Source: Angustibacter sp. Root456 (GTDB lineage Bacteria > Actinomycetota > Actinomycetes > Actinomycetales > Angustibacteraceae). Taken from it: a stretch of 64,000 bases of DNA. The first letter of the stretch is position 1, and every line of letters starts with the position of its first letter. The notes beneath the pieces were generated by a model. That model saw only the letters and a program-made list of their open reading frames with translations. It did no database searches and had not been told where the DNA came from. A program made the translations under genes and the position numbers. The DNA lies in NCBI RefSeq assembly GCF_001426435.1, contig NZ_LMER01000001.1, positions 320,752 to 384,751 of the forward strand, in the 5' to 3' direction. Below, in pieces: positions 1-64,000 of the stretch.

Positions 1-953
1 CGATGCGGCGCCGGGTGGTGGTGGTCGGACGCCGGCCCGAGCGCCGCCAGCCGCAGCTGCAGCTCGGTGACGTCGCGCGCCATCGACGCCAGCAGCGGCT
101 GGCGCGCCGGTGAGGTGAGCGCGCGGCGGCGCGGCGACGGCGCGGCGAGCCCGGCCACGGCGCGCCACAGGGCGGGCGAGGGGTGCACCAGCCACAGGTG
201 CACGTCACGGTGGACGCTCAGCGCCTGCAGGACGGCGAGCTGGTCGGCGGCCAGCCGCGTCGGCCCGAACACCGACAGCCGCGAGGGCAGGTCGAGCACC
301 GCCGGATCGTCGACCAGCCGCTGCACCGCCAGCGGCAGGCGCTCGGCCGGGCTCGGCACCCCGACGCGCTCGCGCAGGACCCGCCACAGCCTCGGCTGCC
401 AGGCCAGGTCGCGTGGCACCGGCTGCGCTGCACCATCCACCACCGTGCCGTCGTCGTCGCGGCCCTGCGCCCACGCCTGCACCATCGACGGGCGCTGCCG
501 GGCGTACTCGCTGAACAGGCGGGCCAGGTGCCGCACGACGACGAGGCGCCGCCCCTGCCGCAGCTCGTCGTCGCTGCCCGCCCCGAGGTGGCGCCCCAGC
601 ACGGCGCACCAGGGCTCACCGGCGCACTCGTCGACCACCTGCAGCAACGGCCAGGTCAGCGCCGAGGTGCGCCAGGGGTCGTCGTCCGCCTCCAGGCCGA
701 CCGCGGCCGCGAGCGCCTCGCGCACGAGCCGGGCGGGCGAGCCGAAAGACACGTTCGCGCACACTCCGGCCTCGCCCGGGGATGGCGCCGCGCCCAGGTG
801 GTGCGACAGCCGCTGGGCGAGCCAGCGCTCGACGCCCCGGGTGGGCACCGCCACGACGTCCGGTGTGAACGGGTCGTCCGGCGGATCGGCGAGGACGTCC
901 GCCAGGGCGCCGACGAGCGCGTCCGCGCGCTCGCTGCGGTGCAGGTGCAGCAC
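1..953 (-). CDS. recC: RecC, exodeoxyribonuclease V gamma subunit (N-terminal part)
   Basis: This is the 5' part of the gene on the minus strand; it runs off the left edge. The product is the non-catalytic helicase-like subunit of RecBCD, which processes double-strand breaks for recombination. The reading frame begins VLHLHRSERADALVGAL and continues with the family hallmark TRGVERWLAQRLSHHLG near residue 40, then VSFGSPARLV and WPLLQVVDE. The GTG start at 953 has GAGGGGG about five bases upstream. The gene lies 74 bp downstream of the STAS gene on the same strand. About 317 of the roughly 1100 residues expected for the family are visible. Identification rests on N-terminal motifs, so it is good but not complete. 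Confidence 0.88.
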   Translation of the reverse strand, partial: MLHLHRSERADALVGALADVLADPPDDPFTPDVVAVPTRGVERWLAQRLSHHLGAAPSPGEAGVCANVSFGSPARLVREALAAAVGLEADDDPWRTSALTWPLLQVVDECAGEPWCAVLGRHLGAGSDDELRQGRRLVVVRHLARLFSEYARQRPSMVQAWAQGRDDDGTVVDGAAQPVPRDLAWQPRLWRVLRERVGVPSPAERLPLAVQRLVDDPAVLDLPSRLSVFGPTRLAADQLAVLQALSVHRDVHLWLVHPSPALWRAVAGLAAPSPRRRALTSPARQPLLASMARDVTELQLRLAALGPASDHHHPAPH

Positions 954-1027
954 TCGGCCCCCTCGGGTTCGGTCGTCGCGAGGAGCCTATGACGCGACGC
1001 CGACACCGCGGCGAGCAGCCGCGGGCT

Positions 1028-1465
1028 TCAGCGCACCACGAGCTGGCGCGGCACCAGCCGCTGCCTGCGGGGGCTGACTCCCCCGGCCACGCCCACAGCC
1101 AGCGGCACGGTCGGCAGCACCCGGTAGGCGTCGTGGCCGAACTCCTGCAACCAGCTGATCGAGGCGTGGGACGCCGTCACGAGCGACAGCGAGGCGCCCT
1201 GGCGCGCCAGCACCGCGCGGATCCAACCCAGGACGAGCACCGACTCCTGGCCCAGCTCGGCCCCGTTGACGTCGAGCACCACGTGCGCCGTACGCACCTT
1301 GAGCGCGGCCTGCACGGCCTTGCGCAGCGCGCCGAACGCGTCGCCGTCGAGCGGCCCGGTGGCGGTGATGACCGCGACCCCGGCCGTGACGCGCGCCGAG
1401 GCCTCGAACGGCGCGACGTCGGCCACCGCCTCGGACGGAGCGGGGGCGGGCTGCACGTGCGTCAT
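1028..1465 (-). CDS. STAS-domain protein (anti-sigma factor antagonist-like)
   Basis: A 145-residue protein with one STAS-type fold: AGVAVITATGPLDGDAFGAL (residues about 28-47), AHVVLDVNGAELGQESVLVL, then a helix and the strand LSLVTASHASISWLQEFG. STAS proteins bind anti-sigma kinases and are controlled by serine/threonine phosphorylation. The usual phospho-acceptor serine before the central helix is not clearly present (ELGQESVLVL instead of a D-S-S/T-G motif), so it may be a non-classical STAS protein. The ATG at 1465 has GGAGG upstream; frames extending further 5' lack support. The conserved part ends near residue 125. No partner kinase is adjacent, but two PP2C phosphatases of the kind that act on STAS proteins lie elsewhere in the window. 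Confidence 0.7.
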   Translation of the reverse strand: MTHVQPAPAPSEAVADVAPFEASARVTAGVAVITATGPLDGDAFGALRKAVQAALKVRTAHVVLDVNGAELGQESVLVLGWIRAVLARQGASLSLVTASHASISWLQEFGHDAYRVLPTVPLAVGVAGGVSPRRQRLVPRQLVVR

Positions 1466-1629
1466 CGGGACCTCCGGGTCAAGTCCGGGTCGAAACCGGT
1501 GGAAGTGGCTCGACCTGAGGTTCGCCGCCGACGGGTGGTGCTCGCCAGGGACCATGGTCCTCCGGGGCGAATGCTGCCCGGCGGTGAGCTCGGCCGGTGG
1601 CGGCGCGGGAGGTGTGGCACGGTGCTGGC

Positions 1630-2472
1630 ATGCAGGTTCCCGCACCTCGCGCGCTGCCGGTCGTGGTCGGCGGGCAGTGGCTGGCCGCGCACCGCGATGA
1701 CGTGGTGGCGGCCGACGTCCGGTGGTACCTCGACGGCCGGTCGGGGCGTGCCGCCTACGACGCCGGGCACCTTCCCGGTGCCGTCTTCGTCGACCTCGAC
1801 CGGTGGCTCGCCGCGCCACCGGACGCCAGCGGCGCGCGCCACCCGCTGCCCGACCCGGCGGTGTTCGCCGAGGGCATGGCCGCGGCCGGTATCGGGGACG
1901 ACACCGCCGTGGTGGCGTACGACGACGCCGGCGGGGTGATCGCGGCCCGGCTCGTGTGGATGCTGCGCGCCACCGGGCACGCCGCCGCGCTGCTCGACGG
2001 CGGCCTGGGTGCCTGGGCAGGCGCGCTCAGCACCGAGCTGGTCGCCCCCACTGCGGCTGCGCGGTTCACGGCGCGCCAGTGGCCGGCGACGCTGCTCGCC
2101 ACCGTCGACGACGCCACCGACCCGCGACACGTCGTACTCGACGCCCGCGACCACGAGCGCTACGCGGGCGCCACCGAGCCGGTCGACCCGCGCGCCGGCC
2201 ACATCCCCGGAGCCCGCAGCCTCCCCACGCGCGAGCACCTCGACGCTCATGGGCACTTCCTGCCCAGAGACGTTCTGCGGCAACGGTTCCAGGAGGCCGG
2301 AGTTCACCCGGGATCCTCGGTCGTCGCCTACTGCGGGTCCGGCGTCACGGCCTGCCACAGCCTGCTCGCGCTCGAGCTCGCGGGGTTCGCTCCCGGCCGG
2401 CTCTACCCCGGCTCGTGGTCGCAGTACTGCGCCGACTCCTCGCGCGAGGCGCGCACCGGCGACCGGCCCTGA
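1630..2472 (+). CDS. Sulfurtransferase with tandem rhodanese domains
   Basis: A 280-residue thiosulfate/3-mercaptopyruvate sulfurtransferase. It has two rhodanese modules, about residues 10-130 and 150-275. The N-terminal module has an Asp (VVAYDDAGG) where the catalytic Cys would be, as is normal. The C-terminal module carries the active loop YCGSGVTA with Cys at about 235. It transfers sulfane sulfur to cyanide or thiol acceptors in the cytoplasm. The ATG at 1630 is chosen because homology begins at VVVGGQWL. In-frame GTG codons at 1597 and 1612 are alternatives; the latter sits directly on a purine-rich GGGAGG. It is monocistronic or divergent from the STAS gene. Confidence 0.87.
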   Translation: MQVPAPRALPVVVGGQWLAAHRDDVVAADVRWYLDGRSGRAAYDAGHLPGAVFVDLDRWLAAPPDASGARHPLPDPAVFAEGMAAAGIGDDTAVVAYDDAGGVIAARLVWMLRATGHAAALLDGGLGAWAGALSTELVAPTAAARFTARQWPATLLATVDDATDPRHVVLDARDHERYAGATEPVDPRAGHIPGARSLPTREHLDAHGHFLPRDVLRQRFQEAGVHPGSSVVAYCGSGVTACHSLLALELAGFAPGRLYPGSWSQYCADSSREARTGDRP

Positions 2473-2575
2473 CCCACCGACGCCAGGAAGTTCCCGGCTC
2501 GACGCATCAGGACGGCAGCCGCTCGCCTCTTGTCATCAGCGGGTCGCCTCGATCCGCGGAGCAGGAGCAGGAGCC

Positions 2576-2857
2576 ATGTCGTACTTCAGCCGAGCGTTCC
2601 TCGCCGCCGCCGGCGAGCGCGCCGTCAAGACCTTCGCCCAGACGCTCGCGGCGCTGCTGGCCGCCAACGGGTCCGGCGTCCTGGACGTCGACTGGCTGGG
2701 TGGCCTGTCGGTCGCCGCCTCGGCCGCCGTCGTGTCGCTGCTGACGTCGGTGGCGTCCGGTGGGGTGGGTGAGCCCGGTCCGTCACTGACGAGCGAGGGG
2801 CTGGCAGCGAACCGCGCCAGCCGGAACAGGAGCCGGCAGGTCGCCGTTCGCACCTGA
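2576..2857 (+). CDS. Small r1t-type phage holin-like protein
   Basis: A 93-residue protein with two hydrophobic segments (about residues 20-32 and 41-60) separated by a short acidic turn (DVDW), followed by TSVASGGVGEPG and a basic tail. Spacing and sequence match the r1t/HOL family of actinophage holins (AERAVKTFAQTLAALL, LDVDWL, SVAASAAVVSLLTS). Holins form membrane lesions that release endolysin. Here there is no endolysin, capsid or integrase gene nearby, so it is either a phage remnant or a domesticated small membrane protein. The ATG has a GGAG five bases upstream. The stop is one base before the next start, so it is likely cotranscribed with the downstream MpaB-like gene. Confidence 0.75.
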   Translation: MSYFSRAFLAAAGERAVKTFAQTLAALLAANGSGVLDVDWLGGLSVAASAAVVSLLTSVASGGVGEPGPSLTSEGLAANRASRNRSRQVAVRT

Positions 2858-2858
2858 T

Positions 2859-3740
2859 GTGACGCTCCTCGACCCCGCCCTCCACCGGGCCCGCACGCAG
2901 CTCGCCGGTGCCCTGCGCGCCCGCGTGGCCGGCCGGGACGCCCAGCGCAAGGCCGAGCGCATCTGGCTGAGCGAGGGCCCCCGCTGGTTCACGCCCGACG
3001 ACCCGATCTGGCGGGTGCACGCCGACGCCGCGATGTTCCCCGCCGGCATCCGCGCGCTGCTGCTGCAGTCGCTGCACCCCCTGGCGATGGCCGGCGTCGC
3101 GGCGCACTCGGGCTACAAGGGAGACCCGTGGGGCCGGCTGCAGCGCACGAGCGAGTTCCTCGCGACGACGACGTTCGGCACCATCGAGCACGCCGAGCAG
3201 CAGATCGCCCGGGTGCGCCGCATCCACGAGCGGGTGCGCGGCACCGCTCCGGACGGCCGGCCGTACGCCGCCAGCGACCCGCACCTGCTGCGCTGGGTGC
3301 ACGTCACCGAGGCCGACAGCTTCCTCACCGCGTTCCAGCGCTACGCCGACGCACCGCTGACGCCCGCTGAAGCCGACCGGTACGTCGAGCAGGCGGCCGT
3401 GGTGGCGGGGCGACTCGGTGTGGTCGACCCGCCGACGACGGTGGAGCAGCTGCGGGCCACGATCGACGGCTACCGCCCCGAGCTCGCGAGCACCCCCGCC
3501 GCCCGCGAGGCCGCGCGCTTCCTGCTGGTGCACCCACCGCTGCCGATCGCTGCCCGACCCGGCTACCTGGCGCTGGCCGCCGGCGCCGTCGCCCTGCTCC
3601 CCCGCTGGGCGCGCACCCCGCTGCGACTGCCGTCGCTGCCCGTCACCGACCGGCTCGTCGGCCGCCCGCTCGGGGCGGCCGCGACGTCGGTGGTGCGCTG
3701 GGCGATGCGCCATCCGGACGACGTCCGCAACCGCGCGTAG
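2859..3740 (+). CDS. Oxygenase MpaB-family protein (DUF2236)
   Basis: A 293-residue soluble protein of the MpaB/latex-clearing-protein-like family, haem b proteins of uncertain substrate. Family features are DPIWRVHADAAMFPAGIRAL (about 46-65), LHPLAMAGVAAHSGY, DPWGRLQRTSEFLATTTFGT, and the helix LRWVHVTEADSFLTAFQRY with the His that usually ligates haem. The start is GTG at 2859, overlapping nothing but only one base after the holin-like stop. No signal peptide is visible. Convergent with the helicase gene (13 bp between stops). The substrate cannot be inferred from context. Confidence 0.85.
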   Translation: MTLLDPALHRARTQLAGALRARVAGRDAQRKAERIWLSEGPRWFTPDDPIWRVHADAAMFPAGIRALLLQSLHPLAMAGVAAHSGYKGDPWGRLQRTSEFLATTTFGTIEHAEQQIARVRRIHERVRGTAPDGRPYAASDPHLLRWVHVTEADSFLTAFQRYADAPLTPAEADRYVEQAAVVAGRLGVVDPPTTVEQLRATIDGYRPELASTPAAREAARFLLVHPPLPIAARPGYLALAAGAVALLPRWARTPLRLPSLPVTDRLVGRPLGAAATSVVRWAMRHPDDVRNRA

Positions 3741-3753
3741 GGCGCGGGCGGGC

Positions 3754-5877
3754 TCAGCGGCGGCGCAAGGCCTCGGTGAGCAGGCCCACGAGCGCCTCGA
3801 GCTGGACGTCGGCCGACACCGACACCTCCTCGTCCGAGCCGTCCAGGGCTCGGGCGGCGAGCCCGGCCTTGCTGTCGATGAGCTGGGCGACCTGGGTGTC
3901 GAGCGTCTGCGCCGCGATGATGCGCCACGCGGTCACCGGCTCGGTCTGGCCGATGCGGTGCACGCGGTCGATCGCCTGGGTCTGCTCGGCGTCGGTCCAC
4001 GACAGCTCGGCGAGCACCACGTTGGACGCCACCTGGAGGTTCAGGCCCACACCCGCCGCGGTGAGCGAGCAGACGATGACGGGCACATCGGGGTCGTTCG
4101 TGAACGCGTCGATGTTCTCCTGGCGCGCCTTCGGCGTCTGGTCACCGCGCACCGACGAGTAGCGCATGCCGCGCCGCGCGAACGTCTCCTGCGCGGTGTC
4201 CATGACGTCGATGTGCTTGGCGAACACGACCACCTTGCCGACGCTGCGCGCCAGCTGGGCGGCGTAGTCGGCGGCGAGCCCGGCCTTGGCCTGGCCGATC
4301 CGGCGCATGAGCGAGAAGACGTTCTCGCCGGTGCTGGCCGCCTCGGCGTCGCGCTCGGCCTTGGCGACCACGCGCACGAGCTCGTGGTCGATGCCGTCGG
4401 TGGTGGTGGACGACGACCGTGCGGCCAGGGCGGCGTCGTACCGCTGCAGCAGGCGCCGGGCGAGCTCGGCCTCGGCCTCGCGGATCGAGCGGCCGGCGTC
4501 GTCGTCCAGCTCGACCGGCAGGTCGGCGATGCGACGGGCCGGGATGTCGGAGGCGACGTCGACCTTGCGGCGACGCACGATGCCGAAGTCGACGACGGTC
4601 GAGCGGGCGGCCGGGTAGAACTGCGGGTCGGCGGGCGTCCAGCCGTTCTCCTCCAGCGCGGCCAGCAGCTCGGCGCGGGGGGCCTTGGCTTCGATCCAGC
4701 CCAGGAACTCCCAGATCGCCTGGAAGTCCTCGATGTCGTTGACCAGCGGGGTGCCGGTGAGCGCCATCATGAGCGGTCGCAGCATCCGCTGCCGGATCCG
4801 CTCCGCCGTCTGCAGCACGTTCTGCGAGCGCTGCGAGGACTTGTTCTTGATGAAGTGCGCCTCGTCGACGACCATGCCGCGGAAGCCGAACGACCCCAGC
4901 CAGCCGACGTGGCGGTCGAGGATCTCGTAGTTGACGATCACGATGTCGGCGAAGCCGTCGACGTTCTCACCGTCACCGTGCACCACGGTGGGCACGCGGC
5001 TCGGGGTCCACAGGTGCACCTCGCGCGCCCAGTTGGTCTTGACGACGTTGGGCACCACGACGAGCAGCGGGAAGGCGTTCGCCGCCTGCGCCGCGAGCAG
5101 CGCCTGCGCGGTCTTGCCGAGGCCCGGCTCGTCGGCGAGCAGGAAGCTGCGGTGCCCCTGGGCCGCCGCGGCCACGAGCTGGCCCTGGTGGTGCATCAGC
5201 TGCAGGCCGTCGGGACCCTTGAGGGTCGCCGGCTCGGGCAGCTGCATGCACGAGGAGTCGCCGCCCTGCTCGAAGGAGCGGAACAGCGGACCGAGCAGCT
5301 CCCAGCCCGTGAGCAGGCCGGTGCGGCGGCGGCGTTCGCCGACCGCCTCGTAGTCGGGCTCGAGGAACGGGTTGGCGAGCTGGCGCGCGCGCACCGACAT
5401 CGGGATCACCGAGCGGGCGGACGCCGGGTCAGGCACCTGCGGCTCGACCAGCTCCTCCGGCGGCTCGAGGCCGCCCTCGAGCATCATGTCGCGCTTGAGG
5501 ATGCGGGCGTCGTCCGTCACCGAGGCGTCCTCGGCGAGCAGCCCGAGCAGGGAGGGGTCGCGCGCGGCGATCTTGGCGAGGATCGTCGCGATGCCGTCGA
5601 GCCGCTTGAGCTGCTCGGCGCGCCAGACCTCGGTGACGTCGTCCTGCGCCTTGACGCGGGCGCGTTCCTCGCGCACGAGCAGGGCGATGACCTGGAACTT
5701 CGTGCGCCCGCTGCGCCGGATGGCGCCGCGCTGGGCCTGAGCCTCGACCTCGCGCACCGCCTTGGCGAGCACGGGCATCAGGCCCTCGTCGTCCGTGTGC
5801 TTGGTGCGCCGCCGGTCGCGGCCGCTGGAGCTGCTGGAGCGCGACGTCGTGGCTGTGCGCTGGCCTCGTCCGGCCAA
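3754..5877 (-). CDS. SNF2-type DEAD/DEAH-box helicase
   Basis: A 707-residue superfamily 2 ATPase of the SNF2/RapA-like class. It shows Walker A LADEPGLGKTAQAL, the Walker B box MVVDEAHFIKN, motif III LTGTP, and C-terminal helicase motifs including VFAKHIDVMD, VIVCSLTAAGVGLNLQ and the arginine-finger motif QAIDRVHRIGQTEPV. It probably translocates on duplex DNA to remodel nucleoprotein or stalled transcription. An open frame extends to 6138, but a strong GGAGGAGGA lies just upstream of TTG at 5877. The conserved sequence (AGRGQRTATT onward) also starts there, so TTG is the chosen start. The N-terminal ~120 residues are basic and low complexity. No restriction or nuclease partner is adjacent. 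Confidence 0.9.
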   Translation of the reverse strand: MAGRGQRTATTSRSSSSSGRDRRRTKHTDDEGLMPVLAKAVREVEAQAQRGAIRRSGRTKFQVIALLVREERARVKAQDDVTEVWRAEQLKRLDGIATILAKIAARDPSLLGLLAEDASVTDDARILKRDMMLEGGLEPPEELVEPQVPDPASARSVIPMSVRARQLANPFLEPDYEAVGERRRRTGLLTGWELLGPLFRSFEQGGDSSCMQLPEPATLKGPDGLQLMHHQGQLVAAAAQGHRSFLLADEPGLGKTAQALLAAQAANAFPLLVVVPNVVKTNWAREVHLWTPSRVPTVVHGDGENVDGFADIVIVNYEILDRHVGWLGSFGFRGMVVDEAHFIKNKSSQRSQNVLQTAERIRQRMLRPLMMALTGTPLVNDIEDFQAIWEFLGWIEAKAPRAELLAALEENGWTPADPQFYPAARSTVVDFGIVRRRKVDVASDIPARRIADLPVELDDDAGRSIREAEAELARRLLQRYDAALAARSSSTTTDGIDHELVRVVAKAERDAEAASTGENVFSLMRRIGQAKAGLAADYAAQLARSVGKVVVFAKHIDVMDTAQETFARRGMRYSSVRGDQTPKARQENIDAFTNDPDVPVIVCSLTAAGVGLNLQVASNVVLAELSWTDAEQTQAIDRVHRIGQTEPVTAWRIIAAQTLDTQVAQLIDSKAGLAARALDGSDEEVSVSADVQLEALVGLLTEALRRR

Positions 5878-6097
5878 GGACTCCTCCTCCGGCGCCGTGA
5901 GGCGCAAGGGCGTGACGACACGGGACCGACCCGGCCCCGAGATCCGCGGCGGTGCAGCGCCGTCGGGTGCGGCGTCGAGCGCCGCGGCCGGCCGCCGTGC
6001 AGGCAGCCGGTGCAGGTGCGCCGGTCGCGTCGCGAGCTCACGTGGGAGCCACGAGGTGCAAGCCGGTGACACCACTCTACCGGACGAGGGCGCCGCT

Positions 6098-6175
6098 CCC
6101 ACCGCGCACATCGGGTCCGAAGGGCGCGGCGGCCTCACTCCAGGCGTGCACCGTGGATCCGATGTGCACGGTGGG
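6098..6175. repeat. Inverted repeat of 21-bp arms, 19/21 paired
   Basis: Arms at 6098-6118 and 6155-6175 are reverse complements with only two mismatches and a 36-bp spacer. The core reads GGAYCCGATGTGC followed by a G-rich tail on the strand of each arm. A related single copy lies at 19656-19678, upstream of the DUF1622 operon. The repeat may be a regulator binding site or a short dispersed element. It sits between two divergent promoters, just upstream of the likely GNAT transcription start. Confidence 0.6.
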
Positions 6176-6184
6176 GGACGTCGC

Positions 6185-6190
6185 TAGGGT
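6185..6190 (+). promoter_or_regulatory. -10 element TAGGGT of leaderless GNAT gene
   Basis: A TAnnnT hexamer ends six bases before GTG at 6197. The same geometry is seen for seven other genes in this window. No convincing -35 hexamer was found. Confidence 0.5.
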
Positions 6191-6196
6191 GCGGAC

Positions 6197-6742
6197 GTGG
6201 ACGAGCCGAAGCTGCCCCTTCGCACCGAGCGCCTCGTGCTGCGCCTGCACGAGCCGCAGGACACCGCTGCTCTGCGCGCGTACTACGGCGACCCCGAGGT
6301 CGTGCGGTACGTGCCCTTCGCGCCCTGGGACGACGAGAGCACGCCCGAGCACATGGCCAAGCGCGTGAAGCGGCGCGGGCTCACCTGCGAGGCACGCGGG
6401 CTCGGGGTCGTGGCCGTGCTCGACGGCCGCGTCGTCGGGGACGTCGCGCTGTGGAGCACGGACGACGCCCAGCGCCTCGCCGAGATCGGCTGGGCGTTCC
6501 ACCCTGAGGTCGCCGGGCGAGGGCTGGCCACCGAGGCTGCGGCCGCGGTGCTCGACATCGCCTTCGACACCTACGGGCTGCACCGCGTGGCGGCGCAGCT
6601 CGATCCACGCAACGTCGCGTCGGCTCGCCTCTGCGAGCGCCTGGGCATGCAGCGCGAGGCCCACCTGCGGCAGAGCTGGTGGGAGGACGGCGAGTGGACC
6701 GACAGCCTCGTCTACGGCCTGCTCGAGAGCGATCGGCGCTAG
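6197..6742 (+). CDS. GNAT-family N-acetyltransferase (RimJ/RimL type)
   Basis: A 181-residue acetyltransferase of the RimJ/RimL subfamily. The pattern is LRTERLVLRLHEPQDTAAL at residues 8-26, LAEIGWAFHPEVAGRGLATE (motif A with the acetyl-CoA loop, about 95-114), then HRVAAQLDPRNVASARLCER and LGMQREAHLRQSWWEDGEW. These enzymes acetylate N-terminal alanine of ribosomal proteins or small amines; the substrate is not predictable here. The start GTG at 6197 has no Shine-Dalgarno but is six bases from a TAGGGT -10 box, implying a leaderless mRNA. Its 3' end overlaps the convergent kdpE gene by four bases. Confidence 0.88.
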   Translation: MDEPKLPLRTERLVLRLHEPQDTAALRAYYGDPEVVRYVPFAPWDDESTPEHMAKRVKRRGLTCEARGLGVVAVLDGRVVGDVALWSTDDAQRLAEIGWAFHPEVAGRGLATEAAAAVLDIAFDTYGLHRVAAQLDPRNVASARLCERLGMQREAHLRQSWWEDGEWTDSLVYGLLESDRR

Positions 6743-7413
6743 GGCTCCAGCCGGTACCCCACGCCGGGTTCGGTGATGAGGTGCCGAGGGCGTGAGGGGT
6801 CCGGCTCGAGCTTGCGGCGCAGCTGCGAGACGTAGACGCGCAGGTAGTTCGACTCACTGCCGTAGTGCGGCCCCCACACCTGCTGCAGCAGCTCGCGCTG
6901 GGTGACCAGCTTGCCGGGATGGCGGGCGAGCACCTCGAGCACGTGCCACTCGGTGGGGGTCAGCCGCACCTGCGCCCCGTTCGAACGCACCGTGTGAGCC
7001 GCGAAGTCGACGGTGAACGAGGCCGTCTCGAGCCCGACCGCTCCCTCGGCCGGTGTCGCCCGCCGCACCGCAGCCCGCAGTCGCGCGAGCAGCTCGACGA
7101 GGTCGAACGGCTTGGTGACGTAGTCGTCCGCGCCGGCATCGAGCGCCGCGACCTTCTGCCCTCGGTCGTGCCGGGCCGACAGCACGACGATCGGCACGCT
7201 CGACCAGCCGCGCAGACCCTCGACCACCTCGACGCCGTCGAGATCGGGCAGGCCCAGGTCGAGCACCACCACGTCGGGCGGACGTCGGGCCGCGGCCGCG
7301 AGCGCCGACGCGCCGTCCGCGACCGCCTCGACGTCGTACCCGTGCGCCCGCAGGTTGATGGCGAGCGCGCGCCCGAGCGCGATCTCGTCCTCGACCACCA
7401 GCGCGCGGGTCAT
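6739..7413 (-). CDS. kdpE: KdpE-type OmpR-family response regulator
   Basis: A 224-residue regulator with a receiver domain (residues 1-115) whose phospho-acceptor is Asp52 in VVVLDLGLPDLDG and whose conserved Lys is in DDYVTKPF. It ends in an OmpR/PhoB winged helix (RLTPTEWHVLEVLARHPGKL, RVYVSQLRRKLEPDP, EPGVGYRL), close to the KdpE consensus. It is activated by the upstream KdpD-like kinase and probably controls the kimA-like permease of the same operon, since no kdpFABC is present in the window. The start overlaps the kinase stop by four bases (ATGA), indicating translational coupling. OmpR-family proteins bind direct repeats, and such repeats lie upstream of the operon. Confidence 0.93.
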   Translation of the reverse strand: MTRALVVEDEIALGRALAINLRAHGYDVEAVADGASALAAAARRPPDVVVLDLGLPDLDGVEVVEGLRGWSSVPIVVLSARHDRGQKVAALDAGADDYVTKPFDLVELLARLRAAVRRATPAEGAVGLETASFTVDFAAHTVRSNGAQVRLTPTEWHVLEVLARHPGKLVTQRELLQQVWGPHYGSESNYLRVYVSQLRRKLEPDPSRPRHLITEPGVGYRLEP

Positions 7414-8861
7414 GACGGCGCACCCGACGGCTCGACGGGCGTCCGGGCCGGTGCGGCGACGCGCAGCGTCACCGTCATGGTGAGGCCGCCTCCGCGCGTC
7501 GCCGAGGGGGTGAGCGAGCCGCCCATCGCCTCGGTGAGCCCCTTGGCGATGGCCAGACCGAGCCCGGTGTGCTGCCCGCTCGCCCGGTCGTCGAGCCGCT
7601 GGAACGGCAGGAACATGCGCGCCCAGTCCGCTTCGGCGACGCCAGGCCCGTGGTCGACCACGGCGAGGTCGACCACCGCTCCGCGACGCCGGCCGACCAC
7701 GCGCACCTCGCTCGGCGCTGCGTGCGCGCAGGCGTTCGCGACCAGGTTGGCCAGCACGCGCTCGAGGAGCGCGGCGTCCGCCACCACGAACGACAGGTCG
7801 TCGGGCACGTCGTTCGCGACCGCGCTGACGTGGCGGTCGATGAGCACGCGCGCCACGACCTCGTCCGCGGCCACCGGCTCCGCGGACACCACGACGGCAC
7901 CGGCCTGCAGCCGGCTGAGGTCGAGCAGGTCGCTCACGAGGTCGGTGAGCCGGTCGGTGGAGCCCTCGATCGCCGCGAGCAGCTCGTCGCGCTCGTCGTC
8001 GCTCAGGGCGCTCCCGAGCCGCAGCGTGGTGACCGCGGTCTTCGTCGTGGCGAGTGGTGTGCGCAGGTCGTGACCCACTGCCGCGAGCAGGGCCGCACGC
8101 AACCGGTCTACCTCCGCGAGCTGCCGGGCGCGCGCCGCCTCGTCGGCCAGCACCTCGGCGTCCGCCGCCCGCGCGGCCGCGTGCGCCATCCCCCGCAGCA
8201 CGCGGCGATCCGCGGCGAAACCCACCGGCCCGTCTCCGACGACCTCGCGGCCCGCGCCGGCGTCGACGCGCACCGTGCCCGCGCCCACCGGGGGCCCGTA
8301 ACGGGCCACCACACGCGAGCTGCCACCGATCTCGCGCAGCTCCGCTCCGGTGAGTCCGAACGTCTGCGCGAGGTCGCGCAGGAGGCTCTCGGCGGTGCGC
8401 CCCACCAGCGGCTCCACGGCCACGCGTCCGAGCGCCTCGGCGTCCAGCTCGCTGCGCGCGGCTCGCGCCCGCTGGTCGGCGGCGGCATCGACCACCACGC
8501 TGACGATGGCGGCGACCGCCACGAACACCGACAGGGCGATGACCGAGTCACGGCTCTCGACGACGAAGGTGTGGAACGGCGGGGTGAGGAAGTAGTTGGC
8601 GAGCACGAAGGCCGCCGCCGCGGCGGCCAGACCGACCAGGACCCCGCCCACCGCCGCCACGAGCACGACGACCAGGAGGAACAGGAGCAGGACGCTGCCG
8701 AGACCCATGCTGCCTCGGGCCGCGACGAGAACCGCCGTGAGCGCCGGGAGAGCGACGACGGCGAGCCCCAGGCCGGTGGCGCGACGTCTGCCGGCGAGCG
8801 CGCCCGCCAGCGCCCGCAGCCCGCTGCGGTCACGGCCCGTCGACGTCGCAGACCTCGTCAC
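7410..8861 (-). CDS. KdpD-like sensor histidine kinase lacking the N-terminal sensor domains
   Basis: A 483-residue kinase. About residues 30-125 form the four-helix DUF4118 membrane module of KdpD, including ANYFLTPPFHTF. About 140-235 is a GAF-like region, followed by the dimerisation helix AVGHDLRTPLATTKTAV with phospho-acceptor His264. The ATPase domain is ANLVANACAHA, VVDHGPGVAEADW, GLGLAIAKGL. Full-length KdpD (about 850-900 residues) carries an N-terminal KdpD ATPase and a Usp domain that are absent here. The GTG start at 8861 overlaps the permease TGA (GTGA), so the three genes form one coupled operon. Sensing is therefore likely by the membrane module, or through the permease. Confidence 0.88.
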   Translation of the reverse strand: MTRSATSTGRDRSGLRALAGALAGRRRATGLGLAVVALPALTAVLVAARGSMGLGSVLLLFLLVVVLVAAVGGVLVGLAAAAAAFVLANYFLTPPFHTFVVESRDSVIALSVFVAVAAIVSVVVDAAADQRARAARSELDAEALGRVAVEPLVGRTAESLLRDLAQTFGLTGAELREIGGSSRVVARYGPPVGAGTVRVDAGAGREVVGDGPVGFAADRRVLRGMAHAAARAADAEVLADEAARARQLAEVDRLRAALLAAVGHDLRTPLATTKTAVTTLRLGSALSDDERDELLAAIEGSTDRLTDLVSDLLDLSRLQAGAVVVSAEPVAADEVVARVLIDRHVSAVANDVPDDLSFVVADAALLERVLANLVANACAHAAPSEVRVVGRRRGAVVDLAVVDHGPGVAEADWARMFLPFQRLDDRASGQHTGLGLAIAKGLTEAMGGSLTPSATRGGGLTMTVTLRVAAPARTPVEPSGAPS

Positions 8862-10813
8862 GAGTCGACTGTGACACGACGGTCCGGTGCCTCGTGGTCG
8901 GATCCCGCCGAGCGCAGCTGCCAGGGCACGCTCGTCACCATCACCCCGGGTCGGAACAGCAGTCGCGCCTTGAGCCGCAGCGCGGACTGGTTGTGCAGCA
9001 GGTGCTCCCACCAGTGGCCGACGACGTACTCGGGGATGAACACGGCCACGACGTCGCGCGGGCTCGTGCGACGCAGGTGCGCGATGTACTCCAGCACCGG
9101 GCCGGTGATGTCGCGGAACGGCGAGTCGAGCACCACGAGGTCGACGGGGACGTCGCGCGCCAGCCACTGCGCCCGCAGCTCCTCGGTCTCCCCCGGTGAG
9201 GTCTGCACCGTGAGAGCCGTGAGCGTCGTCGGGCGGGTGGCCCGGGCGTACGCCAGCGCCTGCAGCGTGGGAGCGTGCAGCTTCGAGACGAGCACGACGG
9301 TGTGCACTCGCGAGGGCAGCGAGACGCCGGCCGGCTGGGGTCGCAGCTCGCGCTCGACACGGCCGTAGTGCCGCTCGATCCCCTTCATCAGCGCGAAGAT
9401 GAGCGGCATCGCGATGACGACGATGTAGGCGCCGTGCGTGAACTTCGTGACCAGCACGACGACGAGCACGACCCCCGTCGCCCCGGCCCCGACGGCGTTG
9501 ACGGCCCGGGCCCGATGCAGGTGGGCCCGCTGCCCGGACGTCGACCGCCGCAGCTCGCAGGTCCAGTGCCGCACCATGCCCAGCTGGCTCAGGGTGAACG
9601 ACACGAAGACCCCGATGATGTACAGCTGGATCAGCCGGGTCGTCGACGCGGAGAAGGCGTAGATCAGGACACCCGCGAGCAGCGCCAGCACGACGATGCC
9701 GTTGGAGAACACCAGCCGGTCGCCGCGACGGTGCAGCTGGCGCGGCAGGTACCCGTCCCCACCCAGGATCGAGGCCAGGATCGGAAAGCCGTTGAACGCG
9801 GTGTTGGCCGCGAGCACCAGGATCGCAGCCGTGAACGCCTGCACCAGGAAGAAGCCGATCGAGCTGTGGCTGAAGACGGCTGCCCCGAGCTGGGCGATCA
9901 CGGTGCGCTGGTCGTAGCCGGCCGGTGCCCCGACGAGCCGGGCCGGGTCGTCGACGACGTGCACCTTCGACACCATGGCCAGCGCGGTGATGCCGGCGAA
10001 CATCGTGACGGTGAGCCCGCCCATGATCGCGAGGGTGGCCGCAGCGTTGCGGGCCTTGGGACGCCGGAAGCTCGGGACGCCGTTCGACACCGCCTCGACG
10101 CCGGTCAGGGCGGTGCAACCGGACGAGAAGGCACGCAGCAGCAGCGCCACGACCAACAGCCCTGAGGCGTGGTGGGTGGGCACCACGGAGAAGGCCGCCG
10201 ACTCGGCCACCGGCGCGTGACCCGTCAGCGCCCGGTAGCCACCGACTGCGAGCATCACGAACACCGACGCGACGAAGCCGTACGTCGGGATCGCGAAGAC
10301 CGTGCCGGACTCACGGACCCCGCGCAGGTTCATCACCGCGAGCACCGCGACGCAGGCCAGGCTCAGCGCGACGGCGTGCGGGGCGAGGGCGGGGAACGCG
10401 GACACGATGTTCGCCACGCCTGCCGCCACCGACACCGCGACGGTGAGCACGTAGTCGACCAGCAGCGCGCTCGCCGCCACGAGTGCGACGTTCGGGCCGA
10501 GGTTCTCGCGGCTCACCGTGTACGCGCCGCCGCCGTTCGGGTAGGCGTGGCAGGTCTGCCGGTACGACAGCACCACGACGCAGAGGAGCAGCACCACCGC
10601 CCCGGCGACCCAAGGCGCCAGGTGCAGCAGCGACAGTCCACCGAGGCTGAGGACGAGAAGGATCTCCTCGGTGGCGTAGGCGTTCGACGACAACGGGTCG
10701 CTGCAGAACACCGGCAGGGCGAGCTTCTTCGGCAGCAAGGTCTCCGAGAGCCGCTCGCTGCGCAGCCGTTCGCCGACGAGCAGCCGCTTCGGCATGGCGA
10801 TGAGGGTGGTCAC
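8858..10813 (-). CDS. kimA: KimA-like high-affinity potassium importer (APC superfamily)
   Basis: A 651-residue APC-fold permease with about 12 membrane segments (roughly residues 35-455) and a soluble C-terminal domain ending PEYVVGHWWEHLLHNQSALR. In B. subtilis KimA, residues D36, Y43, D117, T121 and S125 line the potassium path. Here D39, Y46, D120, T124 and S128 fall at the same places with a constant offset of three, and the SGCTALTGVEA motif is also kept. The C-terminal domain is the part that binds c-di-AMP in KimA; whether it does so here is unknown. The GTG at 10813 is used; ATG at 10795 is an alternative, and neither has a clear Shine-Dalgarno. It is the first gene of an operon with the KdpD-like kinase and KdpE. 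Confidence 0.88.
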   Translation of the reverse strand: MTTLIAMPKRLLVGERLRSERLSETLLPKKLALPVFCSDPLSSNAYATEEILLVLSLGGLSLLHLAPWVAGAVVLLLCVVVLSYRQTCHAYPNGGGAYTVSRENLGPNVALVAASALLVDYVLTVAVSVAAGVANIVSAFPALAPHAVALSLACVAVLAVMNLRGVRESGTVFAIPTYGFVASVFVMLAVGGYRALTGHAPVAESAAFSVVPTHHASGLLVVALLLRAFSSGCTALTGVEAVSNGVPSFRRPKARNAAATLAIMGGLTVTMFAGITALAMVSKVHVVDDPARLVGAPAGYDQRTVIAQLGAAVFSHSSIGFFLVQAFTAAILVLAANTAFNGFPILASILGGDGYLPRQLHRRGDRLVFSNGIVVLALLAGVLIYAFSASTTRLIQLYIIGVFVSFTLSQLGMVRHWTCELRRSTSGQRAHLHRARAVNAVGAGATGVVLVVVLVTKFTHGAYIVVIAMPLIFALMKGIERHYGRVERELRPQPAGVSLPSRVHTVVLVSKLHAPTLQALAYARATRPTTLTALTVQTSPGETEELRAQWLARDVPVDLVVLDSPFRDITGPVLEYIAHLRRTSPRDVVAVFIPEYVVGHWWEHLLHNQSALRLKARLLFRPGVMVTSVPWQLRSAGSDHEAPDRRVTVDS

Positions 10814-10852
10814 GACGCCACCGTGCCGCAGGGGGCTCAGGCACCGCTGACG

Positions 10853-10905
10853 TCTTGACGCCGCCTTGACGCCCAGGGCGCCGGCCCTGACCCGGCCTTG
10901 ACGCC
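10853..10905 (-). promoter_or_regulatory. Three direct repeats YCTTGACGCC upstream of kimA operon (putative KdpE sites)
   Basis: On the plus strand TCTTGACGCC lies at 10853-10862, CCTTGACGCC at 10864-10873 and CCTTGACGCC at 10896-10905. Start-to-start spacings are 11 and 32 bp, i.e. one and three helical turns. Tandem direct repeats at 11-bp spacing are the classic arrangement for OmpR/PhoB-family regulators. They lie 40-92 bp before the kimA start, and KdpE is encoded in the same operon, so autoregulation by KdpE is inferred. Confidence 0.6.
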
Positions 10906-10931
10906 TCAGCCGCCCCGGCGGCCGCTGGGCG

Positions 10932-12866
10932 TCAGAGCACCAGCTCGGGGCGGATGCGCGCGGGCGTCCACACCCGACGTCGGCGTGCGGCCACTGTCGA
11001 CAGCGCGAGCGCCCCGACCAGGCAGGCGGCGAGCACCAGCGCGTCGCGCGTCACGAGCGAGCCGAGACCGCCGTACAGCAGCTGACGCAACCCGTCGACG
11101 GCGTACGACATGGGCAGCACGTGGTGCAGCCCGTGCAGCGGCTCGGGGATCGTCTGCCACGGGAAGGTGCCGCCCGCGGTGACCAGCTGGGTCACCAGCA
11201 GCACCAGGCCGAGGAACTGACCCACTGCCCCGAACCACGCGTTGAGGGTCTGCACGATCGCCACGAAGGTCACCGACACCAGCACCAGGAAGCCGCAGGT
11301 CAGCGCGGCGTGGGCGGGCTCGATGCCCAGCCCGATCGCGATCGTTGCGAGCAGCGCCCCCATCTGCACGACCCCGACGAGCGCGGGCGTCAGCCACCCA
11401 CCGACCGCCACCCGCAGTGGCGCCTGGTTGGACGCGAGCGCGCGGTCGGACAGCGGACGCACCAGGAGGAACAGCACGTAGGCGCCGATCCACGCCGCGA
11501 GGGCCATGAAGAACGGCGCGAGCCCCGCGCCGTAGGTGCCCGCGCTCGCCTGCGAGGTGCTCGCGACGCGCACGGGATCGCCGATGGTGGAGGCGATGCG
11601 GTCGCGCGTGCTGGCCGAGGGGTCAGGGATGCGCGCGGCGCCGTCCTTCAGCCTCGTGCCGAGCTGGGACGCTCCGTCGGCGAGCCGGCGCGTACCGCCC
11701 GAGAGCTCGCCCGCGCCGTCCGACAGCCGGCGCGTGCCATCGGTGAGCTGCCGTGATCCGGCAGTGAGCTGGTCGGCTCCGCGCCGGGCGCTGGTGATGC
11801 CGCTCGACAGCGCAGACGCGTTGTCCGCCAACCGCTTCGTACCATCGGCCACCCGCTCGACCCCAGCAGCGAGCGCGTCGAGCCGACCGCTGCTCTGCTG
11901 GACGTCGCCGAGCGCCCGGTCGAGCGGCGCCCCAGCCGCGTCGTACCGGTCGAGCAGCGACTGCTGCTGATCCGCCGGAAGGTCCGTGGCGGCGAGCGCC
12001 TGCTGCAGCTGCGCGCGACCCTCGGTGTACCGCTGCGCTGCCAGCTGCGCCGCTGCGGCCACGTGACGTCCGCTCGCCTCGACCGCCGCGTCGCCGTCAG
12101 CGACCTGCCGCGCACCCTCGGCCAGCCGGCGGCTCTGCTCCGGCAGGTCACGGGTGCGGGAGTCGAGCGAGCTCAGACCGTCAGCGAGCCGTGAGCTCGC
12201 GGCGGCGAGCTGCTCTGCGCCGGCGTCCACGCGGGTGGCGCCGCTCGCCAGCTGCGCCGCGCCGTCGTGGGCCGACCGCGCGCCGTCGGCGAGCCGTCCG
12301 GCGCCCTCGGCCGCGTCGACCAGCCCCGCCCGCACCTGGCTCAGGCTGAGCATGAACCGTCCGGCGGCCTGCGCGCCGAGCCGGCGGGCGACGGCGTCAC
12401 GCACCTGCCCCGACACGTTCGTCGCGATGGTCGAGGCGAGGTAGGAGTTGGCGTCGTTCGTCGTCAGCCGCAACTGCGCCTGCTGGGGGCGCTGACGCTG
12501 CGGGCTGGTCAGTGCGGTGGTGAAGCCACGCGGGATCGTCAGCGCGAAGTCGTAGCGGCCGTCGCGTACACCCTGCTCGGCCGTGGTCGCCGAGACGCGG
12601 TGCCAGTCGAGGTTCGCCTTCTCCTGCAGGTCGTCGGCGACCCGGCGGCCGACGTTCGTGCGGTCGCCGTCGACGACGGCCCCGGAGTCCTCGACGACCA
12701 GCGCGGCGGGCACCCGATCCGTTGCGGCGTAAGGGTCGTGGTTGGCGTAGACGTACAGGCCGCCGTACAGCGTCGGCACGATCATGAGCGCGAGCACCGC
12801 GATGCGGGGCAGCCGACCGGCGGTGATGCGGCGCAACTCGGTCAGCGCGATGCGCAGGGCACTCAC
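10932..12866 (-). CDS. YhgE/Pip-family membrane protein (ABC-2 type exporter-like)
   Basis: A 644-residue protein. It has one N-terminal membrane segment (about residues 20-40), a large extracellular region, and five or six C-terminal segments (about 435-625) with the ABC-2 permease signature GTFPWQTIPEPLHGLHHVLP. The central 190-400 region is built from many LADG/LSDG/LSGG repeats spaced 7-11 residues apart, giving long amphipathic helices, as in the phage-infection protein Pip/YhgE. The family includes Pip of lactococci and EsaA-type proteins; in actinomycetes it is often next to an ATPase-like gene. Its ATG overlaps the upstream ATPase-like stop by four bases. The cargo is unknown. Confidence 0.85.
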   Translation of the reverse strand: MSALRIALTELRRITAGRLPRIAVLALMIVPTLYGGLYVYANHDPYAATDRVPAALVVEDSGAVVDGDRTNVGRRVADDLQEKANLDWHRVSATTAEQGVRDGRYDFALTIPRGFTTALTSPQRQRPQQAQLRLTTNDANSYLASTIATNVSGQVRDAVARRLGAQAAGRFMLSLSQVRAGLVDAAEGAGRLADGARSAHDGAAQLASGATRVDAGAEQLAAASSRLADGLSSLDSRTRDLPEQSRRLAEGARQVADGDAAVEASGRHVAAAAQLAAQRYTEGRAQLQQALAATDLPADQQQSLLDRYDAAGAPLDRALGDVQQSSGRLDALAAGVERVADGTKRLADNASALSSGITSARRGADQLTAGSRQLTDGTRRLSDGAGELSGGTRRLADGASQLGTRLKDGAARIPDPSASTRDRIASTIGDPVRVASTSQASAGTYGAGLAPFFMALAAWIGAYVLFLLVRPLSDRALASNQAPLRVAVGGWLTPALVGVVQMGALLATIAIGLGIEPAHAALTCGFLVLVSVTFVAIVQTLNAWFGAVGQFLGLVLLVTQLVTAGGTFPWQTIPEPLHGLHHVLPMSYAVDGLRQLLYGGLGSLVTRDALVLAACLVGALALSTVAARRRRVWTPARIRPELVL

Positions 12867-13513
12867 GCGGTCTCCTTCGAGGCGATGATGGCGCCGCCGA
12901 TCTCGGCGGCGGGTAGGTGGATGAGGCGGCCGGTGCCGAGGCCCACGGTGACGAGCACGCCGAGGCCCTTCGCGGCCAGCGCGTGCAGCGGTGGCAACCA
13001 GGCCTCTGGCGTCGCACCGTGTCGCTCGGGCAGCGTGACCACCAGGAAGCGGACGTCGGGACGCCGGGCCGCCAGCCCCGCGAGCAGAGCCACCCGGGTG
13101 CGCGCGTCGAGGGCGTCGAACCGGTGCGGCGGCTGCGCGAGGCCGAGCTCAGCCAGGACGTCGTGCACCGCCGACCGGCGCGTCGACAGTCCGGCGGTCG
13201 CCAGCTCCTCGACGACGACGGTCGTGACGGGCAGGGCGCCGTCCGGCTCGCTGACGCCCGGGACGTCGACGAGCGCCACGGCCCGCTGCAGGTGGCGCGC
13301 ACGGCTGTCGCCGTCGACGTCGACCGACCCCTCGTGCGCCAGCCGCCCGGCGAGCGCCAGCGCGAGAGCCGTGTGGCCGTGGCCCGGATCTCCTACTGCG
13401 GCAACAGCTTCGCCGGTCCGCACGATCACGTCCGTGGGTTCGAGCAGCGGCGCGTGACCGCCACCGACGGCCACGGCCCGCCCGGTCAGGATGCCTGCGA
13501 CCTGATCGCTCAC
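12863..13513 (-). CDS. Degenerate ABC-transporter ATPase-like protein
   Basis: A 216-residue protein with the layout of an ABC ATPase but lacking its catalytic residues. The P-loop reads GDPGHGHTAL, with His where the essential Lys should be. The LSGGQ signature position reads DALDARTRVALLAGL. The Walker B strand RFLVVTLPE ends without the usual Asp-Glu pair. ATP hydrolysis is therefore unlikely, although nucleotide binding cannot be excluded. The GTG start at 13513 overlaps the TetR stop (GTGA), and the 3' end overlaps the YhgE/Pip start, so the three genes are tightly coupled. It probably acts as a structural partner of the YhgE/Pip protein. The open frame extends to 13642 but the coupling supports 13513. 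Confidence 0.8.
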   Translation of the reverse strand: MSDQVAGILTGRAVAVGGGHAPLLEPTDVIVRTGEAVAAVGDPGHGHTALALALAGRLAHEGSVDVDGDSRARHLQRAVALVDVPGVSEPDGALPVTTVVVEELATAGLSTRRSAVHDVLAELGLAQPPHRFDALDARTRVALLAGLAARRPDVRFLVVTLPERHGATPEAWLPPLHALAAKGLGVLVTVGLGTGRLIHLPAAEIGGAIIASKETA

Positions 13514-14109
13514 AGCGCGGACACCAGCCGCTCGACGTGGTCGGAGGCGATCCCCAGCGCGCGCAGCACCGAACGGGTGGCCACCACGGCCGCCTGCTCC
13601 TCGGCGATCTCCCCCTGCGAGACCGCGTCGAACAGTCCCCACTGCATGGCCCGCACCAGCCGCACGACGGCGTCCGGGCCGGCGCCGTGCAGGTCGACCT
13701 GCGCTCCGGCCGCCACGACGAGCTCACGCAGGCGGGCGCGCACAGCTTGCGTGGCACCTGACACCTGCTCGCGGACCCCGGGTGCGCGCGAGAGGTCGGC
13801 GAGCCGGTGGTGGCTCGCCACGAGGGCCGAGGTCGCGTGCACGAAGACCGCGAGCGCCTCGACGGCGTCGTCGCACGTCGGCACGGCCGCCAACCGCTCG
13901 GCCGCCGCCGCGCCCACCTCGCGCGCCAGCTCGGCCAGCAGGTCCTCGCGGCTGGCGAAGTGCCCGTAGAGGGTGCGCCGCGAGACACCGGCGCGCGCGG
14001 CGATGTCGCTCAGGGACGCCTCGGGCGAGGCGCTGAGCACGTCGAGCGCGGCGTCGAGCACGGCGCGGCGGTTGGCCACGGCATCAGCGCGGCGCGAGGG
14101 GGTCGGCAC
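13510..14109 (-). CDS. TetR-family transcriptional regulator
   Basis: A 199-residue repressor. The N-terminal HTH is ADAVANRRAVLDAALDVL, then SLSDIAARAGVSRRTLYGHF (about residues 31-50). The remainder is a helical ligand domain ending with LGIASDHVERLVSAL. It is the first gene of the TetR / ATPase-like / YhgE-Pip operon and probably represses it from the palindrome at 14128-14145. The GTG start at 14109 is six bases from TACAGT on the minus strand. The GGAGGG between them is too close to act as a normal Shine-Dalgarno, so the transcript is probably leaderless. The ligand is unknown; efflux-type repressors in this position often sense lipophilic compounds. Confidence 0.9.
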   Translation of the reverse strand: MPTPSRRADAVANRRAVLDAALDVLSASPEASLSDIAARAGVSRRTLYGHFASREDLLAELAREVGAAAAERLAAVPTCDDAVEALAVFVHATSALVASHHRLADLSRAPGVREQVSGATQAVRARLRELVVAAGAQVDLHGAGPDAVVRLVRAMQWGLFDAVSQGEIAEEQAAVVATRSVLRALGIASDHVERLVSAL

Positions 14110-14115
14110 CCCTCC

Positions 14116-14145
14116 ACTGTAGATAGATTGCACACTGATGTGCAA
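14116..14145 (-). promoter_or_regulatory. Promoter and palindromic operator of the TetR operon
   Basis: On the minus strand a -35-like TTGCAC (14145-14140) is followed by TACAGT (14121-14116), with 18 bases between, six bases before GTG at 14109. The perfect palindrome TTGCACA-ctga-TGTGCAA at 14128-14145 covers the -35 and spacer, where a repressor would block polymerase. It starts two bases past the last codon of the upstream phosphatase gene. Confidence 0.65.
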
Positions 14146-14146
14146 C

Positions 14147-16792
14147 TTAGTCGAGCGGGTGGCGCTCCTGAGTCCGCGGGCCGCGCCCGGTGAGGTCGAC
14201 CGCGAGCACCAGCAGCGCGACGTCGTCCTCGGCCCGGGCGGGCAGCATGCGCGCCAGCAGCTTGTCGCGCACCGTCTCGGGGTCGGTCCGCACCAGCTCA
14301 CCGAGCGCCTCGCGCAGCATGGCGATGCCGACGTCGACCGGCTGGTCGCGCCGCTCGACGAGCCCGTCGGTGTAGAGCACGAGCAGGGCGCCGTCCTCGA
14401 GCGGCACGGTGTACTGCCGGCGCCCGATGTGGCCGATGCCGAGGAGCGGGTCGGCCGAGCCGCTGTCGTCGAGGGTCTCCACCTCACCGTTCGGGTGCAG
14501 CAGCAGCGGCGGCGGGTGGCCGGCGAGGCAGTACTGCAGCTCGAGCGCGCCGCCGTCGTCAGACGGCGCGACCCGACCCACGAACACCGTCGCCAGCGTC
14601 TCCTCCCCCAGCTGCTGCATGACGCTCTCGACGTCGGTGAGCGTGCGCGCCGGGTGGCCGCCGTGCCGCGCGGCGAGGGCCCGCACGAGCGTGCGCATCT
14701 CACCCATCGCCGCGGCTGCGAGCAGGTCGTGCCCCATCACGTCGCCGATCACGACGGTGGTCGAGCCGTCGGGCTGGTTGAACGCGTCGTACCAGTCGCC
14801 ACCCACCTGGGCCACCTCGGCCGCGGGCACGTACGCCACCGACAGCGCCACGTCGGGCCGGGCCTGCGGCGTGCGCAGCAGCGAGCGCTGCAGCGTCTCG
14901 GCGACGGCGCGCTGCTGGCGGTAGAGGCGGGCGCGGTCGAGCACGATGCCGGCCCGCGCCGCGATCTCGCGCAGCAGCTGCACGTCCTCGTCCGAGAACT
15001 CACCTCGTTCCCGGTCGTTGACCACCGACAGCATGCCCACGGACTGCTCCTGCCCGCTGAGCGGCAGCACGACCGCGGAGTCGATCTCGAGCTCGGTGAG
15101 CAACCGCAACGGCTCGGCGTCGGTCTCGAACATGGTCGACAGCTCGTCGAGGGCGTTGCCGTTCAGCACCTGCACCGCGGAGGTCTCGACGGCGCGCACC
15201 ACGAGCGAGTGGTCGGTCATCTGGTCGAGCCGACTCGACGCGTACCGCTCGACGAGCGATCGCCGGTCTGGGTCGGTGTGCCAGCCGACTGCCTCGCCGA
15301 GCCCTCGGCGCGTGCCGGCGTGCCGGTCGTCGTCGATGAGCGTGACGATGCACCAGTCGGCCAGCCCCGGCACCACCACCTGGGCCAGGCGGCGCATCGA
15401 CTCCCGGGCGTCGAGGGTGCCGGCGAGCTCCTCGCTGACTCGCGCGATGAGCCCCGCCCGGCTGATCGCCTGCTGCGCGTTCTGCTCGGCCGCTCGGCGA
15501 TCGGTGACGTCGATGAAGTAGACCGCCAGGCCGTCCGGGCTCGGCCAGGCGCGCACCTCGTACCACGCTTCGAGCGGCTCGGGGTAGTAGGCGTCGAACG
15601 CCACGGGATCACCGCTGTCGGCGGCGTGCCGGTAGTGGGTCTCGAAGTCCGACCCCACGGCGGCGGGGAACTCGGCCCAGATGGAGTTCCCCAGCAGCTC
15701 CTCGCGGGGGCGGCCCAGGACGCGCTCGGCCTCGGCGTTCACGAACGTGAACTGCCACTGCGGGTCGAGGAAGAAGAAGCCGGTCGACATCGAGTCCATG
15801 ACCCGCGCGACGCGCGCTTCGTCGTCCTTGCGCGACGTGGTGTCCTGCGCGGCGCCGATCACCCGGACGACCTCACCGGACTGGTCGGTGAGCGCCCGGC
15901 CCCGAGCCGCCACCCACCGCTGGCCATCGCGCACGACGACGCGGTACTCGACCTCGAAGTCGCCCGCCTCGCTGACGGCCCGGTCGAGCGCCACCTGAAC
16001 GCGGTCGCGGTCGCCGGGATGGACGCCGGCGTAGAAGTCCTCGATCGTCATCGGCCGCTCGCGGTCGGCGGGCGCGATGTCGAAGATGTCGAACAGCTGG
16101 CCGTCCCACACGAGCGCGCCGGTGGTGAGGTCCCAGTCGAAGGTGCCCAGGCCACCGGCCCCCATCGCCAGCTCGAGCACCAGGCGCCGGGCGGCGGCGT
16201 CCTGCAGCACCGAGCCGGCCTGCCCCACACGGCTGCGCTCGATGATCAGCGCGAAGGTGCCCACGAGGACGTCGATCGCCGCCAGCTCGGCGGCGCCGGG
16301 CCGTCGCGGCTCGCGCGAGTACAGGGCGAAGGTGCCGAGCGGCTCGTCCCGGCTGCCGATGATGGGCGTCGACCAGCAGGCGCGCAGGTCGAAGCGTCGA
16401 GCGAGGTCACGGAAGTCGTCCCAGAGCGGGTCGGTCTCGACGTCCTCGACGATCACGCGCGAGCGGCGGTAGGCGGCCGTGCCGCACGAGCCGACGCTCG
16501 GGCCGATGCGCACGCCGTCGATGGCCGCGTTGTACTCGGCCGGCAGGCTGGGAGCGGCGCCGTGGCGCAGGTGCTGGCCGTCGTCGTCCAGCAGCAGCAC
16601 CGAGGCCATCACCTCACGCGACGAGGCCTGCTCGACGGCGCGCAGCAGGTCGTCGAGGACGAGCACGAGCGGCTGGCCCGCGACCACCTCGGCGAGCGCG
16701 TCGGCCTGGGCCGACAGCAGGGCCGGAAGGCCCCCGAGCCCCTCGAGCTGCCCCACGTCGCCTGCGGGGTCGTGCGCGTGCCGTGACCCCAC
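14147..16792 (-). CDS. SpoIIE-family PP2C phosphatase with GAF-PAS-PAS-GAF sensor array
   Basis: An 881-residue cytoplasmic signalling phosphatase. In order: GAF (about 50-200; GPSVGSCGTAAYRRS), PAS (about 215-340; GTFDWDLTTGALVWD), PAS (about 345-465; SMSTGFFFLDPQWQFTFVNA), GAF (about 480-645), and a PP2C/SpoIIE domain (about 670-870; QVGGDWYDAF, VIGDVMGHD, VLYTDGLVERR, AEDDVALLVL) with the metal-binding Asp residues kept. Such proteins dephosphorylate STAS-domain antagonists and so release sigma factors. GTG at 16792 has GGGAGG seven bases upstream; a longer frame to 17134 is not supported. It is downstream of katG behind a terminator, so it has its own promoter (CACAAT at 16825-16820 is a candidate -10). 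Confidence 0.9.
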   Translation of the reverse strand: MGSRHAHDPAGDVGQLEGLGGLPALLSAQADALAEVVAGQPLVLVLDDLLRAVEQASSREVMASVLLLDDDGQHLRHGAAPSLPAEYNAAIDGVRIGPSVGSCGTAAYRRSRVIVEDVETDPLWDDFRDLARRFDLRACWSTPIIGSRDEPLGTFALYSREPRRPGAAELAAIDVLVGTFALIIERSRVGQAGSVLQDAAARRLVLELAMGAGGLGTFDWDLTTGALVWDGQLFDIFDIAPADRERPMTIEDFYAGVHPGDRDRVQVALDRAVSEAGDFEVEYRVVVRDGQRWVAARGRALTDQSGEVVRVIGAAQDTTSRKDDEARVARVMDSMSTGFFFLDPQWQFTFVNAEAERVLGRPREELLGNSIWAEFPAAVGSDFETHYRHAADSGDPVAFDAYYPEPLEAWYEVRAWPSPDGLAVYFIDVTDRRAAEQNAQQAISRAGLIARVSEELAGTLDARESMRRLAQVVVPGLADWCIVTLIDDDRHAGTRRGLGEAVGWHTDPDRRSLVERYASSRLDQMTDHSLVVRAVETSAVQVLNGNALDELSTMFETDAEPLRLLTELEIDSAVVLPLSGQEQSVGMLSVVNDRERGEFSDEDVQLLREIAARAGIVLDRARLYRQQRAVAETLQRSLLRTPQARPDVALSVAYVPAAEVAQVGGDWYDAFNQPDGSTTVVIGDVMGHDLLAAAAMGEMRTLVRALAARHGGHPARTLTDVESVMQQLGEETLATVFVGRVAPSDDGGALELQYCLAGHPPPLLLHPNGEVETLDDSGSADPLLGIGHIGRRQYTVPLEDGALLVLYTDGLVERRDQPVDVGIAMLREALGELVRTDPETVRDKLLARMLPARAEDDVALLVLAVDLTGRGPRTQERHPLD

Positions 16793-16853
16793 AGGGTTGC
16801 CTCCCGATCGGTTCTGGACATTGTGCACCCTTGCGAGCGGCGCGCAGCAGCAC

Positions 16854-16890
16854 AGCGGCCCGGGTCGGGGCGAACCCCACCCGGGCCGCT
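16854..16890 (-). terminator. Terminator hairpin after katG
   Basis: Arms AGCGGCCCGGGT (16854-16865) and ACCCGGGCCGCT (16879-16890) are perfect complements, extended by GGGG/CCCC around a CGAA tetraloop after one bulged base. It lies 18 bp past the katG stop. No T-tract follows, as is common in high-GC actinomycetes. Confidence 0.75.
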
Positions 16891-16908
16891 GGCTGCAGCT
16901 CGCTCGCC

Positions 16909-20494
<3,586 letters not shown>

Positions 20495-20498
<4 letters not shown>

Positions 20499-21577
20499 CG
20501 GCCTGGCCTGCGGCCCTGCAGGTTGTCGGCGGCGCGTGCGTGACGCTGGTGATCGCCGACGTGTTCTTCACGGTGCTCTTCCCGGCGAGCGGGCACGGGC
20601 CGATCCGCCGTCCGCTGTCGAAGCTCACGTGGCGCGGCTTCGCGATGCTCGCCCGACCGATGCGCCACCGCACGCGCCGGCGGTTCCTCGCCTACAGCGG
20701 GCCGGTGCAGATCGCGGTGACGATCCTCGTGTGGGTGGCGCTGCTGATGGTCGGCTGGGCGCTGGTGTACCAGCCCGCGCTGGGGCACGGGATCAGCGCC
20801 GCCCAGGGCCACACCAACACCGACTTCGCGACGGCGCTGTACTACAGCGGCTTCTCGCTGACCACCCTCGGCACCGGTGACGTCATCGCGTCGACCGACC
20901 TCTACCGGCTGCTGACCATCGCCGAAGCGGCCCTGGGGTTCAGCGCCTTCACCATGGTGCTGACGTACTTCCTGTCGGTCTACAACGCGCTGGTGTCGCG
21001 CAAGAGCTTCTCGGCCACGCTGCACCACCGCACCTTCGACACGGGCGACCCCGTCCAGCTCCTCGTCGGCCTCGCTGACGACGGCGATCTGCCGCAGTCG
21101 CGGCCGCAGCTGTCGACGATCGCCGAGTTCCTCACGCACACGGCCGAGACCCACCGCTCGTACCCGGTGCTGCGGTACTTCCACTTCCGCCAGCACCGGT
21201 ACGCCCTCCCCCGGCTGCTCCTGCTCGCGCTGGACTCCGCGACGCTCGTGCAGACCGCGCTCGCCGGTGACCGCTACCGCGGGCTGATCCGCTCCTCGGC
21301 GGTCTACCAGCTCGTCGCCGCCGGCATGCAGACGCTGCAGGAGCTGGTGCCGCGGGCTGAGGCGAAGTCCCCCGACGACGAGCGGATCGCGCACTGGCGC
21401 AGCCGGTTCTGCGCCGAGGTGGAGGTGCTCCGGGCCGCTGGACTGGCCGTCGTCGCCGACGTGCAGCAAGGCGCTGACGAGTACGTCGCGCTGCGAGCGC
21501 GCTGGGACGCCCCCCTACGCACGCTGAGCGACGAGATGCTCTACGACTGGAAGGACATCGAGGTGGCACGACCGTGA
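20495..21577 (+). CDS. Potassium-channel-like protein with T-L-G-T-G-D filter
   Basis: A 360-residue protein. Membrane segments are at about 8-30, 70-95 and 135-160. A pore helix and selectivity filter lie between the last two: ATALYYSGFSLTTLGTGDVI, with filter residues T124-D129. Canonical potassium channels read T-V-G-Y-G-D; here the Tyr is Thr, which occurs in some bacterial ion-channel-domain proteins and may alter selectivity. Residues 165-360 form a soluble, mostly helical C-terminal domain with no recognisable RCK (Rossmann) motif. It is coupled by four-base overlaps to the genes before and after it. It probably works with the DUF1622-type and DUF2254 proteins. Confidence 0.85.
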
Positions 21578-22887
21578 GCAAGCGCGAGACAGGTCAGCCT
21601 CTGGCCGCCCGCACACCGCACGGCTTGGTGCTGGTGCGACGGGCCTTCCGCGAGTTCGCCATGGTGCCCAGCCTCGTGGTGCTGGCCTTCCTGGCCCTCG
21701 CGGTGCTCTCCGTGGTGGCCGACGAGGGCCACGTGGCCGTGCTGCACGGGCTACGAGACGCCGTGGGTCAGGTCATCGGCAGCAAGTCGGCGTCGACGGC
21801 CTTGCAGGCGATCGCGACCGGGCTGATCACCGTCACCTCCATCACGTTCTCGGTGCTGCTGCTCGCGGCCCAGCAGACGGCCTCGAACCTCTCCCCCGTC
21901 GTGTTCGACCAGTTCGTACGCCGCCGCATCAACCAGCTGCTGCTCGGGTTCTTCGTCGGGCTGTGCGTGTTCGCGTACCTCGTGATGGCGGCGCAGACCG
22001 GCACGCCCCCCGTGGTGGGGGCAGCGATCGCGACGCTGCTCACGGTGGTCGCGATGGTGCTGCTGCTGGTGCTCATCTACGTGACGATCGACCAGATGCG
22101 GCCGGCCAACGTGCTGCGCCAGATCCACCGGCAGACCCTCACGGCGCGCAGCCTGCAGGCGCCGCTGCGCCGCTGCACCCTGAGAGCACCGCGTCGCACC
22201 GATGGCGTGACGGCGCGGTACCGCTCGGACCAGACCGGGTTCGTCACCGGCATCGACGTGCAGAGCCTCGGCCGCGCGCTGGAGCGGGCACCCCGGGCCG
22301 AGATCCGGCTGCAGGTCACCCTCGGCCAGGCCGTCACCTACGGCGACGTCATCGCCACCGTCTACGACGACGAGGAGGGCGTGGCGCGCACGCTCGCCCA
22401 CGACATCCGCTCCGCCATCCTGCTGGACCAGTGGCGTGACATCTCCCGCGACGCCACCACCGGCGTCGCGGAGATCACCAACATCGCCTGGACGAGCGGG
22501 TCGACGTCCAAGCACAGTCCGCAGGTGGCTCGCCAGGGCCTGGACATCCTGAAGGACCTCGTGGCGCGCCGCTTCGACGAGGACGACGACCGCGGCCAGG
22601 AGCCGACGGAGCCACTCAGCGTGGTGTACCCGGACACCTACCTCGACCAGCTGCTCGACGCCATCTACGGCCTGCTCGTGGTGGCGCACGAGTCGCACCA
22701 GCACCTCACGGCGTCCCGGGTGCTCGACGTCTACCGCGCGCTGCTGCCGGAGGCGCCCGCGGCCGTTCGGCAGCAGATCCTGGCCGACCTCGACCGTGGT
22801 CGTTGGCTGCTGGACCAGCTGCCGCCCGCCGGCATGCTGGACGCGGCACGCAGTGCGCTGGAGCGCACCATCACCGAGCTGGACTGA
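21574..22887 (+). CDS. DUF2254 membrane protein
   Basis: A 437-residue membrane protein with four hydrophobic segments (about 30-50, 75-100, 125-145, 148-170). The family-typical segment TGLITVTSITFSVLLLAAQQ is followed by TASNLSPVVFDQFVRRRINQ. The C-terminal 250 residues are soluble and contain YRSDQTGFVTGIDVQSLGRA, DVIATVYDDEEG, and LDQWRDISRDATTGVAEITN. DUF2254 is of unknown function; homologues are predicted membrane proteins. GTG at 21574 overlaps the channel-gene stop (GTGA). The 3' end overlaps the convergent winged-helix gene by 17 bp. Co-occurrence with a channel suggests an ion-related regulatory or transport role, which is inference. Confidence 0.85.
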   Translation: MSKRETGQPLAARTPHGLVLVRRAFREFAMVPSLVVLAFLALAVLSVVADEGHVAVLHGLRDAVGQVIGSKSASTALQAIATGLITVTSITFSVLLLAAQQTASNLSPVVFDQFVRRRINQLLLGFFVGLCVFAYLVMAAQTGTPPVVGAAIATLLTVVAMVLLLVLIYVTIDQMRPANVLRQIHRQTLTARSLQAPLRRCTLRAPRRTDGVTARYRSDQTGFVTGIDVQSLGRALERAPRAEIRLQVTLGQAVTYGDVIATVYDDEEGVARTLAHDIRSAILLDQWRDISRDATTGVAEITNIAWTSGSTSKHSPQVARQGLDILKDLVARRFDEDDDRGQEPTEPLSVVYPDTYLDQLLDAIYGLLVVAHESHQHLTASRVLDVYRALLPEAPAAVRQQILADLDRGRWLLDQLPPAGMLDAARSALERTITELD

Positions 22888-23968
22888 GCCGCAGCGGACG
22901 ACCGAGCGCGGCGCCCAGTGCCTCGACGGCGCGCTCGAGCGCGGCGGGCTCGGGCGGCATGCACTCGCGGAACCAGTCTGCCGTCAGGCGTTCGCCCTGC
23001 ACCTTCCAGGTACCGGCCACGACACCACCGTGCACCACGAGGTTCGCCGACTGGCTGACGTCTTGGCGGCGCGCTGGCGGCACCACCCGCACGTCCGACG
23101 TCCCGGGCGCCATGACCCAGGGATCGCGAGCCGGAAGCAGCACGACAGCGGACGACGGGCGCGCCGCACGCAGGTCATCGACGTCGTCCGCGAGCACCAG
23201 CACGACCTCGCCCTCGATGCTGATGCGCGCCAGCTGGTCGTCGAGGGCGTACAGCCAGCGCGTGACGTCCCGCCGGCGGCCGCCGAGCCCCTTGCCCACC
23301 CACTCGTGGACCCGCTCGGCCGTTGAGGGCCCGTGCGTGCGCAGGTACGCCGTGACGACGGCGTGGCCGGCTTCCTCGAGCTCGGGGAGGCCGGCCCAGC
23401 CGGGGACGTCCTCGAGCCGAAGCAGGGTCAGCCTTCCCTGCGGGCCGCTGCCCAGACCGACGTCGCCCTGCCAGGTGAGGGGTTTGAGAACGGTCTCGTT
23501 GCCCTCGGCGATGGCCTCGCCGACGCGGCGGTAGCGCCGGCTGCGGCGCAGCTTCGCAGCCAGCTCGGCGACGGTGAGCGGCCGCTCGGCCACGGCATCG
23601 CGGACGAAGGCGCGAAAGGCCGGCCAGTCCGACGCCTCGAGCTGGTAGAAGCTGCGCCAGCTGGGCAGCTCCCACATGCGACCGGACGCACGCACCGCGA
23701 GGTAGGCGCCGGCGTCCTGCGGCGTCATGAGGTGGGTGCCGCCGCGGAAGGTGAACGCCTTGACCACCTCGCGCGCCTCGAGCGCGCGCGTGGCGTCCCC
23801 CACCCGACCGCCGCGGCGCGCGGCGACCGCGAGCTCGGCCGTGCTGTCGGGCCACGCGGGCACGGCGCCGAGCTGCCGCACGACGTCGACCACCGCGCCG
23901 CGGCCAGGTGGGTCGAGCTGGTGGCGTCGCAACCGCCAGGCCAGCGCCGACCGCCAGGTCACTGCCAC
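22871..23968 (-). CDS. Winged-helix DNA-binding protein (AlkZ/HTH_42 family)
   Basis: A 365-residue protein of the HTH_42 superfamily that includes the DNA glycosylases AlkZ and YcaQ. Visible features are MAVTWRSALAWRLRRHQL, the segment FTFRGGTHLMTPQDAGAYLA, tandem winged helices around PLTVAELAAKLRRSRRYRRV and HGPSTAERVHEWVGKGLGG, and the C-terminal beta region LLPARDPWVMAPGTSD. The catalytic Q-x-Q motif of AlkZ-type glycosylases is not clearly present, so base-excision activity is uncertain. It is nine bases downstream of the small DeoR-type gene on the same strand. It may be an accidental passenger of the arabinan operon. It is convergent with, and overlaps, the DUF2254 gene. Confidence 0.8.
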   Translation of the reverse strand: MAVTWRSALAWRLRRHQLDPPGRGAVVDVVRQLGAVPAWPDSTAELAVAARRGGRVGDATRALEAREVVKAFTFRGGTHLMTPQDAGAYLAVRASGRMWELPSWRSFYQLEASDWPAFRAFVRDAVAERPLTVAELAAKLRRSRRYRRVGEAIAEGNETVLKPLTWQGDVGLGSGPQGRLTLLRLEDVPGWAGLPELEEAGHAVVTAYLRTHGPSTAERVHEWVGKGLGGRRRDVTRWLYALDDQLARISIEGEVVLVLADDVDDLRAARPSSAVVLLPARDPWVMAPGTSDVRVVPPARRQDVSQSANLVVHGGVVAGTWKVQGERLTADWFRECMPPEPAALERAVEALGAALGRPLRLSPAR

Positions 23969-23977
23969 GCGGCCACG

Positions 23978-24199
23978 CTAGCCCTCGGGCCGCTCCCACG
24001 GCGACGACGACGTCCGGACGGCGCCCCCCTGCACGCGCTGCACGTCGGGGGTCGTGCGGCTGAGCGCCGCGAGATCGCGGTGGGCGGTCATCGGCGAGAC
24101 ACCGAACATCTCGACGACCTCGGCCACCGTCACGCCGCCCGTGCTGCGTACGTGCCGGCGCAGCCGCGTGAGGCGCAGCTGGGGCAGAGGCACGGTCAT
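23978..24199 (-). CDS. Stand-alone DeoR-type HTH protein (73 aa)
   Basis: A 73-residue protein consisting only of a DeoR-family winged helix: LTRLRRHVRSTGGVTVAEVV then EMFGVSPMTAHRDLAALSRT and the wing VQRVQGGAVR. Full DeoR regulators (about 250 residues) have a C-terminal sugar-phosphate domain, absent here. It follows the permease gene by 13 bp and ends nine bases before the winged-helix gene. It may be a compact regulator of the sugar operon or the relic of a larger gene. The start is supported by composition, but a strong Shine-Dalgarno is not obvious. Confidence 0.72.
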   Translation of the reverse strand: MTVPLPQLRLTRLRRHVRSTGGVTVAEVVEMFGVSPMTAHRDLAALSRTTPDVQRVQGGAVRTSSSPWERPEG

Positions 24200-24212
24200 G
24201 AGCTCAGCTCCC

Positions 24213-25055
24213 TCACCCCTTCAGCCCGGAGCGGGAGACGCCTTCGATGATGAAGCGCTGGGCGAAGACGTACAGCAGCAGCACCGGCACGCTGGCCACG
24301 ACGGCCCCGGCCATCAGGAGGTCGTAACGGACGTTGTTCGCGGACTGCAGCGTTGCCAGGCCAGCGGGCAGCGTCTGCGACTCAGGGCTGAACAGCACGT
24401 ACACGGGCCAGAGGAAGTCGTTCCAGTTGGTGAGGAACGACAGGACGGCCAGCGTGACCAGCGCAGGCTTCGACAGCGGCAGCACCACCCGCAGGAACAC
24501 CTGCAGCAGGTTCGCCCCGTCGAGGCGAGCGGCCTCCTCGAGCTCGCGCGGCAGCGACAGGAAGAACTGCCGGAGGAAGAAGACGCCGAACGCGCCGGCC
24601 GCCGTGGGGACGATCACCGCCAGCAGGGTGTCGAGCCAGCGCAGGTCGCCGACGATGAGGTAGTTCGGGATGACGAGGATCACGGGCGGCACGAAGAGGG
24701 TCACCACGATGAGCGCGAAGACGACCCGCTTTCCCCTGAAATCCATGCGCGCCAACGGGTATGCCGCCAGGGCAGCGGTCAGCACCACCAGCAGGGCGTT
24801 GGCCGACGCGGCCACCATGCTGTTGAGGAACCAGTGCAGCACGGGGGTTCCCGAGGCGTTGAGCACCGAGTCGTAGGCCTGCGTCGTCGGGTGCCGCGGG
24901 ATCCACGTCGGCGGGACGGCGGCCGACTCCTGGCGCGTCTTGAACGACGTCACGAGCATGAACAGCAACGGGCTGACGAACAGCAGCCCGAGCACCGTCA
25001 GGGGCACGTAGCGGCCGGCGGCCTGCCGCCGTCGGACGGTCGCGGTCATGGCCAT
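24213..25055 (-). CDS. Carbohydrate ABC transporter permease, MalG type
   Basis: A 280-residue inner-membrane permease with six predicted helices. The cytoplasmic EAA loop that contacts the ATPase is EEAARLDGANLLQVFLRVVL at about 177-196. It is the second permease of an arabino-oligosaccharide-type importer (CUT1 family, like AraQ/MalG). It is three bases downstream of the MalF-type permease. No ATP-binding gene is in the cluster, so a shared MsiK-like ATPase encoded elsewhere is expected, as known for actinomycete CUT1 importers. Confidence 0.92.
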   Translation of the reverse strand: MAMTATVRRRQAAGRYVPLTVLGLLFVSPLLFMLVTSFKTRQESAAVPPTWIPRHPTTQAYDSVLNASGTPVLHWFLNSMVAASANALLVVLTAALAAYPLARMDFRGKRVVFALIVVTLFVPPVILVIPNYLIVGDLRWLDTLLAVIVPTAAGAFGVFFLRQFFLSLPRELEEAARLDGANLLQVFLRVVLPLSKPALVTLAVLSFLTNWNDFLWPVYVLFSPESQTLPAGLATLQSANNVRYDLLMAGAVVASVPVLLLYVFAQRFIIEGVSRSGLKG

Positions 25056-25058
25056 GGC

Positions 25059-26048
25059 TCAGGCCCTCCTCTCGCGGAACAGCCAGAACACCCCGACGCT
25101 CAGGAGCATCAGCATCACCGTCAGCACGTACGACATCGCCGCGGCGTCCCCCATGTGGTAGTTCCGCAGCCCCGTGTCGGTGATGTAGTAGATGACCGTG
25201 CGGGTCTCGACGCCCGGAGCCCCGCGCGTCATGAGGTAGGCCTGCCCGAACATGTTGGCCGACGCGATGATCGTGATCATCGTGACGAACGACAGCACCG
25301 GACGCAGGCCAGGGAACGTCACGTTCCAGAAGCTCTGCCACCGGTTGGCGCCGTCGACCCGCGCCGCCTCGTAGAGCTCGGGCGAGATGTCCTGCAGCCC
25401 GGCCAGGTAGATGACGGCGTTGAAGCCGAGCGTCCACCACACGGTGACGCCGACGAGCGCCACCCAGGCTGCAGGCGTCGACGTCAGCCAGGCGATGTTG
25501 TCCGGCAGGCCGACGGCCCCGAGGTACTGGTTGACGACGCCGATGTTGGAGTCGAGCAGGAACCGCCAGATCACGGCGACGACGGCGACGCCGAGGACGT
25601 ACGGCGCGAAGTAGATCGCGCGGAACAGGTTGCGGCCCGGGAACTTCTTGTTCATCACCAGTGCCACGACCAACGGGATGACCAGGAGCAACGGCACGCT
25701 GAGCACCGTGAAGATGCCGGTGGCCCGCATCGCCGACCAGAAGTCGGAGAAGGTGGTGGAGCTCGGGTCGACGAGCTTGACGTAGTTGTCGAGCCCCACC
25801 CACGGCTTGCCCGGCAGCGTGTAGTCGTAGTCGTGCAGGCTGATCCAGACGCCGTAGACGATCGGGGCGATGACGAACACCCCGAACAGCACCAGGTAGG
25901 GCGTCATGAACAGCCACGCGGCACCGGTCTGGTTCGTGGTGCTGCGTCGTCGGCGGCTGCGGGCGGTGTCCCCCGGCACCACGCCGCTCGCCGCGCCCGG
26001 AGCCAGGGCGGCTCCAGGCGTCGGGCGGTCGGTCTGCGGGGCCGTCAT
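25059..26048 (-). CDS. Carbohydrate ABC transporter permease, MalF type
   Basis: A 329-residue permease with a long basic cytoplasmic N-terminus (about 35 residues) and six to seven helices. The EAA loop is YEAARVDGANRWQSFWNVTF at about 224-243. It pairs with the downstream MalG-type permease and the upstream lipoprotein. The gene begins two bases after the binding-protein stop. Its place between two arabinosidase genes and their regulator indicates uptake of arabinan-derived oligosaccharides. Confidence 0.92.
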   Translation of the reverse strand: MTAPQTDRPTPGAALAPGAASGVVPGDTARSRRRRSTTNQTGAAWLFMTPYLVLFGVFVIAPIVYGVWISLHDYDYTLPGKPWVGLDNYVKLVDPSSTTFSDFWSAMRATGIFTVLSVPLLLVIPLVVALVMNKKFPGRNLFRAIYFAPYVLGVAVVAVIWRFLLDSNIGVVNQYLGAVGLPDNIAWLTSTPAAWVALVGVTVWWTLGFNAVIYLAGLQDISPELYEAARVDGANRWQSFWNVTFPGLRPVLSFVTMITIIASANMFGQAYLMTRGAPGVETRTVIYYITDTGLRNYHMGDAAAMSYVLTVMLMLLSVGVFWLFRERRA

Positions 26049-26050
26049 GG

Positions 26051-27391
26051 TCAGGCCTCGAACTTCTTCTTGTTCGCCTCCATCAGCTGGGTCGCCTTGT
26101 CGGCGGCCGACTTCAGCGCGTCGGCGGGCTGCTTCTTGCCGAGCACCGCGTCGGCCACCGCGATCTCGAGCGTCTGGGCCTGCACGTCACCGAGCCCGGG
26201 CACCGGAGGCAGGAACCGCAGGTTCTGCACCTGCGCCGCGATCGGTCCTTGCACGGTGTCCTGCACCTTCGCGCTCTCGCGCACCGACTTGCGCGCCGGG
26301 ATCATGCCGGCCCCTGCCCACTCAGCCGAGTGCTTGCTCATCCAGTCGATGAACGTCTTCGCGGCGTTGAGCTTGTTCTCCTCGCTGGTGGCCTGCCGCG
26401 TGATGTAGAAGTTGTGGGAGTTCGCCCAGGCGAGCGGCTGGCCGCCGATGTTCGGCAGGGGCGCCAGCGCGAACGGCAGCCCCGACGCCTTGAGGTCGTT
26501 GATCTGCCAGATGCCGTCCCACGTCGTGGCGAGCTTCTTGTTCTTGAAGCCGACGTACTGCGAGTCCTGGGCGACGTTGGTCGGGCTGTAGCCCTTCTGG
26601 ACGATGTCGACCATCCACGTGAGTGCCTTGACGCCTGCGTCGGAGTCGAACGTGGCCTTGGCACCGTCCGGCGCGTAGGGCTCCCCACCGAACTGCCACA
26701 GCAGCGACAGGAACATCAGGTGCGCCGGCCAACGGCTCGGCATCCAGAACGGGTACGTGATGCCGGCCGACTTCAGCTTGGCCAGGGCGTCCTGCATGGA
26801 GGCGTCGTCCGTGGGCGCCTCGCTGATGCCCGCCTGCTTGAACATGTCGGTGTTGTAGTACTGCGCGAGCGAGTGGACGTCGAGCGGGATCCCGTACCGC
26901 TTGCCCTTGTAGATACCGGCGTCCCAGACCTCCTTCGGGAAGTCGTCCGCGGTCAGGCCCAACGACGTGGCGAGGTCGTCGATGGGCACGATGACGTTGC
27001 GGGCGGCGTTGGTGGCCAGCTGGTCGAGGTGCATGGCACCGACGTCCGGGCCCTTGCCGGCCTGCACCGCAGCGGGGACGCGCTGGTAGTACTGCGCCCA
27101 CTCGACGGTGTTGGACGTGATGGTGATCTTCGGGTGGTCCTTCATGAACTGCTCGACCATCTTCTTCATGAACGGGCCGTCACCACCGGTGAAGCCGTTC
27201 CAGTACGACAGCGTGATCGCCGGACCGTCGTAGGTGCCCTTGAAGGTGCTGCCGGCCGCCTTGCCACCGGCGGTGTCACTGGCCGACTTGCCTCCCCCGC
27301 AGGCGCTCAGCAGCGCGCCGGTCGCGACGGCTCCGCCTAGCGTGATGAAGCGACGACGGCTGAAGCCGTCGGGGGTGATGAGCTCGGACAT
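26051..27391 (-). CDS. Sugar-binding lipoprotein of the arabinan-locus ABC importer
   Basis: A 446-residue solute-binding protein. The N-terminus has a twin-arginine motif SRRRFI followed by a hydrophobic stretch and lipobox LLSAC (Cys about 31), so it is a Tat-exported lipoprotein. Family-1 binding-protein features include ITLSYWNGFTGGDG, GKGPDVGAMHLDQL and KLATTWDGIWQIND. It probably captures arabino-oligosaccharides outside the membrane. It is separated from the upstream GH43 gene by 67 bp containing short tandem repeats, enough for an internal promoter or processing site. Confidence 0.92.
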   Translation of the reverse strand: MSELITPDGFSRRRFITLGGAVATGALLSACGGGKSASDTAGGKAAGSTFKGTYDGPAITLSYWNGFTGGDGPFMKKMVEQFMKDHPKITITSNTVEWAQYYQRVPAAVQAGKGPDVGAMHLDQLATNAARNVIVPIDDLATSLGLTADDFPKEVWDAGIYKGKRYGIPLDVHSLAQYYNTDMFKQAGISEAPTDDASMQDALAKLKSAGITYPFWMPSRWPAHLMFLSLLWQFGGEPYAPDGAKATFDSDAGVKALTWMVDIVQKGYSPTNVAQDSQYVGFKNKKLATTWDGIWQINDLKASGLPFALAPLPNIGGQPLAWANSHNFYITRQATSEENKLNAAKTFIDWMSKHSAEWAGAGMIPARKSVRESAKVQDTVQGPIAAQVQNLRFLPPVPGLGDVQAQTLEIAVADAVLGKKQPADALKSAADKATQLMEANKKKFEA

Positions 27392-27427
27392 GGTGGGTGC
27401 CTCTCTCGGGGTGAGGGTTGCCGCTCA

Positions 27428-27476
27428 GGGGTGCAGACGGGTCGGGGGTGCAGACGGGTCAGCGGTACAGACGGAA
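27428..27476. repeat. 17-bp imperfect tandem repeats at the GH43 3' end
   Basis: GGGGTGCAGACGGGTC occurs at 27428-27443 and again at 27445-27460. A third, diverged unit lies inside the last codons of the GH43 gene up to about 27476. Read on the coding strand, the units copy the sequence that encodes the terminal Arg-Leu-Tyr-Arg, which suggests slippage duplication of the gene end. Confidence 0.5.
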
Positions 27477-29747
27477 GTAGTCGAAGTCGTTCGTGGCGCC
27501 GGTGCCGCCCTGCGAGACCAGGCCGACGCGCAGCTGGGATCCGGCCGGCAGCGCCCAGACGCCGCCGCGCACCCATGGGTCACCCGGGCGCCGGCTCCAC
27601 GCGCGCAGCAGGTGCTCTCCCGTGGCGGGGTCGACGTGGTGGGTGATCCGCAGAAGCGTCGTGGTGTCGGGCGGCCCGACGATCGTGCCGCCGTACGAGA
27701 GGCGACCTGCGTACGGCATCTCCTTGCCGAACTCGGTCTGCCGGGTGTTCCAGATCGCGACGTGCGACAGCCGGACGAACAGGTCGTCGTCGACGTACAC
27801 GACCAGCCCGCCCTGCTCGAAGTTGCGGACGTCGTCGGTGCCGAGGTCGTTGGTCACCTGGGTCTGGATGGTCCAGTCGCCGGCGCCGGGATCGCGCAGC
27901 AGCACGCCGGCGTCGTTGCTCGTGCCGGTCAGGTCCGCCGCCTCGGTAGGCCAGCGCAGCATCCCGTCGACCACCGTGGCGGCCGGGTCCTCGCGCACCC
28001 ACGACCAGCCCGGCGCGAGAGCACCGCCGGTGAACTCGTCGCTCGCCGAGGGGTCGAGCCGGCTCGGGACGTCGTCGCGCACCGGGCGGGTCACCGGGCG
28101 CGACGCGCGGTTCACGCTGAGGTTGTCGACGACGGCACCCGCGGCGTCGGCGACCACGGCAGCGCGCGGGCCGGGGTCGGCCCGCAGCACCAGCGTCAGG
28201 TCGGCCAGGGGGTCACCCAGCCGGGCTGAGCTGAGCTGCGCGTGGGCCGTGCGGCGCCGGACGTCGAGGGCCAGCGAGTGCCACCTCGCGAGGTCGGCCC
28301 CGGCGGGCAGGACGGCGGTCTGCGAGCGCACGACCCGGCCGGCCCGGCGCTCTTGCAGCACGAGCCGGTGCGTCTTCGGCTGCACGGTGGCGACGACGCC
28401 GTCGCGGGCTCGCGGGTCACCGACCGCCAGGCCGACGGCCGCGCCGCCACTGCGGACGTCGGCCTCGACCCGCACGTCACCGCCCACCGAGCGCCGGCTC
28501 ACCAGAGCGGCCGGCCCCTGCGAGTGAGCAGCGCGGCCGGACTGCGCGTCGGCGACGGAAGTCCAGCTACCCACGGCGGCCCACCCGGACGGCGGCACCG
28601 TGCCGTCGTCGAGGCTACGCACCCCGCCGGTGGCCGGCGGGGGCTGCGGGGTCGCGCTCGGGCCGGCACCGGCGCGCGTGGTCGGCCAGCCGCCGATCCA
28701 GTCGAGCCGGTCGAGCAGCATGGGCCGCCGGTTGATGCCGTCCGTGCCGTCGAGGTAGGGCGTGCCGCGGTCGATCGCGTGGTAGGCGATCCAGTCCTGG
28801 CCGGCGAGGTCGGTGACCACCGCGTTGTGACCGGCCCCGACCCAGCGGTTGCCGTTCTGCACCAACGCCGGCGTGCCACCTGCCCGGGACGCCGTCAGCG
28901 GGACGCCGTCGCGGTCGACGTACGGGCCGCGCAGGTCTCGAGACCGGCCGACCTGCACGCTGTACCCGGTGGTTGGGCCAGCGCAGCAGTTCGCGGTGGA
29001 GGCGAACAGGTACCAGTAACCGTTCTTGCGGACGACGTACGCGCCCTCGAACTTGTTGTCGATGGCGACGCGCGTGGCGTCCCCGACCACGCGGGTGCCG
29101 TCGTCCGTGAGGCGCTGGACGAAGATGCCGCCGTAGTAGGAGCCGTAGAACAGCCACTGGCTGCCGTCGGTGTCGGTGACGGCTGACGGGTCGAAGGTCC
29201 ACAGGAAGTTGCCTGGCTCCCCTGCGCCGCCGCGCCGCGGGCCGACGACCGGTGCGCCGCTGTCGGTCCACGGGCCGGCGGGCGTCGGCGCCGTGGCCAG
29301 GCCGACGGCGTTGTCGTTCGGCTCGTCGGTCGCCGTGGTCTCGGTGACGACGTAGTACATGCGGTACTGGCCGTCGACGTAACGGATGTCGGGCGCCCAC
29401 AGCGCTGCACCGCGGGAGGTGTCGGCCCAACCGGGCACCGTCGCGTCGCTGAACGCGTCGCCCACGTACGTCCAGGTCACGAGGTCGGACGAGCGGGCGA
29501 TGGGGATGCGGTGCGGCGTCTTCTCGCCTCCGCGCAGCGGGTCAGACGTCCCGTACGCGTACCAGTACCCGTCCTTGCCGCGGATGACTGAGGGGTCGGC
29601 GAACGTGTCGGCGAACGCCGCGCTCACCGGGTTGACGTAGCGATCGCCGCTGCGCGTTGGCGTCGACGCTGACGCCGGCGCGACGGTGGTTACCGCCAGC
29701 GCCGCGGCGCTCAGGACGGTCAGGACTGCGGGCAGGCCTTGTCGCAC
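27459..29747 (-). CDS. Secreted GH43 arabinosidase with C-terminal concanavalin-like domain
   Basis: A 762-residue secreted enzyme. The signal peptide spans residues 1-28 (hydrophobic core VLSAAALAVTTVA, then ASA). The GH43 five-bladed propeller (about 35-345) has the nucleophile-side Asp51 in FADPSVIRGKDGYWYAYG, the pKa-modulating Asp in LWTFDPSAV and the acid Glu in KFEGAYVVRKNGYWYLF. This resembles arabinan endo-1,5-alpha-L-arabinosidases. From about 380 there is a variable region, then a DUF1349/laminin-like module (about 570-762; SDEFTGGALAPGWSWVREDP, ending FDYFRLYR). It degrades arabinan outside the cell to oligomers for the adjacent importer. It is 12 bp downstream of the GH51 gene. 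Confidence 0.9.
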   Translation of the reverse strand: MRQGLPAVLTVLSAAALAVTTVAPASASTPTRSGDRYVNPVSAAFADTFADPSVIRGKDGYWYAYGTSDPLRGGEKTPHRIPIARSSDLVTWTYVGDAFSDATVPGWADTSRGAALWAPDIRYVDGQYRMYYVVTETTATDEPNDNAVGLATAPTPAGPWTDSGAPVVGPRRGGAGEPGNFLWTFDPSAVTDTDGSQWLFYGSYYGGIFVQRLTDDGTRVVGDATRVAIDNKFEGAYVVRKNGYWYLFASTANCCAGPTTGYSVQVGRSRDLRGPYVDRDGVPLTASRAGGTPALVQNGNRWVGAGHNAVVTDLAGQDWIAYHAIDRGTPYLDGTDGINRRPMLLDRLDWIGGWPTTRAGAGPSATPQPPPATGGVRSLDDGTVPPSGWAAVGSWTSVADAQSGRAAHSQGPAALVSRRSVGGDVRVEADVRSGGAAVGLAVGDPRARDGVVATVQPKTHRLVLQERRAGRVVRSQTAVLPAGADLARWHSLALDVRRRTAHAQLSSARLGDPLADLTLVLRADPGPRAAVVADAAGAVVDNLSVNRASRPVTRPVRDDVPSRLDPSASDEFTGGALAPGWSWVREDPAATVVDGMLRWPTEAADLTGTSNDAGVLLRDPGAGDWTIQTQVTNDLGTDDVRNFEQGGLVVYVDDDLFVRLSHVAIWNTRQTEFGKEMPYAGRLSYGGTIVGPPDTTTLLRITHHVDPATGEHLLRAWSRRPGDPWVRGGVWALPAGSQLRVGLVSQGGTGATNDFDYFRLYR

Positions 29748-29759
29748 GGTGGACCTCGC

Positions 29760-31340
29760 TCAGCTCTGGGAGGACGCGAAGGTGGGGGTCGAGGTCTGGC
29801 TGGAGCTCGGCTGCAGGCGCAGCGCCGTCCAGGAGACCGGAGGCAGCACGGCCGCGAGCCGGCCGTCCTGCGTGCTGGCGTCACGGCCCTCGCGGGCGGT
29901 GACGCGATCGGGGTGCGCAGCGCTGTTCGTCGCCCGGACGTCGTCGTCAGCCAGGACGAGGTGCTCGACGAGCCGCAGCGCGCCGTGCGCGGCCTCGATA
30001 CCGCGCAGGTCGACGTCGAGGGCGAGTGAGGAGCTGGTGCTGCGGTTGACCGCCAGCACCACGACCTCTCCGGTGGCCTCGTCGTAGGTGGCGACGGCGT
30101 CGAGTGCCGGCACCGGCCCGAACGCGGCCGTGTCGACCTGCGGGCCACGAGGTTCGACCCGCAGCACGGTGCCGCGGGCCAGCCGCGCGGTGTGCGCGAA
30201 GGGGTGGAAGATCGTCTGCCGCCAGGCCGTACCACCCGCCTCGGTGCGGATCGGTGCGATGACGTTCACCAGCTGGGCCTGGCAGGCGACACCGACGCGG
30301 TCGGCGTGGCGCAGCAGGGTGATGAGCAGGCTGCCCACGACCACGGCGTCCGCGGCGTTGAACTCGTCTTCGATGAGGTCTCGCGCGAACGTCCAGTCGA
30401 GGTTCTGCTGGCCCACGAACTTGGCCTGGTACCAGACGTTCCACTCGTCGAACGAGAGCTTGAGCCGCTTCGGACTGCGCAGCCGCGCGCCGACGCTGTC
30501 GGCCGTCGCCACCACGGCCGCGATGAACGCGTCCATGTCGACGGACGTCGCGAGGAACGACGCGAGGTCACCCTCACGCTCCTCGTAGTAGTCGTGCAGG
30601 CTGATGTAGTCGACGTGCTCGTACGTCTGCTCGAGCACCTCGCGCTCCCAGGCGCCGAAGGTAGGCATCTTCGAGTTGGAGCTGCCCACCGCCACGAGCT
30701 CGATGCGTGGGTCGACCATGCGCATGGCCTTCGCCGTCTCAGCGGCCAGGCGTCCGTACTCGTACGGCGTCTTGCGGCCCATCTGCCACGGGCCGTCGAG
30801 CTCGTTGCCGAGACACCACAACCGGATGTCGTGCGGGTCCTTGGCGCCGTGCGAACGCCGCAGGTCGGAGAAGTAGGTGCCTTCGGGGTGATTCGCGTAC
30901 TCGATGAGGTCGACGGCCTCCTGGACCCCGCGCGTGCCGAGGTTCACCGCCATCATCGGCTCCACGTTCGTGCGGCGGGCCCACGTCATGAAGTCGTTGA
31001 GCCCCACGTCGTTCGGTTCGATCCCTCGCCAGGCGAGGTCGAGCCGCGTAGGGCGCTCCGCCCGCGGGCCGACGCCGTCCTCCCAGCGGTAGCTCGAGAC
31101 GAAGTTGCCGCCGGGGTAGCGCACCACCGACACGCCCAGCTCGCGCGTGAGGTCGGCGACGTCCTGGCGGAAGCCCTCGGCGTCCGCCGTCGGGTGATCG
31201 GGCTCGTAGATGCCGGTGTAGACGCAGCGGCCCATGTGCTCGACGAAGGAGCCGAACAGCCGGCGGTCGACCGGGGCCACCACGAAGGCCGGGTCGAGCG
31301 CGAACCGCGCCGTGCCGAGCACGGCTCCTGAAGACCCCAC
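29760..31340 (-). CDS. abfA: Alpha-L-arabinofuranosidase, GH51
   Basis: A 526-residue cytoplasmic retaining glycosidase without signal peptide. The (beta/alpha)8 barrel carries the acid/base Glu180 in WCLGNELDGPWQMG and the nucleophile Glu299 in LKLSFDEWNVWYQ. Other family markers are FGSFVEHMGRCVYTGIYEPD and VVRYPGGNFVSSYRWEDGVG. It cleaves terminal arabinofuranosyl units from imported oligosaccharides. GTG at 31340 has GGAG five bases upstream; an ATG at 31379 has its AGGA too close. It is the first gene of the arabinan operon, divergent from the LacI regulator, with a palindromic operator between them. Confidence 0.94.
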   Translation of the reverse strand: MGSSGAVLGTARFALDPAFVVAPVDRRLFGSFVEHMGRCVYTGIYEPDHPTADAEGFRQDVADLTRELGVSVVRYPGGNFVSSYRWEDGVGPRAERPTRLDLAWRGIEPNDVGLNDFMTWARRTNVEPMMAVNLGTRGVQEAVDLIEYANHPEGTYFSDLRRSHGAKDPHDIRLWCLGNELDGPWQMGRKTPYEYGRLAAETAKAMRMVDPRIELVAVGSSNSKMPTFGAWEREVLEQTYEHVDYISLHDYYEEREGDLASFLATSVDMDAFIAAVVATADSVGARLRSPKRLKLSFDEWNVWYQAKFVGQQNLDWTFARDLIEDEFNAADAVVVGSLLITLLRHADRVGVACQAQLVNVIAPIRTEAGGTAWRQTIFHPFAHTARLARGTVLRVEPRGPQVDTAAFGPVPALDAVATYDEATGEVVVLAVNRSTSSSLALDVDLRGIEAAHGALRLVEHLVLADDDVRATNSAAHPDRVTAREGRDASTQDGRLAAVLPPVSWTALRLQPSSSQTSTPTFASSQS

Positions 31341-31391
31341 GTCCGCTCCACTTCGTCGGGGATGTCGGATGTCGCCCATTCCTACCGGTCG

Positions 31392-31424
31392 TTTCCAACG
31401 TTGTAAAGACCTGAGGGCTAGGCT
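31392..31424. promoter_or_regulatory. LacI-type operator and leaderless promoter between abfA and lacI-family gene
   Basis: TTTCCAACGTTGTAAA at 31392-31407 is a near-perfect palindrome (15 of 16 symmetric positions fit after one mismatched pair) with the central CG typical of LacI/GalR operators. On the plus strand TAGGCT at 31419-31424 lies exactly six bases before the regulator's GTG. The site is placed to control both divergent transcripts. Confidence 0.65.
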
Positions 31425-31430
31425 GGTGCG

Positions 31431-32462
31431 GTGCCGAGGTCCAGACGCGGGGTGGTGAGCCTGCGTCACGTCGCCGAGCGAGCAGGCGTCTCGATCAAGA
31501 CGGTGTCGAACGTCGTCAACGGCTTCCAGCACGTCGCGCCGGCGACGCGCGAGCGCGTGCAGGCCGCCCTGGACGAGCTCAACTACCGCCCCAACCTGGC
31601 CGCCCGCCAGCTGCGCAGCTCGCGCACCGGCCTCATCGCCCTGGCGGTGCCGGAGATCGACAGTCCCTACTTCGCCGAGCTCGCGCGCCACGTCGTGCGG
31701 GCGGCCGAGGCGCGCGGGTGGACCGTGCTGGTCGACCAGACCGATGGCCTCGCCGACCGCGAGCGCCTCGTGATGGACGGCATCCGCAGCCACCTCATCG
31801 ACGGGCTCATCTTCAGCCCCCTGGCCTCGGGGCGCGAGGAGCTGCTCACCCGCCGCGACAGCACCGCGATGGTGCTGCTCGGCGAGCGGGTCTTCGACGG
31901 ACCGGTCGACCACGTGGCCATCGACAACGTGGCCGCGGCCCGCACCGCCGTCGAGCACCTGCTCGGGCTGGGACGACGCCGGGTGGCCGCCATCGGCGAG
32001 CAGCGCCGCGAGTCCGCCGGCACCGCTCGGCTGCGTGCCCGTGGCTACGCAGAAGCGTTGCGGGCCAACGACATCGAGCCCAACCGGGCGCTGGTGCGGT
32101 TTACCGACTCCTACCACCGCGCCGACGGCGCGGTGGCCATGGCCGACCTGCTGGACTCCGGGATCACTCCGGACGCAGTCTTCTGCTTCAACGACCTGAT
32201 GGCGTTGGGCGCGTTGCGCGCCCTCGCCGAGCGCGGCGTGCGCGTGCCCGACGACGTGGCGGTGGTGGGGTTCGACGACATCGAGGACGGCCGCTTCAGC
32301 ACACCGAGCCTCACCACCATCCGCCCGGACAAGCAGGCCATCGCCAGCCGCGCGGTCGATCTGCTCGCCGGCCGCCTCGACGGCTCCGACGCCGAGGGCC
32401 CGCACGAGGTGGAGGCGCCGTTCGAGCTGGTGGTGCGGGAGAGCACGGTCGGCGGCAGGTGA
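31431..32462 (+). CDS. LacI-family regulator of the arabinan locus
   Basis: A 343-residue repressor. The HTH is SLRHVAERAGVSIKTVSNVV with hinge helix YRPNLAARQLRSSRT, and a periplasmic-binding-protein-like domain follows from about residue 65 (GLIALAVPEIDSPYFAELAR, DGLIFSPLASG, VAVVGFDDIEDG). It most likely represses abfA, GH43 and the importer until arabinose oligomers bind. The GTG start lacks a Shine-Dalgarno and is six bases from TAGGCT, so the message is probably leaderless. Its stop is four bases from the convergent yeiH stop. Confidence 0.93.
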   Translation: MPRSRRGVVSLRHVAERAGVSIKTVSNVVNGFQHVAPATRERVQAALDELNYRPNLAARQLRSSRTGLIALAVPEIDSPYFAELARHVVRAAEARGWTVLVDQTDGLADRERLVMDGIRSHLIDGLIFSPLASGREELLTRRDSTAMVLLGERVFDGPVDHVAIDNVAAARTAVEHLLGLGRRRVAAIGEQRRESAGTARLRARGYAEALRANDIEPNRALVRFTDSYHRADGAVAMADLLDSGITPDAVFCFNDLMALGALRALAERGVRVPDDVAVVGFDDIEDGRFSTPSLTTIRPDKQAIASRAVDLLAGRLDGSDAEGPHEVEAPFELVVRESTVGGR

Positions 32463-32466
32463 CCGC

Positions 32467-33471
32467 TCACGCGCCGAGCAGCACGACTCCCCCGTAGGCG
32501 ACGCCGGCCACAAGCACCCAGCTGATGAGGGCGAGCAGCAGGCTGCGTCCCGCCGTCCGGCGCAGGGTCGCGAGGTGGATGCCGGTCCCCAGACCCACCA
32601 GGGCGGCGGTGAGCAGCAGGTGCTGCGTCGTCTCGGCGACCGACAGCGCAGCGGGCGGCAGCATCCCGCTGCTGCGCAGGGCGATCGCGGCGAGGAAACC
32701 GACCACGAACAGCGGCACCAGGGGCGGGCGCCGGGTGGCCACGGCGTCGGCCGTGCGCCGGCTGCGCAGCACGCCCACCCCGAGCACCAGCGGTGCGAGC
32801 AGGACGACGCGGCTCAGCTTCACCACCACGGCGGCGGTGAGCGCACCCGGCACCTGGCTCGCGGTCGCGACGGTCTGGCCGACGTCGTGCACGCTGGCGC
32901 CCGTCCAGGTGCCGAAGGCCGCGACGTCCAGGCCGAGCGGCCCGCGCAAGGCTGGGAGCAGGAAGATCGCGATGCTGCCGCACAACGTCACCAGAGCGAC
33001 CGCCACGGCGGCGTCGTCGTCGTCGCCGTCGGCCACCTCCTTCATGGCGGCGACGGCCGAGGCCCCGCAGATGGCGAAGCCGGTCGCGACGAGCAGGGCT
33101 CGCGGGCCCGGGACGCCGATCCAGCGCCCCACGAGCCGCGTCCCGGTGAAGGTGACGGCGACCGTGACCACGACGACCGCGAGCCCGACCCCGCCGAGCC
33201 TCGCCAGCTGGCCGAGGGCGAGCTGCAGGCCCAGCAGCACCACGGCCACGCGCAGCAGGCGGTGCGCGGCGAACCGTGTCCCGTCGTGGAACGGCGCCCA
33301 GTGCAGGCCCAGGTTCGCCACCAGCGCACCGAGCACCACGGCGGCCGTGGCCGAGTTGATGCCCGGCAGCGCCCACGTCACCGCGTACGCGACGAGCGTC
33401 AGCACCGCGACGAGCCCCAGCCCGGGAACGACGGCCAGCAGCCGACGAAGGGCTGATGACTGGTCCGGCAC
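32467..33471 (-). CDS. YeiH-family putative sulfate exporter
   Basis: A 334-residue membrane protein with about ten helices. Family motifs are GINSATAAVVLGALVANLG, LLRVAVVLLGLQLALGQ, the loop TGFAICGASAVAAMKEVA and TWTGASVHDVGQTVATA. YeiH/YadS-type proteins are annotated as putative sulfate exporters; the substrate is not firmly known. The GTG at 33471 gives a normal length. A longer frame to 33687 has no supporting homology. It is divergent from the crcB pair, with about 100 bp between starts. Confidence 0.85.
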   Translation of the reverse strand: MPDQSSALRRLLAVVPGLGLVAVLTLVAYAVTWALPGINSATAAVVLGALVANLGLHWAPFHDGTRFAAHRLLRVAVVLLGLQLALGQLARLGGVGLAVVVVTVAVTFTGTRLVGRWIGVPGPRALLVATGFAICGASAVAAMKEVADGDDDDAAVAVALVTLCGSIAIFLLPALRGPLGLDVAAFGTWTGASVHDVGQTVATASQVPGALTAAVVVKLSRVVLLAPLVLGVGVLRSRRTADAVATRRPPLVPLFVVGFLAAIALRSSGMLPPAALSVAETTQHLLLTAALVGLGTGIHLATLRRTAGRSLLLALISWVLVAGVAYGGVVLLGA

Positions 33472-33570
33472 GGCACCTAGCCTGGGGGATCGCACCTCGG
33501 GTCGGCACAGCGGGGTGCGACCGCTCGGGTACGGTGGCGGCCGACGGCGCAGGGAGGGAAGGAGCAGCGC

Positions 33571-34014
33571 GTGAGCCACCCACCGCGTCGCGACGGCCCG
33601 GTGCTGCTCACCATCGGCGCGGGCGGCGCGCTCGGCTCGGCGGCCCGCTGGGCCCTGGCGCACGTCGCCCCGTCGGCGCCTGGCCACGTCCCGTGGGCGA
33701 CCTTCGGGGTGAACGTCAGCGGGTGCCTGGCCCTCGGCGTCCTCATGGTGCTGGTGGTCGACGTGTGGCCGCCGCGGCGCTTCGTGCGCCCCTTCCTCGG
33801 CGTGGGAGTGCTCGGCGGGTACACGACCTTCTCGACCTACGCGCTCGAGACGCGGTCGCTGCTCGTCGACGGGCGGCCGGGCCTGGCCGCCGCGTACCTT
33901 CTGGGCTCACTGCTCGCCGGGCTGCTCGCGGTGTGGGTGGCGCTGACCCTCACCCGAGCCCTGGTCGTCCGGACCCGCCGCGCCCACCGGCGCCACCGAG
34001 GGGACGGCGCATGA
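33571..34014 (+). CDS. crcB: Fluoride channel subunit CrcB (first copy)
   Basis: A 147-residue Fluc/CrcB protein with four helices. It carries GAGGALGSAARWAL at the start of helix 1, the conserved FGVNVSGCLALG, and the pore motif GGYTTFSTYALET. CrcB exports fluoride passively. The C-terminus is arginine-rich. The GTG start has GGAAGGAG upstream at about 33557. It overlaps the second crcB by four bases, so the two subunits are made together and probably form a heterodimer, as in other Gram-positive bacteria with paired genes. Confidence 0.92.
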   Translation: MSHPPRRDGPVLLTIGAGGALGSAARWALAHVAPSAPGHVPWATFGVNVSGCLALGVLMVLVVDVWPPRRFVRPFLGVGVLGGYTTFSTYALETRSLLVDGRPGLAAAYLLGSLLAGLLAVWVALTLTRALVVRTRRAHRRHRGDGA

Positions 34015-34394
34015 CGCTGCTGCTCGTGCTGGTCGGCGGCTTCGTCGGAGCACCGCTGCGCTACGTGATCGACCAGCACGTGCGGTCGCGGCAGGGGTCG
34101 GCCATGCCGTGGGGCACGCTCACCGTCAACGTGCTGGGCTCGCTCGTGCTGGGCGCGGTGGTGGGCGCGAGCACCGCGGCCGGGTGGCCGTCGTGGGTGG
34201 CGACCCTCGTCGGCACCGGGTTCTGCGGCGCGCTGACGACGTTCTCGACGTTCGGCTTCGAGACCGTGCGACTGGTCGAGGACGGCGCCGTGGGCAGCGC
34301 GCTGGTCAACGTCGTCGCCAGCCTGGCTGCGGGCCTTCTGGCCGCCTTCGGGGGCTGGGCGGCCGCGGCCGCGCTCGTCACGGCCGTCAGCTGA
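34011..34394 (+). CDS. crcB: Fluoride channel subunit CrcB (second copy)
   Basis: A 127-residue CrcB paralogue with VGGFVGAPLRYVIDQHV, GTLTVNVLGSLVLGAVVG and the pore motif GFCGALTTFSTFGFET. The Phe-box and Thr-Thr-Phe-Ser-Thr motif are intact. Its ATG lies in the stop of the first copy. The 3' end overlaps the convergent universal stress protein gene by eight bases. No fluoride riboswitch was recognised upstream of the pair. Confidence 0.93.
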   Translation: MTLLLVLVGGFVGAPLRYVIDQHVRSRQGSAMPWGTLTVNVLGSLVLGAVVGASTAAGWPSWVATLVGTGFCGALTTFSTFGFETVRLVEDGAVGSALVNVVASLAAGLLAAFGGWAAAAALVTAVS

Positions 34395-34839
34395 GCGCCG
34401 CCACGCGCGGCACGACCAGCACGGGTCGCGTGGCCGCGTGGCCGAGCAGCCGCTTGCTCACCGACGGGCTGACCAGGTGGCTGATGGCCGCACCCGGCCC
34501 CTCGCGCCGGCTCCCGACGACGACCATGAGCGCGTCGACCTCGTCGGCGACGCTGGCCAGCACCTCAGCCGGCTCGCCGTGCGCCTGCCGGTAGGTCCAC
34601 GCCCCGGTGAAGTCCTTGAGCGCCTCGGCCGCCAACGCCCGCTCACCGGCGACGGCGGCCTGCGCGTCGTCCTCCCACGTGGCCGAGTCCGGGTCGACCG
34701 GGTAGTCCGACAGGTCGATGGCGTGCACGACGTGCACGTCGGCAGCGAGCCGCTGCGCCAGGTCGACCGCGAACCCCAGCGCGGCCCGGCTCGTGGGGTT
34801 GCGGTCGAAGCCGACGACCAGCGCGCAGCGGCTCCTCAC
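34387..34839 (-). CDS. Universal stress protein (UspA family)
   Basis: A 150-residue single-domain Usp: ALVVGFDRNPTSRAALGFAV at the N-terminus, ADVHVVHAID, the strand VDALMVVVGSRREG and C-terminal TRPVLVVPRV. The ATP-binding G-x2-G-x9-G(S/T) motif is only partly kept, so nucleotide binding is uncertain. The GTG start is six bases from TACAGT (minus strand 34851-34846). A perfect 15-bp inverted repeat (34831-34870) spans the start codon, with the -10 box in its loop. This is an unusual arrangement that could couple termination of the upstream gene to control of this one. Confidence 0.85.
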   Translation of the reverse strand: MRSRCALVVGFDRNPTSRAALGFAVDLAQRLAADVHVVHAIDLSDYPVDPDSATWEDDAQAAVAGERALAAEALKDFTGAWTYRQAHGEPAEVLASVADEVDALMVVVGSRREGPGAAISHLVSPSVSKRLLGHAATRPVLVVPRVAALS

Positions 34840-34870
34840 GCTGCGACTGTAGCGCCGCAGCGTGAGGAGC
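34831..34870 (-). repeat. Perfect 15-bp inverted repeat overlapping the Usp start
   Basis: GCTCCTCACGCTGCG (34831-34845) and CGCAGCGTGAGGAGC (34856-34870) are exact reverse complements around a 10-base loop. The element lies 22 bp past the SRPBCC stop, contains the TACAGT -10 box in its loop and includes the Usp start codon in one arm. It can be read as a terminator of the upstream gene, as an operator, or as both. Confidence 0.7.
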
Positions 34871-34892
34871 CGGGGGCCGATCAGCGGGCCCG

Positions 34893-35879
34893 TCAGCCGG
34901 CGAGCACCGTGCGCTCGAGCCGCTCGTAGCTGGTCTCCATACCACCCACCATGCCGGTGCCCAGGACGATGTCGCGGGTCTGGGCGTCGGGGTAGGTGAT
35001 CACGAGCGAGAGCAGCGTGCCGCCGTCCGTGGGTGTGAGGGTGAGCTCGTTGGTGGTGGCCGGTGCGTCGTCCGGGATGCCGTCGCCGTACATCCGCTCG
35101 GAGGTGACGGCGCGGTGCGGCGCGGCGATCTCGAGCACCTCCCCGGTGGACCCGAAGGTCGCTCCCCCGTCGTCCTGGCGCCACTCGTAACGGTAGGTCT
35201 GGCCGACCTCGGTGCCGGTCTCGCACGTCGGCATGGACCAGCCGTCCGGCCCGAGCAGCCACTGCTGCAGCAGCTTCGGGTCGTGGTGGGCGTCCCACAC
35301 CTGCTGCACCGAGCCGCGGATGACCCGGGCGACGCGTACCTGGGTGTCGCTGAGCACCTGGGCCGCGGCCGGCAGGTCGGCGGCGAACGTGTGCAGGTCG
35401 GCGAGCACGTCGTCGATCTGGCCCATGGCCTGGCGCATGCCCTCCTCCATGCCCATGCCGACCAGCTGCTCGAGCTCGGCCATGCTGGCGAAGTACGTGG
35501 TGGTGGTGAGCCGCGAACCGCCTGGGGTGGCTTCGAACGCGAAGGTCATGCGCATCGAGGGCAGGTCGTTGTTGGGCGTGCCGTCGGCGTGGGCGAAGCC
35601 GTCGCGCACCTCGAAGGAGAACGGCGCCTTGACGTCGAGGAACTCCCAGTAGCCGCGCGAGACGTCTCCCTCCGGGCCGGTCATCGCGTACGCCGAGCGG
35701 CCGCCGACGTACATGTCGTGCCGGGTGAACGTCGCCGGGTACGTCGGCGGCCCCCAGAACCTCTCGAGCTGGCGCGGGTCGGCGTAGGCGTCCCAGAGGC
35801 GTTCCAGGGGGGCGGCGAAGTCCGCGACGACGGTCATCGTCAGGGCTTCGGGGTCTTGGTGGACGGACGTGACGGGCAT
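34893..35879 (-). CDS. Tandem SRPBCC (AHSA1-like) protein
   Basis: A 328-residue protein made of two SRPBCC/AHSA1-type helix-grip domains, about residues 12-160 (VVADFAAPLERLWDAYADPR, RFWGPPTYP) and 178-326 (VARVIRGSVQQVWDAHHDPK, QWLLGPDGWSMP). Such proteins bind hydrophobic ligands or act as chaperone co-factors; single-domain forms are commonly encoded with ArsR-family regulators. Here the ArsR gene is 32 bp upstream in the same direction, so the pair is an ArsR-controlled operon. A fusion of two domains is less common than one. Confidence 0.87.
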   Translation of the reverse strand: MPVTSVHQDPEALTMTVVADFAAPLERLWDAYADPRQLERFWGPPTYPATFTRHDMYVGGRSAYAMTGPEGDVSRGYWEFLDVKAPFSFEVRDGFAHADGTPNNDLPSMRMTFAFEATPGGSRLTTTTYFASMAELEQLVGMGMEEGMRQAMGQIDDVLADLHTFAADLPAAAQVLSDTQVRVARVIRGSVQQVWDAHHDPKLLQQWLLGPDGWSMPTCETGTEVGQTYRYEWRQDDGGATFGSTGEVLEIAAPHRAVTSERMYGDGIPDDAPATTNELTLTPTDGGTLLSLVITYPDAQTRDIVLGTGMVGGMETSYERLERTVLAG

Positions 35880-35911
35880 GGCGGTGGTCCTCTCGTGGTG
35901 AACGTCGTGGC

Positions 35912-36256
35912 TCAGTGGTCGTCGTCGGCGAGCAGCGCGTCGAGGCGCGAGATGCGCTCTCTCCAGAGCTGCTCGTAGGAGTCCAGGAGCGCCTGGGCGC
36001 GCTGGATGGCGGTCGGGTTGCCGCGCACCAGGCGCTCACGACCCTGCGGTTCCTTGGTCACCAGGCCCGCCCTCTCCAGCACCGCCACGTGCTTCTGCAC
36101 GGCCGCGAACGACATGTCGTAGTCCTGCGCGAGCGCCGAGACCGTCGCCTCGCTCATGAGAGTGCGGCGGACGATGTCGCGCCGGGTGGCGTCAGCGAGG
36201 GCCCGGAAGATCCGGTCGACCTCGGCGTCGGTGAGCTCGCGCTGATCTACAACCAT
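35912..36256 (-). CDS. ArsR-family regulator
   Basis: A 114-residue winged-helix repressor: DAEVDRIFRALADATRRDIV, then SEATVSALAQDYDMSFAAVQ and KHVAVLERAGLVTKEPQGRE. Metal-binding Cys pairs are absent, so it is not a metal sensor; it belongs to the group paired with SRPBCC proteins. It starts at ATG 36256, inside a perfect 18-bp palindrome, and no Shine-Dalgarno is present. A TTGACG-N17-TAACGT promoter ends eight bases before the ATG. Translation is therefore likely leaderless and repression autogenous. Confidence 0.92.
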   Translation of the reverse strand: MVVDQRELTDAEVDRIFRALADATRRDIVRRTLMSEATVSALAQDYDMSFAAVQKHVAVLERAGLVTKEPQGRERLVRGNPTAIQRAQALLDSYEQLWRERISRLDALLADDDH

Positions 36257-36293
36257 GTGGTTGTACGTTAGTGACCGAACCTCAGCGCGTCAA
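36248..36293 (-). promoter_or_regulatory. arsR promoter with palindromic operator over the start codon
   Basis: Minus strand: -35 TTGACG (36293-36288), 17-bp spacer, -10 TAACGT (36270-36265), then ATG at 36256. The perfect palindrome TACAACCA-TG-TGGTTGTA occupies 36248-36265, between the -10 box and codon 3. A bound ArsR dimer would cover both the transcription and the translation start. Confidence 0.75.
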
Positions 36294-36314
36294 GACCCCG
36301 AGCTGCCCCGAGGA

Positions 36315-36980
36315 CTACTGCACCAGACCGGCGTCGCGCGCAGCGATGGCGAGCGCCGTCCGGTCAGGCGCGCCCAGCTTGCCCATAGCGGACGACACGA
36401 GGTTCCGCACTGTCTTGGGACTCAGGTAGAGCTGGTCGGAGATGGCGGGGTTGGCGAGCCCCTTCCCGACGAGTGCAACGACCTCGCGCTCACGCTCGCT
36501 CAGCTGCGGCAACGGCGCGGGCCGCACCTCGTCGCAGGCGAGGAACGTGGAGCGAACCCGGCCGGCCACGGCCGCGCTCGTGACGAAGCCGCCGGACGCC
36601 ACGGTCCGCAGGGCCGCCACGACCTCCTGCTGCCCCACGCCCTTCACGAGGTACCCGGCTGCGCCGGCACGCAGGGCAGCGGCCAGCGTCGCGTCGTCCT
36701 CGAGCATCGTGAGCATGAGGACGGCGCAGCCCGGGGCGGCCGCGCGGATGCGTGGGATCGCCACGATGCCGCCGTCGCTCGGCATGTCGATGTCGAGGAC
36801 GACGACGTCCGGAAGGCACGTGGCGGCGAGTCCGACAGCGTCGTCCGTCGTGGCGGCCTCCCCCACGACGTCGATCCCACCCACCGAGCCCAGCAGCAGC
36901 CGCAACCCCTCCCGGAAGATGGGGTGGTCGTCGGCCACCATGACGCGCAGCCCGTGGTGACTCGGCTCGCTCACGCGCAC
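36315..36980 (-). CDS. NarL/LuxR-family response regulator
   Basis: A 221-residue regulator. The receiver has the acidic pocket MVADDHPIFREGL and phospho-acceptor Asp in VVVLDIDMPSDGG. The C-terminal LuxR HTH is LSEREREVVALVGKGLANPA followed by SPKTVRNLVSSAMGKLGAPD. It is partnered by the kinase immediately upstream; the two reading frames overlap by ten bases. The position divergent from a small membrane protein suggests that gene as one target. Confidence 0.92.
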   Translation of the reverse strand: MRVSEPSHHGLRVMVADDHPIFREGLRLLLGSVGGIDVVGEAATTDDAVGLAATCLPDVVVLDIDMPSDGGIVAIPRIRAAAPGCAVLMLTMLEDDATLAAALRAGAAGYLVKGVGQQEVVAALRTVASGGFVTSAAVAGRVRSTFLACDEVRPAPLPQLSEREREVVALVGKGLANPAISDQLYLSPKTVRNLVSSAMGKLGAPDRTALAIAARDAGLVQ

Positions 36981-38953
36981 TCCCTCACCGGTAGTCGCGC
37001 CAGCACCCTCGTGCCGCCCAGCGGTGAGACCCCGAGTCGGCAGACGCCGCCGAGCTCGCTCGCGCGGACGGCCATGGACTCCAGACCGACACCGCGACCG
37101 CCGTAGTCGACCCCGGGCGGCCCGCTGCCGTCGTCGTCGACGATCACCGTGAGCACCTGCCCGTCCAACGCCAACCGCACCTCACACCGATGGGCGTTCG
37201 CGTGTCGGCGCACGTTGGTGACGGCCTCGAGCACGATCCGCATCGCCGCCACCTCGACGGCCGGCGGAAGGTCAGGGAGGGGGTCGTTCATCACGTGCAC
37301 GACAGGGTGCCCGTCGACCACGTGCACCTCTCGCCGGATCGCCTCGACCAACCCGTGCGACTCCAACGTCGACGGCCGCAGCCCGTCGACGACGCGCCTG
37401 ACCTCCGCCGTCGCCTGGCCGGCGAGCTCGCTCAGGCGCGTCAGCACCGTCTCGGCGGCCGGCGGGTCGCTGCGCACGAGGTTGTGCGCAGCGTGCGCGG
37501 CGAGCGTGATGCCACCCAGCGTGGGGCCGAGGCCGTCGTGCAGGTCGCGGTGCAGTCGCGAGCGCTCGGACTCGCGGGCGGCCACCACGCGCTCACGCGA
37601 GCGCTGCAGCTCGGCGGCGACCAGCCATCCGTCCAGCACCGGACCGAGCGCCATGGCGACATGGCCCAGTGCCCGCAGCTCGCGGGGTTCGGCGGGTTGG
37701 TCGCGTCCCGTGCACAGGGCACCGACCACGCGTCCCCCGTACTCCACGGGGGTGGTGACCGAGTGGCCGGCGACCTCGGTGCCAGCTCGGGCCACCACGG
37801 TGGGCGGCCCGTCATCAGGCATGGCGAGCAGCTCGACGCACGGCGCACGGAACGCCGCCGCGACGGTGTCGACGACGGTCTGCGGCGCGTGCCGCAGCGA
37901 CGGGCTCGAGCCCAGCTGCTGGGCCAGGTCCGCCAGCAGTCGTTGCGGCTCAGCCGATGCGCCCAACAACCACCGTCGGACGACGCGCTGGATCCGCGCC
38001 CGCACGGGGTCAGCGACGAGGGCGACGGCGACTGCCGCCACGAGAGCCGGCACCTGGACGGCACCACCAGCCACCTGGTGCGAGGCTGCGACGACGACGG
38101 CGAGGTACAGCGCCACCAGCACGGCCACGAGCAGGACGTACGCGAGCGTGCGCGTCACGAGCAGGTCGATGTCGTACAAGCCGTGACGGAGCACCGCGAC
38201 ACCAACCGAGACCGGCACGAGCAGCGGGAGGAAGGCCAGCGCCGCAGTGGCCAGGGGCCGCGGTAGGGCCGTCTGCAGCGGCTCGAACGCGACGATGACG
38301 ACGACCGCACCGGCGAGCCACGCCACCTGCCCTCGGGTGCGGGCGTCACCGCGACGGGAGCGTGCGACGAGGCTCACCACCCCGCAGACCACGCACGCCG
38401 CGACCACCCCCACGAGGCCAACCGTCAGCGACGTCGGTACGCCGCTGCTCGGCAGCGCCTGAGCGGCCACGACAACCGTTCCCAGCACGGTGACGGCGAC
38501 CCCAGCGAACAGGGCCGGCCGAAGCCGCGGCAGCGCCGCGCCGCCGGGGTAGACCAGCGGCAGCACGGTGAGGACGCACAGCAGCCCTGGCGCCCAGAGC
38601 CAGCCGTCGAGCCAGCTGACGACGGGCAGGTCCGCGCGGTCGACCGCCGCCCGGTAGAGCAGCGAGGACGTCAGCAACGTCGCCGCCTGGGTCAGCCCCG
38701 GCACCTGGAGCACCGCGCCGACGACCGTGACCGGCGGCCGCGTCCGGTCGGCGATCACCGCCCCGACGTAGCCGAAGGTGAGCGCCCCGAACAGCTGGGC
38801 CAGCCAGGCGGTGGTGTGGCCGGGAGCCGGTCGGGCGCTCTCCCACGGTGCCACGGCGACCGCGACGACGACGAGCGCCACCGTGAGCAGCGCAGTGCCG
38901 TGCACCCACGTCCGACGACGGCTGCGGCTCAGGTCGCGCATGCGCCCCATCAT
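36971..38953 (-). CDS. Membrane sensor histidine kinase (HisKA_3 type)
   Basis: A 660-residue kinase. About eight N-terminal hydrophobic segments (residues 15-330, e.g. LFGALTFGYVGAVIADRTRP) are followed by a GAF-like region (about 365-480). Next comes the HisKA_3 dimerisation helix SERSRLHRDLHDGLGPTLGG with phospho-acceptor His, and an ATPase domain with VLEAVTNVRRHANAHR and GRGVGLESMAVRASELGG. The signal is unknown. The start is taken as ATG 38953; ATG codons at 38950 and 38941 are equally possible. The open frame continues to 39541 but has non-protein-like composition. Confidence 0.88.
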   Translation of the reverse strand: MMGRMRDLSRSRRRTWVHGTALLTVALVVVAVAVAPWESARPAPGHTTAWLAQLFGALTFGYVGAVIADRTRPPVTVVGAVLQVPGLTQAATLLTSSLLYRAAVDRADLPVVSWLDGWLWAPGLLCVLTVLPLVYPGGAALPRLRPALFAGVAVTVLGTVVVAAQALPSSGVPTSLTVGLVGVVAACVVCGVVSLVARSRRGDARTRGQVAWLAGAVVVIVAFEPLQTALPRPLATAALAFLPLLVPVSVGVAVLRHGLYDIDLLVTRTLAYVLLVAVLVALYLAVVVAASHQVAGGAVQVPALVAAVAVALVADPVRARIQRVVRRWLLGASAEPQRLLADLAQQLGSSPSLRHAPQTVVDTVAAAFRAPCVELLAMPDDGPPTVVARAGTEVAGHSVTTPVEYGGRVVGALCTGRDQPAEPRELRALGHVAMALGPVLDGWLVAAELQRSRERVVAARESERSRLHRDLHDGLGPTLGGITLAAHAAHNLVRSDPPAAETVLTRLSELAGQATAEVRRVVDGLRPSTLESHGLVEAIRREVHVVDGHPVVHVMNDPLPDLPPAVEVAAMRIVLEAVTNVRRHANAHRCEVRLALDGQVLTVIVDDDGSGPPGVDYGGRGVGLESMAVRASELGGVCRLGVSPLGGTRVLARLPVRECA

Positions 38954-38984
38954 CGGGGCTGTGGTGTCCTGGCGTCCGGAGTTC

Positions 38985-39009
38985 GGTGTCCCGAGGTGTT
39001 CGGGACACC
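38985..39009. promoter_or_regulatory. Palindrome GGTGTCCCGA-N5-TCGGGACACC between kinase and divergent membrane gene
   Basis: Ten-base perfect arms at 38985-38994 and 39000-39009. A partial copy, GTTCGGTGTCC, recurs at about 39040-39050, nearer the plus-strand gene. It lies 32 bp before the kinase start and 83 bp before the start of the small membrane gene, so it is a good candidate site for the NarL-type regulator of this two-component system. Confidence 0.55.
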
Positions 39010-39092
39010 CACCTCGTGACGGCGTGACGCCCGGCCCGGTTCGGTGTCCGTCATCACCACCGACCGTCATCGTCACGACCGAAGGAGCAGCC

Positions 39093-39446
39093 ATGACCGC
39101 CAGCCCCGCACGCACCCCGATCCTCGTGGGCGTCGCCGCCACCGTCGTCCTGCTGATCACCGCCGCGCTGCTCACTCCCGACCAGAGCCCGATCCTGCCC
39201 ATCGAGATCTCGCTCGTGCTGGTCGCCCTCACGGCGTGGTTCGCCGTGCGCGGCTCGCGTCTCTCGCTCGGCGCCGTCACGGTGTTCGCCGCTCTGCTGG
39301 TGCTTCTGAGCCTGCACATCATCACCGGGGACGCCGGCTCGTCGGGTGCCCGAGAGATCGTGCCGGACGTGCTGATCCTCGCCTCGACGGTGTTCGTCGC
39401 GATCCGCGGCGCCCTCGGCCTGGCTCGACAGCGCGTCCGCGCCTGA
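39093..39446 (+). CDS. Small membrane protein, possible target of the adjacent two-component system
   Basis: A 117-residue protein with about four hydrophobic segments: ILVGVAATVVLLITAALL, IEISLVLVALTAWFAV, LGAVTVFAALLVLLSLHI and IVPDVLILASTVFVAI. No known family is recognised. The ATG at 39093 has GAAGGAG six bases upstream. A strong hairpin follows its stop. It is divergent from a sensor kinase and shares the palindrome-containing promoter region, which suggests co-regulation. Confidence 0.8.
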   Translation: MTASPARTPILVGVAATVVLLITAALLTPDQSPILPIEISLVLVALTAWFAVRGSRLSLGAVTVFAALLVLLSLHIITGDAGSSGAREIVPDVLILASTVFVAIRGALGLARQRVRA

Positions 39447-39449
39447 CCG

Positions 39450-39485
39450 CCACGCCGAGGTCGGACACCCCCGACCTCGGCGTGG
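39450..39485 (+). terminator. Terminator hairpin after the small membrane gene
   Basis: A 15-bp perfect stem (CCACGCCGAGGTCGG, 39450-39464; complement at 39471-39485) with a six-base loop starts four bases after the stop. There is no T-tract. The hairpin is strong on either strand. Confidence 0.75.
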
Positions 39486-39555
39486 TCCTGCACCAGCGAT
39501 GAGTTCGCGTGGCAGGGACGGTCATACTCTCGTTCCCACACGACAGGAGATGCCC

Positions 39556-40200
39556 GTGCCCCAGCTGCTCAAGGTCCAGAACTTCACCGTGTCGATGGAC
39601 GGCGTCGGCGCCGGTGAGGACCAGACGCTCGAGCGACCGTTCGGTCACGTGGATCCCGGGCAGCTGATGTCCTGGGCGTTCCCGACCGCGAGCTGGCCGG
39701 GTCGACGAGATTCCGGCGGAACGCGCGGCCTGGACGACTGCATGGTGCGCGCCTTCCACCACAACATCGGTGCGGAGATCATGGGCCGCAACAAGTTCGG
39801 CCCCGTGCGCGGCCCGTGGGAGGACGACGACTGGCGCGGCTGGTGGGGTGACGAACCCCCGTTTCACACGCCGGTCTTCGTCCTCACGCACTACCCCCGG
39901 CCGTCGTTCTCGTTGTCGGACACGACGTTCCACTTCGTCGACGGCGAACCGGCCGACGTCCTCGCCCGGGCCCGCGAGGCGGCCGACGGAAAGGACGTTC
40001 GGCTCGGCGGCGGGGTGAGCACGATCCGCCAGTTCCTCGACGCCGACCTGGTCGACACGCTGCACGTCGCCGTGTCACCGGTGACGTACGGCTCGGGCCT
40101 GCGGCTGTGGGACTCCCCCGACGAACTCCTCGACCGATTCCACCGCGACGTCGTCCCCAGCCCGAGCGGCGTGACCCACCATCTGTACTGGCGACGCTGA
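39556..40200 (+). CDS. Dihydrofolate-reductase-like / RibD C-terminal domain protein
   Basis: A 214-residue protein of the RibD-C/DHFR superfamily: KVQNFTVSMDGVGAG, IMGRNKFGP, PVFVLTHYPRPSF, the NADPH-binding LGGGVSTIRQFLDADLVD and LHVAVSPVTYGSGLRLWDSP. These stand-alone homologues are predicted NADPH-dependent reductases of unknown substrate and are common and variable in actinomycetes. GTG at 39556 is preferred because AGGAG is six bases upstream; the ATG at 39550 abuts the same AGGAG with no spacer. Confidence 0.88.
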   Translation: MPQLLKVQNFTVSMDGVGAGEDQTLERPFGHVDPGQLMSWAFPTASWPGRRDSGGTRGLDDCMVRAFHHNIGAEIMGRNKFGPVRGPWEDDDWRGWWGDEPPFHTPVFVLTHYPRPSFSLSDTTFHFVDGEPADVLARAREAADGKDVRLGGGVSTIRQFLDADLVDTLHVAVSPVTYGSGLRLWDSPDELLDRFHRDVVPSPSGVTHHLYWRR

Positions 40201-40214
40201 CGCCGGGTCGCGCC

Positions 40215-40808
40215 TCATCGGCGGGGCAGGCGCCGCCCGTCCGGGAGCGCTCGACCGCTGAGGAGGGCCACGAGCTCGCCGCTCTCGGCGCTGACGGTGT
40301 CACCGTCACCCCAGGCCCAGTCGGTGTCGGTTGCTGCCAGCCGGACGCCGCTCAGGTCGACGCCGAACCACGCGCCGTGCGAGGCCGTGAGCTGGTCGAG
40401 GACGTCGCGCACGGCCTCAGCCGGTGCGACCGGTCGCTCCCCGAGGGGGATCGTGACGTCGAGCGAGTGGATGACGGCGTGGCTGACCGCTCCGGCCACC
40501 CCGCCGCCCGGCGGCTGCCACCCGTGCAGGTCAGGCGACCGGAGCTGGCTCAGCAGCTCCTGCGTCGGCAGCGCGGCGTCTCGGGCGGCCACCGTGTTCG
40601 ACAGGACGCCGAAGTCGCCCTGGGCCGCCGCCATCTCGGCTCCGAAGCGCTCTGGCGTCAGCCGCACGGGCATGGTCGCGTGCGCGACGACGTGCCGCGT
40701 CTGCCAGCCCTCGCACAGCGACGGCGCGTCCCAGCTGGCCGCCGAGCGCTCCAGGACGTCGGCGAGCCCGGAGTAGGTGTCGGCCACCCAGGCCTGTGAG
40801 CCGCTCAT
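40215..40808 (-). CDS. Mycothiol-dependent maleylpyruvate isomerase-family protein
   Basis: A 197-residue DinB/MDMPI-fold protein: ADVLERSAASWDAPSLCEGW then TRHVVAHATMPVRLTP, and VAGAVSHAVIHSLDVTIPLG. The His residues at the helix ends (about 40, 44, 110, 114) match the usual metal triad region. MDMPI-type proteins use mycothiol, a thiol restricted to Actinomycetota. The substrate is unknown. The ATG at 40808 has GGAGG eight bases upstream. Convergent with the reductase-like gene. Confidence 0.85.
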   Translation of the reverse strand: MSGSQAWVADTYSGLADVLERSAASWDAPSLCEGWQTRHVVAHATMPVRLTPERFGAEMAAAQGDFGVLSNTVAARDAALPTQELLSQLRSPDLHGWQPPGGGVAGAVSHAVIHSLDVTIPLGERPVAPAEAVRDVLDQLTASHGAWFGVDLSGVRLAATDTDWAWGDGDTVSAESGELVALLSGRALPDGRRLPRR

Positions 40809-40884
40809 CGGCGTACCTCCAGAATGTGGGTTGCCAGATTCGCAAGCCCCTCCCGATACGGCAAGCGGGTAGGGCGCGGCGACC

Positions 40885-41164
40885 TCAGGGCGCGATGGAC
40901 AGGAACAGGAAGACGCCGAACACAGCCATCAGCAGGCCCGGGTGGCCGGCCGCGAAGGAGACCTTGTCGGCCGCGACGCGCGTCGTCAGCGGGACGACGA
41001 ATCTGACGCGGCACGTCGTCGCGCACGCCGGAATCCGCGCATGCAGCCGATGGCCGACCCACACCGAGGTCGCGCCCCCAGGTGGCGGCGAGCGTGACGG
41101 CGGCCAGCGCGGGCGCCGCGACGGGCCAGGAGCGAGCGAGGCGGGACGTCGCGGGAGGCGTCAT
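40885..41164 (-). pseudogene. Probable frameshifted small membrane protein gene
   Basis: On the minus strand an ATG at 41164 begins MTPPATSRLARSWPVAAPAL, continuing LAAVTLAATWGRDLGVG, which looks like a signal or membrane segment. After about 35 residues this frame loses protein character. In another frame a second hydrophobic stretch, GLLMAVFGVFLFLSIAP, runs to a stop at 40885-40887. Joining the two needs one frameshift near 41060. This suggests a decayed short membrane protein gene; a sequencing error or two unrelated short frames are alternatives. Confidence 0.35.
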
Positions 41165-41229
41165 ACCCCACATTCTCAAACAGCCGGACGCGTCGCCGCG
41201 ACCAGGCGACGGGTCCGGCCCACCGTTTC

Positions 41230-41304
41230 GAGCGGGCGGTCTACGTGCTGGTGGCGCTGCTCGGTGCGGTGCTGGCCGTCCGTGGTCTGGCCTCGCGTCC
41301 CTGA
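41230..41304 (+). other. Hydrophobic C-terminal coding fragment
   Basis: On the plus strand a frame ends ERAVYVLVALLGAVLAVRGL plus ASRP before TGA at 41302-41304. It looks like a final membrane helix, but no start codon precedes it in frame within a plausible distance apart from internal GTG codons. It may be the end of a deleted gene. Support is weak. Confidence 0.25.
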
Positions 41305-41318
41305 CGGCTGCCGGTGCG

Positions 41319-41978
41319 TCACTCCTCGCGGGCTGACCCGGGCTGGACGACGCCGGTCTCGTAGGCGAGCACCACCGCCTGCACGCGGTCGCGCAGGTCG
41401 TACTTGGCGAGGATGCGACCGACGTGGGTCTTGACGGTGCCGGCGCTGAGGTAGAGCCGACTAGCGATCTCGTCGTTGGACAGACCGAGCGCCACGAGCC
41501 GCAGCACCTGCAGCTCGCGGTCGGTCAGTCGCTCGAGACGGCGTCCGTCGCCGGGCCTCGGAGCTGCCGTGAAGCGCTCGACGACGCGTCGGGTGATCGC
41601 CGGCGCGAGGAGCGTCTCGCCGCAGTGCGCCGCTCGTACGGCGTGCACGAGGTACTCGGGTGAGACCGTCTTGAGCAGGAACCCTGACGCTCCGGCGCGG
41701 AAGGCGTCGTAGACGTGCTCGTCGACATCGAACGTCGTGAGCATCACGACCTTGGCGCGGTGGGCCGTGGTGATCCGTCGCGTGGCCTCGATCCCGTTGC
41801 TGCCGGGCATCCGGACGTCCATGAGCACCACGTCCGGTGACGTACGGGCCACCAGCTCGGTCGCCTCGTCGCCGGTGCCCGCCTCGCCGGCGACCTCGAT
41901 GTCGTCCTCGCTCGACAGGATGGCGCCGAAACCGCTGCGCACCAACGCCTGGTCGTCCGCGATCACGACGCGGATCAC
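41319..41978 (-). CDS. NarL/LuxR-family response regulator
   Basis: A 219-residue regulator with receiver pocket VVIADDQALVRSGFGAIL, phospho-acceptor Asp in VVLMDVRMPGSNG, Lys in GFLLKTVSPEYL, and LuxR HTH LTDRELQVLRLVALGLSNDE then GTVKTHVGRILAKYDLRDRV. It is coupled to the upstream DesK/NarX-type kinase by a four-base overlap. Its C-terminal sequence (QAVVLAYETGVVQPG) reappears as an isolated fragment at 44481-44570. Confidence 0.93.
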   Translation of the reverse strand: MIRVVIADDQALVRSGFGAILSSEDDIEVAGEAGTGDEATELVARTSPDVVLMDVRMPGSNGIEATRRITTAHRAKVVMLTTFDVDEHVYDAFRAGASGFLLKTVSPEYLVHAVRAAHCGETLLAPAITRRVVERFTAAPRPGDGRRLERLTDRELQVLRLVALGLSNDEIASRLYLSAGTVKTHVGRILAKYDLRDRVQAVVLAYETGVVQPGSAREE

Positions 41979-43183
41979 GAGACCTGCCCCAGCTGTCGCG
42001 CCTCGTCCGTCGGGAGCACGGCTCGCACGTGGAAGCCGCCGTCGGGGGACGGCCCGGCAACCAGTCGGCCGCCGTAGAGCTGCACTCTCTCGCGCATGCC
42101 GATCAGGCCGTGTCGGGCACCCTCGGGCAGCGGGTCCCCGCGCCGGCCCGGCTGTGGCGCACCGTTGGTCACGTCGATCCGCAGCTCGTCCTCAGCGGCG
42201 CGCACGGTGACGAGAGTCGCTGCGCCGGCGTGCTTCAGCGCGTTGGTCAGCGCTTCCTGCACGATCCGGTACGCCACCAGGTCGAGTCCCGGCGACAGCT
42301 CCTGAGCGGCCTCCGACGCATCGAGCGTCACGTCGAGCCCGGCCGCACGCACCTGAGCCACCAGCTCGCCGAGCTGACCCAGACCTGGTTGCGGCGCAAG
42401 GCCTTCGGCCGCACTACCGTCGTCGCGCAGCACGGTCAGCAGCCGGCGCAGCTCCTCGACCGCCGACCGGGCCGTGGCCTCGACCTCCAGCAGCGCGGCG
42501 CGTGCGGCGTCCGGCCGTCGGTCCATCAGCATCCGCGCGGCTCCGGCCTGCACACCCATGACGCTCACGCTGTGGGCGATGACGTCGTGCAGCTCTCTGG
42601 CGATGCGGCTGCGCTCGTCGGCGAGAGCGGCCGCAGTGGCCGCCTCGCTCTGTGCGACGAGCTGACGGGCGTCCCCCAGCACCCGCTCGGCGCCGTGGAA
42701 CCGCGTCCGGACGACGTCGCCGACCACCCACGTGCCGAGGGCCACGAACAAGCCGAACAGCACCTCGCCGCTCGTCCGTTCCTGCGGGATGCGCACGTAG
42801 ACGACGACCTGCGCGCCCATCACGAGCAGCAGGCTGGCCGCACGCCACCGCCGGCCGTACGCAGCGGCGCTGTAGTTGGCGATCACCATGGGCAGCAGGC
42901 CGGTGAGGAACGGCACATACGGCGTCACCACCAGCAGCTGGGTGACGATGCCGGCGCAGACTGCAGCCACCACCGCGAGCGGGAACCGGCGCCGCCACAG
43001 CAGGGACGCCGCGATCACGAGTGCGAGCGCTGCCCGGGCGACGCGGTCTCCGGACGGCGGAGCCCCGACGCCCCCGTCGTGCCAACCACCCCAGATCTGC
43101 CACTGGCCGATCACCACCAGGACGGCGCAGAGCGCTCTGTCACCCCAGGGGCGAAGTCGGCGAAGGCCCGGCGCAGCAGCCAT
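41975..43183 (-). CDS. Sensor histidine kinase (HisKA_3, DesK/NarX type)
   Basis: A 402-residue kinase with four or five N-terminal membrane segments (about 15-165). The dimerisation helix DERSRIARELHDVIAHSVSV carries the phospho-acceptor His, and the ATPase domain has VQEALTNALKHAGAA and HGLIGMRERVQLYGGRL. The ATG at 43183 has no Shine-Dalgarno and is seven bases from TACGGT (43196-43191), consistent with a leaderless transcript. It forms an operon with the downstream response regulator and is divergent from a membrane protein that may be its target. Confidence 0.9.
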   Translation of the reverse strand: MAAAPGLRRLRPWGDRALCAVLVVIGQWQIWGGWHDGGVGAPPSGDRVARAALALVIAASLLWRRRFPLAVVAAVCAGIVTQLLVVTPYVPFLTGLLPMVIANYSAAAYGRRWRAASLLLVMGAQVVVYVRIPQERTSGEVLFGLFVALGTWVVGDVVRTRFHGAERVLGDARQLVAQSEAATAAALADERSRIARELHDVIAHSVSVMGVQAGAARMLMDRRPDAARAALLEVEATARSAVEELRRLLTVLRDDGSAAEGLAPQPGLGQLGELVAQVRAAGLDVTLDASEAAQELSPGLDLVAYRIVQEALTNALKHAGAATLVTVRAAEDELRIDVTNGAPQPGRRGDPLPEGARHGLIGMRERVQLYGGRLVAGPSPDGGFHVRAVLPTDEARQLGQVS

Positions 43184-43375
43184 GTCGCACACCGTACGCG
43201 TCGTGGGCGGCTGCGGCGTCTGCCTTGAGGCACATACCCATACGTCGTGCGGCGTACCCGGGACGGACGTAGTGGGGACTGCCGGCGTACCGGTGCTGCC
43301 GCGAGGGCCGACGACGCCGACCGGCACGCGGCACGACCGTGGAGCCGTCCCGTTCATCGCTCCTTGGAGGTCCTC

Positions 43376-44074
43376 ATGACCCGTACCGATGCCACCGCCA
43401 CCCGCCTGCGCCCGAGCCGTCCCGACGTCACCGGACGCCTGCTGCCGTTGTCCGGCGCCGCGTACACCGCGCTGCTGGTCGTCGCGGCCGCCGCCTTCCC
43501 GGCGCCGCCCGGAGGCGACGTCTCGCCCGCTGCCGACCCGTCGTGGCTGGCCGAGCACACCGGAGACGCCATCGCCCAGAGCTACGTGCGGGCGCTGGCC
43601 GCAGTCGCGTTCCTCGCGCTGACCGCCGCGGTCGTCACGGCGATCCGGCGCGCGCTGCCGCGGGAGTCGTCCCTCGGTCCCGTCGCCGTCGTCGGCGGGG
43701 CCCTCACCGGCGGTCTGGTGCTCGCGGCCCAAGGCACCGCGTTGGCTGCGGCGCTGTACGTTGACGCCGGCGGCGACGCGGCCGTCACCCAGGCCCTCGG
43801 CTCGCTGCAGAGCGGCCTGCTCGACGTGTCGGCTCTGCCCGCCGTCCTGCTCTTCGGGGCCGCTGGCATCGCCGGACTGCGCTCGGCGTTCGTCCCGCGC
43901 TGGTTGACGTGGCTGAGTCTCGCGGGAGTGCCGTTCGCACTCGTCGACGCCGGCAGCTACGACGGCGGTCCGCTGGAGGTCGTGGGGCTGCTCGGCCTGG
44001 CCTACTTCCTCGCCTGGAGCCTGCTCATGGGCGTCCGCCTCGCGATGGACCCCCGTGCAGCGTCGACCGACTGA
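43376..44074 (+). CDS. Hypothetical membrane protein (232 aa)
   Basis: A protein with about six hydrophobic segments (residues 20-40, 68-88, 98-125, 140-160, 170-190, 200-220; for example GGALTGGLVLAAQGTALAAA and LPAVLLFGAAGIAGL). No domain is recognised with confidence. The ATG at 43376 has TTGGAGG about six bases upstream. It is divergent from a kinase/regulator pair 192 bp away. In actinomycetes such small membrane proteins beside DesK-type systems are often their main target; this is inference here. Confidence 0.8.
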   Translation: MTRTDATATRLRPSRPDVTGRLLPLSGAAYTALLVVAAAAFPAPPGGDVSPAADPSWLAEHTGDAIAQSYVRALAAVAFLALTAAVVTAIRRALPRESSLGPVAVVGGALTGGLVLAAQGTALAAALYVDAGGDAAVTQALGSLQSGLLDVSALPAVLLFGAAGIAGLRSAFVPRWLTWLSLAGVPFALVDAGSYDGGPLEVVGLLGLAYFLAWSLLMGVRLAMDPRAASTD

Positions 44075-44105
44075 GGCGCTGCCTCACCCCCTCAACCGCG
44101 GACCC

Positions 44106-44384
44106 TCAGACGACCTCGACCTCGACGAAGACGACGGTCACCTCGCCGTCGTTCGACACCTCGTGCTCGACGCCGGCGGAGCGGAAGTACGACGTGCCTG
44201 GCTCCATGGTGGTGCGCGTGACGCCGTCCGCGGACGTCATGACCAGCTCGCCCCCGCGCACGGGCACGACGACGTAGTCGAGGGCATGGCGGTGTGGCCC
44301 GGTGGTCTGGCCCGGGCCGATCGTCCAGGTGGTGACGCGGACGACGTCGTTGTCGATCGTGGTCTCGGACCTCGCCTGTTGCAT
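44106..44384 (-). CDS. Small cupin-domain protein
   Basis: A 92-residue single cupin barrel: TWTIGPGQTTGPHRHALDYV with the metal-binding His pair, then the second motif SYFRSAGVEHEVSNDGEV. It probably binds a divalent metal and a small ligand. The role cannot be told from context. The ATG has GAAGGAG five bases upstream. Confidence 0.87.
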   Translation of the reverse strand: MQQARSETTIDNDVVRVTTWTIGPGQTTGPHRHALDYVVVPVRGGELVMTSADGVTRTTMEPGTSYFRSAGVEHEVSNDGEVTVVFVEVEVV

Positions 44385-44480
44385 GCCGTCTCCTTCGTCA
44401 GCCGGCCTGGTGCACGGGGCGGGCGCCACCCAACAGCGAACGCACCGGTCGGCGAGCGTCCCGACGCCCAACGTGCCCGT

Positions 44481-44570
44481 GCGATCCTCCTCGCCGCCAG
44501 CCTAGGCGGCGACCGCGCCCAGGCGGTGGTGTACGCCTACGAGACCGGGTTCGTCCGGCCGCCCGCCTGA
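44481..44570 (+). pseudogene. C-terminal fragment of a LuxR/NarL response regulator
   Basis: The plus strand encodes AILLAASLGGDRAQAVVYAY and then ETGFVRPPA before TGA. This matches the last 30 residues of the response regulator at 41319-41978 (GRILAKYDLRDRVQAVVLAY, then ETGVVQPG) and is also similar at DNA level. No receiver or HTH core precedes it. It overlaps the 3' end of the convergent DUF488 gene. It is best read as the remnant of a lost paralogous two-component regulator. Confidence 0.65.
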
Positions 44571-45106
44571 CCGTCCCAGACCAGGCGACCGCCGGGGCCT
44601 CCACGGGCGCCGTCACTCACGGGGTGCTCGACGAGCCGGCCGTCGTGCATGAGGTGCTCGACCCGGACGCCGCCCTCCACCGCGACGACGTCGCTGATGA
44701 TCCGGCGGTGGCAGCGCCACCACACCGCTTCGGAGCACAGGATCGCCGTACGGCGCGTCTGCGCCTCCGCGAGCAGGTCGGCCAGGCCCGCGCGGAACTC
44801 CTCGCTGCGGGTCCAGCCGGCGTACGCGCGGAACGCCTTGACCTGCCACCAGGTATCGGGAGAGGCGGCGTCCTCGTCCTTGGTCAGCGAGCGCCGTCCG
44901 CCGAGCCGAGCGTCCTGCCGGTACGCGATGTCGACCTCGGCGGCCAGCTGCTCGACCGCTCCACGTGACGCGGCGGCGTTGCTGCGGCTGCCGGGGAAGC
45001 GGCGGACGTCGACGATCGCCTCGACACCCGCCGACTCGAGCAGGTCGGCGAGCTCCTCACGGTCGAGCCGGCCGTGCCCGAAGGTCAACATCGTGGACGT
45101 CGCCAC
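44537..45106 (-). CDS. DUF488 family protein
   Basis: A 189-residue protein with the DUF488 pattern: LTFGHGRLDREELADLLESA, VDVRRFPGSRSNAA near the N-terminus and ILCSEAVWWRCHRRIISDVV (about 125-144) with the conserved Cys and His residues. The function of the family is unknown; the Cys/His cluster suggests a catalytic or metal site. The start is either GTG 45106 or ATG 45091; neither has a well-spaced Shine-Dalgarno. It is nine bases downstream of the hemerythrin gene and may be cotranscribed. Its last 34 bp overlap the response-regulator fragment on the other strand. Confidence 0.87.
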   Translation of the reverse strand: MATSTMLTFGHGRLDREELADLLESAGVEAIVDVRRFPGSRSNAAASRGAVEQLAAEVDIAYRQDARLGGRRSLTKDEDAASPDTWWQVKAFRAYAGWTRSEEFRAGLADLLAEAQTRRTAILCSEAVWWRCHRRIISDVVAVEGGVRVEHLMHDGRLVEHPVSDGARGGPGGRLVWDGQAGGRTNPVS

Positions 45107-45115
45107 TCCGGGGCC

Positions 45116-45601
45116 TCAGTGCGTGCGGGCGCGCTCGCACACCCAGCCGGTGGGGAGCGACCTGGTCGACACGAGGTCATTGAGCCGCGCAGCCGCGTCC
45201 GGGGCCAGCAGGCGCTCCGCGGCGGCGTAGACGATCGGCTCCTCCTTGGCGTTGTGCCGGTCGAGGAGGTCGAGCACGTGCTCCAGCTTGTGCTGCAACG
45301 CTTCTGGCTCCATGCCGTCGATGGTCGCACGATCCATCTCGTCCAGCGCGTCCCACAGCTCGCCGTGCTCCTTGAGCATGACGAGCACCGGAGCCATCAG
45401 CCCCTGCGCGCGCAACGGTGGGAAGAGGAACTCCTCCTCCAGGTAGATGTGCCGTCGCAGCGCGGTGAAGGACGTCGAGAGGCCCTCTGCCGCATCGGCG
45501 TCCTCGGGTGCCGCGAGGAAGGCCTCGATGCCGGCGTCGATCTCACGGTGCTCGCGCTCGAGGGCGCCGCGAAGGGTCTGGTGGTGCGGTTCACCGGTCA
45601 C
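45116..45601 (-). CDS. Hemerythrin-domain protein
   Basis: A 161-residue four-helix hemerythrin-like protein. Candidate di-iron ligands lie in LEREHREIDAGIEAFL, LRRHIYLEEEFLFPPL, MLKEHGELWDALDEMD and LLDRHNAKEEPIVYAA. It could bind oxygen or nitric oxide, or help with iron-sulfur repair. The GTG start is six bases from TAAACT (45613-45608), and no Shine-Dalgarno is present, so it is probably leaderless. It shares a mirror-image promoter with the divergent membrane protein at 45642. Confidence 0.9.
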   Translation of the reverse strand: MTGEPHHQTLRGALEREHREIDAGIEAFLAAPEDADAAEGLSTSFTALRRHIYLEEEFLFPPLRAQGLMAPVLVMLKEHGELWDALDEMDRATIDGMEPEALQHKLEHVLDLLDRHNAKEEPIVYAAAERLLAPDAAARLNDLVSTRSLPTGWVCERARTH

Positions 45602-45604
45602 GCA

Positions 45605-45638
45605 CCGAGTTTACACCGACGTTCCCGTGTAAACTCGG
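45605..45638. promoter_or_regulatory. Mirror-symmetric bidirectional promoter: 12-bp perfect inverted repeat
   Basis: CCGAGTTTACAC (45605-45616) and GTGTAAACTCGG (45627-45638) are exact reverse complements across a 10-bp spacer. Each arm contains a TAAACT -10 hexamer, and in each direction exactly six bases separate it from a GTG start (45601 minus, 45642 plus). Neither direction has a good -35, so an activator bound to the repeat is plausible. Confidence 0.7.
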
Positions 45639-45641
45639 AGG

Positions 45642-46148
45642 GTGACCTCACACGCCTCCGCGACCACTCAGCCTGCGCCGCTCGACCTCCTCCCGCGCGA
45701 TCCCTCATCCCGGACCCTCGTCGCGCTCGGTGTCGCGTGCGTCGTCGCGGGTGGCCTCGTCGCCGCAGTGACGTCGCCGCTCGACCTGGGTCACGGCAGC
45801 TGGGTCGCGGCCTACCTCGTGCTGGTCGGCGGCGTCGGACAGACCGCCATGGGCGTTGCCGGCCTGGTGACGCCCGGTGCGGAACGTCGGGCGTCGAGCG
45901 GCTGGGCGCAGGTCGGCACCTGGAACACCGGCAACGCGTTGGTGATCACCGGCACGCTGGTGACGCTCCCCCTGCTCGTGGACGTCGGTGGGCTGGCGTG
46001 CGTGGTGGCCCTGGCCATCGCCCTGCTGCGCTCGCGACGTCTGCACGGCACCCTCGGGACGTGGACCTACCGAGGGGTGCTCGCCGTCCTGCTCGTCAGC
46101 GTGCCGGTCGGCCTGGTGCTGGCTCACCTGCGCGCCGCCAGAGCGTGA
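45642..46148 (+). CDS. Membrane protein divergent from hemerythrin
   Basis: A 168-residue protein with four hydrophobic segments: LVALGVACVVAGGLVAAV (25-42), WVAAYLVLVGGVGQTAMGVA (54-73), ALVITGTLVTLPLLVDVG (98-115) and VLAVLLVSVPVGLVLAHL (144-161). His and Trp residues sit at the helix ends (LGHGSW, TWNTGNAL). No family is assigned. GTG at 45642 is six bases from a -10 TAAACT, i.e. leaderless. The shared symmetric promoter implies co-expression with hemerythrin, hence a possible role in redox or nitric-oxide response. Confidence 0.8.
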   Translation: MTSHASATTQPAPLDLLPRDPSSRTLVALGVACVVAGGLVAAVTSPLDLGHGSWVAAYLVLVGGVGQTAMGVAGLVTPGAERRASSGWAQVGTWNTGNALVITGTLVTLPLLVDVGGLACVVALAIALLRSRRLHGTLGTWTYRGVLAVLLVSVPVGLVLAHLRAARA

Positions 46149-46284
46149 CCGCATCTCGCGAGGCGCATGCGATGTCCTGAACTGTCGATGCTTTTCGGTC
46201 GACCTGGCCCTCGACGCTCGTCACCGGACGTCGGCCTTGGTTGTGTAGCCCTGCGCCCGATCGACCGCGTGAGAGGACTCGTCC

Positions 46285-47754
46285 GTGCCCCGCTTGAGCA
46301 GCGCCGCCCTCGCCCAGCTGGAGATCCCTACCCCCACGTACGACCGGTCGGCGGCGAGCGTGGGCATCGTGCACTTCGGCGTCGGCAACTTCCACCGGTC
46401 GCACCAGGCGGTCTACCTCGACCAGCTCATGCAGGGCGGCTCGGCCCTCGACTGGGGGATCTGCGGCGTCGGCGTGCTACCGCAGGACTCCGCCATGCGC
46501 GACGTCATGCACGCCCAGGACTGCCTGTTCACCGTCGTGGTCAGGCATCCCGACGGAACGCTTGAGCCGCGTGTCGTCGGGTCGCTGCTCGAGTACCTCC
46601 TCGCACCCGACGACCCCGAAGCCGTCTTCACCCGGCTCGTCGATCCTGACGTCCGCCTCGTCACGCTCACGGTCACCGAGGGCGGGTACCTGAAGAACGC
46701 CGCGACAGGACTCTTCGACGTCGCCGACCCCGCCGTGCAGCACGACGTCGCGCACGTGGCCACACCCCGCACCGCCTTCGGCTACGTCGTCGAGGGACTG
46801 CGCCGGCGCCGCGACGTCGGGCACCCGCCGTTCACGGTGCTGTCGTGCGACAACCTGCAGGGCAACGGCGACGTGACGCGCCAGACCGTCGTCGGGCTGG
46901 CCCGGCGGATCGACCCGTCGCTCGCCGACTGGATCGACGAGGCCGTCACGTTCCCGAGCTGCATGGTCGACCGGATCACGCCGGCCACCACCGACGCCGA
47001 CCGCGACGCCCTCGCCAGCGAGTTCGACGTCAGCGACGCGTGGCCGGTGCCGGCTGAGCCGTTCACCCAGTGGATCGTCGAGGACCACTTCCCCCTCGGG
47101 CGCCCCCCGCTCGAGGAGGTGGGCGTCCAGCTCGTCGACGACGTCGGCCCCTACGAGCTGATGAAGCTGCGGCTGCTCAACGCCAGCCACCAGGCGATCG
47201 CGTACCTCGGCGCACCCCTCGGCTACACGCTCGTCGACGAGGCCATGCGCGACGACCTCGTCCGCGCCTTCCTCGAGCGCTACATGGCCGAGGAGGCGGC
47301 GCCCACCCTCGGCCCGCTGCCCGGCATCGACCTCGACGCCTACATGGCCACGCTGGTCGAGCGGTTCGCCAACCCCGGAATCCGCGACACGCTCGTGCGA
47401 CTCGCCACCGACGGCGGGAACCGGATGGCGACCTTCACCCTGCCCACCGTGCGGGCCAACCTCGAGGCCGGCAGACCGGTGGAGCTGGGCGCAGTGATGT
47501 GCGCGGCGTGGGCCGAGTACTGGGCCCTCATCGCCCGGGGTGGGCTGTCGGACAGCGAGGTACCGCCGGACGTGCACGCGGATGCTCTGGCGTCGGCGGC
47601 GTCCGACGGCGACGCCTCGGCGTTCCTCGAGCAGCGCGACCTGTTCGGCGACCTCGCCGATGACGAGCGCTTCAGCCAACCGTTCCTGCGCGCTCGGGCC
47701 GCGATCGTCCGCCGCGGCCTGCGCGCCACGCTGGTCGACCTGTTGGGCAGCTGA
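46285..47754 (+). CDS. Mannitol dehydrogenase-family polyol dehydrogenase
   Basis: A 489-residue long-chain NAD(P)-dependent polyol dehydrogenase. The dinucleotide-binding start is GIVHFGVGNFHRSHQAVYLD (about 27-46). The catalytic Lys is in ELMKLRLLNASHQAIAYLGA. Also present are TVTEGGYLKNAATG and VTFPSCMVDRITPAT. It oxidises mannitol, arabitol or a related polyol to the ketose. The GTG start has GAGAGGA about eight bases upstream. It lies beside an AraC regulator and a sugar/polyol ABC importer, so all probably form one regulon. Confidence 0.92.
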   Translation: MPRLSSAALAQLEIPTPTYDRSAASVGIVHFGVGNFHRSHQAVYLDQLMQGGSALDWGICGVGVLPQDSAMRDVMHAQDCLFTVVVRHPDGTLEPRVVGSLLEYLLAPDDPEAVFTRLVDPDVRLVTLTVTEGGYLKNAATGLFDVADPAVQHDVAHVATPRTAFGYVVEGLRRRRDVGHPPFTVLSCDNLQGNGDVTRQTVVGLARRIDPSLADWIDEAVTFPSCMVDRITPATTDADRDALASEFDVSDAWPVPAEPFTQWIVEDHFPLGRPPLEEVGVQLVDDVGPYELMKLRLLNASHQAIAYLGAPLGYTLVDEAMRDDLVRAFLERYMAEEAAPTLGPLPGIDLDAYMATLVERFANPGIRDTLVRLATDGGNRMATFTLPTVRANLEAGRPVELGAVMCAAWAEYWALIARGGLSDSEVPPDVHADALASAASDGDASAFLEQRDLFGDLADDERFSQPFLRARAAIVRRGLRATLVDLLGS

Positions 47755-47775
47755 CCGCCGCCGCCACCGAACGCG

Positions 47776-48822
47776 TCAGTCGGGCAGGCCCTTGAGCCCC
47801 AGACTGAAGACCTCCGGCGGCGGTTTGAGCGTGGCCTCCAGTCGCCGGTAGGACGTCGGCGTCGTCCCGACCTCGCTGAGGAACTGCCGGTTGAAGTTGG
47901 CCATGTTGCGGTAGCCGCTCAGGGTGGCCACGGTCGCCACGGAGTGCTCCGTGGTGTCGAGAAGCCTTCTCGCGTGGGCGATCCGCAGCTTCTTGACCAT
48001 GTTGCTGAACGTCATCCCCGTGGCGGCCTTGAAGTACTTGGAGAACGACGGCTCCGACATGTACGCCAGCTTCGCCGCCGTCGCGAGCCGGATGTCGCCG
48101 GTGAGGTTGTCGAAGATGTAGCTGAGGCCAGCCTCGACCGCCTCCCGTGAGCTGGCGTTCGGCGCGTGCCCCATCCAGGCGCTCGCCACCACCTCGTACT
48201 CCTCCGTCGGCGCCTTGGCGAACAGCGACAGCAGCCGGATGAAGTGCGCCACCTGCTCCGCACCGTGGGTGTGCGAGACGGCGAGGATCGCGCGCGCGGC
48301 GCGGGCGGCGGTGGAGCCGGAGAACACGAGGCCGCGCGCCGAGCGGTGCAGCACCTCCTGTGCCTCGCCGAGCTCGGGAATGCGCTCCATGCACGCCCTG
48401 AACCACTCGTCGGAGAACTGGATGACGACGTCGCGGCCGACCGCGACCTCGCCCGGCGGGAGGTCGCTCACCCAGTCGTGGCCGAGGTTCGGGCCCATCA
48501 TCGTCACCTGCCCAGGGCCGAAGGTGCCGATGTGGTCGCCGGCGATGAAGCTGCCGTGCGTCTGCGTGATCAGGTGGATCTCGTACTCCGGGTGCGCACC
48601 CCACCCGCAGATCTCGCTCGGGAAGTCGTGGGTGAGCACCCGGATCGACTGCTGCGGGTGGGGCGGGATGATCTCGCGCCGCGGGGCAGGTGCGAGCGGC
48701 GCGTGGATCAGGGGCTCCCCCGACGGACGCGAGGTCGTGGCGGCAGAGCGCGCTGCACCGTCGCCGGATCGATACGAAATCGAGACGCTCCTCTCCGCTG
48801 ACCCCGGGGCCGCTGCCGTCAA
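47776..48822 (-). CDS. AraC-family regulator of the polyol cluster
   Basis: A protein of up to 348 residues. There is an N-terminal ligand-binding region (about 55-200; IIPPHPQQSIRVLTHDFPSE, FIAGDHIGTFGPGQVTMMGP). The C-terminal double HTH is ATAAKLAYMSEPSFSKYFKA then ATGMTFSNMVKKLRIAHARR and SVATVATLSGYRNMANFNRQ. The TTG start at 48822 is the only in-frame start upstream of the conserved part. Translation could begin later from a rarer codon, since the first 45 residues are low complexity and contain a 15-bp palindrome (48769-48783). It lies between, and probably activates, the dehydrogenase and the importer genes. Confidence 0.88.
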   Translation of the reverse strand: MTAAAPGSAERSVSISYRSGDGAARSAATTSRPSGEPLIHAPLAPAPRREIIPPHPQQSIRVLTHDFPSEICGWGAHPEYEIHLITQTHGSFIAGDHIGTFGPGQVTMMGPNLGHDWVSDLPPGEVAVGRDVVIQFSDEWFRACMERIPELGEAQEVLHRSARGLVFSGSTAARAARAILAVSHTHGAEQVAHFIRLLSLFAKAPTEEYEVVASAWMGHAPNASSREAVEAGLSYIFDNLTGDIRLATAAKLAYMSEPSFSKYFKAATGMTFSNMVKKLRIAHARRLLDTTEHSVATVATLSGYRNMANFNRQFLSEVGTTPTSYRRLEATLKPPPEVFSLGLKGLPD

Positions 48823-49068
48823 TCCCCTGTGCCACCGGGGACGAGGCTAGCTCGCCGACCGTGATCACTGAAGGGGCGCGAAAAATAGTATCGAAAGCAG
48901 CCCCCGCAGGTGCTTGTTGGCTCGGGCGCAGTTCCCGGATTCTCTAGGGATTCCAGTCCGGTGACACCACGGGTCGTCGTCCTGGACCACGGGGCCGAGA
49001 GGCCCACGACGGACTCGCACACGGCGCGTCTCGGCACGAGCCACGATGACCTACCAAAGGAGCTAGGA
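48823..49068 (+). promoter_or_regulatory. Divergent control region of AraC gene and polyol importer
   Basis: This 246-bp region contains the most A/T-rich patch nearby, CGAAAAATAGTATCG at 48879-48893. Its complement shares CGATRCT and TTTTCG with CGATGCTTTTCG at 46186-46197, upstream of the dehydrogenase gene, so it may be an AraC site. AAAGGAG of the binding-protein gene is at its right end. No gene is seen in it. Confidence 0.4.
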
Positions 49069-50427
49069 ATGCTTGCGAGGAAGCGCATGGCGTTCGCACT
49101 GGGCGCAGGGGCGTCCGCGTTGGCGCTGGCAGCATGTTCTTCGGGTGCGGTCTCGAGCGACAGCTCCGCGGCCAAGAGCGGCGGCCCGGTCACGCTCAAC
49201 CTGGCCACGGTCAACAACGGCCAGATGAAGGACATGGAGCAGCTCAAGACCGAGTACGAGAAGTCCCACCAGGGAGTGACCGTCAACTTCCAGGTCATGG
49301 AAGAAGGTGACCTGCGGAGCGCCGTCACGGCGGACGTGGCCAGCGGCGCCGGCCAGTACGACGTCGTGACGATCGGCGCCTACGAGACGCCGCAGTGGGG
49401 CGCCAACGGCTGGCTCGTGGACCTCACACCGTCCCTGCAGGCCGACTCGGCGTACGACGTCAACGACATCCTGCCCCCGGTGCGAGACGCCCTCACGAAC
49501 GACGGCAAGCTCTACGCGGTGCCGTTCTACGGCGAGTCGTCGATCCTGATGTACAACAAGTCGGTGCTCGACAAGGCGGGCGTGAAGATCGGCGAGCACC
49601 CGACGTGGCAAGAGGTCGCCGACGCCGCAGCCAAGGTGAAGACCAGCAACATGGCCGGCATCTGCATGCGCGGCAAGCCCGGCTGGGGTGACCTGTTCGC
49701 GCCGCTGACGACCGTCGTCGAGACGTTCGGCGGAAACTGGTACGACAACAGCTGGAACGCCACGGTCGACACCCCGGAGTGGAAGCAGGCAGTCGGCTTC
49801 TACAAGAAGCTGCTCGACGACTCCGGCGAGGCCGACCCCGTCTCCTACAGCTTCAACGAGTGCCTCACCGCGCTCAAGGAGGGCAAGGCCGCCATGTGGG
49901 CGGACGCCTCCGTCGCGGCCTCGATGCTCGAGGCGAACGACTCGCCCGTGAAGGGCAAGATGGGGTACGCGCACATGCCGGTCATGAAGACCAAGGAGTC
50001 CGGCTGGCTGTGGAGCTGGAACCTCGCGATCCCCAAGACCACGAAGCACAAGGACGCCGCGATCGACTTCGTGAAGTGGGCGACGAGCAAGGACTACATC
50101 AAGCTCGTGGGCAACAAGATCGGCTGGTCGAACGTCCCGCCGGGCTCGCGCACCTCGACGTACGAGCTCCCGGAGTACAAGAAGGCGGCGGCGGCCTACG
50201 CGCCGATCACGCTCGACGTCATGAGCTCGGTGAACCCGAAGCAGCCGGGCGTCAACCCCCAGCCCTGGGTCGGCATCCAGTACGTCTCGATCCCCGAGTT
50301 CCAGGACGTCGGCAACCAGTGCGCGCAGCTCGTGGCCGACTACATCGCCAACCGGTCGTCGCTCGACGACGCCCTCGGCAAGTGCCAGAGCATCGCCCAG
50401 AAGGCCGGCGACGCCCACAAGAAGTGA
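49069..50427 (+). CDS. Polyol/sugar ABC transporter substrate-binding lipoprotein
   Basis: A 452-residue family-1 solute-binding protein. The signal peptide is MLARKRMAFALGAGASALAL, then lipobox LALAAC with Cys about 23. It contains EYEKSHQGVTVNFQVMEEGD, GQYDVVTIGAYETPQW, AVPFYGESSILMYNK and GLRWA-like segment WLWSWNLAIPKTTKH, as in sorbitol/mannitol-type (SmoE-like) binding proteins. It captures a polyol or sugar for the two permeases downstream. The ATG has AAAGGAG seven bases upstream. Start of the operon with two permeases and an SDR dehydrogenase. Confidence 0.92.
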   Translation: MLARKRMAFALGAGASALALAACSSGAVSSDSSAAKSGGPVTLNLATVNNGQMKDMEQLKTEYEKSHQGVTVNFQVMEEGDLRSAVTADVASGAGQYDVVTIGAYETPQWGANGWLVDLTPSLQADSAYDVNDILPPVRDALTNDGKLYAVPFYGESSILMYNKSVLDKAGVKIGEHPTWQEVADAAAKVKTSNMAGICMRGKPGWGDLFAPLTTVVETFGGNWYDNSWNATVDTPEWKQAVGFYKKLLDDSGEADPVSYSFNECLTALKEGKAAMWADASVAASMLEANDSPVKGKMGYAHMPVMKTKESGWLWSWNLAIPKTTKHKDAAIDFVKWATSKDYIKLVGNKIGWSNVPPGSRTSTYELPEYKKAAAAYAPITLDVMSSVNPKQPGVNPQPWVGIQYVSIPEFQDVGNQCAQLVADYIANRSSLDDALGKCQSIAQKAGDAHKK

Positions 50428-50525
50428 CGCACCACCGGTGAGGGCGGGTGCCGGGTCGGCTCCCCGGAGCACGGCCCGGCGCCCGCCACACCGCTTCCCT
50501 CGGGTCGCACGAAAGGAGTGCCGAC

Positions 50526-51470
50526 ATGACGACCACGACACCGACCTCGCGGGCCACCGCTCGCAGACCGCAGGCGACCCGGGACCCTCGCGCCCTGAAG
50601 CGCAGGGCGATGTGGACCAACCGCGCGCTGCTCCTGCCGGCGTTCGTCTTCCTGCTGCTGCTCACCCAGGTCCCGTTCCTCGTTACCATCTGGTACTCGC
50701 TGACGAAGTGGAACCTGCTCTACCCCAAGGACCGCGCGTTCGGCGGTCTCAGCAACTACGCCAGCGCGCTGTCGTCCGGCGACCTGTGGCCGTCGATCGT
50801 GGCGACCGTGCTCATCACGACGTTCTCGGTGCTCCTGGCCCTGGCCTGCGGGATGCTCTTCGCGGTGCTGCTCGATCGCCAGTTCCGCGGCCGCGCCATC
50901 GCCCGGACCCTGATGATCACGCCGTTCCTCGTCATGCCGGCCGCTGCAGCGCTGATCTGGAAGTACTCGATGTTCGACACCAACATCGGGATGCTCAACT
51001 GGGTCTCGCGCAGCCTCCACCTGCCCGTCGTTTCTTGGAGCACCGAGCACCCGATGGCCACGGTGGTCATCGTGCTGACGTGGCAGTTCACGCCGTTCAT
51101 GATGTTGATCCTGCTGGCCGGCCTGCAGGGTCAGCCCCGCGAGGTCATCGAGGCCTCGATGGTCGACGGCGCCGGCCCCTGGCGGACGTTCACCTGGATC
51201 ACGCTTCCGCACCTGCGCATGTACATCGAGATCGGGGTGCTGCTGGGAGCCGTGATCATCCTCCAGGTGTTCGACCCGATCGCGATCCTCACCAAGGGCA
51301 CCGGTGGCACGAAGACGCTCGCCTACCTGCTGTACGAACGCGCCTTCATCGGCCTCGACGTCGGCCAGGCGGCGGCCTACGGCGTCGTCACGGTGATCCT
51401 CACCATCATCGTCGCCACCATCGCGCTCAAGACGCTGTTCAAGGTCTTCATGGCAGGAGGAAGCCGATGA
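50526..51470 (+). CDS. ABC transporter permease of the polyol importer, first subunit
   Basis: A 314-residue MalF-type permease with a 30-residue basic cytoplasmic N-terminus and six helices. The EAA loop is VIEASMVDGAGPWRTFTWIT at about 211-230. The segment NIGMLNWVSRSLHLPVVSW lies in the periplasmic loop. GAAAGGAG precedes the ATG. It overlaps the second permease by four bases. No ATPase gene follows, so a shared MsiK/UgpC-like ATPase is expected. Confidence 0.93.
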   Translation: MTTTTPTSRATARRPQATRDPRALKRRAMWTNRALLLPAFVFLLLLTQVPFLVTIWYSLTKWNLLYPKDRAFGGLSNYASALSSGDLWPSIVATVLITTFSVLLALACGMLFAVLLDRQFRGRAIARTLMITPFLVMPAAAALIWKYSMFDTNIGMLNWVSRSLHLPVVSWSTEHPMATVVIVLTWQFTPFMMLILLAGLQGQPREVIEASMVDGAGPWRTFTWITLPHLRMYIEIGVLLGAVIILQVFDPIAILTKGTGGTKTLAYLLYERAFIGLDVGQAAAYGVVTVILTIIVATIALKTLFKVFMAGGSR

Positions 51471-52282
51471 CCACCTCGCTCAAGCAGTCGCTGATCACGG
51501 TCGTCACCTGGGTGCTGGTGCTGATCTTCTTCTTCCCGGTGTTCTGGATGGTGCTCAACGGGTTCAAGCCCGAGTCGCTGGCGTCGTCGGTCGACCCTTC
51601 GTTCATCTTCAAGCCGGTCACCGACGGCTACAAGCTCGCCATGGACCGCGGCATGGCCGGGTACCTGCAGAACTCGGTGACGGCGTCCGTGACGGCGACC
51701 ATCATCTCCGTGGGCCTGGCGATCCCGGCGGCCTACGCGCTGTCGATCCGCCGGGTGAAGAACGTCGAGAACTCGTTGTCGTTCTTCATCTCCACGCGCT
51801 TCATGCCACTGGCGGCGATCGTGCTGCCGCTGTTCATGATCCTCAAGAACATCGGCCTGCTCGACAACATCTACATGCTGGCGATCGTGTACGGCGCGAT
51901 GAACCTGCCGGTCACGGTGTGGATGATGCGCTCGTTCTTGCTCGAGGTGCCGTTCGAGATCGTGGAGGCGTGCCGGGTCGACGGCGCCGGCCTGTTCCGC
52001 GAGATCGTGCGGATCGTCCTCCCGCTCGTGCTGCCAGGGATCGCCGCGGCTGCCCTGATCTGCTTCATCTTCGCCTGGAACGAGTACTTCCTGGCGCTGC
52101 TGCTGACGAGCTCGGCGGCGCGTACCACCCCGCCGTTCCTGGGCAGCTTCGTCGACGGTCGCGGCCAGTTCCTCGCGGTGCTGTCGGCGGCGGCCACGAT
52201 CGCGGCGCTGCCGGTGATCATCGCCGGCTGGGTGGCTCAGAAGCAGCTGGTGCGTGGACTGTCGATGGGGGCGATCAAGTGA
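51467..52282 (+). CDS. ABC transporter permease of the polyol importer, second subunit
   Basis: A 271-residue MalG-type permease with six helices and EAA loop FEIVEACRVDGAGLFREIVR at about 161-180. TRFMPLAAIVLPLFMILKNI is characteristic of the sorbitol/mannitol-type CUT1 subgroup. Translation is coupled to the first permease (ATGA) and to the SDR gene (GTGA). Confidence 0.93.
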   Translation: MTTSLKQSLITVVTWVLVLIFFFPVFWMVLNGFKPESLASSVDPSFIFKPVTDGYKLAMDRGMAGYLQNSVTASVTATIISVGLAIPAAYALSIRRVKNVENSLSFFISTRFMPLAAIVLPLFMILKNIGLLDNIYMLAIVYGAMNLPVTVWMMRSFLLEVPFEIVEACRVDGAGLFREIVRIVLPLVLPGIAAAALICFIFAWNEYFLALLLTSSAARTTPPFLGSFVDGRGQFLAVLSAAATIAALPVIIAGWVAQKQLVRGLSMGAIK

Positions 52283-53022
52283 CCGACGACCGCAGGGATC
52301 TCGAGGGCACGGTCGTCGTCATCACCGGTGCGGCGGGCGGCATCGGTGGCGCGACGGCGCGGCAGGTGCTCGCGGCGGGGGGTCGCATCGTCGCCGGTGA
52401 CCTGCGCGAGGAGGCCCTCGCACCACTGCGGGACGAGTGGGGCGCCGACCGGGTTGCCGTCGTCGGTGGCGACTCGCGGCTCGAGGCCACCGCCGACGCG
52501 CTGACGGACGCCGGCGTGGCGGCCTTCGGCCGCGTCGACTCGGTGGTCGCGAATGCTGCGATCGGCTTCTACGGCGGCCTGCTCGACTACTCCCCCAGCG
52601 ACATCGAGCTCATGGTCGACCTGAACGTCAAGGGCACCATCTGGCTGGCCCGCGCAGCGCTGCGGCAGTTCCGCACCCAGGGCGTCGGGGGTGACATCGT
52701 GATCCTCGGGTCCGTGGCCGGCTTGCTCATCGGCGGTGGTCAGGAGGCCGTGTACGCCGCCACCAAGGGCGCGCAGATCAACCTCGGTACGGCGCTCGAT
52801 CGCGAGCTGCGGGCCGAGGGCATCCGCACCACCGTGATCGCGCCCGCGGGCGTGAACACGCCGTTCGCGGCCGCCGACGGGCGCTTCGGTGACGCCGACC
52901 CCGCGCAGGGGCCGTTCATGCGACCCGACGACATCGCGGGCGCGATCGTCTACACCTTGCGCCAGCCTCGGCGCATGCGCACCGAGCTGTGGACCATGTG
53001 GAGCCTCGCCGAGCAGCACTGA
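52279..53022 (+). CDS. Short-chain dehydrogenase/reductase (SDR)
   Basis: A 247-residue classical SDR. The coenzyme loop is VVVITGAAGGIGGATARQVL (Gly-rich, residues 12-31). DSVVANAAIG is the NAG-type motif. The catalytic triad has Ser in VILGSVAGLL and YAATK, i.e. Tyr-x3-Lys. It probably oxidises a polyol or sugar taken up by the importer with which it is coupled by a GTGA overlap. Coenzyme preference is not obvious: Asp in AGDLREE after beta-2 favours NAD. Confidence 0.93.
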   Translation: MTDDRRDLEGTVVVITGAAGGIGGATARQVLAAGGRIVAGDLREEALAPLRDEWGADRVAVVGGDSRLEATADALTDAGVAAFGRVDSVVANAAIGFYGGLLDYSPSDIELMVDLNVKGTIWLARAALRQFRTQGVGGDIVILGSVAGLLIGGGQEAVYAATKGAQINLGTALDRELRAEGIRTTVIAPAGVNTPFAAADGRFGDADPAQGPFMRPDDIAGAIVYTLRQPRRMRTELWTMWSLAEQH

Positions 53023-53027
53023 CGCCG

Positions 53028-53033
53028 TACTGT
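53028..53033 (+). promoter_or_regulatory. -10 element TACTGT of leaderless NYN gene
   Basis: TACTGT is followed by six bases and the ATG at 53040, with no Shine-Dalgarno. It lies just past the SDR stop, so the NYN gene has its own promoter independent of the polyol operon. Confidence 0.55.
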
Positions 53034-53039
53034 CACCCC

Positions 53040-54041
53040 ATGAGCGATCGGGTGGCCGTGTACATCGACTTCGACAACGTCGTGATCTCGCGCTACGACA
53101 GCGCCCACGGTGCGGGAGCCTGGCGCAAGGACCAGGCGCGCGATCACCGTCGCGCCGCCGACTCGACCGACCCGATCGACGTGAAGCTGGCCGAGGGCGA
53201 GATCGACATCGGCGCGATCATCGACTACGCCGCCTCCTTCGGCACGGTGGCCCTGAGCCGCGCGTACGCCGACTGGTCGGTGCCGGCCAACGCCGCGTAC
53301 AAGGCGCCGCTCGTCAGCTGGTCGATCGACCTCGTCCAGCTCTTCACGATGTCAGGAGTCAAGAACGGCGCCGACATCCGGCTGGCGGTCGACGCCGTCG
53401 AGGATCTCGTGCGCCACCCCGACATCTCGCACGTGGTCTTCGTGGCTGGCGACTCCGACTACGTCCCCCTGGCCCAGCGCTGCAAGCGGCTCGGGCGGTA
53501 CGTCGTCGGCATCGGCGTCGCGGGATCGACCGGTCGGGCCCTCGTCTCCGCGTGCGACGAGTTCATCGACTACGCCGACCTGCCGGGCGTCGCGCCCCTG
53601 AAGCCGCCCGCCGCCAAGCAGCCGGCCGCCGGGAAGACCTCATCAGCGCAGACCCCCGACCGGGCTGCGGCCGCCCAGGAGGCTCCGGCGAAGAAGACGG
53701 CGAAGAAGACGGCGAAGAAGACCGCCAAGAAGGCCGCCGCCCAGAAGGTGGCTGCCCCGGCCGAGTCACCGGCCGAGTCACCAGCCGAGTCACCAGCTGA
53801 GTCACCGGCCGAGGCGGAGGCGACGTCACTGCTGGTGCGCGCCGTGCGCGTGGGCCTGCAGAAGAGCGACGACGAGTGGGTCTACGCGGGCGGGGTGAAG
53901 AGCCAGATGCAGCGGATGAACCCCGCGTTCAAGGAGAAGACGCTCGGCTTCTCGACCTTCCGGGCGTTCGTGGAGTCGCGGTCCGGTGTCGTGGAGTCGC
54001 AGGTGGACGCCAACGGCCAGCTCGTCGTCCGCCTCCCCTAG
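53040..54041 (+). CDS. NYN-domain ribonuclease-like protein with repeat linker and LOTUS-like C-terminus
   Basis: A 333-residue protein. Residues 1-185 form a NYN (PIN-like) domain, with VAVYIDFDNVVISRYDS containing the first metal-binding Asp, then KNGADIRLAVDAVEDLV and VVFVAGDSDYVPLAQRCKRL, so the acidic cluster of an RNase is intact. Residues 200-262 are a disordered linker: AKK-type lysine-rich repeats (AKKTAKKTAKKTAKKAA), then PAES repeats. Residues 265-333 resemble an OST-HTH/LOTUS domain (LLVRAVRVGLQKSDDEWVYA, FKEKTLGFSTFRAFVES), which binds RNA in other proteins. The likely role is RNA processing or decay. It is expressed as a leaderless message. Confidence 0.87.
   Translation: MSDRVAVYIDFDNVVISRYDSAHGAGAWRKDQARDHRRAADSTDPIDVKLAEGEIDIGAIIDYAASFGTVALSRAYADWSVPANAAYKAPLVSWSIDLVQLFTMSGVKNGADIRLAVDAVEDLVRHPDISHVVFVAGDSDYVPLAQRCKRLGRYVVGIGVAGSTGRALVSACDEFIDYADLPGVAPLKPPAAKQPAAGKTSSAQTPDRAAAAQEAPAKKTAKKTAKKTAKKAAAQKVAAPAESPAESPAESPAESPAEAEATSLLVRAVRVGLQKSDDEWVYAGGVKSQMQRMNPAFKEKTLGFSTFRAFVESRSGVVESQVDANGQLVVRLP
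53690..53807 (+). repeat. 12-bp tandem repeats in the NYN-protein linker
   Basis: Two adjacent in-frame arrays. GAAGAAGACGGC-type units (four, 53690-53737) encode the lysine-rich Lys-Lys-Thr-Ala repeat. GCCGAGTCACCG-type units (four, 53760-53807) encode Ala-Glu-Ser-Pro. The copy number is likely to vary between strains by slippage without breaking the frame. Confidence 0.8.
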
Positions 54042-54060
54042 CGTCGTCCGGCGCCCTCTG

Positions 54061-54148
54061 CGGTGATCACGTGAAGTAGGTCCCCCAGCACTTCACAGGG
54101 CGTGAACGCCGCGTGAAGTGCTGGGGAGCCTTGTTCACGTGATCACCG
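54061..54148. repeat. 88-bp nested inverted repeat between convergent genes
   Basis: Outer arms CGGTGATCACGTGAA (54061-54075) and its exact complement (54134-54148) enclose seven-base internal loops on each side. Inner arms CCCCAGCACTTCA (54083-54095) and TGAAGTGCTGGGG (54114-54126) are also exact, around an 18-base apical loop. It lies between the stops of the NYN gene and the aldehyde dehydrogenase gene, so it may serve as a bidirectional terminator. Its size and nested symmetry also fit a small mobile or REP-like element. Confidence 0.75.
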
Positions 54149-54170
54149 AGCAAGGGGCCGGGCGAGCGGG

Positions 54171-55511
54171 TCAGCGGACGACGCGCACCAGCTTGCGGTT
54201 GACGAACTCCTCGATGCCGAAGCGCCCGAGCTCGCGGCCGAAGCCGGAGCGCTTCACGCCACCGAACGGCAGCTCAACGCCCTCGGCGCCGACGCCGTTC
54301 ACGAACACCATGCCCGCCTCGATGCGGTCAGCCACCCGCTGCGCCTGCTCGGCGTCGGTGGTGAACACGTAGGAGCCGAGACCGTACGGCGTGTCGTTGG
54401 CGATGCGCACGGCGTCGTCCTCGTCCATCGCCTTGAACACCATCGCAACAGGCCCGAAGAGCTCCTCGTGGTAGGTGTCGGCGTCAGGTCGGACGCCCGT
54501 GAGGACGCCGGGCGGGAACGTCGTGCCCTGCCGCTCCCCCGCCGAGGCCAGCGACGCGCCGTCCGAGACCGCCTGCGACACCTGGCTCTCCAGGCGCTCC
54601 GCGGCCGCCTGCGACGACAGCGGCGCCACCGCGCTCTGCAGGATCTTGTCGGTGAAGCGCGCCACGAAGTCGTCGTAGATGCCCTCGTGGACGATGAAGC
54701 GCTTGCCGGCGTTGCAGGCCTGGCCGGTGTTGTCGAGGCGCGCAGCGACGGCGGCGTCGACCGTGGCGTCGAGGTCGTCGGTGCTCAGCACGATGAACGG
54801 GTCCGACCCGCCGAGCTCGAGGACGACCTTCTTCAGGTTGCGCCCGGCGATCTCGGCCACGGCCGCCCCGGCGCGCTCGGAACCGGTGAGCGACACGCCC
54901 TGCACGCGCGGGTCGGCGATCACGTCGGCGACCTGCTCGTTGGTGGCGTAGACGTTGACGTAGGCGCCCGGCGGGAAGCCGGCGTCGAGGAAGATCTGCT
55001 GCAGCGCCTCGGCGGTCTGCGGGCACTGCGGCGCGTGCTTGAGCACGATCGTGTTGCCTGCCGCGAGGTTCGGGGCCGCGAAGCGCGCGACCTGGTAGTC
55101 GGGGAAGTTCCACGGCATGATCCCGAGCAGCACGCCGACCGGCCGGCGCTGGATCACCGCCGACCCCTCGCCGTCCAGCAGGTCGATCGGCTCGTCGGCG
55201 AGGAAGCGCTCGGCGTGGTCGGCGTAGTAGCCGTAGATGGCGGCACTGAAGTCGACCTCACCGAGCGCGTCGTCGAGCGGCTTGCCCATCTCGCGCACGA
55301 TGATCTCGGCGAGCTGCTGGCGACGCTCGGTGTGCAGCTCGCCGACGCGACCGACGAGGCGGGCCCGCTCGGCGACCGACGCCTCACGTGCCCACTCCTG
55401 GTACGTCGTGTGCGCGTTCGCGACGGCCTCCATCACCTCGGCGTCGGTGGCGGTCGGGTACTCCTTGACCTTCTCGCCGGTGGCGGGGTCGACAACGGCG
55501 TACTGGGTCAT
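54171..55511 (-). CDS. NAD(P)-dependent aldehyde dehydrogenase (succinate-semialdehyde type)
   Basis: A 446-residue ALDH close to the SSADH/gabD-like group. Features are GIMPWNFPDYQVARFAAPNL, the coenzyme region LKHAPQCPQTAEALQ, catalytic Glu in VVLELGGSDPFIV and catalytic Cys in NTGQACNAGKRF, and C-terminal ELPFGGVKRSGFGRELG. It oxidises semialdehydes from polyamine or GABA breakdown. The ATG at 55511 has GGAG eight bases upstream. It is the last gene of the permease / agmatinase / SnoaL-like / ALDH operon, so the substrate is probably an amino- or guanidino-aldehyde or succinic semialdehyde. Confidence 0.92.
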   Translation of the reverse strand: MTQYAVVDPATGEKVKEYPTATDAEVMEAVANAHTTYQEWAREASVAERARLVGRVGELHTERRQQLAEIIVREMGKPLDDALGEVDFSAAIYGYYADHAERFLADEPIDLLDGEGSAVIQRRPVGVLLGIMPWNFPDYQVARFAAPNLAAGNTIVLKHAPQCPQTAEALQQIFLDAGFPPGAYVNVYATNEQVADVIADPRVQGVSLTGSERAGAAVAEIAGRNLKKVVLELGGSDPFIVLSTDDLDATVDAAVAARLDNTGQACNAGKRFIVHEGIYDDFVARFTDKILQSAVAPLSSQAAAERLESQVSQAVSDGASLASAGERQGTTFPPGVLTGVRPDADTYHEELFGPVAMVFKAMDEDDAVRIANDTPYGLGSYVFTTDAEQAQRVADRIEAGMVFVNGVGAEGVELPFGGVKRSGFGRELGRFGIEEFVNRKLVRVVR

Positions 55512-55527
55512 CTGCAGCTCCTGCGGC

Positions 55528-55923
55528 TCAGGCGGTGGGTGTCGGTGAGAGGTGCTCGTGGACGGCGAGCCAACGGCCGTCGTCCTCGCGGCGGAAGACG
55601 ATGGTCTCGCGCTCGTCGAGCGACTCCTCATCCTGCCCTGTGCGCACCCTCGTGTGCACCCGATGGGTGAACACGGCAACGTTCTCCGTCAGCTGCTGCA
55701 CGTGTTGGTCCGACGACGAGCACGACAGCACGCGGAATCCGTCTGTCTCCCAGCCGCTCCACAGCTGCCGATAGGCATCGCGCGACCTCAGCGCCGCGTC
55801 ATGGGTGTAGAAGAGGAACGTCGCCTCTGGGGCGAAGCTCGCGAAGTACGCATCGGTGTCATGCCGGCCGAACGCCTGCACCAACGCCGCCGCTGTGGCC
55901 AGCACGTCGTCGTCCACGGTCAC
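55528..55923 (-). CDS. SnoaL/NTF2-like protein
   Basis: A 131-residue alpha+beta barrel protein: [56 protein letters not shown] and [23 protein letters not shown]2-like proteins of this kind bind small ligands or act as isomerases; the specific role is unknown. The GTG start overlaps the agmatinase stop (GTGA), so it belongs to the guanidino-compound operon and may help hydrolysis or bind the ligand. Confidence 0.83.
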
Positions 55924-56945
55924 GCCTGCACCTCCTGGTCGCGGGTCTCGCGCGGGCTGAGGGCCGAGAGCATCTCGTAGGCCACGTGAGAGGCCGCGAT
56001 GCCGGTGATCTCCGCGTGGTCGTAGACCGGCGCGACCTCGACGAGGTCGCAGCCGACGAGGTTGAGGTGGGCGAACCCGCGCAGCACCGCGAGCAGCTCT
56101 CGGCTCGTCATGCCGCCAGCCTCCGGCGTCCCAGTGCCGGGCGCGAACGCCGGGTCGAGGACGTCGATGTCGACCGACAGGTACACCGGCCGCTCGCCGA
56201 CGCGGGCCGTGATCCGTTCGATCACGCCCCGGGCGCCGAGGTCGTCGATCTCGACGCTGGGGACGATGGCGAAGCCCAGGTCGCGGTCGTCGACGAGGTC
56301 CTGCCGCGCGTACAGCGGGCCCCGCGTGCCGACGTGCAGGCAGGCGCTGCGATCGACCAGCCCCTCCTCCGACGCACGGCGGAACGGCGTCCCGTGCGTG
56401 TACTCGGCGCCGAAGTAGGTGTCCCACGTGTCGAGGTGCGCATCGAAGTGGACCACCGCCACCGGCCCGTGCTTGGCCGCGACGGCGCGCAGCAGCGGCA
56501 GCGCGATCGTGTGGTCGCCGCCGATGGTGACGAGCCGGTCGGCGCGTTCCAGCAGGGCGCGCGCACCGGCCTCGATCTGCTGGATCGCGTCCTCGAGGTG
56601 GAACGGGTTGACGGCGATGTCACCGGCGTCCACGACCTGCTGGCTGGCGAAGGGCTCGACGTCCGCGGCCGGGTTGTACGGCCGCAGCAGCCGGGACGAC
56701 TCGCGGACGTGTGCCGGCCCGAACCGCGCCCCTGGGCGGTACGAGACGCCCGAGTCGAACGGCACGCCCACCACCGCGACGTCGACGTCCGACACCTCGT
56801 CGATGCGCGGCAGCCGGGCAAACGTCGCCGGCCCGGCGAAGCGCGGGACGACGGTGGCGTCGACCTGCCCGATCCGTCCCCCGGTCGTGATGCGCGGCAG
56901 CCCGGAGCTGTTGTCCTGCACCTGCCTACCCCCCTCGGTCGTCAT
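55920..56945 (-). CDS. Agmatinase-family ureohydrolase
   Basis: A 341-residue binuclear manganese ureohydrolase. Metal ligands are seen in [26 protein letters not shown] and [20 protein letters not shown]. Members hydrolyse agmatine, 4-guanidinobutyrate, guanidinopropionate or guanidine to urea plus an amine; substrate loops cannot be assigned from sequence alone. The first about 45 residues form an extension beyond the minimal fold. The gene is coupled to the permease upstream (ATGA) and the SnoaL-like gene downstream (GTGA). Confidence 0.92.
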
Positions 56946-58513
56946 GCCTCTCCCACGGTCGCACGCTTGCGGGCGCGGTGCTCAGAGGCCCGGTGGTCAT
57001 CGGTGATCTCCGGCATCGTCACGTCGCGCGTCGGCACCCAGCGTGAGCCATCAGGCCCGAACGCGTACCGCGGCTCGGGGAAGACGTACAGCAGCACGAC
57101 GTAGGAGATCGCGGCGAACCCGATGGCGACGACGAGGCTGAGGTCGACGCCGCCCGCGACGTTGCGGAACGGTCCCTCGATGAGCGGCGGGTAGTTGGCG
57201 AAGAGCAGGCCGAGGATCGCCGAGGGGATCCACGCCGCCATGCCGCGCCAGTTGACGCCGGCGTTGAACCAGTAGGCCCCACCGAGCCGGCCCTGGTTGA
57301 ACACCTGAAGGTCACTCTCGCGGTAGTAGCCGCGGCGCACGACGTACCCGATCGTCATGATGACCATCCACGGCGTCGTGCAGATGACGATCGCGCCGAT
57401 GAACGCGTTGACGCTGCCGACCAGGTCGAACGCCAGGCGCCCGACGAGGATGAAGACGAACGCCAGCGAGCCGATGAACAGCGACGCCTGCACGCGCGAC
57501 AGCCGCGGGAACACCGACGAGAAGTCGAGCCCCGTGCCGTACAGCGACGTGATGCCGGTCGACAGACCGCCGAGGAACGCGACGACGATCAGCAGCACCG
57601 CGTACCAGGCCGGCGAGAGGTTGATGAGCGCGACGACGTAGTCCGCGTCGCCGGCGACCAACGTCGCGGTCACGACGCCGAACAGGAACGGCACGAGGGT
57701 CATGAGCTGCGCACCGAACGTGGCGCCGAGGAGCCGCGTGGCCGACGTCGCCTTGGGGATGTAGCGCGACCAGTCGCCGAGGAACGCGCCGAACGAGATC
57801 GGGTTGCCCATGACGATCAGGGCGGAGAGCACGAACGTGGGCCAGAACGAGCCGAGGGCGTATGCGCTCGAGCCGGGGTCGTAGCCGAGGTCGACCTTGC
57901 TCGTGTAGGCGAACGCGCCCAGCAGGATCAGCACCGTGTTGCCGACGACGACGATCTTGTTCACCAGCAGCATGAAGGCGTAACCGTAGATCACGACGAC
58001 GATCACGATGGCGCCGAGGATCGCGTAGACGATGCCGCGCAACAGTTCGGAGTCGTTGATGCTCGTCAGGCGCACGAGGGCACCGACCACCGCGTCACCG
58101 CTGACCCACACCGAGATCGAGTAGAACGCGATCGCGGTGAGCAGCGACAGGAACGAGCCCACGACGCGACCGCGGACGCCGAAGTGCGCGCCCGAGCTCA
58201 CGGCGTTGTTCGTACCGGTCAGCGGGCCGAACAGGCCCATCGGCATGAGGAACAGCGACCCGACGACGACCCCGACCACGGTGGCCGCGACCGCCTGCCA
58301 CAGCGACAGGCCGAGCAGCACCGGGAACGTGCCGAGGATGATCGTGGCGAAGGTGTTGGCGCCGCCGAACTGGATGCGGAACAGGTCCAGGGGGCGCGAA
58401 TGCCGGTGCTCGGGCGGGATGGTGTCGATGCCGTGCTGCTCGACCTCGGTGGCACGCGGGCGGCGGACCTCCGACGTCGCGCCGGGCGCTGCGTCGTGCT
58501 GGAGCTCGCTCAT
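56942..58513 (-). CDS. NCS1-family purine/cytosine-type permease
   Basis: A 523-residue secondary transporter with about 12 helices. The family start is [20 protein letters not shown], with [20 protein letters not shown] in the substrate region, [20 protein letters not shown] and [22 protein letters not shown]1 carriers move nucleobases, allantoin, hydantoins or related nitrogen compounds with protons or sodium. Beside an agmatinase-family enzyme it probably imports the guanidino substrate. The ATG at 58513 has GAGGGAG six bases upstream. It is the first gene of the minus-strand catabolic operon, divergent from the cyclase gene. Confidence 0.92.
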
Positions 58514-58576
58514 GGGTCTCCCTCGGTGGGCGCTTCGTTGCGCTGCGAACGACTTCGACGGAGGCTAGTCGCGGAG

Positions 58577-58591
58577 TTGCATGAGATGCAA
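58577..58591. promoter_or_regulatory. Palindromic operator TTGCAT-gag-ATGCAA
   Basis: A perfect 15-bp palindrome 64 bp before the permease ATG and 13 bp before the cyclase ATG. The divergent position and the XRE-cupin regulator encoded downstream make it the likely site of that regulator. TAGTTG at 58592-58597, six bases before the cyclase ATG, may be a weak leaderless -10 element. Confidence 0.6.
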
Positions 58592-58603
58592 TAGTTGTTT
58601 CCT

Positions 58604-59287
58604 ATGAGGATCCTTCGCATCGTGGACCTTTCGGTCACCGTCGGCCCCGGCACCGTCGTCTACCCCGGTGATCCCGAGCCCCGACTGACGACGCACTCGA
58701 CCATCGAGCGCGACGGCTTCAACCTGCTGTCGGTGTCGATGGGCTCGCAGACGGGCACGCACGTCGACGCGCCGTTCCACTTCGACGCTGCGACGCCGCG
58801 CATCGACGCGTTGCCGCTCGAGCGCTTCTTCGGGCCCGCGGTCGTCGTCGATGCCACCGCCGCCGGCGAGCGCGGCCGGATCACTTGGGACGACCACCTG
58901 GCACCGGTGGCCTCGCGGCTCGGCCCCGGCGTGATCGTGCTGCTGCGCACCGACTGGTCGACGCGCTACGGGACGCCCTCGTACTTCGCCAACCCGTTCC
59001 TGGACGCCGGCGCGTGCCGCCGCATCCTCGACACCGGTGTGCGCACCATCTGCATCGACGCCATCAACCTCGACGAGACGCCGGACGACGACCACCCCGG
59101 CGAGGGCTTCCCCGTGCACCACCTCATCGCCGAGGCCGGCGGCGTCATCGGCGAGAACTTCACCAACGTCGCCGCGATCGACTGGCCGGACCCGGTCGTC
59201 TCGTGCTTCCCCATCGCCTTGGAGGCGGCGGACGGCGCACCGGTGCGGGCCGTGGCCTTGCAGCTGGAGCCGTTGGCCGGCAACTAG
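58604..59287 (+). CDS. Cyclase-family protein (kynurenine formamidase-like)
   Basis: A 227-residue metal-dependent hydrolase of the cyclase family: RIVDLSVTVGPGTVVYPGDP, then the metal motif GTHVDAPFHF (H-x3-D-x3-P-x-H type), HHLIAEAGGVIGENF and C-terminal FPIALEAADGAPVRAVAL. Relatives hydrolyse N-formylkynurenine, isatin or other amides and lactams. In this cluster it may act on a cyclic or formylated nitrogen compound. The ATG at 58604 lacks a Shine-Dalgarno. Confidence 0.9.
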   Translation: MRILRIVDLSVTVGPGTVVYPGDPEPRLTTHSTIERDGFNLLSVSMGSQTGTHVDAPFHFDAATPRIDALPLERFFGPAVVVDATAAGERGRITWDDHLAPVASRLGPGVIVLLRTDWSTRYGTPSYFANPFLDAGACRRILDTGVRTICIDAINLDETPDDDHPGEGFPVHHLIAEAGGVIGENFTNVAAIDWPDPVVSCFPIALEAADGAPVRAVALQLEPLAGN

Positions 59288-59329
59288 TCTGGCGTCGACC
59301 CGGTTGGCCCCCATGACCTGAGGAGCGCG

Positions 59330-59917
59330 ATGCGGCCGCTGCCCGTCTCCCCCACCGCCGACGGCGCGCGGCTCGGTGCGCGGCTGCGAGCCGCACGCAA
59401 GGCTCACGGCTACACGCTCGAGCAGCTGGCGACGGCGGCCGGCCTCACCAAGGGATTCCTCAGCCGCGTGGAGCGGGACGAGACGTCGCTCAGCGTCGCG
59501 TCGCTGATCACCATCTGCGAGGTGATCAGCATCAACCCGGGCTCGCTGTTCAGCGCCCCGGACGTCGAGCTGGTGCGTCGCGACTCGGCGCCGGCGATCA
59601 ACCTCGGTGGCACCGGCGTGGCCGAGAAGCTCATGACGCCGCGCGGCCAGCCGCGCGTGCAGGTGGTGCACACGACCGCTGAGCCCGGCGCCACGGGCGG
59701 CCCCGACCTCTACACGATCAACTGCGAGATCGAGGTCGCCTACGTCATCAAGGGCACCGTCGATCTCGTCTTCGCCGACCGGCGCGAGCGCCTCACCGCC
59801 GGTGACGCCCTCACCTTGCGCGGCAACGAGCCGCACACCTGGGAGAACCCGAGCACCTCACGCGGCGCCGAGATCGTGTGGGTGCTGTCGCCCGCCCCGT
59901 GGAGCGGAAGCGCCTAG
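59330..59917 (+). CDS. XRE-family regulator with cupin domain
   Basis: A 195-residue regulator. The HTH is GARLRAARKAHGYTLEQLAT then AAGLTKGFLSRVERDETSLS (residues 16-55), and a C-terminal cupin barrel (about 108-190) shows YVIKGTVDLVFADRRERL and GDALTLRGNEPHTWENP. Such proteins regulate amino-acid, polyamine or nitrogen catabolism by binding a small ligand in the cupin. AGGAG precedes the ATG by six bases. It follows the cyclase by 42 bp and probably controls both divergent units from the palindrome at 58577-58591. Confidence 0.92.
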   Translation: MRPLPVSPTADGARLGARLRAARKAHGYTLEQLATAAGLTKGFLSRVERDETSLSVASLITICEVISINPGSLFSAPDVELVRRDSAPAINLGGTGVAEKLMTPRGQPRVQVVHTTAEPGATGGPDLYTINCEIEVAYVIKGTVDLVFADRRERLTAGDALTLRGNEPHTWENPSTSRGAEIVWVLSPAPWSGSA

Positions 59918-59947
59918 GCCCGGGCCGTCGTCCTCGCCGGTTTGCCG

Positions 59948-60862
59948 TCACCGCGCACGCCGCACCGCGTCGCGAGCGCGGCCCGCGAGGGCGCGGGCCA
60001 CCAGCGGCAGCTGCGTGCGCGGCCCCGTGCCGTTGCAGATCACGAAGGCGTCGAAGCGATGGATCCCGGGTCGAGCGGCGACGGACGCTGCCGCGTCCCG
60101 CACGCTGCGCAGCTGCGCGAGGGTCATCTGGAGCGGGGGCTCGTCGGCTTGGTGCCGACATCCCAGGTAGTAGTCGCGGCCCGGCTGGCGGGTCATCTCG
60201 ATGTGGCAGCCGAGCACGTGCCTGACCTCACGCGCTTGCGCGAAGTCGACGAGCCGGTCGAGGCTCTCGACGAAGGCGTGGACGTCCTCGACGTAGAGCC
60301 GCCCTGGGTAGACGGAGTCACCGGTGAACAGCAGCCCGGTGCGCTCGTCGTGCACGGCGAGGGACGCCGGGTGGTGGCCGGGGATCGCGAGCAGCTCGAC
60401 GCGGCGTCCACCGAGGTCGTACTCGACCACCTGGTCGGGCCAGGCAGTGAAACCGAAGAACGCTCGCACGTCCTGCACCGACCGGCCCACCGTCACCGTG
60501 TGCGGTCGGCCGGCGAAGGAGGGGTCGCCGGCGACGTGGTCGCCGTGACCGTGGGTGTGCGCCACGACGAGCTCGTATTGCGGGTGCGGGTGCTGGGCGA
60601 CCCACTCGGCTACCAGGTCGTCGACGGCGCGCCGCAGCGTGTCGTCGTCCACCGCACCGGTGTCGAGCAGCAGCGCGCGCTCAGCGCCGAACAGCAGGAA
60701 CACGAATGGTGCCTCGAACGTCACGTCCTTGCTCTGCCTGGCGATGATGGTGTCGTCGCGGTAGCGGTGCACCTGCAGCGGCGGGTCGGTCGGCCGCCGA
60801 CGCGACGTCGACCCGTGAATCCACCGAACGTCCAGGTCACCCGGCCGCGCTGCGTCGCCCAT
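59948..60862 (-). CDS. MBL-fold metallo-hydrolase
   Basis: A 304-residue metallo-beta-lactamase-fold protein. The zinc motif is VVAHTHGHGDHVAG (H-x-H-x-D-H), followed by ELLAIPGHHPASLAVHDERT, LLFTGDSVYPGRLYVED and VLGCHIEMTRQPG. Substrate class is unclear; glyoxalase-II-like or lactonase-like hydrolysis is possible. ATG 60862 is preferred over an upstream start at 60892 because the conserved part starts after it. Convergent with the XRE gene. Confidence 0.88.
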   Translation of the reverse strand: MGDAARPGDLDVRWIHGSTSRRRPTDPPLQVHRYRDDTIIARQSKDVTFEAPFVFLLFGAERALLLDTGAVDDDTLRRAVDDLVAEWVAQHPHPQYELVVAHTHGHGDHVAGDPSFAGRPHTVTVGRSVQDVRAFFGFTAWPDQVVEYDLGGRRVELLAIPGHHPASLAVHDERTGLLFTGDSVYPGRLYVEDVHAFVESLDRLVDFAQAREVRHVLGCHIEMTRQPGRDYYLGCRHQADEPPLQMTLAQLRSVRDAAASVAARPGIHRFDAFVICNGTGPRTQLPLVARALAGRARDAVRRAR

Positions 60863-60958
60863 GCCTGAGAGCGTCTCACTGCGTCGTCGCACCCGACCGC
60901 TGGGAACGGCGCCTGAACGCCGCCTGGCACCCTAGGCTCGAGGTGAGGAGGGATGCCT

Positions 60959-62671
60959 GTGAGCAGCGAAGAGCGCCCGTGGGCGCGCAGCTACGCGCCC
61001 GGCGTCCCCCTCGACCTCGAGGTGCCGGACGAGTCCCTCGTCGACCTGCTCGAGGCCTCAGCCGCTCGCTTCGCCGGCCACGTCGCGTTGGACTTCTTCG
61101 GCGCGACGACGACGTACGCGCAGCTCGCCGACGAGGTGAGTCGGGCGGCCGAGGGTCTGCGCCGGCTCGGGGTCAGCGCGGGCGACCGGGTCGCGATCGT
61201 GCTGCCGAACTGCCCGCAGCACGTGGTGGCGTTCTACGCGGCCCTGCGGCTCGGGGCGGTCGTGGTCGAGCACAACCCCCTCTACACCGAGGACGAGATG
61301 TCGTACCAGCTCGGCGACCACCGCCCCACGGTGGTGGTGGTGTGGGACAAGGTCGCGCCGATGGTGCGCCGGATCGCCGAGCCGCTCGGCGCCCGCACAG
61401 TGCTCGCGGTCAACCTGCCGTCGGCTCTGCCGCCGCTCAAGCGGATCGCCCTGCGGCTACCGGTGGCCAAGGCCCGCGCGACCCGGGCTGCCATGACCGC
61501 ACCTGCGCCCGGTGTCGCGCGCTGGGAGCGCCTGCTCGCGAGCCCTCCCCTGCCTGCCGACCACCCGCGCCCGGCCGCCGCTGACGTCGCGTTGCTGCAG
61601 TACACCGGAGGCACCACTGGCCGCCCGAAGGCCGCGGTGCTGACCCACCGCAACCTGCGCGCCAACGCCGCTCAGGGTCGAGCCTGGGTGCCCGGCCTCG
61701 TCGACGGCGAGGAGGTCGTGTACGCCGTCCTCCCGCTGTTCCACGCCTACGGACTGACGCTGTGCCTGACGTTCTCGATGAGCATCGGGGCGACCCTGGT
61801 GCTGCTGCCGCGCTTCGACGTCGCGATGGTGCTCGAGGCGATGCGGCGGCGACCCGCCACGTTCCTTCCGGCTGTCCCACCGATCTACGACCGCCTGGCC
61901 AGCGCCGCGCTCGACCAGGCCGTCGACCTCACCTCCATCCGGTACGCCATCTCGGGGGCGATGGCGCTGCCGGCCGAGACGGCGGCGCGCTGGGAGTCGG
62001 TGACCGGCGGCCTGCTGGTGGAGGGGTACGGCATGACCGAGACCTCGCCCGTCGCGCTGGGCAACCCGGTCGGGCCGGGCCGCCGCAACGGCTCGATCGG
62101 GGTGCCGTTCCCGTCCACCGAGGTGCGCGTGGTCGACCGGCACGACTCCTCCCGCGACCTCGCGCACGGGGAGGCCGGCGAGCTGCTGCTGCGTGGCCCG
62201 CAGGTGTTCTCCGGCTACTGGGAACGACCGCACGAGACGGCTGAGGTGGTGCTGCAGGACGGGTGGATCCGCACCGGGGACGTCGTGGTGATGGACGACG
62301 ACGGGTACTTCACGATCGTCGACCGGATCAAGGAGCTCATCATCACCGGTGGGTTCAACGTCTACCCCAGCGAGGTCGAGCACGCCCTGCGCGACCTGCC
62401 AGGCATCCAGGACGCCGCGGTGGTGGGCCTGCCCACCGGTGAGGGCGACGAGGAGGTGGTCGCCGCCGTGGTGCTCGAGCCCGGCGTCGCCCTCGACGTC
62501 GAGGCGATCCGGGCCGGGTGCCGCGAGCACGTCGCGGCGTACAAGGTGCCGCGACGGGTGTACGCGGTCGACGCGCTCCCCGTGTCGATCATCGGGAAGG
62601 TGCTGCGGCGCAAGGTGCGCGAGGAGCTGCTCGCGCGGCTGGCACCGGACGACGGCCCGGGGCGCCCGTAG
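60959..62671 (+). CDS. Long-chain fatty-acid-CoA ligase (AMP-binding enzyme)
   Basis: A 570-residue ANL-superfamily ligase. The AMP/P-loop is LLQYTGGTTGRPKAAVLTHR, A5 is VEGYGMTETSPVALGNP, A7 is QDGWIRTGDVVVMDDDGY, the hinge is DRIKELIITGGFNVYPSEVE and the catalytic Lys is in IGKVLRRKVREE. It activates fatty acids to acyl-CoA through an adenylate. GTG at 60959 is preferred over ATG at 60953 because GAGGAGGG lies six bases before the GTG and only touches the ATG. Monocistronic as far as visible. Confidence 0.93.
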   Translation: MSSEERPWARSYAPGVPLDLEVPDESLVDLLEASAARFAGHVALDFFGATTTYAQLADEVSRAAEGLRRLGVSAGDRVAIVLPNCPQHVVAFYAALRLGAVVVEHNPLYTEDEMSYQLGDHRPTVVVVWDKVAPMVRRIAEPLGARTVLAVNLPSALPPLKRIALRLPVAKARATRAAMTAPAPGVARWERLLASPPLPADHPRPAAADVALLQYTGGTTGRPKAAVLTHRNLRANAAQGRAWVPGLVDGEEVVYAVLPLFHAYGLTLCLTFSMSIGATLVLLPRFDVAMVLEAMRRRPATFLPAVPPIYDRLASAALDQAVDLTSIRYAISGAMALPAETAARWESVTGGLLVEGYGMTETSPVALGNPVGPGRRNGSIGVPFPSTEVRVVDRHDSSRDLAHGEAGELLLRGPQVFSGYWERPHETAEVVLQDGWIRTGDVVVMDDDGYFTIVDRIKELIITGGFNVYPSEVEHALRDLPGIQDAAVVGLPTGEGDEEVVAAVVLEPGVALDVEAIRAGCREHVAAYKVPRRVYAVDALPVSIIGKVLRRKVREELLARLAPDDGPGRP

Positions 62672-62694
62672 CGCCGCTCATCGGGTGCTGCGCC

Positions 62695-62700
62695 TATGCT
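62695..62700 (+). promoter_or_regulatory. -10 element TATGCT of leaderless PP2C gene
   Basis: TATGCT is followed by six bases and GTG at 62707. It is among the closest matches to the TAnnnT consensus of all the leaderless promoters in this window. Confidence 0.6.
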
Positions 62701-62706
62701 TCGGCG

Positions 62707-64000
62707 GTGGCACACGATGACCGGCTCCTCGGGCTCTGGCCGACCTTGCGCGCCGCCGAGGCGTCGTCACCGGTAGAAGCGCTCGAGTCGGTCACACGCG
62801 AGCTCGGGACCGCGCTGGGCGCCACCTCCGTGTCGCTCCTCATCGCCGACGCCTCGGGGCGGGCCGTGGTGCGGCTGGCGCACAGCCCGATCGACGAGGC
62901 GACCGCCGGTGACGCCGGCGGCCATCGCCGGCCTCGGCGCGACGACGAGGAGTCGGCCACCGTCATCCCGTTCGACGGCGGACCCGCGGAGCAGGCGCTG
63001 CGCACCCAGACGGTGAAGGTACTGGCGGTGCCGGGAGCCAGCGGGGCGGGCCGGTGGAGGGTGCTGGCCCCGGTGAGCGAGCGCGGTGAGGCCATCGGTC
63101 TGCTCGAGATGGATCTGCCCGCAGAGCCCGATCGGGGGACGCTGGCCGAGATCGGCCGCTTCGCCCACGTCCTGGCGTTCGTCGTGATCGCGAACAGTCG
63201 TCACACCGACCTGTTCGAGTGGGGGCAGCGCACGCGCCGGTTCAGCCTGTCGGCAGAGATCCAGCAACGGCTGCTGCCAGGGGCCCGGACCTGCGAGGCC
63301 GGTGCGTTCACGCTCTCGGCCTGGCTGGAGCCGGCGGCCAGCATCGGTGGAGACACCTTCGACTACAGCCTCGCCCGCGACCTGCTCCACTTCTCAGTGA
63401 CCGACGCCATGGGTCACGGGGTGCTGTCGGCACTGACCGCCACCGTCTGCATGGGCAGCCTGCGAGGGACGCGGCGTGAGGGCGGGTCGCTGCTCGAGCA
63501 GGTGACGAGCACGAGCGCTGCCTTGGTCAAGCACGCCGTCACGACCGGCACCGACGACTTCGTGACCGGCCTGCTCGGGCGGGTCGATCTGCGCACCGGG
63601 TCGTTGGAGATCGTCAACGCCGGCCACCTCCCTCCCTACCTGGCGCGGGACGGTCGAGTGCGCCCGGTGCCGCTTCCGGTCGACCTGCCCATGGGCTTGT
63701 TCGCCGAGAGCCCGTACCACAGCACCGAGCTCGGGCTGTCGCCCGGAGACCGCCTCGTCGTCGTCACGGACGGCATGCTCGAGCGCAACGCCGCCAGCGT
63801 CGACCTTCCTGCGGTCATCGAGCAGACCCGCTCGCTGCACCCGCGCGAGACCGTCCGCGCGATGGCGGACGCCGTGCTCGAGGCGACGGGCCACGCCCTC
63901 AGCGACGATGCGACGGTGCTGTGCCTCGACTGGCACGGGCACCACGACCACGACCGGCGCGCGGTCTCCGGCGCTGATCCGGTGCGGGCCAGCGACCCGC
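62707..64000 (+). CDS. SpoIIE-family PP2C phosphatase with GAF-like domain (cut by right edge)
   Basis: An open reading frame from GTG 62707 runs past the right edge (431 codons visible). Residues about 15-170 form a GAF-like sensor (VTRELGTALGATSVSLLIAD, GEAIGLLEMDLP). Residues about 185-420 form a PP2C/SpoIIE domain with FSLSAEIQQRLLPGA, SIGGDTFDYSLA, VTDAMGHGVLSAL, IVNAGHLPPYLARDG, VVTDGMLERNA and ALSDDATVLCLDW, so the metal-binding Asp set is complete. It probably dephosphorylates a STAS-domain anti-sigma antagonist. It may carry a further domain beyond the edge, since the PP2C domain is already complete. Confidence 0.9.
   Translation, partial: MAHDDRLLGLWPTLRAAEASSPVEALESVTRELGTALGATSVSLLIADASGRAVVRLAHSPIDEATAGDAGGHRRPRRDDEESATVIPFDGGPAEQALRTQTVKVLAVPGASGAGRWRVLAPVSERGEAIGLLEMDLPAEPDRGTLAEIGRFAHVLAFVVIANSRHTDLFEWGQRTRRFSLSAEIQQRLLPGARTCEAGAFTLSAWLEPAASIGGDTFDYSLARDLLHFSVTDAMGHGVLSALTATVCMGSLRGTRREGGSLLEQVTSTSAALVKHAVTTGTDDFVTGLLGRVDLRTGSLEIVNAGHLPPYLARDGRVRPVPLPVDLPMGLFAESPYHSTELGLSPGDRLVVVTDGMLERNAASVDLPAVIEQTRSLHPRETVRAMADAVLEATGHALSDDATVLCLDWHGHHDHDRRAVSGADPVRASDP

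Follow-up and report, generated by a model that had tools for sequence, protein, structure and literature searches.

This study found that the genes for a hemerythrin-like protein and a small membrane protein of Angustibacter sp. Root456 diverge from a perfect 12-bp inverted repeat, CCGAGTTTACAC-N10-GTGTAAACTCGG, which was read directly in the window (the whole 64,000-nucleotide stretch of DNA analysed) and spans 34 bp in total. The layout of the -10 boxes and GTG codons is standard in this genome, whereas the perfect AT-rich symmetry is not. With moderate confidence, we propose that two ordinary leaderless promoters lie back to back under one palindromic operator, where a dimeric repressor would respond to a nitric oxide or redox signal and induction of the two genes would be competitive. 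As a promoter type this is nothing unusual in the bacterial group, and the two genes form part of a nitrate/nitric-oxide neighbourhood that has been little studied.

Palindrome geometry and the leaderless promoter class

The coordinates of the palindrome, its -10 boxes and the surrounding genes are collected in Table 1. Read from either side, the frame is TAA ACT CGG NNN GTG. The -10 box thus opens with an in-frame TAA stop, so that no start codon can precede either GTG, and the open frames (171 and 164 aa) begin just three codons 5' of each GTG. The inferred transcription start sites, 45601 and 45642, lie 41 bp apart. The consensus scan detected no sigma-70-type promoter with 16-18 bp spacing, hence no -35 element at the ordinary distance. 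The sequence TTTACA, a 5/6 match to TTGACA, lies only 14 bp away from either -10 box, nearer than a normal -35 would be, and it stands there because the symmetry of the palindrome places it there. The preliminary description of a 12-bp inverted repeat holding TAAACT in each arm, six bases from a GTG and without a -35, was exact on re-reading the sequence.

Table 1. Positions of the palindrome, promoter elements and genes in the window.
Feature	Position	Strand	Remark
Cupin_2 protein	44106..44384	-	next minus-strand gene after DUF488
DUF488 protein	44537..45106	-	follows the hemerythrin gene after 9 bp
Hemerythrin-like HHE protein, 161 aa	45116..45601	-	Pfam and conserved ligands
Inverted repeat, inferred operator	45605..45638	.	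read directly
Left arm CCGAGTTTACAC	45605-45616		exact reverse complement of right arm
-10 box TAAACT, hemerythrin gene	45608..45613	-	6 nt 5' of GTG; followed by CGGTGC, then GTG 45601-45599
Spacer CGACGTTCCC	45617-45626		between the two arms
Right arm GTGTAAACTCGG	45627-45638		exact reverse complement of left arm
-10 box TAAACT, membrane-protein gene	45630..45635	+	6 nt 5' of GTG; followed by CGGAGG, then GTG at 45642
Small hydrophobic membrane protein, 168 aa	45642..46148	+	relatives scattered in order

Among 306 heuristic gene calls (464 kb of genome, 72% GC), the arrangement TANNNT-N6/7-(A/G)TG was present at 39 starts, with a spacing of 6 nt at 24 and of 7 nt at 15, compared with five or fewer at any other distance. 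Because this is the ordinary signature of the genome, the leaderless layout at the palindrome is standard. Both palindrome promoters carry a TANNNT box at this distance from the start codon, and the sequence supports regarding them as ordinary, predicted leaderless members of the class in Angustibacter sp. Root456. The earlier claim of a leaderless promoter is thus borne out by the genome-wide TANNNT peak at 6-7 nt. In M. tuberculosis, most primary starts are preceded by a conserved TANNNT without a -35 motif, and roughly one gene in four is leaderless (PMC3898074). Relatives of the membrane protein elsewhere also look leaderless, with TAAACT-N6-GTG (L028), TAGGTT-N7-GTG (L016) and TAGGCT-N7-ATG (L115); the repeat is absent there.

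Recurrence of the palindrome and its reading as an operator

The 28-bp core of the palindrome was searched for in the whole genome with up to three mismatches. This search, designed after the first site was seen, yielded one extra site, AGTTTTCACGAACATTCTCGTGTTAACT, at G000:C20:110378-110405 (L112 1501-1528), with 2/18 mismatches; the number expected genome-wide is 0.0013 for two mismatches, or 0.028 for the three-mismatch search as run. The near-copy also sits in a divergent intergenic gap, between a ChaB/Rho_N-domain gene and a gene of unknown family that has only weak relatives in the order. There, TAAACT is replaced by AAAACT and TTAACT and AGTT..CAC/GTG..AACT is kept, which fits an operator rather than a promoter motif. 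The exact arm had no second occurrence in the 3.84-Mb genome, and the degenerate form of the palindrome was absent from 296 other genomes of the order. Together, the palindrome and its near-copy fit a lineage-specific operator with at least two putative targets, although a single extra site counts for little. The palindrome is a symmetric site over a promoter, as a dimeric operator would be, and it recurs as one near-copy in the genome and at none of the orthologous pairs. The suggestion that a dimeric regulator is centred on the repeat is plausible and gains modest support from the near-copy in another divergent gap. On the sequence, one shared operator for both genes is likely.

It is also possible, although we consider it rather unlikely, that there is no operator, and that the palindrome simply follows from having two identical strong -10 regions back to back, with the two promoters constitutive or controlled elsewhere. 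Both -10 boxes and their spacing are indeed standard for the genome, close divergent promoters have been described as common in M. tuberculosis (PMC3898074), the other linked pairs lack the repeat, and across 396 genomes the core palindrome occurs no more often than its control. Against this, promoter function needs neither the six matches beyond the -10 boxes nor the identical NNN inside them, TAAACT occurs in only these two of the 39 leaderless boxes, and the near-copy does not keep it.

In the operator reading that we prefer, a dimeric repressor bound to the palindrome would cover both -10 boxes and block polymerase in both directions; since a bound dimer would cover both boxes, repression is the simplest action. 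When the signal arrives, the repressor would leave, and the hemerythrin and membrane-protein genes would both be expressed. From the known footprint size, polymerase occupying one promoter would be expected to extend over the other. The overlapping polymerase sites would thus let only one promoter be occupied at a time, giving joint induction with competition. It had been stated that such symmetry ensures equal expression of the two genes, which we found unsupported, since the RNA polymerase footprints would overlap almost wholly and overlapping opposed promoters compete, as described for the shared -10 class (PMC12825309). Equality is not implied where opposed polymerase sites overlap, with predicted starts 41 bp apart, and should exclude each other; by analogy, the symmetry suggests joint control with competition rather than guaranteed equality. 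The promoter pair would be a clean natural case of opposed leaderless promoters that cannot be jointly occupied and that share one operator.

A site for an activator, or for a bidirectional switch choosing the direction instead of repressing both genes, appears improbable. Opposed overlapping promoters do let one direction gain at the other's cost (PMC12825309), but a symmetric site that spans both -10 boxes offers no asymmetric contact point, and a protein bound there would obstruct sigma region 2 on either side.

The window contains six distinct perfect 12-bp repeats with a spacer of at most 20, compared with 1.15 per Markov shuffle, and the other five are GC-rich. Perfect 12-bp repeats with at least six A/T in the arm number only two in 464 kb, palindrome included. 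The palindrome is centred on two start-proximal -10 boxes, and, given two TANNNT boxes, nine more positions must match, for which our own arithmetic gives a chance of about 2e-5 at 72% GC. That the palindrome arose recently by chance or mutation and has no function is very improbable, because, despite the approximately six perfect 12-bp repeats in the window, this one is registered exactly on two start-proximal -10 boxes and is the AT-rich outlier. At window positions 34829-34872 and 39450-39485, perfect GC-rich inverted repeats whose arms exceed 12 bp were also observed.

The gene pair, its relatives and their neighbourhoods

The hemerythrin-like protein carries the HHE domain (Pfam PF01814, 58.3 bits against a cut-off of 25.3), and its residues H18, H51, E55, H79, H116 and E120 are conserved in about 97-100% of 58 aligned sequences. 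Identity with the YtfE/RIC iron-sulfur repair protein was rejected (25 vs 254 bits, NCBIfam equivalog cut-off). The DUF488 gene likely shares a transcript with the hemerythrin gene, and DUF488 homologues occur elsewhere in loci of both hemerythrin relatives and membrane-protein relatives. A role in a defence system was set aside, as PADLOC gave no match.

The membrane protein had no sequence match in Pfam, NCBIfam or PDB, hence no named family, and its relatives were found in 26/396 genomes of the order. In an alignment of eight members, W54, Y58 and Q67 are among the invariant residues, and none of these residues is a His. Of the conserved-looking His and Trp attributed to this protein, the Trp part thus holds for W54, the only invariant Trp, and the His part does not; a conserved His-metal site in the family is likewise unsupported, since no His is invariant.

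The two genes are linked in five genomes, Angustibacter sp. Root456 included: divergently here, convergently in Streptomyces anandii and Pseudolysinimonas, and in tandem in Prescottella and an unclassified actinomycete. One same-genus genome lacks both genes, and a class-wide search revealed no further divergent hemerythrin/membrane pairs. Adjacency that recurs in three different orders speaks for a functional link. The repeat was absent from the pair in the four other linking genomes, indicating, with the three arrangements, that the mirror promoter is not conserved. The preliminary description named as its point of failure a repeat not conserved where the pair is conserved; the repeat was found in 1/5 linked genomes, which speaks against a conserved element. 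A promoter conserved across the order was also rejected, because AGTTTAC-N10..16-GTAAACT was found among 396 genomes in its own genome and in one unrelated place, and the control pattern for this search was found in 6 of the 396.

Near the membrane-protein relatives, we observed a small cupin, another hemerythrin-domain protein (L026), a ferredoxin (L115) and DUF488 (L007, L117). The locus L016 contains a Pfam molybdopterin oxidoreductase, taken as a nitrate reductase alpha chain, which in our own reading of the sequence would be NarG; likewise, a neighbour in L019 and L029 without a Pfam match reads to us as a probable group-III truncated globin. Homologues of ArnR/SufR-like winged-HTH regulators, some of them partial matches, occur in 11 hemerythrin-relative loci and 8 membrane-protein-relative loci, with L055 and L083 belonging to both sets. 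Three cysteines are aligned in 12/12 full-length copies of this regulator, with 14 residues from the first to the second and 30-odd to the third. Three-cysteine regulators were seen in L010, L016, L020, L026, L036, L055, L056 and L062, and further in L068, L075, L079, L080, L082, L083, L087 and L121.

The ArnR-like three-Cys regulator and the other neighbours, nitrate reductase among them, point to a nitric oxide/nitrate theme and to an ArnR/SufR-like candidate regulator. From the gene content, nitric oxide or nitrate respiration is most likely the theme of the neighbourhood, and the signal for the palindrome would most likely be nitric oxide or a related redox stress. The candidate repressor class would be an ArnR/SufR-like winged-helix protein with a three-cysteine Fe-S site, its identity being a guess. 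The oxygen/nitric-oxide response pair suggested earlier is thus supported indirectly, in that relatives of both genes lie beside an ArnR/SufR-like regulator, sometimes with NarG, ferredoxin, cupin or DUF488.

In L036, the regulator and hemerythrin genes are divergent, with an AT-rich near-palindrome, GTTTTTACA-N10-TATAAAAAC, between them. The spacing from TTTACA to the opposite half is about 8-10 near hemerythrin relatives elsewhere, compared with 12 in the window palindrome; these differing spacings mean that the sites near hemerythrin relatives may differ from the window site. A TGTAAA/TTTACA box was found upstream of hemerythrin relatives in 14/57 loci, with 0.9 expected; as a general box it was rejected, since 9/13 bacterial matches are from Actinomadura and it is not special without that genus, and it serves as a lead only. 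Upstream TTTACA...TGTA near-palindromes were observed at Actinomadura hemerythrin-relative genes (L036, L049, L088, L067, L069, L071, L081, L074), four of which have TTTACA 14 bp before a TANNNT box, a distance equal to that in the window.

More speculatively, and with little confidence, the membrane family and the hemerythrin-like protein may form a new nitric-oxide-response module of Actinobacteria, usually under an ArnR/SufR-like Fe-S repressor, in this case with a palindrome over competing promoters as its switch. The gene context is more useful than the promoter, because it offers a testable assignment for a membrane family without annotation, through hemerythrin and a likely NO-sensing Fe-S regulator.

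Comparison with known systems

The leaderless promoters of M. tuberculosis resemble those at the palindrome in having TANNNT just 5' of ATG/GTG and no -35 motif, and the divergent pair prpD/Rv1129c has leaderless starts on both sides; however, a perfect palindrome with identical -10 boxes is not described (PMC3898074). As for the protein, MsmHr of Mycobacterium smegmatis is a hemerythrin-like protein tied to oxidative stress, and the abstract on it mentions neither a divergent membrane partner nor an operator (PMC4295536).

ArnR of C. glutamicum is a NO-sensitive [4Fe-4S] repressor of nitrate reductase and hmp, with C179, C193 and C223 (PMC12343034). The neighbour regulator is similar to ArnR and SufR-type Fe-S repressors in its winged HTH, its three Cys and the 14-residue step (C179/C193), and it adjoins nitrate reductase in one locus (L016). 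Unlike in those cases, no ArnR-like gene was found in the 0.72 Mb read of Angustibacter sp. Root456, about 19% of the genome.

In promoters with -10 symmetry, mirror-symmetric promoters are opposed and exclusion of polymerase is expected, as it is here (PMC12825309, PMC10268837). The polymerases are mutually exclusive at a shared -10, and activating one direction tends to repress the other (PMC12825309). However, those promoters share or overlap one -10 element, and the class is defined by opposed starts 7-25 bp apart, mostly 18 (PMC10268837); with two separate boxes and inferred starts at 45601 and 45642, 41 bp apart, the palindrome promoters do not belong to it. By analogy, the steric exclusion argument may nevertheless carry over to them.

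Finally, although the regulator of the CrtR/crtE system is itself one of the divergent genes and neither gene here encodes a DNA-binding protein, that system resembles the proposed arrangement in that one repressor serves divergent genes from a palindromic site on the promoter, with crtR reported to be leaderless (PMC5401885).
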